The notes under the pieces: generated by a model
The model's input: the letters and a program-made list of their open reading frames with translations, nothing else
What the model was told of the DNA's origin: nothing
Database searches by the model: none
Translations under genes and position numbers: made by a program
In this document: piece by piece, positions 1 to 33,871 of the stretch
Layout of the letters: each line of letters starts with the position of its first letter
Numbering within the stretch: the first letter of the stretch is position 1
Origin: Chloroflexota bacterium
Lineage (GTDB): Bacteria; Chloroflexota; Dehalococcoidia; Dehalococcoidales; JAUVZV01
DNA: 33,871 bases
Assembly: GCA_030602375.1 (NCBI GenBank)
Contig: JAUVZV010000004.1
Coordinates: 1-33,871, forward strand
Reading direction: 5' to 3'

Positions 1-290
1 AGGTCACCATCCCAGTCTACCTCACATAGTACCCCGTAAAAGGTAACACCAAGGTCAGGACCTACCCTGTTGCCAGGAAACGAGCCTCCGTAAAGCAGAT
101 TGCCATTGGGCAGCAGCCGGGCAAACATTCCCGGCTTATAAGCCAGCTTCCAGTGGTGGACAATCCACCCCTCCATATCAATCAGCCAAGCATCATACTC
201 CCCGAACGGTGCAAACAGGGTATAACCATTATAGGTTTTTGATGGTTCATAATGGGTAACACCTTGAAGAATTGACCGTGCAAAAGCCAT
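1..290 (-). CDS. Arylsulfotransferase-like (ASST) protein, N-terminal part only, runs off the left edge
   Basis: Manual translation from CAT at 288-290: MAFARSILQGVTHYEPSKTYNGYTLFAPFGEYDAWLIDMEGWIVHHWKLAYKPG...LLPNGNLLYGG...EVDWDGD; collinear with the two downstream paralogs. Not in the ORF track because it is truncated. Confidence 0.8.
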   Translation of the reverse strand, partial: MAFARSILQGVTHYEPSKTYNGYTLFAPFGEYDAWLIDMEGWIVHHWKLAYKPGMFARLLPNGNLLYGGSFPGNRVGPDLGVTFYGVLCEVDWDGD

Positions 291-381
291 AACAAAATAC
301 CCTCCCTCTCACCTGAGACGTCTTACTTGTGTTTACCCATACCAATCTGGGGATATGTAAGTTATCATTTTGTGGTAGTGG

Positions 382-1479
382 CTAAAGAGGATTTAAGGAC
401 TCCATTTGTTTTCCTTGAAAGCCCTCATAATCATATCCGTAACGGCGGGCACAGAAGACCATATTGGTATATCCTAAAACCGGGTGGTCATAGAAAAAGG
501 GGCTTTCATAGTCCCATATTACTTCACCACCCTTTCTAATTTCAAAGATTCGCCCCCAGTCCCCCAAACAAATCATGGTGTTTGCATAATCCAACCTCTG
601 GCAGCTGCCCATCTTGGGACAGTAAATATCTCCGGTAGGGTCATCACGGTATGACCATACTATCTCACTCGTGTCAGGATTAACCTCTAGTACCTGTGAG
701 ATACCTTGGGTTAAGCCGTAGGGATGAAAGCCATTATCAAAGAGAAGGATATTGCCATTCTCAAGCAGAGTGGGGTCATGCTGGTGGGCTACTATTCCGT
801 ATCCCCATTTCCACTTGATGTTACCACTCTGCTTATCAATAATGGCTACAGTATTAGTGCGGCGGAAACTGGTCAGGATATCTCCATTGGGGAGAACCTT
901 TAGGGCATTGGCGCTGGTCCATTCGTTTCTAGCGCATAGAGGACAGAAAACATCCTTTTCCGGGTCTAGATGTTCATAGGCTTTCCATTCCCAGATTACT
1001 TTGCCTGATGGGGTAATCTCCTGAAAAGAGTCAGTCCACATCACCCCATCAAGTTCAGTTCCAGGAATACCACCCTTTACCTTAGCCGCCATATCCTTGG
1101 GGACTTCAACCCATTTTAGAACCATGGTATTCCCATTTGCCATGCGGCAGAAGGTATGATGTAGATATGGGTCTTCATATTTCCAGACTAGGTTTCCATC
1201 CCAATCTACTTCCATCAGCACCCCACCACACCCAAAAAGCTGAGCTAGCGGGCTTTTGGGGTCCCTACCGGCATAAAGCAAGTTGCCATTGGGTAGAAAT
1301 TCCCCGTGCAGTCCCGGTACATAAGGCATCTCCCAATAGTGAGCAAACCTACCCCGCATATCAATAAGCCATACCTTCTTCATCTCCAAAGGGCTAAAAA
1401 GCGTATAGCCTTTCTGAACCTTGGCTGGGTTATATAGGGTTACCCCTCCAACTGGTGGCATTTCCCTGGTACGTGTCAT
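382..1479 (-). CDS. Arylsulfotransferase-like (ASST) beta-propeller protein
   Basis: ORF of 365 aa with GYTLFSPL, LPNGNLLYAG, EVDWDGNLVWKYED, HQHDPTLLENGNILLFDNG motifs. Confidence 0.8.
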   Translation of the reverse strand: MTRTREMPPVGGVTLYNPAKVQKGYTLFSPLEMKKVWLIDMRGRFAHYWEMPYVPGLHGEFLPNGNLLYAGRDPKSPLAQLFGCGGVLMEVDWDGNLVWKYEDPYLHHTFCRMANGNTMVLKWVEVPKDMAAKVKGGIPGTELDGVMWTDSFQEITPSGKVIWEWKAYEHLDPEKDVFCPLCARNEWTSANALKVLPNGDILTSFRRTNTVAIIDKQSGNIKWKWGYGIVAHQHDPTLLENGNILLFDNGFHPYGLTQGISQVLEVNPDTSEIVWSYRDDPTGDIYCPKMGSCQRLDYANTMICLGDWGRIFEIRKGGEVIWDYESPFFYDHPVLGYTNMVFCARRYGYDYEGFQGKQMESLNPL

Positions 1480-1524
1480 ACTTGCTTCCCCTACTTTCTT
1501 GCCGTGAAAGCTGAGATACCTGGT

Positions 1525-2721
1525 TTAATAAACATCCCCGTCATAGGGGTCAAAAAGACGGTTGATAAAGTCAAATTTTGAGGGGTCTAGGTCTTTTCCC
1601 TTGAGGCCGGGGAAGTCAGGACCATAGCGATAAGCACGGAAAACGTGGTTTGCCAGTCTGAAAATGGGTAGATAGTCAGAGTAGAAGGGGAAGGTATAGT
1701 CCCATACTATCTCGCCTTCTCTAGTTACTTCAAAGGTGCGTCCAATCTCTGAGTCGCAAATCAAGGTGTTTCCATTGGGCAGGCGTTGACACCCTCCCAT
1801 AAGCCAGGAGTAAAAGCTCTGTGGAGGGCTAGCCTTATATTCCCACTCAATCTTGTTTGTCCTGGGATTGACCTCTAGTACCTTGGAGTAGTTTATACCC
1901 TCACCATTCGGGTCCAGACGGTGCGACCCATTATCAAAGAGTAAAATATTCCCGTTCTCTACCAAAGTGGGGTCATGTTGGTGAAATACCTCGCCCGGAC
2001 CCCACTGCCAGATAATTTTTCCCGTGGGCTTATCAATAATACCAATGGTACTGATGTGGCGGTAGCAAAAGACAATATTACCATCAGGAAGCTCAACTGC
2101 GGAATTAGAATGGGTCCACTCGCTTCTGGGGCACAGGGGGCAAATGGTATTTTTCTCCGGGTCTAGATGGTCAATTGCTGACCATTCCCAGACCACCTTC
2201 CCATCAGGGGTAACCTCTTGAAAACCATCTGTCCACATCGCATACTCACCATTTGGTAAGCGTTCCGTACCGGGTATACCCCCTCTGACCCTAACCCTGA
2301 GCTCATCAGGGATCCAAATAAACCGGCTGATCAGGGTATTTCCATTAGACATCCGGCAGATGGTATGGTTTTGATACTGGTCTTCATATTTCCAGACTAG
2401 GTTGCCATCCCAGTCCATTTCAATTATGTCACCGCCACGACCAGCCAGTGCTGTTCCCAGGTGTCTTAGTTTTTCGTCGCACTCTTCAAGCCCTTTCCGC
2501 CCGCAGTAAAGCAGGTTGCCATTAGGCAGAAGATAACCGTGTAGCCCGGTTGGATTGGGCACCCTCCAGCGGTGAACAAACCGCCCGTACATATCAATAA
2601 GCCATACATCCAGACAGCCAGTAGCGATAAATAAGGTGTACCCTTCATAGGCTTTAGCTTTATTGTAAAGGATAACCCCTTCCACATTCCGGCGCAGAAC
2701 ACTCATCGGCCTGATAGGCAT
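1525..2721 (-). CDS. Arylsulfotransferase-like (ASST) beta-propeller protein
   Basis: ORF of 398 aa; WTHSNSAVELPDGNIVFCYRH and HQHDPTLVENGNILLFDNG motifs; paralog of the two neighbouring genes. Confidence 0.82.
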   Translation of the reverse strand: MPIRPMSVLRRNVEGVILYNKAKAYEGYTLFIATGCLDVWLIDMYGRFVHRWRVPNPTGLHGYLLPNGNLLYCGRKGLEECDEKLRHLGTALAGRGGDIIEMDWDGNLVWKYEDQYQNHTICRMSNGNTLISRFIWIPDELRVRVRGGIPGTERLPNGEYAMWTDGFQEVTPDGKVVWEWSAIDHLDPEKNTICPLCPRSEWTHSNSAVELPDGNIVFCYRHISTIGIIDKPTGKIIWQWGPGEVFHQHDPTLVENGNILLFDNGSHRLDPNGEGINYSKVLEVNPRTNKIEWEYKASPPQSFYSWLMGGCQRLPNGNTLICDSEIGRTFEVTREGEIVWDYTFPFYSDYLPIFRLANHVFRAYRYGPDFPGLKGKDLDPSKFDFINRLFDPYDGDVY

Positions 2722-2751
2722 TTTATTTGCTCTTAAGATTGATATTTTTGA

Positions 2752-4233
2752 CTAATAGCCCAGTGCCTCAAGACGGGAGCGCACTTTATCTTCTACCTTA
2801 GGTGGTGGTGGTGCTGCTTTTTCCTCCTTTGCCAAGGCCATTATTGACGGCCTTTCCATTTCCCTTGGTATTGGTAAGCCGATGGCATCCAGCACTGTTG
2901 GGGCAATATTAAGCAGTGAGATGCGGGTTATTTCTCCTTTGGCCGGGATTCTTGAGCCAGCCATGCAGAAGTAGCCATAAGGACTATGCGTGGCGTAATC
3001 AGGCCCTTCTGGAGTATCAACCGAGTATATCTTTCCTTTGCCATAGCCCACCAGCTCGCTGGTGGCAAAGCGGCACTCATCAAAGTAGATGAACATATCG
3101 GGCCCATATTTTACCCAGGGACCAAACTGGATATCATCTCGCTTAAAAACCTGAGTATTGAGCTTCTTGCCATTTTCATCGGGGATATCCTTCAGTTTGG
3201 CTGCCAATTCATCAAGCAGCTTATCGTAGTCATCGGCTTCAATAACCCCTTTAGCTTCCCTACCCTTCACGTTGAGGTATAGTGAGCCGGTGGAACCGGT
3301 GCTCCAGGCCTTTGTCTTTGGCCAGTCAACCTTTAGTTCACTTAAGGGCGTTGGCTTATTCGGATACTCAAGGAGGGTCATATATCCTTCTTGGATTAAC
3401 CATTCGTTAAGATTGATTCGGCCGTCAAGCCTCTGCGAGCCGTAGGCACTGAGAACAATTAGTATCGTGTCACTGAGCAGGCTTTCCCTTACTTCACCGA
3501 CATTTTTATCAATCCACTTGTAGTAATCAAGGAGTGCATTTTTATATTTGGGGTCAGGGTCATGCCGCTTGTGGGTTTCATCAGCATAATGATAAAAGTT
3601 GTGTGCCATCCGCTCGGCACCCACTATCACTGCCAGGACATGGTCACAGCGTTTTTCACGGATAAAATGCTTAAGCAGGGTGAAGCGTTGTGCATCCACG
3701 TCGTAAACACGTTTTAGCAACTTGTCCTTTTCCATCTGGAGACAGATTAAGCCGCCTTCACTTACCCGAATAATATACTCTCCAACCAAACCCTTAACCT
3801 CCTCAGCAAGGCTTTCGGGGTAAGTAAAACCACTCTCAAGGTCCGGGGTATCTGGTCCAGTAATACAGAATCCAGCCGGGATTTTCTTTGGCGGCCATGA
3901 AACTGGCACGTTAATTATGGCTACCCTTTGCCCCATCTTAGGCAGCATCTTTTGCAACAGGTCAACCCTATCAGCAGCTTCCGAATCAGCCTGCTTTGGC
4001 TCACTATAGGAAAAGTCATCGCGATAAGTGGAGTCCCAGTAACCGAAAACCCCTGGGTTACGGCCACAACGAACACTTGTCCAGGCCTGAGCCGTTGTCG
4101 GTGGCACAGTACACCTTATGTCTCCCCAGACGCCGTCCTGTTGCATCTTGGCTAGGTTTGGTAGCTGGCTTGACCACTTCCTGACCAAATCAGGGCTAAA
4201 GCCATCCAGACCAAGTACTATTATCTTGGACAT
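2752..4233 (-). CDS. Alkaline phosphatase superfamily protein (type I phosphodiesterase/nucleotide pyrophosphatase-like)
   Basis: MSKIIVLGLDGFSPDLVRKW, Thr nucleophile context VPPTTAQAWTS, GPDYATHSPYGYF. Start placed at 4233 (preceded by GGGGGGTG) rather than the ORF-track start 4311. Confidence 0.8.
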   Translation of the reverse strand: MSKIIVLGLDGFSPDLVRKWSSQLPNLAKMQQDGVWGDIRCTVPPTTAQAWTSVRCGRNPGVFGYWDSTYRDDFSYSEPKQADSEAADRVDLLQKMLPKMGQRVAIINVPVSWPPKKIPAGFCITGPDTPDLESGFTYPESLAEEVKGLVGEYIIRVSEGGLICLQMEKDKLLKRVYDVDAQRFTLLKHFIREKRCDHVLAVIVGAERMAHNFYHYADETHKRHDPDPKYKNALLDYYKWIDKNVGEVRESLLSDTILIVLSAYGSQRLDGRINLNEWLIQEGYMTLLEYPNKPTPLSELKVDWPKTKAWSTGSTGSLYLNVKGREAKGVIEADDYDKLLDELAAKLKDIPDENGKKLNTQVFKRDDIQFGPWVKYGPDMFIYFDECRFATSELVGYGKGKIYSVDTPEGPDYATHSPYGYFCMAGSRIPAKGEITRISLLNIAPTVLDAIGLPIPREMERPSIMALAKEEKAAPPPPKVEDKVRSRLEALGY

Positions 4234-4383
4234 AGAGCACCCCCCTTTCCTTAATATCAGGTCCCTTGAAGTAACAAGCAAAAAATCACCATCAGACTCC
4301 CCGGAAGTCAACCCGGGGAGTCTTTGGCACTTGCTTTTAAAACTAAAACCACTATCTCTCTAAGAGTTAAATCAAGAGGGTTA

Positions 4384-5229
4384 TTACATGTAACCCAGCT
4401 TGCGTAGCCGGCCCATCATCTGCTCTTTGTCCTGTCTTCTTCCGGCTCTCTCCGTGGTATGTTCAAGGTCCTGTTCCCAAGCAGGAACGCCAGGCTCAGC
4501 AATAGCGCTGGTGGTCTTGGCACCCAGGGAGCGATAACCCTGTTCATAAAGGGCGCAGTAAGGGATACCATATACCTTATAGGCTTTCCAGACCTGCCGC
4601 TCAGAAAAGTGCAGGATTGGCTTAATACGCATGTGCTCAGGTATCAGATGAGCTGCCTCTTTCTTCTCATAATAGTCATCTTGAATCCTAGCAGACTGCT
4701 CATCCCTTCTTAGACCCTGGAAAATTGCCTTAACATTGCGCCGTTCAATGTACTTGTTGAACTCAACGGTTTTCATCAGGTGATTACCGGTGTAGGACTC
4801 AGCTTCAAAGGGGAAGGAGTCCTCTTCAAAGCCAATTCGTTTTAGCTCAGCCTGATTTCTCTCGTCTAGGTCTTTTACCTTAACGATGTTATTTAGTTTG
4901 CCCCCAGCGGCTTTAACTACATCGTCATTGCGGCACCACTCTAAATCCAGGTTCCACTCCTTGGTGTACTTCTCCATAAAGTCGTGGATTTCTTGGAAAA
5001 CATCAAACTCGTCAATGGTCATCGCCTTGGGGATTTGAATCTTGTCCTCAAGGCAGACCTGGCGGATAATCCACAAGGTTAAGGTACTGTCCTTGCCACC
5101 AGTCCAGGTGATAGCCATATCCTCAATCTTGTACTTGCTGAAGGTGTCCCTTATCACCTCTTTTGATTTCTCGACCAGTTTGTCAACCTCTGGCTTTAGT
5201 TCTGCCCGTTCTTGTTCAGTGACCTTCAT
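4384..5229 (-). CDS. PAPS reductase / CysD-like PP-loop family protein
   Basis: TWTGGKDSTLTLW PP-loop; GLRRDEQSAR; C-terminus HTTERAGRRQDKEQMMGRLRKLGYM resembles the CysD C-terminus; no CysH-type ECGLH motif. Confidence 0.75.
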   Translation of the reverse strand: MKVTEQERAELKPEVDKLVEKSKEVIRDTFSKYKIEDMAITWTGGKDSTLTLWIIRQVCLEDKIQIPKAMTIDEFDVFQEIHDFMEKYTKEWNLDLEWCRNDDVVKAAGGKLNNIVKVKDLDERNQAELKRIGFEEDSFPFEAESYTGNHLMKTVEFNKYIERRNVKAIFQGLRRDEQSARIQDDYYEKKEAAHLIPEHMRIKPILHFSERQVWKAYKVYGIPYCALYEQGYRSLGAKTTSAIAEPGVPAWEQDLEHTTERAGRRQDKEQMMGRLRKLGYM

Positions 5230-5264
5230 CTTTTCTTTGCTCCTTTCACTTTTAGTTTCTTAGT

Positions 5265-6464
5265 TTATTTGACCCATCTTCTTACCATTGGCTGAAGCCT
5301 TTTCTTAAGCTCTTCAGCCGCGGATGAGGTATCTACTATGTTATTTTGTTCCTTTTGGTCTTCCTTAAGGTCATACATTTCCCATTTATCAAGATTGGCA
5401 TGGTATATTATCTTGAGGTCTTTCTCACGATAGCAGTAGATATCCTTTTCTATATCACCTCCCCGTTGACTTCTCTGGTCGAAAGCTTCGCTAAAGGCAC
5501 CCTTTTCCGGGTAGTCCTCCAGAGGAAGCAGTGAATGTCCTTTAAATGCTGGCACTGGTTCCAGTCCAAAGAGGTGGATTATGGTCGGCGCGATGTCAAC
5601 GCTGCTAACCAGTTTGTCAACCTCTCCACTCTGCTCAGTGCCATAAATAAGCAGTGGCGGCTCTATCAGTTCTGAATACATCTTATAGTCATGGGAAATC
5701 CCACCATGCTCGTTAAATTCATCACCATGGTCGTTGGTGATGATGACCACGCAGTCCTTCAGAATCCCAAGCTTCTCCAGGAAACCAAAGAACTCTTTAG
5801 TATAGGTATCTATCTCACGAACATGTATTTCATAGAGTCTTTTTAGAAGCTCTACCTTTGCCGGGTCGGAAACATCCCTCTTGAGGAGGGTATTTTCAAA
5901 CAGGTCGTACATTTCATCTTCGCTTAAAGTAAGGGAGGGGTCTACCATATCGACATATTTTCTTTCCGGCATGTATGGCTCGTGGACATCCATATAATGG
6001 AGCCAGAGGAAAAACGCTCTATTGCCCCCTTTTACCTGCAATTCAAGCCAGTTACTAACCTTGGTGTTTATTATATCACCCCTGATGTAGGGTATTCTAG
6101 GCTCAACCTCATCCTCCATAGAATCATAGAAGACATCCCAACCACGGTTCCAGCCGAGGTAATCACTACAATAAGGATTAGAATGAAATCCAGCGGTTAC
6201 AATCCCGGCTTTCTGAAGTGGTTCCGAAATCAAGGTCCTTTCTGGAGCAAGCCCCCTCGGTTTCCCATAATCAAGGTAATAAGAGGAGGTTAAAATCCCT
6301 GGAAAGGATGCCTGTGTGTAAGGCCCGGTGGTTTGTCCCTTGGTGAAGATGAGAGACTCGTCTCCTAAAGAGTCAATGAATGGGCTTAATCCTTTGGTGC
6401 TGCCATAGACTCCTAAGACATCCTTCCTGATCGCATCCAGTGTCAGCAGAATAACGTTCTTCAT
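5265..6464 (-). CDS. Sulfatase-like hydrolase (alkaline phosphatase superfamily)
   Basis: MKNVILLTLDAIRKDVLGVYG...NDHGDEFNEHGG metal-site motifs; 399 aa. Confidence 0.8.
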   Translation of the reverse strand: MKNVILLTLDAIRKDVLGVYGSTKGLSPFIDSLGDESLIFTKGQTTGPYTQASFPGILTSSYYLDYGKPRGLAPERTLISEPLQKAGIVTAGFHSNPYCSDYLGWNRGWDVFYDSMEDEVEPRIPYIRGDIINTKVSNWLELQVKGGNRAFFLWLHYMDVHEPYMPERKYVDMVDPSLTLSEDEMYDLFENTLLKRDVSDPAKVELLKRLYEIHVREIDTYTKEFFGFLEKLGILKDCVVIITNDHGDEFNEHGGISHDYKMYSELIEPPLLIYGTEQSGEVDKLVSSVDIAPTIIHLFGLEPVPAFKGHSLLPLEDYPEKGAFSEAFDQRSQRGGDIEKDIYCYREKDLKIIYHANLDKWEMYDLKEDQKEQNNIVDTSSAAEELKKRLQPMVRRWVK

Positions 6465-6540
6465 TTTACACGCCCCTTCGGCAAGTCATAACCTTAGCGC
6501 TCTGCGAAGTAGCACCCCCCATTTGGAGAGGTAGTGGCTC

Positions 6541-7704
6541 CTATTGGCTGGAATAATACTCAACCAGAATATCGGCTACTTCCTTTCTGGTAAACTGCTC
6601 AGGTGGTCTTTCTCCTTTAGAAAGAATTTCCCGAAGTTTGGTGCCACTAATCAGCAGGCGATCCTCATTGGGATGAGGACATGTCTTTAGAGATGCCATT
6701 GAACCGCACTTATGGCACCAGAAGGTTACGTCCAATTTAAGTGGCTGGATGCAAAGTTCACCAGGACTTAGTTGGTCAAAAATCTTCTGGGCATCGAAAG
6801 GACCATAATAGCTACCGACACCGGCATGGTCACGCCCCACGATTAGATGGCTGCAGCCAAAGTTCTGGCGAATGATAGCATGCAGGATTGCCTCCTTTGG
6901 CCCTCCATACCTCATCTCCATGGGATAAACCTTTAGAATTACCCGGTCCTTGGGATAGTATTTATCCAAGAGAACCTGATAGCACTTCATCCGTGTTTCA
7001 GCCGGGATGTCACCAGCTTTCAACTTGCCCACAATAGGATGGATAAAAATGCCATCACAAACCTCCAATGCCACCTTTGTTAGGTACTCATGGGAGCGGT
7101 GTATTGGATTTCGGGTTTGAAAGGCAGCGATGGTTGTCCAGCCTCGCTCCTCAAATAATGCTCTTGTCTCTGCCGGTCGGGCAAATTCGGGGAACCTCTT
7201 CGGGTATTCACCTTCGCTAAAAACCTTAACCGGGCCGGCTAGGTAAACCTCACCCTGCTCATATACCTTTTGCACCCCTGGGTGCTGTTCATCGTCGGTG
7301 CCAAAAACCTTAACTGCTTCTACCTTTTTATCATAGAGGTACTTCTCCCGAATAGTCATCATGCCTATAATCTCTTCATCTTCGGAACTGGTCAGGGCTA
7401 CCTTTTGGTCTTCTTTGATTTGCTCACTTTCTTCCTCGGAAATAGCTAGGGTAATCGGGATTGGCCAGAGCAGCCCACTTTTGGTATGCATGTCCTTGAC
7501 AACACTTCGGTAGTCTTCCTCTCCCATGAAGCCTTTAAGTGGGCTAAAGGCTCCCATGGCCAGCATAATTATGTCAGACAGCTCTTTTGAACTCAGCCTA
7601 ACCTTGGGTAGTGTTTGGGCTTCCTTAAGGGATTGTTCTCGCTCAGTCTTACTTACCAGTAATGGAACCAGTCTCCCACCGTGAGGAGGAACCAAATCAG
7701 ACAT
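6541..7704 (-). CDS. sat: Sulfate adenylyltransferase (ATP sulfurylase, homo-oligomeric type)
   Basis: FQTRNPIHRSHEYL, HPIVGKLKAGDIPAETR, GRDHAGVGSYYGP, and a Cys cluster FWCHKCGSMASLKTCPH of the zinc-binding kind. Confidence 0.95.
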   Translation of the reverse strand: MSDLVPPHGGRLVPLLVSKTEREQSLKEAQTLPKVRLSSKELSDIIMLAMGAFSPLKGFMGEEDYRSVVKDMHTKSGLLWPIPITLAISEEESEQIKEDQKVALTSSEDEEIIGMMTIREKYLYDKKVEAVKVFGTDDEQHPGVQKVYEQGEVYLAGPVKVFSEGEYPKRFPEFARPAETRALFEERGWTTIAAFQTRNPIHRSHEYLTKVALEVCDGIFIHPIVGKLKAGDIPAETRMKCYQVLLDKYYPKDRVILKVYPMEMRYGGPKEAILHAIIRQNFGCSHLIVGRDHAGVGSYYGPFDAQKIFDQLSPGELCIQPLKLDVTFWCHKCGSMASLKTCPHPNEDRLLISGTKLREILSKGERPPEQFTRKEVADILVEYYSSQ

Positions 7705-7731
7705 ATCACCCCCCTATTACAATTCTTAATA

Positions 7732-7800
7732 TTAGCAAATAATACCTGGCAACCACAAGGTAATTTGTGGAAAATTAAAGTAAGCTGCTATAAAAAATAC
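7732..7800 (-). pseudogene. Relic of a second TRAP permease (DctM) C-terminus
   Basis: Minus-strand frame reads VFFIAAYFNFPQITLWLPGIIC*, matching the DctQM C-terminus VIFLVLLTIFPQIALWLPGMM immediately upstream (11/21 identical by eye). Confidence 0.6.
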
Positions 7801-7801
7801 C

Positions 7802-9700
7802 TCAGGTTGTCCACATCATGCCTGGTAACCACAAAGCAATCTGCGGGAAGATGGTCAGGAGAACTAGGAAAATTACCTCAACTGCCCAGAAAGGCATTAT
7901 ACCCTTAAATATTGTCCCCAGGGGAACGGTCTTAGCCACACCGGCAATAATAAACACGTTCATCCCTATCGGCGGGGTAATCTGCCCCATCTCCATCATC
8001 ACCACCATTACCACCCCAAACCATATCAGGTCAAATTCCATGAATACAATTGTGGGGTAGAAAATGGGCAGGGTGAGGATAATCATCGGGATGATATTCA
8101 TCAGACAACCGAGTATCACGTAAATCAGTAGAATCAGGGTAAGGATGATATAGCGGTTTATCTCGAGAGCGTTAATCATTTCTGCCGTTTCGATGGGGAC
8201 CTCGCTTGTTGTTATGAAGAAACCCAGAATGAAGACGCCAATCATGATGATGATAAGCATGGCGGTGGTGCGCCCTGTTTCCAGGAGGGCACTCACAAGT
8301 TTCGCCCAGGTAAACCTTCTCTTGATAAAGATCATGCAAAGGGCACCAAAGGCACCAATCGCCCCTGCCTCAATGACGGTGAAGATCCCCATGTAGATGC
8401 CACCAATGACCAGCACGAACAAAACCAGCATCGCCCAGGTCCCCTTAAGCGCCTTGAACTTATCAAGCCAGGTTGTTGGTGGTCCCGGTGGACCAAGCTT
8501 GGGATTGAGCTTGGCTCGGATGGTGATGCTCAGAATAAACAGGCTGGCAAGGACTATCCCTGGGATGAGACCAGCCATGAAAAGCTTACCTGTATTTTCC
8601 TCGGTTATCAGGGCGTAGAAGATAAAACCCATGCTGGGTGGGATTAAGATACCTAAGGTGCCGCCAGCCGCCAGCGTGCCGGTGGCTAGGCTATCATCAT
8701 ACTTAAACCTTCTGAATTCTGGCATGGCTACCGCGCCCATGGTGGCTGCTGTAGCCAGGCTATCACCACAGATAGCGGCAAAACCGGCACAGCCGCCGAC
8801 AGTCGCTGAGGCGATGCCACCGGGAAGGCGTCCCAGCCAGGCGTAACAGGTGTCATAAAGGTCCCTGCTTATCTCAGCGTGGTAGCAGAATTGGCCCATC
8901 AGGATGAAGAGGGGAACCACCACCAGCAAAAACCAGCCGGCGGTATAGAAGGGCTGTGCCCCCATTATCAAATAGGAAGCATCCCAGCCGCGGAAATACC
9001 ACACCCCGATGAGTCCCATAAAACCCATGGCAAAACCAATCGGCATGCGCAAGAACAGGAACACCATCAGCATTCCGATGCCCACCAGCCCCACGGTATA
9101 GTTGCTCATTGGCAGTCTCACAAAAAGGGCACCTAGGCTTATCACGACAACTAAGCCGATTCCACCCAGTATCCATAAGGCCTTCTTTCCGCCCTCGACT
9201 ATCGCTCCGTGAAGAGAGCGGAAAATCTCTGCTATCAGCACGAACCAGAAGAGGATGCTGCCAAAAACCATTATGGCTACAAACGGAGTCCAGGGAAGAT
9301 ACAACATTTCGGTTGTCCGCCCGCAGGCGTGCATTTCTAACATGTACTCAAAACCCCGCCAGCCAATGAATACCCATAGTGTCAGGCTGGTGAGGCCAGT
9401 GCAGGTGTCAACAACATGCTGCACCCAGACGGGGAACCTCATTACGAGCATGTCAACCCTGACGTGGCCCTTGACGATACCGGTGTAGGCAAGCGCCAAA
9501 AAGGTGAGGATTACCAGCAACATCTCCTCCAGCTCGTATATGCCACCTATAGGACGCAAAAATACAAACCGGCCAACAACATTGGCTACCAGCAGGAGTA
9601 CCATGAAAACTAGCATGGAAACACCAATAAAATTGCAGATACGCGCTATTGGTGTGAGCACCTTCTCTATGGTCTCAGCCCATCTAGTCAAAAAACCCAC
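7802..9700 (-). CDS. TRAP transporter permease, fused DctQ-DctM
   Basis: N-terminal DctQ-like 4-TM region (NVVGRFVFLRPIGGIYELEEMLLVILTFLALAYTGIVKGHVRVDML) followed by a DctM large subunit (LRMPIGFAMGFMGLIG, GTLAAGGTLGILIPPS, PIGMNVFI). Confidence 0.92.
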   Translation of the reverse strand: MGFLTRWAETIEKVLTPIARICNFIGVSMLVFMVLLLVANVVGRFVFLRPIGGIYELEEMLLVILTFLALAYTGIVKGHVRVDMLVMRFPVWVQHVVDTCTGLTSLTLWVFIGWRGFEYMLEMHACGRTTEMLYLPWTPFVAIMVFGSILFWFVLIAEIFRSLHGAIVEGGKKALWILGGIGLVVVISLGALFVRLPMSNYTVGLVGIGMLMVFLFLRMPIGFAMGFMGLIGVWYFRGWDASYLIMGAQPFYTAGWFLLVVVPLFILMGQFCYHAEISRDLYDTCYAWLGRLPGGIASATVGGCAGFAAICGDSLATAATMGAVAMPEFRRFKYDDSLATGTLAAGGTLGILIPPSMGFIFYALITEENTGKLFMAGLIPGIVLASLFILSITIRAKLNPKLGPPGPPTTWLDKFKALKGTWAMLVLFVLVIGGIYMGIFTVIEAGAIGAFGALCMIFIKRRFTWAKLVSALLETGRTTAMLIIIMIGVFILGFFITTSEVPIETAEMINALEINRYIILTLILLIYVILGCLMNIIPMIILTLPIFYPTIVFMEFDLIWFGVVMVVMMEMGQITPPIGMNVFIIAGVAKTVPLGTIFKGIMPFWAVEVIFLVLLTIFPQIALWLPGMMWTT

Positions 9701-9787
9701 GCCTACCCCTCCTTAGCTTTTCACTCAGGAATTCTTAGGGTTAACTCTTGTAGTTTTTAGTTGTAGAGCACTAAAGATATTAAGGAT

Positions 9788-9823
9788 TTACGGCCATATA
9801 GGTTTAGGCCTATATGGCCGTAA
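9788..9823. repeat. Perfect 15-bp inverted repeat between dctP and dctQM
   Basis: TTACGGCCATATAGG-tttagg-CCTATATGGCCGTAA; no U-tract on the minus strand. Confidence 0.9.
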
Positions 9824-9834
9824 TCACACTCTCT

Positions 9835-11040
9835 CTAGTCCCAGCCCCCAGGCCTGTTGGGACTGCCATACCTGCCGACACCTTCGATACCCCACCACTC
9901 GTCTTCCGGATAGGGGTTCTCCGTCCACTTGGCTACAATTTTGTGCAGGTCAAACCACAGTTTGTCGGGGTCCTTAACGCCGGCTGCCTTTGCCTTTTCT
10001 TTCCAGACATCTACTGTGTACATAACCTGGCTTGCCCACCTTGCTTTCTCGTCGGGAGGCAGGGTGTAGAATTGGTCACCCTTGGCCTTCATCCACTCTG
10101 TATCTACGAGTGAGCCGTTGGTCAGGGTGTTGCCAGAAAACGCCGATAAGGAATAGCCACTAATGTCATCTATTATCTGCTGAATGTCCGCGGGCAGGCT
10201 CTCCCATTTCTCTCTGTTCATGACTATGTGAGGAAACACGAAGCAGAGGTCGATAACGGTGTGGTTCACTGTGAAGTCGGTTATCTTTTGCGACCTTAAG
10301 GGAGCCCAGGGCCACATGCCGCCATCGATGACACCCTTCTCCAGGGCAAGATAGGCGCTGTGGGTATCAATTTTTTCAGCGGCAGCACCAAATTTGCTAA
10401 ACCACTCAACCGCAAGGACACTATCACCAGCCAGCCGCAGGCCTTTCACGTCCTCAAGGGTCTTCACCAGTCCAGCCTTTTCAGAGGTGTGAAGGTTAAT
10501 GATGGCACTGGTATGCGCCGCCAGCAGCTTGAACGTTGGCTCCCACTCGGCCAGTATTTCAGGTTGCGATATGGTGTTATCATAGAGAGAGATGCCAGCG
10601 ATTGAGGCTGTTGGTGCGATAAAGGGCAGATGGTACATCTCACTAATCGGTTGCCTGCCTGGCCAGTTGTTAGGCCAAGCGTCAGATATGTCGCCCATTC
10701 CAGATTTAACACCGTCGTAGGCCTCTCTGGGGTGATACAGTGAGCCGCCACCGTAGAGCACCGTCTTTGTCTTGCCATCGGTGCGCTTGTCCAGTTCCTT
10801 GCACCAGATGGCATAGCAGTCGTAGTTCATCGGGTGCAGGATTGGATAGTAGGTGGCATACTTGATGTCGATGACCTTCTCTGGTGCCGGGGTTGGTGCC
10901 GGTACTACTGGTGTTGGCGTAGGTGTTGGTGTCGGTACTACCGGCGCTGGTGCAGCGCAGGCTGCCAGAAAGGGTAGTGCTGCTATTATTAGCATCAGGC
11001 AGACACTACCAACTACCATTATTAATTTTTTCCCTGTCAC
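9835..11040 (-). CDS. TRAP transporter substrate-binding protein, DctP family, lipoprotein
   Basis: Lipobox LAAC, Pro/Thr-rich linker (PTPTPTPTPVVPAPTPAP), DctP-like IDKYATYYP...TEKAGLVKTLEDVKGLRLAG...NREKWESLP; GTG start with GGAGG. Confidence 0.88.
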   Translation of the reverse strand: MTGKKLIMVVGSVCLMLIIAALPFLAACAAPAPVVPTPTPTPTPVVPAPTPAPEKVIDIKYATYYPILHPMNYDCYAIWCKELDKRTDGKTKTVLYGGGSLYHPREAYDGVKSGMGDISDAWPNNWPGRQPISEMYHLPFIAPTASIAGISLYDNTISQPEILAEWEPTFKLLAAHTSAIINLHTSEKAGLVKTLEDVKGLRLAGDSVLAVEWFSKFGAAAEKIDTHSAYLALEKGVIDGGMWPWAPLRSQKITDFTVNHTVIDLCFVFPHIVMNREKWESLPADIQQIIDDISGYSLSAFSGNTLTNGSLVDTEWMKAKGDQFYTLPPDEKARWASQVMYTVDVWKEKAKAAGVKDPDKLWFDLHKIVAKWTENPYPEDEWWGIEGVGRYGSPNRPGGWD

Positions 11041-11135
11041 CTAGATTCCCTCCTTGCAGAATTTTAAATCCGCTCATAACCAAGGTTTAAGTTTTGCTTC
11101 GTTTATCACCCCCCTTTCACTTTAATTAAATAAAG

Positions 11136-11162
11136 CAAAAGCCCACATTCGCATGGGCTTCA
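11136..11162 (-). terminator. Intrinsic terminator / possible attenuator in the dctP leader
   Basis: Minus strand GAAGCCCATGCGAATGTGGGCTTTTGCTTTATTT: 6-bp GC-rich stem followed by a T-rich tract. Confidence 0.65.
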
Positions 11163-11236
11163 TACGTAACTGGTAGTTTCTGCTTGATATCGGCTTGAAA
11201 GCTGCCATTCTAATATCGTTTTTGTGATTCTGCGGC

Positions 11237-11266
11237 ATTATAATATTCAGTGCACCAAATTGTCAA
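11237..11266 (-). promoter_or_regulatory. Consensus sigma70-type promoter for the TRAP operon
   Basis: Minus strand TTGACA - 18 nt - TATAAT. Confidence 0.7.
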
Positions 11267-11298
11267 GTGTTTCGCCATAATTCCTTTCAATTTAGGAA

Positions 11299-12516
11299 CT
11301 ACTCAACCTTAATTATGGTAGCATCAGCCTGTGCCAAGCCACCACATAAGGCTCCCAACGCATAGCCACCGCCCCTTCTTCGTAGTTCATACATCAGGTT
11401 CATGATTAGTCTGGCACCGCTGGCACAGTTTGGGTGGCCAACGGCTATAGCGCTACCGTTGATGTTAGTCTTGTCTCTTATCTCTTTAAGTTTTGGATTA
11501 TCATTTGGGGCAAGCATCTTGATGGATACCAGGGGCACTGCAGCAAAAGCCTCGTTTATCTCCATAACCGCCACGTCATCCAGGGTTAAATCTGCCTTTT
11601 TCAGGACTTTCTCAATAGCATAGGCTGGTCCTTCTGGCATACGGTTAGGGTTAATCGCAATGGACACCTGGGCGACTACCGTAGCTAGGCATTCAAGGCC
11701 AAGCTCCTTTGCCTTGCTACGTCTCATTTCTAGAATTGCAGTAGCCCCATCATTTAGTCCAGGGGCATTACCAGCGGTAATTGTTTTGGTACCAAATATC
11801 GTCGGTAACCTAGAAAGCTTTTCTAGATTAGAATCTGGTCGGTATTGCTCATCTATGTCAAGTATTTTAGGCTCCCCCTTCGGCTGGGATATGGTGAGAA
11901 CCATCATCTCATCCTTGAACTTAGCGGCGTTCCAAGCTTTGCCATAATTTATGTGGCTACGCAGTGCCCACTCGTCTTGTTCTTCTCTGCCTATCCCATA
12001 TTCCGCAGCGACATTATCAGTATCAACCGAAACCAGGTTGAAATCTTTATAGCCATTATGCATTAAAGGGTCTTCCAGCACTATATCAGCCAGCCTAAAA
12101 CCACTAAACCTAAGCCCCCTCACAATAAGTGGTTCCTGACTGAAGATGGTGCAGCCACCGGCTATTGCGGCATCTATCTCACCCAGCTTGATTGACATCG
12201 CTGCCAGTTTAACCGCTGACATTGCTGAGACACAAGCCTTATCAAAGGCAATTGACGGTGTCTCGGCAGGTAGCCCTGCCTTAAGCAGCGTTTGTCTGGC
12301 GGCGACTGGTGTCCAGACATCCTTACATTGGGAGGTATCACCCACTCCCCAGAACACCTCCCCCACTACATCAGGACTAATCTTGACCCGGCTTATGACT
12401 TCTCTCATTGGTATTGCCCCAAGGTCAAAAAGGTCAAAGTCCTTGAGTGAACCGCCAAAGCGTCCGAATGGTGTTCGGGCAGCACTGACTATTACCACAT
12501 CATTATTATTATTCAT
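11299..12516 (-). CDS. Thiolase family protein (acetyl-CoA acetyltransferase-like)
   Basis: SAARTPFGRFGGSLKD, FDKACVSAMSAVKLA, AIAGGCTIFSQEP, EINEAFAA, GHPNCASGARL. Confidence 0.9.
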   Translation of the reverse strand: MNNNNDVVIVSAARTPFGRFGGSLKDFDLFDLGAIPMREVISRVKISPDVVGEVFWGVGDTSQCKDVWTPVAARQTLLKAGLPAETPSIAFDKACVSAMSAVKLAAMSIKLGEIDAAIAGGCTIFSQEPLIVRGLRFSGFRLADIVLEDPLMHNGYKDFNLVSVDTDNVAAEYGIGREEQDEWALRSHINYGKAWNAAKFKDEMMVLTISQPKGEPKILDIDEQYRPDSNLEKLSRLPTIFGTKTITAGNAPGLNDGATAILEMRRSKAKELGLECLATVVAQVSIAINPNRMPEGPAYAIEKVLKKADLTLDDVAVMEINEAFAAVPLVSIKMLAPNDNPKLKEIRDKTNINGSAIAVGHPNCASGARLIMNLMYELRRRGGGYALGALCGGLAQADATIIKVE

Positions 12517-12534
12517 CTTTTGTTTCCCCCTTAA

Positions 12535-13347
12535 TTAATGCTCAATCTTATCAATTTGGTAGCGGAGCTTTCCGGCCGGTACAACCACTTCCACTACTTT
12601 TCCCTGAGCCTGTCCGATTACGGCTTTGCCAATGGGTGAAACGTTGGAAATCTTGCCCTTGGCTGGGTCCACTTCCCTGGCACCGACTATCATGTAATGT
12701 AACTCCTCACCGGAAGCCAAGTCACGCAAGACAATACGGTCACCAAGATTAACCCTGGGTGTCGGCTCACCCTCTTCTTTTTCCTTAATGATAACCGCTG
12801 CTTTTAAGATTTCTTCCAGTCCTCTAATCCGACCCTCCAGATGGTCCCGCTCCTCTTTAGCTGCCTGAAGGGGTGCGTTTTCACGAAAGTCTTTATCTGC
12901 TGCTGCCTTACTCATTTCCTTAATAGCTTGAGAGCGCCTGTTCTTAAGAACTTCAATATCAGCTGCAAGTTTACTATAGCCCTTTTGCGTTAGTGAAGTA
13001 GACTCTCGCCAGCCTTGTTTAGGTATGGATTGCAGCTTTGTTTTCCCCTTCTTAGCCTTAAGATGGGTAGCTAAACTGTTTTGGCTTAACCCTTCTTTCT
13101 TAGTGTAGGCCAGGAATGCTCGTACCAGCTCAAGCTTTTTCATGTATTCAGTATCCGATAGTGATAACCGCTCGGCGTAGTTAGCTATTTCAGGGGCACT
13201 AAGACTGGATAGGAGCCTTCCCCATCCATACCAGCGCACAAATTTATATACCTCTGACTGGATTTGCCCCCTCTCCTCAGCTGATAGGCCAGCCAGAAAA
13301 CGATTGGCAGCTTCACCAAGGGTTATATCTTGAATACTATCACTCAT
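12535..13347 (-). CDS. greA: GreA/GreB-family elongation factor with extra N-terminal domain
   Basis: C-terminal GreA coiled coil (TSLTQKGYSKLAADIEVLKNRR...KDFRENAPLQAAKEERDHLEGRI) and FKBP-like domain (ISNVSPIGKAVIGQAQGKVVEVVVPAG); N-terminal about 100 aa is extra. Start 13347 is preceded by GGAG. Confidence 0.85.
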   Translation of the reverse strand: MSDSIQDITLGEAANRFLAGLSAEERGQIQSEVYKFVRWYGWGRLLSSLSAPEIANYAERLSLSDTEYMKKLELVRAFLAYTKKEGLSQNSLATHLKAKKGKTKLQSIPKQGWRESTSLTQKGYSKLAADIEVLKNRRSQAIKEMSKAAADKDFRENAPLQAAKEERDHLEGRIRGLEEILKAAVIIKEKEEGEPTPRVNLGDRIVLRDLASGEELHYMIVGAREVDPAKGKISNVSPIGKAVIGQAQGKVVEVVVPAGKLRYQIDKIEH

Positions 13348-13428
13348 CTTTCTCCAGATACCACCGGGCAAATTCCAAACCTAACCTACATTATAGTATT
13401 ATATTATAGTTTATATGTGCTTCAGGCA

Positions 13429-14610
13429 TCACTTTAAAAGTCCTCTTCTCCTGAAGGGTTTAGATAGTATACTTCGCCCTGTCAGTTTCAAGGCCCTTAA
13501 TATTGCCTTGGCATGCCAGTCAAAAGACAGGTCTTCTGCTTTAAGCAAGGCTTCAACAATTCCATTTGACGACATCATATCAAATAAGCCGTCAATTTGC
13601 TTGTCACCCAGGTGCTCATATAATTTTCGGGCATAATAGGCTATTTGCAGCTCCCGTCCTAACTTCTGCTTCCACTCTCGCTCATAATTAGCCAGATTTT
13701 TGGCGGAGAGGTCATTAGTTTTAAGTGCCTGGTGTAATATATTGGCAGCAATATCAGCACTGAGTAATCCATAGTAGATACCACCACCGGTGACTGGCTT
13801 CACCTGTCCGGCGGCATCCCCGACTATTACCAGCCTTAAGCCATAGGTCCTAGCTGGCGGTTTTAAAGAAACCCCGCGATAGCTTATCTTTTCCATAACT
13901 GAGGTTATTTTTTGCTGAGTAAGTAGGGATGAGATAAGTTTTCTCAGGTAAAGCCCCGGACTGTGGCGTGACAGGAGTCCTACCAGTGCTCTTTTTGGTT
14001 GGAGTGGTACCAGCCAAGCAAAAAAACCAGGGGCTACCTTTCGGCCAAGATAGACTTCTATTCCTTCTAGACTATTGGTTTCAACTTCAGCTTGAGCGCC
14101 GAGGGCAAAATCGCTGACCTTACCTAATCCTAATCTTTCCCCAAAATTTGAATCAAAGCCAGTGGCGATAACTGCCGCTCTAGCTTTAAAAGTTAGCTTT
14201 TCTTCTTGCCAGGTGGCTTTAATGCTAACCCCATTGTGGCTAATCTGTACATCTCTGACCAGGCAATTTAGCACATATTTTACCCCTTTACTCTGAGCCT
14301 GACGAGCCATAGCCAGATTAAAAGCTGCCCTATTTAAAATACAGGCTTGGGTTTTTTCCTGTTGCAGCCTCAGCAACCTCCCTGAAGGTGAAAATATAGT
14401 GGCGCTATCCGTCCATTTTAAGATGACATTCTTATCAATGGCGAACGAGTTAACACATTCCCAACTTACAATCCCAGTGCAACAGACTTGTTCTTCTAGT
14501 TCCCCTTTCCGCTCCAGTGTTAAAACCTTATCCCCAGCCTCAGCCAGTCTGCCGGCTAAATAGCTCCCTACTGGGCCACCACCGATAATTACAATATCGT
14601 ACACTCTCAT
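13429..14610 (-). CDS. Geranylgeranyl reductase family FAD-dependent oxidoreductase
   Basis: MRVYDIVIIGGGPVGSYLAGRLAEAG dinucleotide fold; VIVGDAAGQVKPVTGGGIYYGL. Confidence 0.88.
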   Translation of the reverse strand: MRVYDIVIIGGGPVGSYLAGRLAEAGDKVLTLERKGELEEQVCCTGIVSWECVNSFAIDKNVILKWTDSATIFSPSGRLLRLQQEKTQACILNRAAFNLAMARQAQSKGVKYVLNCLVRDVQISHNGVSIKATWQEEKLTFKARAAVIATGFDSNFGERLGLGKVSDFALGAQAEVETNSLEGIEVYLGRKVAPGFFAWLVPLQPKRALVGLLSRHSPGLYLRKLISSLLTQQKITSVMEKISYRGVSLKPPARTYGLRLVIVGDAAGQVKPVTGGGIYYGLLSADIAANILHQALKTNDLSAKNLANYEREWKQKLGRELQIAYYARKLYEHLGDKQIDGLFDMMSSNGIVEALLKAEDLSFDWHAKAILRALKLTGRSILSKPFRRRGLLK

Positions 14611-14630
14611 TTCCTTATTTGGGAAATAAG

Positions 14631-15002
14631 TCAGCGTTTTAGTGACTTGTTGGAATACTCTCTAAACTGCTTACCGAGATATTTATTGAGGTAATATAGG
14701 ATTAAAGGTATAGCGGTGATGGTGAGGATAACCATAGCCGAATTAAAGCCGGTAATCCTGATCCCAAACAATAGATTAAGGGCAAAGATACTAAGTGTTA
14801 CCAAAGCAATAGATAGCCCGAAAGATAACGCAATCCTTTCAATGACATTGATTTGTTTTCCTTTGAAAAACACCAAGGTCCAAGCAAAGCCAGGCAGGAA
14901 GAAAACAAGTATAAACCCCAAAAGGGCTCTAATGACGCTTAAGCGCTCTAGGAAAGGGAAGATAAAGTCAACTAAGTCTTTAATCGGAGATAACCAATCC
15001 AT
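14631..15002 (-). CDS. DUF1616-like membrane protein
   Basis: 123 aa; ALLGFILVFFLPGFAWTLVFF...IERIALSFGLSIALVTL multi-TM pattern. Confidence 0.6.
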   Translation of the reverse strand: MDWLSPIKDLVDFIFPFLERLSVIRALLGFILVFFLPGFAWTLVFFKGKQINVIERIALSFGLSIALVTLSIFALNLLFGIRITGFNSAMVILTITAIPLILYYLNKYLGKQFREYSNKSLKR

Positions 15003-15080
15003 AGATTATATTCCCTGAACAATGCTAACATTCTACACTACTTCTGCTCTATATCGCAATCATTATTATAAATTTTAATG

Positions 15081-15109
15081 TTGACAAATGTCCTAGTTGG
15101 TGTTATAAT
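15081..15109 (+). promoter_or_regulatory. Perfect consensus sigma70-type promoter upstream of the XRE fusion gene
   Basis: TTGACA (15081-15086) - 17 nt - TATAAT (15104-15109). Confidence 0.75.
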
Positions 15110-15132
15110 GTTGACAATTGGCATACCTGTGT

Positions 15133-15192
15133 GTTGACTTTTTAGTCAACTTAACGGTGAATTTTGTCTAAAGTGTTGACTTTTTGGTCAAT
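15133..15192. promoter_or_regulatory. Two palindromic operator-like sites
   Basis: GTTGACTTTTTAGTCAAC (15133-15150) and GTTGACTTTTTGGTCAAT (15175-15192), starts 42 bp apart. Confidence 0.6.
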
Positions 15193-15248
15193 ATATGGTA
15201 AAAATATAGTTAGGGCTGTTAATCTGTAGCGAAGTGGAGGTAGGATTT

Positions 15249-17180
15249 ATGGAAGCTAAAGAGTTTGGAGCTAGGTTAAGACAGTTACGAGAACAAGCTC
15301 ATATAAGCTTGAGAGAGCTGGCAGGCAAGGTAGGCATTGACTTTACCTACCTTAGCAAAATCGAGAATGGGGTAATGCCTCCTCCTAGCGAAAAGGTTAT
15401 ACTGGCACTGGCTGAGGCGTTAGGTACTGACAGCGATGAGCTCTTTGCTTTGGCAGAGAGGATACCATCAGACTTGGCTGGGGTATTAAAAAATGGAAAA
15501 ACGCTGAAGCTCTTAAGATCAAAGCATACTAAGCAGACCAGTGAAGGGAAACCAAGTTTACCAAGTCTGACCAATTTAAGAAGTTTAGCTGGGAATTATA
15601 TAAGGTTCCCCGGTTCCAAGGTACTGGTAAGGACAGCAATAGCAACTTTCCTGGCGGTGGCTATAGGTGTCTCACTCTGGTTTGCGGCACCGGTTAAAGC
15701 ACTTGATATAACTCTTTCTGACCCCTCACCCACCGTCATTGGTGCTAATGTTTCTTTCACGGTAACAATTAGTATTGCAGACCAAGAGCTGTTACCCATA
15801 CAGAGCGTCACTCTTTACATATATGACGGAAGCAGTCGGGCGGCAGCTACTTATCTAGCTACCTGCAGCAATCTGCCACTGCAGACAACAGTTTCCCCCC
15901 ACTACACCCGTACTTCCGCGCAGACAGGGGGCGGTGCAGTTACTATCACGGCAACTGCAGCAACTGGTTGGGGCTATGGTTATGGCTATGGCTATGTTGC
16001 CTGGCAGAGTTCTGGGTACTCTTTCTTTACGCCTGGTGGTTATGGCTACGGTTATGGCTATGGGGCTGGGGCGACATCAATAACCTATAATGTCACCTGG
16101 GGTTGCCCATCAAATTGGTCTACCGGGAGCTACACTGCTGAGGCTTCGATTGCCGCTAATGGTCAAACTTTCGCCAACACCAAGGCGTTTAGCCTCTCTA
16201 CAGCAGCTGCTGGCGTACCGACGGTACCACCACCGTCGGGTATTACCAATGTTAGCGAGAATGTCAGAGCAGACGGTGTTTTCACCGATACTGTTGTCGC
16301 TAACTCTGATGACGGCAACGCTGCCCTTAGCATACTCAAGGGAACCAAAGGTCTTACTGAAGCTGGCGCGCCTTTAAGCACCATAAGCATGACTACGATG
16401 ACGGCGGAAGAACAGGCAGCACTACCGACACCTGCCCCAGAGAATATCGTCGTCCCTGAAGGTGTAGCTGTTCCGGCAGATGCCTACATCGTCAGCGTGG
16501 TCTACGATTTCGCTCCTCCTGGAGCTACCTTTAACCCACCGGCAACCCTGACCATCAGCTATGACGAGACACTCATACCGGCAGGTGTTAGTGAAGAGGA
16601 CCTGGTTATCGTCTACTGGAATGAAACAGCCGGAAAGTGGGAGGTGCTGCAGAACATCGTCGTTGACACGGCTAACAACACCATAAGCGGCGAGTTAAGT
16701 CACTTCACTGCCTTTACCATACTTGGACTTACAGAAGCACCACTACCGGCACCGGCTGCCTTTACACTCAGCTTATTAAGCATTTTACCGGCTGAGGTTG
16801 AGATTGGTGAGGAGATAACAATCAGTATCACGGTTGCCAATACTGGTGGTCAATCTGGCAGCTACGAAGCAACCTTAAAGGTAAATGATGTAGCGGTTGA
16901 AACTGAGATGGTAACACTGGATGCTGGTACCAGCAAGAAGGTGTCCTTCACCACCTCACAGGATACCGCCGGAACCTACACGGTAGATATCAATGGCACG
17001 ACTGGTAGTTTTGTAGTCAAGCCAGCACCACCTCCACTGGTACCACCGAAGCCAGTGGTTCCACCGGTAGTACCTCCAGTCGAACCAGTTATTAACTGGT
17101 GGCTCATTGGCGGTATTATTGCTGGCGTTGTAATCCTCGGTACCATTATTGCACTGGTTGTACGCCGTCGTAGAGCCTAA
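15249..17180 (+). CDS. XRE-family HTH protein fused to a signal-peptide-like TM, a Gly-Tyr-repeat/CARDB-like ectodomain and a C-terminal TM anchor
   Basis: FGARLRQLREQAHISLRELAGKVGIDFTYLSKIENG (HTH); RTAIATFLAVAIGVSLWFAAPVKA (TM/SP-like); WGYGYGYGYV and GGYGYGYGYG; C-terminal WWLIGGIIAGVVILGTIIALVVRRRRA. ATG at 15249 follows GGAGG. Confidence 0.85.
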   Translation: MEAKEFGARLRQLREQAHISLRELAGKVGIDFTYLSKIENGVMPPPSEKVILALAEALGTDSDELFALAERIPSDLAGVLKNGKTLKLLRSKHTKQTSEGKPSLPSLTNLRSLAGNYIRFPGSKVLVRTAIATFLAVAIGVSLWFAAPVKALDITLSDPSPTVIGANVSFTVTISIADQELLPIQSVTLYIYDGSSRAAATYLATCSNLPLQTTVSPHYTRTSAQTGGGAVTITATAATGWGYGYGYGYVAWQSSGYSFFTPGGYGYGYGYGAGATSITYNVTWGCPSNWSTGSYTAEASIAANGQTFANTKAFSLSTAAAGVPTVPPPSGITNVSENVRADGVFTDTVVANSDDGNAALSILKGTKGLTEAGAPLSTISMTTMTAEEQAALPTPAPENIVVPEGVAVPADAYIVSVVYDFAPPGATFNPPATLTISYDETLIPAGVSEEDLVIVYWNETAGKWEVLQNIVVDTANNTISGELSHFTAFTILGLTEAPLPAPAAFTLSLLSILPAEVEIGEEITISITVANTGGQSGSYEATLKVNDVAVETEMVTLDAGTSKKVSFTTSQDTAGTYTVDINGTTGSFVVKPAPPPLVPPKPVVPPVVPPVEPVINWWLIGGIIAGVVILGTIIALVVRRRRA

Positions 17181-17198
17181 TAAATAGCTATCTTAACC

Positions 17199-17236
17199 AA
17201 AACAGGGTCACTTTAAAAAAGTGACCCTGTTTTATT
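17199..17236 (+). terminator. Intrinsic terminator
   Basis: AAAACAGGGTCACTTtaaaaAAGTGACCCTGTTTTATT, long perfect stem with T-tract. Confidence 0.88.
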
Positions 17237-17280
17237 AAGTACCCTTTTGATGATTTAGGGGAAGATGCCGATTCCTTTAT

Positions 17281-18399
17281 TTAGTGAGTTGATTTTAGTC
17301 CCAGCTCAGAGCGAGCGCGCCAGAGTCTCAATAGGTTATCACGGGTGATAACCCCGATAACCCTATCCTGGCTTATAACGGGCATTTGATTTATATCACT
17401 CTCACTCATTTGTTCAAGCAAGCTCATAACATCCTGTTCGGGAGAAGCTGCCCGGAGGCGGTTAGCTGGAGTCATTATTTCATTTATCCGGGACGTATCC
17501 CAATTTTGTTTAGCAACCGTTCTTATATTATGTAAGGTTACGATGCCCTCTAACTTCCCTTGGTCAACTACGATAAAAAAGGTATAACCATTGGGAAGGA
17601 CGTGGTGTTGAACCAGTTCGCTCAGGGTAATATTTGGGGAAACTGTAGGATAGCTGGTGAGCATTACCTGTGAAGCGGTAAGCCCCTGCATGGCTTCCTG
17701 CCACTGAAGCTGGCGATAACTGGCTGAAGCGGCATTCTCCAGGAACCAGCCGATAAAGGCTAGCCATAAACCGCTAATAAGTTGCTCGGTCAAAAATACT
17801 ATTACAATGCCACCCAGTATAAATGAGTAGCCGACGCCACGCCCTACCTGGGTGGCGATACGAGTAGAGTAGGTGTAATTACCGGTAACCCGCCATAGGA
17901 TGGAGCGAAAAACACGCCCGCCATCAAGGGGGAAGCCTGGAATCAGGTTAAAGGCGGCTAGGGCTACATTTATCAGAGCCAGCCGCCCTAGCATTTCGGT
18001 TATAGGCTCGCTTATACCACGGGTGAATAGCCAGATTGAACCAAAAATCCCACCGATTACCAGGCTACAAATAGGACCGGCAAGGGCCATCTTAAGTTCA
18101 GCGTCGGGGCGTGTTGCCTCTTTGGTCATCTGGGCGATACCCCCAAAAATGAAAAGGGTGATGCTTCGTATCGGGATACCATGGGCTCGGCCAACAAGGC
18201 TATGGGCTAATTCATGAGCAAGCACTGAGGTGAAAAATAGCAGACTGGTAATAACACCCAAAATCCAGTAAGGTAGTCGAGACCAGTTGGGATAAACCAG
18301 GGAGACGGTTAGCAGAATGAAAATGATAAACCAGGTATAATGCAGCCGTAGCTGAATACCGAAGACCTTGCCTAAGTTAAATGCATTCCCCATCCTCAA
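17281..18399 (-). CDS. Site-2 protease family (M50) metalloprotease with two CBS domains
   Basis: VLAHELAHSLVGRAHG (HExxH), NLIPGFPLDGGRVFRSILW, C-terminal CBS pair. Confidence 0.92.
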   Translation of the reverse strand: MRMGNAFNLGKVFGIQLRLHYTWFIIFILLTVSLVYPNWSRLPYWILGVITSLLFFTSVLAHELAHSLVGRAHGIPIRSITLFIFGGIAQMTKEATRPDAELKMALAGPICSLVIGGIFGSIWLFTRGISEPITEMLGRLALINVALAAFNLIPGFPLDGGRVFRSILWRVTGNYTYSTRIATQVGRGVGYSFILGGIVIVFLTEQLISGLWLAFIGWFLENAASASYRQLQWQEAMQGLTASQVMLTSYPTVSPNITLSELVQHHVLPNGYTFFIVVDQGKLEGIVTLHNIRTVAKQNWDTSRINEIMTPANRLRAASPEQDVMSLLEQMSESDINQMPVISQDRVIGVITRDNLLRLWRARSELGLKSTH

Positions 18400-19625
18400 T
18401 AAGTAACTAAGACCTTTTTTAGTTCAAAGAGGGCGGCAGTAGTGGCACGGCGCTTTATTCGAGCCCGGTCACCCGGGTATCTGCCGGCAACTACTTTCTT
18501 CTTCTTACCATCATCTATGCCGATGCATACTGTACCGACTGGCTTACCCTCAAGCTCATCCGGCCCGGCGACACCGGTTATTCCGACTCCTATATCAGCC
18601 ACCAGACGACCTCTGGCTGCCTCAGCCATTGCCCCAGCTACCTCAGGGCTTACGGCACCATAGTCAGCAATAAGTTTGGGGGAAACACCATTGGCTATTT
18701 TTACTTTGCTGGAATAGGCAATTATACCCCCTCTAAAATATGCTGAGCTTCCGGGGACATCGGTGATAGTACTAGAAAATAACCCGCCACTACATGACTC
18801 CATAACTGCCAAGCTCAAACCTCGCTTAATCAGTAGCTCCCCTACTAAGGCTTCTAACCTGTCGTCATCTACACCCCATATATATTCAGCCAAAATCGAC
18901 TTTATTCTAGCTTCATTATGGCTAATCGTTGCTTCGGCTTCACTCTGATTTTTGACTTTGGCCGTGAGCCGCAGGTGAATACCATCAGCTTTAGCATAAA
19001 TAGCCAGAGTTGGGTTGGTTGAAGAAAGTAAGGGGGAAACCAGCTCCCCGACTGCTGCCTCAGATAGTCCAAAGGTCTTAATCGTTCTGGAAAAGATAAT
19101 AGCCTTCTTAAATCTCAGGCGTAGCTTGGGCAAAACCTCTGTTTGCCACATTGGCTGCATTTCTCCGGGTGGACCGGGCATAGCTATAAGGATGCACCCT
19201 TCTTTTTCAACCCACCAGCCGGGGGCTGTCCCCTGGTTATTATTAAGGGCGCTAGCGGAAGGGATAAGCATTGCCTGCTTTATATTGCTCTGGGGCATCT
19301 TGACACCCCGCTGGGCAAAGAATTTGGTTATTTCACCTTCAAGTTCGGTATTGACTTCGAGTTTCTCCCCCAGCATCTCAGCTACGGCCTCCCGGGTTAA
19401 ATCGTCTTCAGTTGGTCCCAGGCCTCCACTGGTCAGGATGAGGTCGGAACGCTGCCAGGCGCGCTTTAGGACCTCAACCAGTCTTTTCTGGTTATCCCCA
19501 ACTTGTGAAATCCAGTAGAGGTCTATCCCCAACAGTGGTAGTTGGCTGGCCAGATAAGAGGCGTTGGTATCAGTTATCTCTCCCAGAAGAAGCTCAGTGC
19601 CAATGGAAACAATTTCTGCCTTCAT
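18396..19625 (-). CDS. cinA: CinA family protein (competence/damage-inducible; nicotinamide-nucleotide amidase)
   Basis: IVSIGTELLLGEITDTNASYLA, TSGGLGPTEDDLTREAVA, C-terminal ESCSGGLFSSTITDVPGSSAYFRGGIIAYS. Confidence 0.95.
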   Translation of the reverse strand: MKAEIVSIGTELLLGEITDTNASYLASQLPLLGIDLYWISQVGDNQKRLVEVLKRAWQRSDLILTSGGLGPTEDDLTREAVAEMLGEKLEVNTELEGEITKFFAQRGVKMPQSNIKQAMLIPSASALNNNQGTAPGWWVEKEGCILIAMPGPPGEMQPMWQTEVLPKLRLRFKKAIIFSRTIKTFGLSEAAVGELVSPLLSSTNPTLAIYAKADGIHLRLTAKVKNQSEAEATISHNEARIKSILAEYIWGVDDDRLEALVGELLIKRGLSLAVMESCSGGLFSSTITDVPGSSAYFRGGIIAYSSKVKIANGVSPKLIADYGAVSPEVAGAMAEAARGRLVADIGVGITGVAGPDELEGKPVGTVCIGIDDGKKKKVVAGRYPGDRARIKRRATTAALFELKKVLVTY

Positions 19626-19695
19626 TAAGATACCTTGTAAATTAACCCGGTTATTTAGCAGTTACTCTCAAGGCAATTATTTGCCCTCTCAAAAG

Positions 19696-20991
19696 CTAAC
19701 ACCTGGTTGCTGATATTCCCAGATACTTCTCCACCAGTGCCATAGCACAGAACTGGCCACACATGCTGCAGGCGGTTCCAGAGGAAGCGTGTCTTAAGTG
19801 CACCTGGTGAGACTGCTGCGGGTCTAAGGAGAGCTTGGCTTGTTCTTCCCAGTCGAGCTTCTTTCTGGCTACGGACATCCTCTTGTCCCAATCTTCGGCA
19901 CCTTTAACCCCTTTGGCAATATCAGCGGCATGGGCTGCAATGCGTGTAGCAATTACACCTTGTCTCACATCCTCAGGGTCTGGCAGGGAAAGATGCTCCG
20001 CCGGTGTTACATAGCAGAGGAAATCGGCGCCAGCGGCGGCAGCAATGGCGCCTCCTATAGCCCCGGTAATATGGTCATAGCCGGCAGCAGTATCGGTTAC
20101 CAGAGGGCCGAGTACATAGAAGGGCGCCCCTTTACAAATAGCCTTCTCCAGTTTAACGTTAGCCTCAATATGATCTAGTGGTAGATGCCCTGGACCCTCA
20201 ACCATCACCTGGACTCCGGCTCTGCGGGCTCGATCCACCAGTTCCCCGGCAACAAGCAGTTCCTCCACTTGAGGACGGTCGGTAGCATCAGCCAGACAAC
20301 CCGGGCGCATCCCATCCCCAAGGCTGAGAGTCAGATCATAGTCTCTGGCTATTTCAAGTAGCCGGTCATACTGTTCGAATAAAGGGTTTTCAGCTTCGTT
20401 GTAGAGTATCCAGCCGATGAGGAAAGCACCGCCACGAGAGACTACATCAGCCACCCTACCCTGCTCTTTTAGTCGGGCGATGGCTGACTGCGTTACCCCG
20501 CAGTGGACGGTGAGGAAATCAACACCATCACGGGCATGTTCCTCAATTACACTAAACATTTCATCAGGCGTTATCTTGATGATGGCGCCGTGTCTTTCAA
20601 CTGCCTCAATGCCTGCCTGATAAATGGGTACGGTGCCTATTGGCAGGGAACTGGAGGCAATAATAGCCCGTCTGATAGCCGAGATGTCGCCACCAGTGCT
20701 TAAGTCCATGACGCTGTCAGTCCCGGCGTCAGTAGCCACCCGTAGTTTTTCCAACTCGGTATCAATATTGCCAAAGTCAGATGAGGTTCCAATATTGGCA
20801 TTAACCTTGGTTCTAAGACCCTGACCGATACCACAAGGGGTGAGGTTAGCATGTTTAATGTTAGCTGGAATTACTATTGTTCCCGCAACGATACCCTGAC
20901 GAATAAACTCAGCTTCTAGCCCTTCTTTTAGGGCTACTGCTTCCATCTGTGGTGAGATAGTGCCTTCTCTGGCTAACTCTAGTTGGGTCAT
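19696..20991 (-). CDS. thiC: Phosphomethylpyrimidine synthase ThiC
   Basis: [45 protein letters not shown]; start 20991 preceded by GGAGG. Confidence 0.96.
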
Positions 20992-21000
20992 CTCTGCCTC

Positions 21001-21046
21001 CAAAAATAAAGCCAAGGGTTTTATCTATTACCACTAGACCCCTGGC
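21001..21046 (-). terminator. Intrinsic terminator downstream of the TPP riboswitch
   Basis: Minus strand GCCAGGGGT...ACCCTTGGC (9 bp, one G-U) followed by TTTATTTTT. Confidence 0.75.
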
Positions 21047-21058
21047 TTAAAGTTGCTG

Positions 21059-21142
21059 CCGCTTCCCTCCGCTCGGATTATCGAGGTCAGGTTCATAGGG
21101 TTGGCGCCAGATAGCCTCTCAGCCTTTGGGCACCCCTAGCGG
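21059..21142 (-). promoter_or_regulatory. TPP riboswitch (THI element)
   Basis: Minus strand CCGCTAGGGGTGCCC...CTGAGAGGC...ACCCTATGAACCTGA...GCGGAGGGAAGCGG, upstream of thiC. Confidence 0.95.
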
Positions 21143-21166
21143 TAAAATCTATTCTGCTTATACTAA

Positions 21167-21195
21167 AATATAACATAAACTCAGCCAAATTGCAA
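21167..21195 (-). promoter_or_regulatory. Likely thiC promoter
   Basis: Minus strand TTGCAA - 17 nt - TATATT upstream of the riboswitch. Confidence 0.55.
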
Positions 21196-21215
21196 AAAGC
21201 CTTCTTACTTCATGG

Positions 21216-21224
21216 TGGTATAAT
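21216..21224 (+). promoter_or_regulatory. Extended -10 promoter element for rsmG
   Basis: TGGTATAAT, 11 nt upstream of the rsmG ATG. Confidence 0.55.
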
Positions 21225-21235
21225 AAATTCTGGTT

Positions 21236-21955
21236 ATGAAAAAGCTTGAGGCTGGGGCAAGAAAATTAGGCTTACACCTTACTTCAAGGCAGCTTGAGCA
21301 GTTTGAAATCTATTACCAAGAGTTAGCAAGCTGGAACAAGCGGATTAATCTTACTGCCATAACTAGCTACGAAGAGGTGCAGCTAAAACATTTCCTTGAC
21401 TCTCTCAGCGTAACCCTAGCCCTAAGGCAACCCCAAATTACAACTGAACTTCGGCTTATTGATATCGGTACCGGGGCTGGCATGCCGGGACTACCGCTTA
21501 AAATTCTCCATCCCGGTATAAAGCTGGTACTACTTGACAGCATAGCCAAGAAGGCAGCCTTCTTACACCATCTCAAAGATAGACTTGAGCTTGATGATGT
21601 AGAAATCGTGGTCGGTCGGGCTGAGGAAATTGGACAGGCAGTTCAATACCGGGAGGGGTTTGAGCTGGTAGTTTCCCGGGCGGTTGCTCATCTTGCTACC
21701 CTAGTTGAGTTGACCCTACCCTTTTGCACTATCGGCGGCAGTTTTATTGCCTTGAAGAAGGGAAATATTGAGGAAGAGGTAACTGCGGCAAGTAGGGCAA
21801 TTAGCCTACTTGGTGGCAAGTTGCGGGAAGTGAAGAAGGTTAGCCTGGAAGAATTTACTGACCAGCGCCAGCTGGTGATAATCGACAAAGTATCACCAAC
21901 CCCCAAACTATACCCTCGTCGGCCGGGAATACCAACAAAAAGACCACTCGGGTGA
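21236..21955 (+). CDS. rsmG: 16S rRNA (guanine527-N7)-methyltransferase RsmG
   Basis: WNKRINLTAITSYEEVQLKHFLDSL, DIGTGAGMPGLPLKI, VVSRAVAHLATLVEL. Confidence 0.95.
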   Translation: MKKLEAGARKLGLHLTSRQLEQFEIYYQELASWNKRINLTAITSYEEVQLKHFLDSLSVTLALRQPQITTELRLIDIGTGAGMPGLPLKILHPGIKLVLLDSIAKKAAFLHHLKDRLELDDVEIVVGRAEEIGQAVQYREGFELVVSRAVAHLATLVELTLPFCTIGGSFIALKKGNIEEEVTAASRAISLLGGKLREVKKVSLEEFTDQRQLVIIDKVSPTPKLYPRRPGIPTKRPLG

Positions 21956-21971
21956 GATAAGGAGACCTAAA

Positions 21972-22370
21972 ATGAAGATAAAATATCTTAGTGCTGTCTT
22001 GGCCCTGCTTCTCCTAATTTCAGTAATTGGTTGTGCAGCGCATAATATTCAGATTACTCACATTTTTTATGATGGTCTTGTCCCTCGTTTAGAGTCTGAT
22101 GAATATGTAGAAATCACCAATCTTGGAGACCAGCCTCAAGATTTAGCTGGTTGGGTGCTAGTAGATATATCAGAGGGGGATCCGTCATTCACGTTCCCAT
22201 CTTATATCTTGGCTCCCGGCAAAAGCATCCGAGTTTATACCAACGAATATCATCTCGAATGGGGAGGATTTAGTTTTAAATACAGACGAGCTATCTGGAA
22301 TAATACTGAACCTGATGTAGCCGCGCTTTACGATAATCAGGGTAAAGAGGTCTCCCGAAAGAGCTACTGA
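21972..22370 (+). CDS. Lamin-tail-domain-like lipoprotein
   Basis: Lipobox ISVIGC; DEYVEITNLGDQPQDLAGWVLVD...APGKSIRVYTNEY. Confidence 0.75.
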   Translation: MKIKYLSAVLALLLLISVIGCAAHNIQITHIFYDGLVPRLESDEYVEITNLGDQPQDLAGWVLVDISEGDPSFTFPSYILAPGKSIRVYTNEYHLEWGGFSFKYRRAIWNNTEPDVAALYDNQGKEVSRKSY

Positions 22371-22443
22371 ATCAGGTTGATAAAGAAACTAAATGAGAGT
22401 AAAATAAATACATAAACTATTTAGTTTATAAATTGGGAGACGA

Positions 22444-23337
22444 GTGAGGGGGAAAATGAAAAGCGGCACATGGAAGGTTAAGAGTGGTCTAGCTCAGATG
22501 CTGAAAGGCGGGGTAATTATGGATGTGGTAAGTGCTGAGCAGTCCAAGATTGCTCAGGAGGCAGGTGCCTGCTCAGTGATGGCACTGGAAAGGGTACCAG
22601 CCGATATACGGGCTCAAGGTGGTGTTGCTCGGATGGCTGACCCAACCATTATTGAAGCTATTATGCAGGCCGTCTCCATTCCAGTAATGGCTAAGTGCCG
22701 CATTGGACACTTTGTGGAAGCTCAAGCCCTTGAGGCTCTGGGTGTAGACTTTATTGATGAATCGGAGGTACTGACCCCGGCTGATGAAAGCCACCACATC
22801 TGGAAGCACGACTTTAAAGTCCCCTTTATCTGTGGCTGTCGCGATTTGGGTGAAGCCCTCCGCCGCATTGGTGAGGGTGCAGCTATGATTAGAACCAAGG
22901 GTGAAGCTGGCACCGGCAATATTGTTGAAGCCGTAAAACATATGCGAGCGGTGATGGATGGCATTCGCCAGCTTAAAGAAACACCTGAGGAGGAGCTGAT
23001 GGCACGAGCCAAGGAGTTGGGGGCACCTTTTGAACTGGTAGCCAAGGTACATAAGACAGGGGAGTTGCCGGTGGTTAATTTTGCCGCTGGGGGGGTAGCT
23101 ACCCCATCGGATGCAGCGCTGATGATGCAACTGGGTGCTGATGGTGTCTTCGTTGGTTCGGGCATATTTAAGTCTAGTAACCCTGAGCAGAGAGCCAAGG
23201 CGATTGTCAAAGCCACCACCCACTTTAAGGATGCCGAAATTATTGCCGAGGTCTCCAAAAACCTAGGAGTGGCAATGCCAGGGTTGGATATAAAGGAAAT
23301 TCCCACTGAGCAGCTTCTGGCATCTAGAGGATGGTAA
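22444..23337 (+). CDS. pdxS: Pyridoxal 5'-phosphate synthase subunit PdxS (GTG start 22444 or ATG 22456)
   Basis: [80 protein letters not shown]. Confidence 0.96.
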
Positions 23338-23340
23338 TAT

Positions 23341-23919
23341 ATGAGAATAGGTGTCCTTGCCTCACAAGGAGCCTTTGCTGAGCATATCGCTCTACTTCAC
23401 CAACTGGAATCAGAGGCACTGCCCGTCCGCTTAGCCAAAGAACTTGACAATCTGGACGGGTTAATCGTTCCAGGAGGGGAAAGCACCTCCATCGGCAAGC
23501 TGATGGCAGATTACAATCTAACCAGCGAAATAAAGAGGCTGGCCAAAGGAGGCCTACCCATATTCGGGACCTGTGCCGGTATGATACTGATGGCTAGAGG
23601 GAGTTCGGATTCAGATACAAGGCTGCTCAAGTTAATGGACATAAAGGTTAGGCGCAATGCCTTTGGCCGACAGAAGGATAGCTTTGAGGTTGAACTTGAG
23701 GTACCAGTACTGGGTGAAAAACTCTTCCCCGGCGTATTTATTCGAGCCCCTGTAATTGAGCAAGCAAACAACGGAGTGGAAATACTGGCTAGGCTAACTG
23801 GTGGTACTATTGTGGCGGCAAGGCAGGGGAAGTTACTAGTTTCCTCTTTCCACCCTGAGCTGACCAGAGACTCAAGATTCCATCAGTATTTCTTAGATAT
23901 TATCTCGGGGTCTCGGTGA
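23341..23919 (+). CDS. pdxT: Pyridoxal 5'-phosphate synthase glutaminase subunit PdxT
   Basis: MRIGVLASQGAFAEH, LIVPGGESTSIGKL, FGTCAGMILMA, SSFHPELTRD. Confidence 0.95.
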   Translation: MRIGVLASQGAFAEHIALLHQLESEALPVRLAKELDNLDGLIVPGGESTSIGKLMADYNLTSEIKRLAKGGLPIFGTCAGMILMARGSSDSDTRLLKLMDIKVRRNAFGRQKDSFEVELEVPVLGEKLFPGVFIRAPVIEQANNGVEILARLTGGTIVAARQGKLLVSSFHPELTRDSRFHQYFLDIISGSR

Positions 23920-23948
23920 AACCGGACTAATTATGAGGAGGACTCTTT

Positions 23949-25469
23949 TTGCAGAAGACAATCACTGACGACCTAGACGACCTGCTTAGTATTTTGCCAC
24001 CACATATTTGCCAGCCTCTACTTAAGCAACCGGACCTGAGTGAGTTACTGGAGGTAGTGCTGGATCTGGGTCGTTCCCCTGAAGCCCGCTTCCCGCAACG
24101 AGAGGTGGCTTTAAGTTCAAAGGAAATAACCGAAGAGGAAATTGATTATGTTGCCTCGCGCATCAGCAGTTTTGGGGATGATAATCGGGCCGGAATTGAG
24201 CGTACCCTGCATCGCATCTCGGCTATCCGCAACCGCAAGGGGCGCATTGTTGGGCTTACCTGCCGTGTGGGTAGGGCTGTTTTTGGCACCATCAAGATTA
24301 TTGAGGACCTGGTTGAGTCAGGTAAAAGTGTCCTACTTCTGGGTCGCCCCGGGGTAGGCAAAACAACGATGCTTCGTGAGGTGGCCCGGGTACTAGCCGA
24401 TGATTTCGACAAACGAGTTATCATTGTTGATACCTCCAATGAAATTGCTGGCGATGGTGATATCCCCCACCCTGCTATCGGGCATGCCAGGAGGATGCAG
24501 GTACCAACACCGACAATGCAGCATGCGGTGATGATTGAAGCTGTAGAAAATCATATGCCTGAGGTAATAGTGATTGACGAGATTGGCACCGAACTTGAGG
24601 CTCAGGCAGCACGAACTATCGCCGAGCGGGGGGTTCAGCTTGTCGGCACCGCCCACGGTAACACACTGGAAAATCTGCTGATGAATCCTACCCTAGCTGA
24701 CCTTATTGGGGGTATCCAAAGCGTAACCCTCGGCGATGAAGAGGCAAAGCGAAGAGGCACCCAAAAGTCTATTCTGGAGCGCACCGCACCACCTACTTTT
24801 GATATTATTGTTGAAATTCAGGACCGGGATAAAGTTGCCATTCACCCCGATGTTAGTGAAGCCGTTGACGGCGTCTTGCGTAGTAAATCTATAGTTACTG
24901 AGACCCGCTGGCTGGATGAGAAAGGAGAGGTTAGAAGTAAAAAGGAGGCACCGGCTATCATCCCCTCAAGGGGAACCGCCAAAGGCAGGAAACCCCTTAA
25001 AGGGAAAGAAATAGCTAAACTTTACCTCTTTGGTGTAAACCGGGGACGATTTGAGCAGGTAGCAAGAGAGATGCAACTGGATTTGAATATAGTTAGAAAC
25101 CTTAATGGAGCTAACCTTTTTGTAACCTCCAAAAGCTACTACCGGCGAAAGCTACAAAAGGTCAAGGATGCTGAAGCCGCAAATTTACCCATCTATGTCG
25201 TCAGGAGTAATACCCCACCCCAAATCAGGCAGCTGCTAGCTACTATTTACCCTACTGGTAGCGCAAACAGGGTAAGTCCCCTTGAACAAGCCCTTGGTGA
25301 GGCGGAGGAGGCAGTAAGCCGGGTGAAGGGTGGCGAGGAAGCGATAGAGTTAAGCCCCCAGAGTGCCTATATCAGACGCCTGCAGCACTTAATCGCCGAG
25401 CGAAACAGTCTACTGTCAAGTAGCCTGGGCAAAGACCCGAATCGAAGGGTCAGGATTTATAAAGAATAG
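23949..25469 (+). CDS. AAA-type ATPase / R3H-domain nucleic-acid-binding protein (Ycf45-like)
   Basis: LLLGRPGVGKTTMLREVARVLAD, VIVIDEIGTELEAQAARTIAERGVQLVGTAHG; TTG start after GAGGAGG. Confidence 0.85.
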   Translation: MQKTITDDLDDLLSILPPHICQPLLKQPDLSELLEVVLDLGRSPEARFPQREVALSSKEITEEEIDYVASRISSFGDDNRAGIERTLHRISAIRNRKGRIVGLTCRVGRAVFGTIKIIEDLVESGKSVLLLGRPGVGKTTMLREVARVLADDFDKRVIIVDTSNEIAGDGDIPHPAIGHARRMQVPTPTMQHAVMIEAVENHMPEVIVIDEIGTELEAQAARTIAERGVQLVGTAHGNTLENLLMNPTLADLIGGIQSVTLGDEEAKRRGTQKSILERTAPPTFDIIVEIQDRDKVAIHPDVSEAVDGVLRSKSIVTETRWLDEKGEVRSKKEAPAIIPSRGTAKGRKPLKGKEIAKLYLFGVNRGRFEQVAREMQLDLNIVRNLNGANLFVTSKSYYRRKLQKVKDAEAANLPIYVVRSNTPPQIRQLLATIYPTGSANRVSPLEQALGEAEEAVSRVKGGEEAIELSPQSAYIRRLQHLIAERNSLLSSSLGKDPNRRVRIYKE

Positions 25470-25483
25470 ATAAGAGTATAATT

Positions 25484-26116
25484 ATGGCTCTATTTATCAC
25501 CTTTGAGGGGGGAGAGGGGACAGGTAAAAGCCTTCAGATTAGGCAGCTTTTTAAAAGGCTATCAAAGCTAGGTATCCCGGTGCTGCTAACTTATGAGCCG
25601 GGGGGGACATCATTTGGCAGGAGGATAGCCCGCCTGCTCAAGTGGTCACAAGACGTAAATATATCCCCGGTAGCCGAGTTAATTCTGTTTAATGCTTCCC
25701 GGGCGCAACTGGTTGATGAGGTATTAAAGCCTGCTCTCAAGGATGGGAAGGTCGTTATCTGCGACCGCTATGCTGACTCCACTACTGCCTACCAGGGTTA
25801 TGGGCGGGGGCTCAATCTAGAGATGGTAAAAGCCATTAATGAGGCGGCTACGGGAAAGCTGGAACCTGACCTTACTATTCTGTTAGACCTGCCGGTAGAG
25901 GAGGGATTAGCTCGTAAGAGGTTAAAGAAGCCAGACCGCTTTGAACAGGAGGATTTAGCTTTCCATCAAAGAGTGAGAGGTGGCTATCTCAAGATGGTAG
26001 CTAATGACCCGCAGCGCTGGCTGGTAGTAGACGGCAGGCAACCCAAAGGGGAAATAGCCGAGATTATCTGGCTGAGGGTAAGTAAGTTAATATCGGAGCA
26101 AGGAAAGCATGGCTAA
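25484..26116 (+). CDS. tmk: Thymidylate kinase
   Basis: ITFEGGEGTGKSLQ, YEPGGTSFGRRIARLL, DRYADSTTAYQGYGRG. Confidence 0.95.
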   Translation: MALFITFEGGEGTGKSLQIRQLFKRLSKLGIPVLLTYEPGGTSFGRRIARLLKWSQDVNISPVAELILFNASRAQLVDEVLKPALKDGKVVICDRYADSTTAYQGYGRGLNLEMVKAINEAATGKLEPDLTILLDLPVEEGLARKRLKKPDRFEQEDLAFHQRVRGGYLKMVANDPQRWLVVDGRQPKGEIAEIIWLRVSKLISEQGKHG

Positions 26117-27146
26117 AAGGATGAAAGTCGCGGTAGCAATGAGTGGCGGGGTTGACTCATCAATGACGGCAGCACTGCTTAAAGAGGCCGGCTATGAGGT
26201 CTATGGCGTTCACATGCTGCTCTCGCCGGACCATAACCCAGAACACAATATCTCGGATTTAGAGAGTACTTGTGAGCTTCTAGATATTCCCCTCTATAAG
26301 CTCAATTTCGAGTCAGAATATCAAAGAGAAGTCATTGATTATTTCTGTAAGGAGTATGCCCTCGGGCGGACACCAAATCCGTGCATTGCCTGTAACCGGC
26401 ACATCAAATTTCACCTTCTTTTAGACAGGGCGCTTAAGATGGGGGCTCATTATTTAGCCACCGGTCATTATGCCCGGGTTAAAGGCTCACTGGACGGCTT
26501 TTCCCTGCTTAAAGGGATTGACACATCTAAAGACCAGTCCTACTTCCTCTACACCTTGGGGCAACGGCAACTACAGTATCTGTTACTGCCGCTGGGCAAT
26601 CGCCGCAAAACTGAAATCAGAAACCTGGCCGGTAAGCTGGGCTTACCCACAGCTAAGAGTCCTGAGAGCCAGGATGTCTGCTTCATTCGGGATAAAGATT
26701 ATCGCCCGTTTATCACCCAGCGCATCCCACTCAAGTCTGGTGATATTGTTGACAGTGAAGGCAGGGTTTTAGGTAAGCACCAAGGCCTAGCCCTATACAC
26801 TGTGGGTCAAAGGCAGGGTTTGAGACTTGCCACCAAAGAGCGCTACTATGTAATAAAACTTGATGCTGCAACTAACCGGGTAGTAGTCGGTAGCGAAGAT
26901 AAGCTTTTAAGCAGTAGCCTTACTGCTGGAAAGTTAAATTGGATAGCTGGGAAAGCCCTGAAAAAGATAAGTGGTATAACTGCTAAAATTCGTTACCGGT
27001 CACCCGAAGTAAGAGTCAAACTTTACACTTGCGATAGTGGGGTAGAGGTCAAATTTGATGAGCCACAGCGGGCGATTACCCCGGGACAGGCTATAGTCTT
27101 TTATAAGGGGGATGTTGTCTTAGGCGGTGGTGTAATAGAGGGATAG
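26109..27146 (+). CDS. mnmA: tRNA 2-thiouridine(34) synthase MnmA
   Basis: VAVAMSGGVDSSMTAALLKEAGYEVYGV, GRTPNPCIACNRHIKF, ATGHYAR, KDQSYFLYTL, SQDVCFI. Confidence 0.96.
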   Translation: MAKRMKVAVAMSGGVDSSMTAALLKEAGYEVYGVHMLLSPDHNPEHNISDLESTCELLDIPLYKLNFESEYQREVIDYFCKEYALGRTPNPCIACNRHIKFHLLLDRALKMGAHYLATGHYARVKGSLDGFSLLKGIDTSKDQSYFLYTLGQRQLQYLLLPLGNRRKTEIRNLAGKLGLPTAKSPESQDVCFIRDKDYRPFITQRIPLKSGDIVDSEGRVLGKHQGLALYTVGQRQGLRLATKERYYVIKLDAATNRVVVGSEDKLLSSSLTAGKLNWIAGKALKKISGITAKIRYRSPEVRVKLYTCDSGVEVKFDEPQRAITPGQAIVFYKGDVVLGGGVIEG

Positions 27147-27149
27147 AAA

Positions 27150-27782
27150 TTGAGCCGTACTATGCCGATACCCTCTTTTGCCGAGGAAAGTAAGCTTCAA
27201 GGAGAAGGTTACCAGCTGATCGCTGGTATTGATGAAGTTGGTCGTGGTGCCTTGGCTGGCCCGGTGGTAGCTGCCGCTGTCATTTTACCCTATCCTATAG
27301 ACTCTCCTTGGCTTTATCAGGTAAAGGACAGTAAAGAGCTTAGTCCCCAGAAGCGCCAGCTCCTCTCACACCATATTCATCAGGAAGCTTTGGCGGTAGG
27401 CATTGGTGTTTCAAGCCACGAAGTAATAGATACCAAGGGTATAATTCGGGCAACAAGACAGGCGATGAAGTTGGCGGTAGAGAGGCTTGAGCCACAACCC
27501 CAGTCTTTGCTTATAGATTATATACCCCTTCCCGAAGTAAAACTGCCGCAGCAGGCAGTACCTGGCGGTGATAGCCGGTGCCTATCAATTGCCTGTGCCT
27601 CCATTATCGCCAAAGTAGCTCGCGACCAGCTGATGGTGGAGCTTGACAGGGCTTATCCCGGCTATGGACTGGCTCAGCACAAAGGCTATGGCACCGAGGA
27701 GCACTTCAGCTGCCTAAAGATGCTGGGACCATCCCCCATCCACCGCCAGTCCTTTCGCTTGATTAAAGGAAATGAAGCGTAG
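27150..27782 (+). CDS. rnhB: Ribonuclease HII
   Basis: IAGIDEVGRGALAGPVVAAAVIL, ACASIIAKVARDQLM, YPGYGLAQHKGYGT. Confidence 0.96.
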   Translation: MSRTMPIPSFAEESKLQGEGYQLIAGIDEVGRGALAGPVVAAAVILPYPIDSPWLYQVKDSKELSPQKRQLLSHHIHQEALAVGIGVSSHEVIDTKGIIRATRQAMKLAVERLEPQPQSLLIDYIPLPEVKLPQQAVPGGDSRCLSIACASIIAKVARDQLMVELDRAYPGYGLAQHKGYGTEEHFSCLKMLGPSPIHRQSFRLIKGNEA

Positions 27783-28137
27783 AGATACCGGTATTCTGGG
27801 TGAAAACCTAGCCAAGGACTATCTTAAGCGGCAAGGCTACCACATCCTTGAGGCCAATTACCGTTGCCCTGAGGGTGAGATTGATATCATAGCCGAGCAT
27901 AGAGACTATCTGGTCTTTATTGAGGTGCGTACCAAAAGGAGCCTTAAGTTCGGCAGTCCTGAGGAATCAATCACCCCAGCTAAAATGAGACGGCTGAAAG
28001 CTAGTGCCCTTTATTACCGGCAAAGCCACTCTAAGTTGCCACCGCTATGGCGTATTGATGTGGTGGTAATAGAGCTAGACTATAAGGGGAAGCCACCACG
28101 AATTGAACTTATTGAAAATGCAGTCGGTGACGACTGA
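27772..28137 (+). CDS. YraN family (UPF0102) endonuclease-like protein
   Basis: GENLAKDYLKRQGYHILEANYRCPEGEIDIIAEHRDYLVFIEVRTKRS. Confidence 0.93.
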   Translation: MKRRDTGILGENLAKDYLKRQGYHILEANYRCPEGEIDIIAEHRDYLVFIEVRTKRSLKFGSPEESITPAKMRRLKASALYYRQSHSKLPPLWRIDVVVIELDYKGKPPRIELIENAVGDD

Positions 28138-28217
28138 AAGCACAAAGCTTTACCCTTCTTAAGTGACTATGCTAGAATTAATCTCCAAGTAAGGAGGGTA
28201 AAAACCCAAGTGGTTCT

Positions 28218-28667
28218 ATGATGTCATCGGAAAAACCATCTAGAGAAATACTACGTGTTATTGATGCCAATCTAAATCGGGTGGGTGAAGGGCTTCGTCT
28301 TCTGGAAGATATAGCTAGGCTGGTGCTTGATGATGCCGCTTTAACTGAAGAGCTAAAGACGATGCGGCACGAGCTACTTGCGGGTGACCTGGAGCTTAAT
28401 CAGCAACTACTTGAGGCGAGAGATTCAGAAGGTGATGTTGGTATTGATATTGAGGCTCCGGGACAGGGAAAAGAACGGGAACTTCCGGCATTGATCATGG
28501 CCAACTCAAGAAGGATTCAACAGGCACTCAGGGTGCTGGAAGAGATGGCTAAAATGCCCGGTGTTACTCTGGGATTGGACTCAGAGAAATTTAAACGAGC
28601 CAGGTTTAACTTCTATACTATGGAGAAGAATCTGCTGGCTAGGCTCAAGCATCAAGGTGCAGACTAA
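28218..28667 (+). CDS. ThiD2-like domain protein (normally the N-terminal module of some ThiE proteins), stand-alone
   Basis: REILRVIDANLNRVGEGLRLLEDIARLVLDD...ANSRRIQQALRVLEEMAK; no ThiE barrel follows. Confidence 0.78.
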   Translation: MMSSEKPSREILRVIDANLNRVGEGLRLLEDIARLVLDDAALTEELKTMRHELLAGDLELNQQLLEARDSEGDVGIDIEAPGQGKERELPALIMANSRRIQQALRVLEEMAKMPGVTLGLDSEKFKRARFNFYTMEKNLLARLKHQGAD

Positions 28668-28684
28668 TAGCTTGGGGGTAAAGA

Positions 28685-29323
28685 ATGAGCCAATTAAGGG
28701 ATAATTTGCCATCCATTGCTGAGCGTATTCGGGCTATCTTTTTGGCTAAAGACGGAGCCAGAGAGAAGGCACTGCCGCTGTGCCGTGACTCTGTTCGCTA
28801 CTCGAGTAACGCTATCCGTGCCATACACCGCCGCCAGTTTACCAAAGCGAAAGAGCTGCTTGGCTCAGCTCAAAACCAGCTAAAAGAGGCTGAGCTGACA
28901 ATTAGTTCCTGCAGTGAGCTTAAAAACATTGGCTTTCTCAAGGATGCGCAGAAGGAATTTGCTGAGGCCAGCATTACCCTTGCCCTGATAACCGGAGAGT
29001 CGCTACCTTCCCCTGACGAATTAGACATTGACCCCGCCGCCTATTTAAATGGGATGGGAGAAGCGGTTGGAGAACTAAGGCGCTACCTCCTGGACAGCAT
29101 CAGGCAGGGTGACCTCTCCCGAGGTGAGCAGCTACTTGAAGCCATGGATGATATTTACGATGTGCTACTTACCATGGACTTTCCTGATGCCATAACCGGT
29201 GGACTACGCCGCACCACTGACATAGTTCGTAGCGTCTTGGAGAAAACACGCAGCGACTTAACCTTGGCTATAAGGCAGAAAAACCTGGAGGATAGCTTAG
29301 GAGAATTCAGAGGGCAAGCTTAA
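28685..29323 (+). CDS. Translin family protein
   Basis: All-helical; YLNGMGEAVGELRRYLLDSIRQGDLSRGEQLLEAMDDIYDVLLTMDFPD...LRRTTDIVRSVLEKTRSDLTLAIRQKN collinear with the translin C-terminal half (YLSGVLILASELSRLSVNSVTAGDYSRP...LRKRYDGLKYDVKKVEEVVYDLSIRGF). Confidence 0.75.
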   Translation: MSQLRDNLPSIAERIRAIFLAKDGAREKALPLCRDSVRYSSNAIRAIHRRQFTKAKELLGSAQNQLKEAELTISSCSELKNIGFLKDAQKEFAEASITLALITGESLPSPDELDIDPAAYLNGMGEAVGELRRYLLDSIRQGDLSRGEQLLEAMDDIYDVLLTMDFPDAITGGLRRTTDIVRSVLEKTRSDLTLAIRQKNLEDSLGEFRGQA

Positions 29324-31341
29324 TGGACATAAGAGTATGGGTGATTTTGGCAGCAGTAGTGGCTCTGGCTTTTGTTGGCTACTTGGTGTTCAGCATATTG
29401 CGCCAGGAGGAAGGGAACAAGAAGATGCAAGACCTTTCCCGAGCCATAAGACAGGGTGCTATGGTATTTCTGCGCCGGGAATTTATCACCCTCACCCTTT
29501 TTACAGTGGTAATGGTTATCATTCTTGCCTTTCTAATTGAGCCAAAACCTTGGGTAGCCCTGGCCTACTTTCTGGGCACACTAACCTCGGCTCTGGCTGG
29601 ATTTCTTGGAGTAAATATTGCCACCAAAGCCAATAATAGGACAGCTAATGCTGCCATCAAGAGCTGGGCTAAAGCACTCAGGCTTGCCTTTTCCAGCGGT
29701 GCTGTCATGGGCTTTAGCGTGGTTGGTCTGGGACTGCTGGGCTTAACTGTTATCTCTATCTTTTTTGATGACATCTATGTCTGGTTAGGATTTGCCTTCG
29801 GGGCTTCTGCTGTTGCCCTTTTCTTAAGAGTAGGCGGTGGCATCTTCACTAAAAGTGCCGATGTCGGTGCTGACCTAGTGGGCAAGGTGGAGAAGGGGAT
29901 ACCGGAGGATGACCCTCGTAATCCAGCCGTCATCGCCGACCTGGTCGGGGATAATGTCGGCGATATCGCCGGGATGGGGTCTGACCTCTATGAATCCTAT
30001 GTTTCAGCTCTGGCAGCAGCCATGGTTTTGGGCGTTATTGCCTTTAAGACGCAAGGGGTAATGATGCCGCTTCTGCTCGGAGCCATCGGGATAATCGTCT
30101 CCATTATTGGTGCCCTCTTTGTCAGACCTAAAGAGTTTAAAGGCAGTTTTGAAGAGCAGGTAAAAAAAGCCCACGCCGTTATGAACCGGGGGGTATATAT
30201 AAGCAATATCCTGATGATAGCAGCCAGCTATTTTGTCATCACTGGTTATTTGGGTAGTGATGGACTCGGTATCTTCTGGGCTTTAATCCTGGGGCTTGGC
30301 TGTGGTTTCCTAATCGGGCAGGTAACGGAATATTTTACCTCGGAGCACAAACCGGTACTGGGTATAGCTAAAGCCAGCCAAACCGGACCGGCAATTAATA
30401 TCATTGAGGGCATATCTATGGGTATGTTCAGTACGGTTATCCCGGTAATTCTGGTTGCTGTTACCACCGTATCTGCTTTCCGGGTGGCGGATCACTACTT
30501 TGCCGGAGCTGGACTGCTGGGTATAGCTATTGCCGCGGTGGGCATGCTTATCAATCTGGGAATGTTACTGGCTATGGACTGCTACGGACCAATTGCTGAT
30601 AATGCCGCTGGTATTGCCCAAATGGCTGGACTGGGCAAAGATGTTAGAGGGCGCTGCGAAGCCCTTGATGCTGTCGGTAACACCACCGCTGCCTTGGGTA
30701 AGGGTTTTGCCATCGCTTCAGCAGCCCTGGCATCCCTAGCCTGGCTTGCTACCTACTTTAAAGTAGCTAACATTACCGTAGCCAGCATAACCAACGTCGA
30801 TGTAATTGCCGGCTTATTTATTGGGGTGATGATGACCTTCCTTTTCTGCGCTCTGGCGATGAAAGGAGTCAGTAGTGGTGCCTCCAGTGTGGTCAATGAG
30901 GTCAGAAGGCAATTTAAAGAAATCAAGGGGTTAATGGAAGGCAAAACCAACCCTGATTATGTAAGTTGTGTTGATATTGCGACCAAAAGGGCATTAAAGT
31001 CGATGCTACTTCCTGGGGTACTGGTAATTCTAGTACCGCTGCTTATTGGCTTTACTCTGGGGGTAGAAGCTGTAGCTGGGGTACTGACTGGAGCATTACT
31101 AGCTGGCTTCTTGGTAGCGGTGATGATGGCTAATGCCGGTGGTGCCTGGGATAATGCCAAAAAATACATTGAGGCTGGTAATCTCGGTGGCAAGGGAAGC
31201 CCGGCTCATAAGGCAGCAGTTATCGGTGATACGGTAGGTGACCCATTTAAAGATACAGCTGGTCCAGCGCTTAATATCCTGATAAAACTAATTGGTAAAG
31301 TAGCAGTGATTTTTGCACCGCTTTTCCTGTTATTCTCCTGA
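29323..31341 (+). CDS. hppA: Membrane-bound cation-translocating pyrophosphatase
   Basis: [82 protein letters not shown]. Confidence 0.96.
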
Positions 31342-31347
31342 CCCCAA

Positions 31348-31983
31348 CTAATCAAAACTGCGCAAGAAAGGATTCCCCTGACGCTCAGCGCCAATAGTCG
31401 TCTCCGGGCCATGGCCGGGATAAACGATAGTCTCATCGGGTAATGCCATGAGCTTGGTGTGAATGCTATTCATCAGCTTGACATAGTCGCCACCCTCTAA
31501 ATCATACCGGCCAATGCCGTAATTAAAGAGGGTATCCCCGGTGAACACTACCCCCTCCCCCAAAAGGCAGATACCGCCTAGACTATGTCCCGGGGTATGA
31601 AGAACTACAAAATGCAGGTCATCAACATCTATGCTGTCCCCACCTTTAAGCCACCTGTCAGCTGCCGGCGGGTCATCGTAAGCAAGACCAAAGATAGTGC
31701 CGCTCAGCCACCTCTTATCTCCCTGTAGAAATGGAGTGTCCTCAGGGTGAAAGCAGACCAGAGCCCCGGTTGCTTCCTTGACCTTTTTTGCCGCACCAAC
31801 ATGGTCGGTATGAACGTGGGTGATGACAATAAATTTTATGTCAAGCTCTAATTCTTTAACTGCCTTCAAAATCTGCTTGCTCTCAGCACCGGGGTCAATT
31901 ATCATCCCCTTCTTAGTTGCCTCTGAGCCCACGATGTAGCAATTAGACTGGATTGGTCCTACCACCAGCTTCTTAATAATCAC
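31348..31983 (-). CDS. MBL-fold metallo-hydrolase (glyoxalase II-like)
   Basis: [55 protein letters not shown]. Confidence 0.92.
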
Positions 31984-32027
31984 TGTAATAAATTCCTTGC
32001 TTTATGAGTAAAGTTTAATTAGCCAAA

Positions 32028-32079
32028 AAGTAGGCTTCGGAAACATCTTGATTAACCTCTCTGCTCCTGAAGCCTACTT
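32028..32079 (-). terminator. 11-bp hairpin followed by T5 on the minus strand; terminator-like, in the MBL gene leader
   Basis: Minus strand AAGTAGGCTTC...GAAGCCTACTTTTTGG. Confidence 0.5.
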
Positions 32080-32169
32080 CTGGGTCACCCCTAACTTCGT
32101 CCCCTACTCCTCCCTTTTGGTTTCAAACCAAATAGCCCCTTTGCTTAAAGAGCCCTTTTATATAATTAA

Positions 32170-32245
32170 CGAGGAGCTCGGGAACCTTCTCTCCGCTCCT
32201 CGCTGATAAACCAAATTTACTTTCTGCCACCTACCAGCGAGGAGC
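32170..32245. repeat. Three-part inverted repeat with alternative pairings
   Basis: CGAGGAGC (32170-32177), GCTCCTCGCTG (32195-32205), CAGCGAGGAGC (32235-32245). Confidence 0.75.
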
Positions 32246-32702
32246 CCGCCATGGGAAAATCCAGGTACATAACAAAGCTTGCTTCACTATGCACTCTCCT
32301 TCACCAGATTTCAGGTGGAGGTACTACTAGCTTACTTAAATTTTAGCAAATCCCAGCTTAAGCGTCAAGGAGAGTCAAAAGGAATGACGGCTATTCTGGC
32401 TAGCTTTCACCCCTTTGACATTAGAGCTTAAAGCTGATAACTTAATATTCAACAACTTTTACTGCAAGCAAATGTCCGTAGTCGCCTTAATTTCAGCCGC
32501 TATTCCCAAATTGGGCTCACTTTTGCAATGATTGACATTTTTTGGTAGAGTTTTCACGAGACACATATTATGCCCGTGTGGCTATTTTCCATCATCATGG
32601 GGCGGGTGCTATTGCCTTAAGCATACTTTTCATCTTATACCTCAGGCGGGTTTGGAAATTTATTAGATAACTCTAACGGAGGGAACCTTAAGGAGTTGGA
32701 GA

Positions 32703-33871
32703 ATGAGTAAAAAGGCTCAAGCTAAAGTAGATATGGAAAAGATTACCTCCCTTTGCCGTCGGCGAGGTTTTGTTTTCCCCAGTAGTGAAATCTATGGTGG
32801 GCTTTCCAGTTGCTGGGATTATGGACCTTTAGGTGTAGAGTTAAAACAGAACATCAAACAGGCGTGGTGGCAGGCAGCGGTTTATGAGCGTGATGACATG
32901 GTCGGTATGGATGCCAGTATCCTGATGCACCCGCAAACATGGGCCGCCAGCGGGCACCTTAAGGATTTTAGTGACCCGTTGGTAGAATGCAAAAGCTGTC
33001 ATTTGAGGTGGCGTGCCGGTGAGCTTAAGGGTGATAAGTGCCCCTCCTGTGGTGGCGAGTTAACTGAGCCTCGCCGTTTCAATCTAATGTTTAAAACCTT
33101 TATGGGACCTGTTGAGGAGGATGCCAGTGTAGTTTACCTGCGCCCTGAGACAGCCCAGGGTATGTTTGTTAACTTTGAAAATGTGCTTAACACTACTAGA
33201 AAAAGGCTACCCTTTGGTATTGCCCAGATAGGCAAGGCCTTCCGCAATGAAATTACCACCGGCAACTTTATCTTCCGCAGTCGGGAATTTGAACAGATGG
33301 AGATTGAGTTTTTCGTCAGGCCAGGGACTGATAAGGAATGGTTCACCTACTGGCTTGAGGAGCGCCTCAGGTGGTATACAAAATTGGGTATCAAGAGGGA
33401 AAACCTCCGCTTGCGCCGACACACCAAGAAAGAACTGGCTCATTATGCTAAAGCGTGCTCTGACATTGACTACCTTTTCCCTATGGGGTGGTCAGAGCTT
33501 GAGGGTATAGCCAACCGCGGCGACTTTGACCTTGTTCAACACTCCCGTTTTAGTGGCAAGAGCCTCATCTACTTTGATGAAGAGACCAAAGAGCATATCA
33601 CCCCCTATATAATCGAACCTTCAGCCGGGGTGGATCGCGCTCTTCTGGCTTTTCTCTGCGATGCCTACGATGAAGAATCAGATGAAGATGAGGCAAGGGT
33701 ACTACTTCATCTCCATCCGACACTAGCCCCAATTAAGGCAGCAGTGTTACCCTTAAGCCGGCGAGAGGAACTGGTTCGGGTAGCTAAAGAGATATATGCT
33801 GACCTTCGTCAATGCTTTATGGTGCAGTACGATGATGCTCAGAGTATCGGACGCCGCTACAGGCGTCAGGA
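32703..33871 (+). CDS. glyS: Glycyl-tRNA synthetase (single-chain type), 3' truncated by the window edge
   Basis: Manual translation: [56 protein letters not shown]...[14 protein letters not shown]...[30 protein letters not shown]...[18 protein letters not shown]; upstream AAGGAG. Confidence 0.95.

Follow-up and report, generated by a model that had tools for sequence, protein, structure and literature searches.

Transmembrane transcription regulators (TTRs), among them ToxR, CadC and TcpP, are common, and few of them have been studied (PMC10269533). XRE repressors paired with COG2856 proteases represent another known class: the repressor ImmR of ICEBs1 is inactivated by ImmA (PMC2701414), and further pairs of an XRE protein and a COG2856 (M78) protease, including DdrO/IrrE, have been described (PMC10233336; PMC5552922). 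The locus considered here lies in a window of 33,871 nucleotides, i.e., the whole stretch of Chloroflexota DNA that was analysed, and touches on both classes. Feedback control of surface layers and adhesins is normally exerted by separate regulators. In the present case, the surface protein, its export signal and a putative repressor form one single polypeptide, and the reading to which we give fair, better than even, credence is that of a surface protein with a built-in, membrane-tethered repressor of its own gene, i.e., of autogenous control.

The features of the locus are listed in Table 1. A frameshift, which the initial annotation had named as one way in which the fusion could prove illusory, is not present, as the frame from 15249 to 17180 on the forward strand is open throughout and yields an uninterrupted translation of 643 residues. 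The ATG codon at 15249 is preferred as the start over the GTG codon at 15234, which is the pick of an automatic ORF listing, because a GGAGG ribosome-binding site is located at 15235-15239, about 10 bases 5' of the ATG. As the gene has its own ribosome-binding site in front of this ATG and a hairpin past its stop codon, it looks like a stand-alone, single-gene transcription unit. The host draft genome comprises 0.86 Mb and is 74.6% complete.

Table 1. Positions of sequence features at the fusion locus, numbered from the first letter of the window.
Feature	Position	Strand	Basis or remark
Upstream sigma-70-like promoter, TTGACA-N17-TATAAT	15081..15109	+	sequence
Operator copy 1, TTGACTTTTTAGTCAACT, 2 mismatches to the family consensus	15134..15151	+	perfect 7+7 inverted repeat GTTGACT-N4-AGTCAAC
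Operator copy 2, TTGACTTTTTGGTCAATA, 3 mismatches	15176..15193	+	its TTGACT doubles as -35 of the proximal promoter
Proximal promoter, TTGACT-N17-TAAAAA	15176..15204	+	overlapped by operator copy 2
Ribosome-binding site GGAGG	15235..15239	+	sequence
Fusion gene (XRE, signal anchor, surface protein), 643 aa	15249..17180	+	ORF, translation, Pfam, homologs; stop codon included
XRE (Cro/C1-type) HTH, residues 1-69, of the kind elsewhere paired with ImmA/IrrE proteases	15249..15455	+	Pfam HTH_31/HTH_3; relatives
Basic cytoplasmic linker, residues 76-124	15474..15620	+	10 K/R versus 1 D/E; low-confidence part of the AlphaFold model
Internal signal-peptide/signal-anchor segment, residues 125-151, ending S-L-W-F-A-A-P-V-K-A	15621..15701	+	helix 123-145; invariant residues
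Predicted signal peptidase I site A151/L152	15699..15704	+	(-3,-1) rule, conservation; inferred cut
Family-specific Gly-Tyr beta-sandwich domain, residues 152-320	15702..16208	+	alignment, model
Second beta domain, residues 331-497, HFTAF motif from residue 485	16239..16739	+	weak fold match; motif position
CARDB domain, residues 512-580	16782..16988	+	Pfam PF07705, E 4.3e-7
Pro-rich stalk, residues 591-616	17019..17096	+	sequence
C-terminal TM anchor and RRRRA tail, residues 617-643	17097..17177	+	helix 618-642; conserved NWWLIGGIIA...RRR
Terminator-like intrinsic hairpin, AAAACAGGGTCACTTT-AAA-AAAGTGACCCTGTTTT	17199..17233	+	sequence
M50 (site-2-protease-like) membrane protease with two CBS domains, convergent	17281..18399	-	Pfam Peptidase_M50, CBS

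The XRE-type HTH that had been read into approximately the first 75 residues was borne out by Pfam, where HTH_31 matches residues 5-65 with an E value of 3.7e-15 and the Cro/C1-type HTH extends over residues 5-69. All significant Pfam HTH matches are of the Cro/C1 type, and the winged-helix family Trans_reg_C (ToxR/CadC) is not among them. The domain resembles the DNA-binding proteins SinR, C.AhdI and DdrO, and models of DNA-binding XRE proteins score 56 bits; the RodZ-type HTH_25 reached 20.6 bits and thereby stayed under its Pfam cut-off of 24.6 bits. The RsgI_N anti-sigma domain had no Pfam match in the fusion protein. The adjoining linker, originally described as polar, is present but basic rather than merely polar in composition. 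Two hydrophobic segments were identified (residues 125-146 and 617-638), and the AlphaFold model shows helices at residues 123-145 and 618-642 with beta strands in between. Both the translation and the first of these helices agree with the initial description of a hydrophobic segment running into PVKA/LD, within which S142, W144, P148 and A151 are invariant among the aligned homologs.

The WGYGYGYGYV and GGYGYGYGYG tracts, the Pro-rich stalk and the final TM segment with its RRRRA tail, all reported at first reading, were recovered in the translation and the model, and the proposed CARDB-like beta domain is a Pfam CARDB match. Modelled alone, the Gly-Tyr domain adopts one beta-sandwich (pTM 0.78), and a fold search with it returned no structural match below E 0.001; searched as a whole, the protein matched many beta-rich proteins unspecifically. 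Residues 331-497 showed a weak, rank-2 fold match to the ZU5-ZU5-UPA region of ankyrin-B, and this second beta domain is possibly ZU5-like. Self-cleavage of some eukaryotic ZU5 proteins takes place at an HF[ST]-type motif. An HFT motif is also found in residues 331-497, where putative self-cleavage would offer an alternative route to splitting the fusion protein. The GPS-CTERM C-terminal model scored 13.9 bits against a cut-off of 28. One HTH-less homolog (L061) ends in LPSTGEP, a hydrophobic stretch and RRR, resembling a sortase-type sorting signal.

The initial annotation had considered the two-anchor layout unfamiliar and had allowed that homologs with the same fusion might not exist. The layout is real, but it is not unique to the host genome: in a survey of 156 genomes from the same order, the same fusion of HTH and ectodomain was found in about 15 (including G014, G072, G097, G129, G099, G081, G035, G135, G141, G025, G133, G131, G149 and G037), with 41-48% identity across the whole protein in many of them. 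The named relatives are MAGs of Dehalococcoidales/Dehalococcoidia and “Chloroflexi”; relatives on genome contigs were retrieved with an alignment query, while a single-sequence query gave none. Invariant residues comprise FG..L..LR and F.YLSK.E.G..PPPS of the HTH, IP.D.A..L of the helix that follows it, and GYGY 266-269, Y280, W284, P287 and S288 of the Gly-Tyr domain. In five loci (L138 and L141-L144), the fusion gene is followed by a conserved trio of genes coding for a protein of about 206 aa that is unknown, an exported DUF4129 protein of about 650 aa and a DUF4350 protein of about 290 aa. DUF4129 and DUF4350 families often occur within MoxR-type envelope gene clusters.

Modules have been exchanged within the family. 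The HTH and the internal hydrophobic segment are joined to TPR repeats in four further genomes (L147, L149, L151, L154), and L046/L122 carry them in front of another, longer ectodomain, so that Gly-Tyr domains, TPR or propeller-like parts are found behind the HTH-TM head; L150 carries two tandem HTHs in one gene. In a tree of the HTH, surface and TPR forms are intermixed, and the starred branches cannot be reconciled with fewer than two changes of label, which indicates that the HTH-TM head stayed constant as ectodomains were exchanged. Homologs of residues 126-319 that do not have the HTH, in turn, start with a Met codon just 5' of the hydrophobic segment (L047, L051, L061, L118, L119). The gene for the HTH-less protein of G147 is followed by a CPBP-protease gene of the same type as that downstream of the L148 fusion gene, and this correspondence suggests that the HTH was gained or lost at one locus. 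Between the HTH and the signal segment, six fusions (L141, L145, L148, L154, L122, L046) contain an ATG codon that is in frame and preceded by a good ribosome-binding site, and its position coincides exactly with the start of the HTH-less homologs; some relatives may therefore also produce an HTH-free form. This internal start is missing from the window gene. In other orders of the Dehalococcoidia, the same HTH is joined to apparent PAS and LuxR-type HTH domains (L063-L069; names assigned by eye from the sequence), and related operator-like sites were seen upstream of two of these genes (L064, L065).

The upstream palindromes reported initially exist as two inverted repeats of 16-18 bp at 15134 and 15176, and they belong to a family operator, TTGACTTTTTACTCAACAT, an imperfect inverted repeat TTGA-N8-TCAA that often occurs in two copies upstream of fusion genes. 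Within the window, two matches with up to three mismatches were observed versus 0.03 expected from dinucleotide-preserving shuffles, and none of 100 shuffles contained two. With two and three mismatches, the window sites are weaker than those of most homologs, yet more symmetrical. An alignment of 19 fusion genes revealed TAtAcT at +23, i.e., 17 bases past TTGACT, which identifies TTGACT as the -35 element of a sigma-70-like promoter. Operator positions 6-18 fall within the promoter spacer, where most reach 1.4-2 bits among these genes, and this conservation appears to exceed what the promoter alone would need. The best upstream site beats nearly all simple shuffles in 18 of the 19 genes (P <= 0.006), the exception being L046 with a related ATGTTGA-N7-TCAACAT repeat that is shifted by one base.

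The operator is almost exclusively associated with the fusions. All 18 sites with zero or one mismatch in the 156 genomes are located just upstream of an HTH-membrane fusion, and at up to two mismatches 44 matches contrast with 7 for the reversed control pattern. A site with two mismatches in G150 precedes a gene starting MKSRGFGTKLRE, another family member cut by the contig end. In G097, the palindromic operator TTGAGTGGTTACTCAACAT is found just upstream of a gene for an HTH-less surface protein of 1186 aa (L118:1009-4614) whose start site resembles the internal start of fusion L046; this gene could be an in-trans target or the product of an HTH deletion. The remaining sites with two to three mismatches look like background, and a wide regulon was rejected on these grounds. 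A match with two mismatches near 1492 of L124 (G131:C134) stands some 44 bp in front of a frame for a 161-aa response regulator and could be a second target or due to chance. In two genomes of family f6 (L233, L234), TTGACTTTTCACTCAGCA is conserved in front of a gene for a MinD/CooC-like ATPase; this is probably an unrelated promoter. The fusion gene itself thus appears as the consistent target of the HTH, the comparison supporting no wider regulon, though further targets may have been missed as the genomes are incomplete drafts. It had also been considered at the outset that the HTH might be unable to bind DNA; the conserved, apparently cognate operator speaks against this.

The HTH is assigned to the XRE repressors that are usually paired with ImmA/IrrE proteases, an assignment that is new here. 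Outside the family, the closest relatives of residues 1-95 are soluble XRE proteins of 105-130 residues (45-62% identity) from Chloroflexota, Acidobacteriota, Planctomycetota, Verrucomicrobiota and Cyanobacteriota. In 44 of 63 loci of such soluble proteins, a frame with an HExxH motif (ImmA/IrrE, COG2856 type) lies within 1.5 kb downstream. Operator-like matches occur at 14 of 6,944 upstream positions in these 63 loci compared with 5 of 687,254 positions elsewhere in the same loci (0.2% versus 0.0007%), and TTGAC-N6-CTCAA is common to the soluble relatives and the fusions. This enrichment suggests that the operator came along when the DNA-binding module was recruited. The window gene has no adjacent ImmA/IrrE (M78) protease gene, its neighbours being of other families; PF06114 (M78 protease) gave no match in the 75%-complete host genome, and M78 genes are patchy among the other fusion-bearing genomes. 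An ImmR-type repressor module, operator included, would have been transferred from stress switches that work with a protease to a role in controlling envelope proteins.

A possible split between VKA and LD had been pointed out initially and is plausible. The internal segment displays a basic n-region, a hydrophobic core and small residues at -3 and -1, and in the aligned fusions Ala at -1, Val or Thr at -3 and Pro at -4 are each found in 11 of 11 sequences; in the TPR fusions, the segment ends in AVAAN or AIAAN. In the HTH-less homologs, the corresponding segment stands at the N-terminus as a normal signal peptide, and a signal peptidase I gene was found in the host genome. Signal peptidase I thus probably cuts after A151 and separates the HTH part from the surface part, although the segment could also be left uncut as a signal anchor.

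Strong support exists for the fusion, its conservation, its cognate operator and the near-exclusive association of the two. DNA binding by the HTH is deduced from domain and operator together, and repression rather than activation is suggested by the position of the operator, which covers the -35 element and spacer of a near-consensus promoter. In the proposed model of autogenous control, the N-terminal XRE domain would bind the inverted repeat over its own promoter and shut the gene down. The internal signal-peptide-like segment would insert the protein with its HTH in the cytoplasm and the remainder outside. Once cut by signal peptidase I after A151, the protein would be represented at the membrane by a short stub that carries the HTH and by the beta-rich surface part, which its own C-terminal anchor would hold. 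As one membrane-bound repressor would remain per exported surface protein, output could be matched to the amount made or exported. Relief of repression might, speculatively, come about by loss of the stub, the state of the ectodomain or a membrane protease. A bolder version, to which we lend only tentative credence, regards the stub itself as an “export receipt,” that is, as the regulator that counts delivered surface protein and shuts off synthesis; if true, the internal start in some relatives would yield surface protein without a receipt.

The initial annotation had proposed a one-protein surface sensor that reports envelope state to DNA. The architecture described there stands, namely one protein in which a DNA-binding head is followed by an internal signal-peptide-like segment and by a surface part with an anchor. 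The role of a general sensor does not: no ligand or signal was identified, and autogenous control is the better supported reading because the only consistent operator sits upstream of the gene itself. A related view is that of an uncut transmembrane regulator whose ectodomain senses a ligand or mechanical state and alters HTH dimerisation in the manner of ToxR/CadC. An HTH with one TM segment and an ectodomain is a common layout (PMC10269533), and the swapping of ectodomains behind the retained HTH-TM head, with at least two exchanges in the tree, is what sensor swapping predicts. However, such a regulator requires neither the invariant Ala at -1 and Val/Thr at -3 nor homology to true N-terminal signal peptides, a second, C-terminal anchor is unusual in receptors of this kind, and the 156 genomes revealed no regulon past the gene itself, which makes this view rather doubtful. 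Regulated intramembrane proteolysis in the style of RsgI/SREBP, by which a first cut would be followed by release of the HTH to the cytoplasm through the M50-CBS protease, is an unlikely scenario. It has a precedent in RsgI, where autocleavage is followed by RseP and ClpP (PMC12203970), and the convergent M50-CBS gene of the window recurs, along with a CPBP-type protease gene, near the L148 fusion; against it, M50-CBS genes are absent beside most homologs, such proteases are widespread housekeeping enzymes, and an HTH of the repressor type acts without needing release. The M50-CBS neighbour could remove the stub and is regarded as a candidate processing enzyme only; it was rejected as a proven partner since the synteny is not general among homologs.

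Two further explanations are weaker still. A structural HTH that does not bind DNA, as in RodZ, could draw on the shared order of an N-terminal XRE-like HTH and one TM segment and on the weak HTH_25 match, but the far better fit of DNA-binding XRE models, the resemblance to SinR, C.AhdI and DdrO and an operator that is always conserved upstream make it highly improbable, and it was rejected on account of this operator. That a small XRE gene and a gene for a surface protein were joined by assembly or annotation is scarcely credible: HTH-only and surface-only versions are both known among relatives, but the frame is open, the gene appears to be flanked by a promoter and a terminator of its own, and many independently assembled genomes show this very join. 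An assembly chimera was rejected because the fusion is conserved across genomes.

Autogenous control by a tethered XRE domain would set the fusion apart from the described systems that it resembles, and a search of the open-access literature found no membrane-anchored XRE autorepressor. The fusion would make it possible to study directly how a DNA-binding domain held at the membrane locates its promoter and whether information can be carried by a signal peptide stub, and with a near-invariant operator the idea is easily tested outside the uncultured host. Although it works like ToxR/CadC, RsgI and RodZ, it is a member of none of these groups. RodZ likewise combines an N-terminal XRE-like HTH with one TM segment. 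The HTH of RodZ serves the cytoskeleton, whereas the fusion has a conserved DNA operator and matches HTH_25 below the cut-off. RsgI-type anti-sigma factors share the cytoplasmic regulatory head, one TM segment, large extracellular domains and a possible proteolytic split (PMC12203970), but the head of the fusion is of the DNA-binding repressor type, no sigma gene partners it and a second membrane anchor is present. For cleavage after an internal TM segment there is a precedent in iRhom2, where eukaryotic signal peptidase generates a regulatory N-terminal fragment (PMC7618786); iRhom2 is, however, an unrelated, eukaryotic protein whose fragment is a nuclear cofactor.

With the ImmR/ImmA and DdrO/IrrE pairs, the fusion has in common a homologous XRE module and the operator TTGAC-N6-CTCAA, but its HTH is carried by an exported membrane protein and has no adjacent protease gene. 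TTRs such as ToxR, CadC and TcpP (PMC10269533) share with it a cytoplasmic DNA-binding domain, a TM segment and an extracytoplasmic part in one protein; as in TTRs, a recognised DNA-binding domain and at least one TM segment are found in the same protein, and the operator at its own promoter supports the view that the fusion regulates transcription while membrane-bound. It differs from ToxR and CadC by an XRE head in place of the winged helix, and from TTRs in general by a signal-peptidase-like site after the first TM segment, a second, C-terminal anchor, a large surface-protein ectodomain and a single supported target, its own promoter, with a near-exclusive self-operator.
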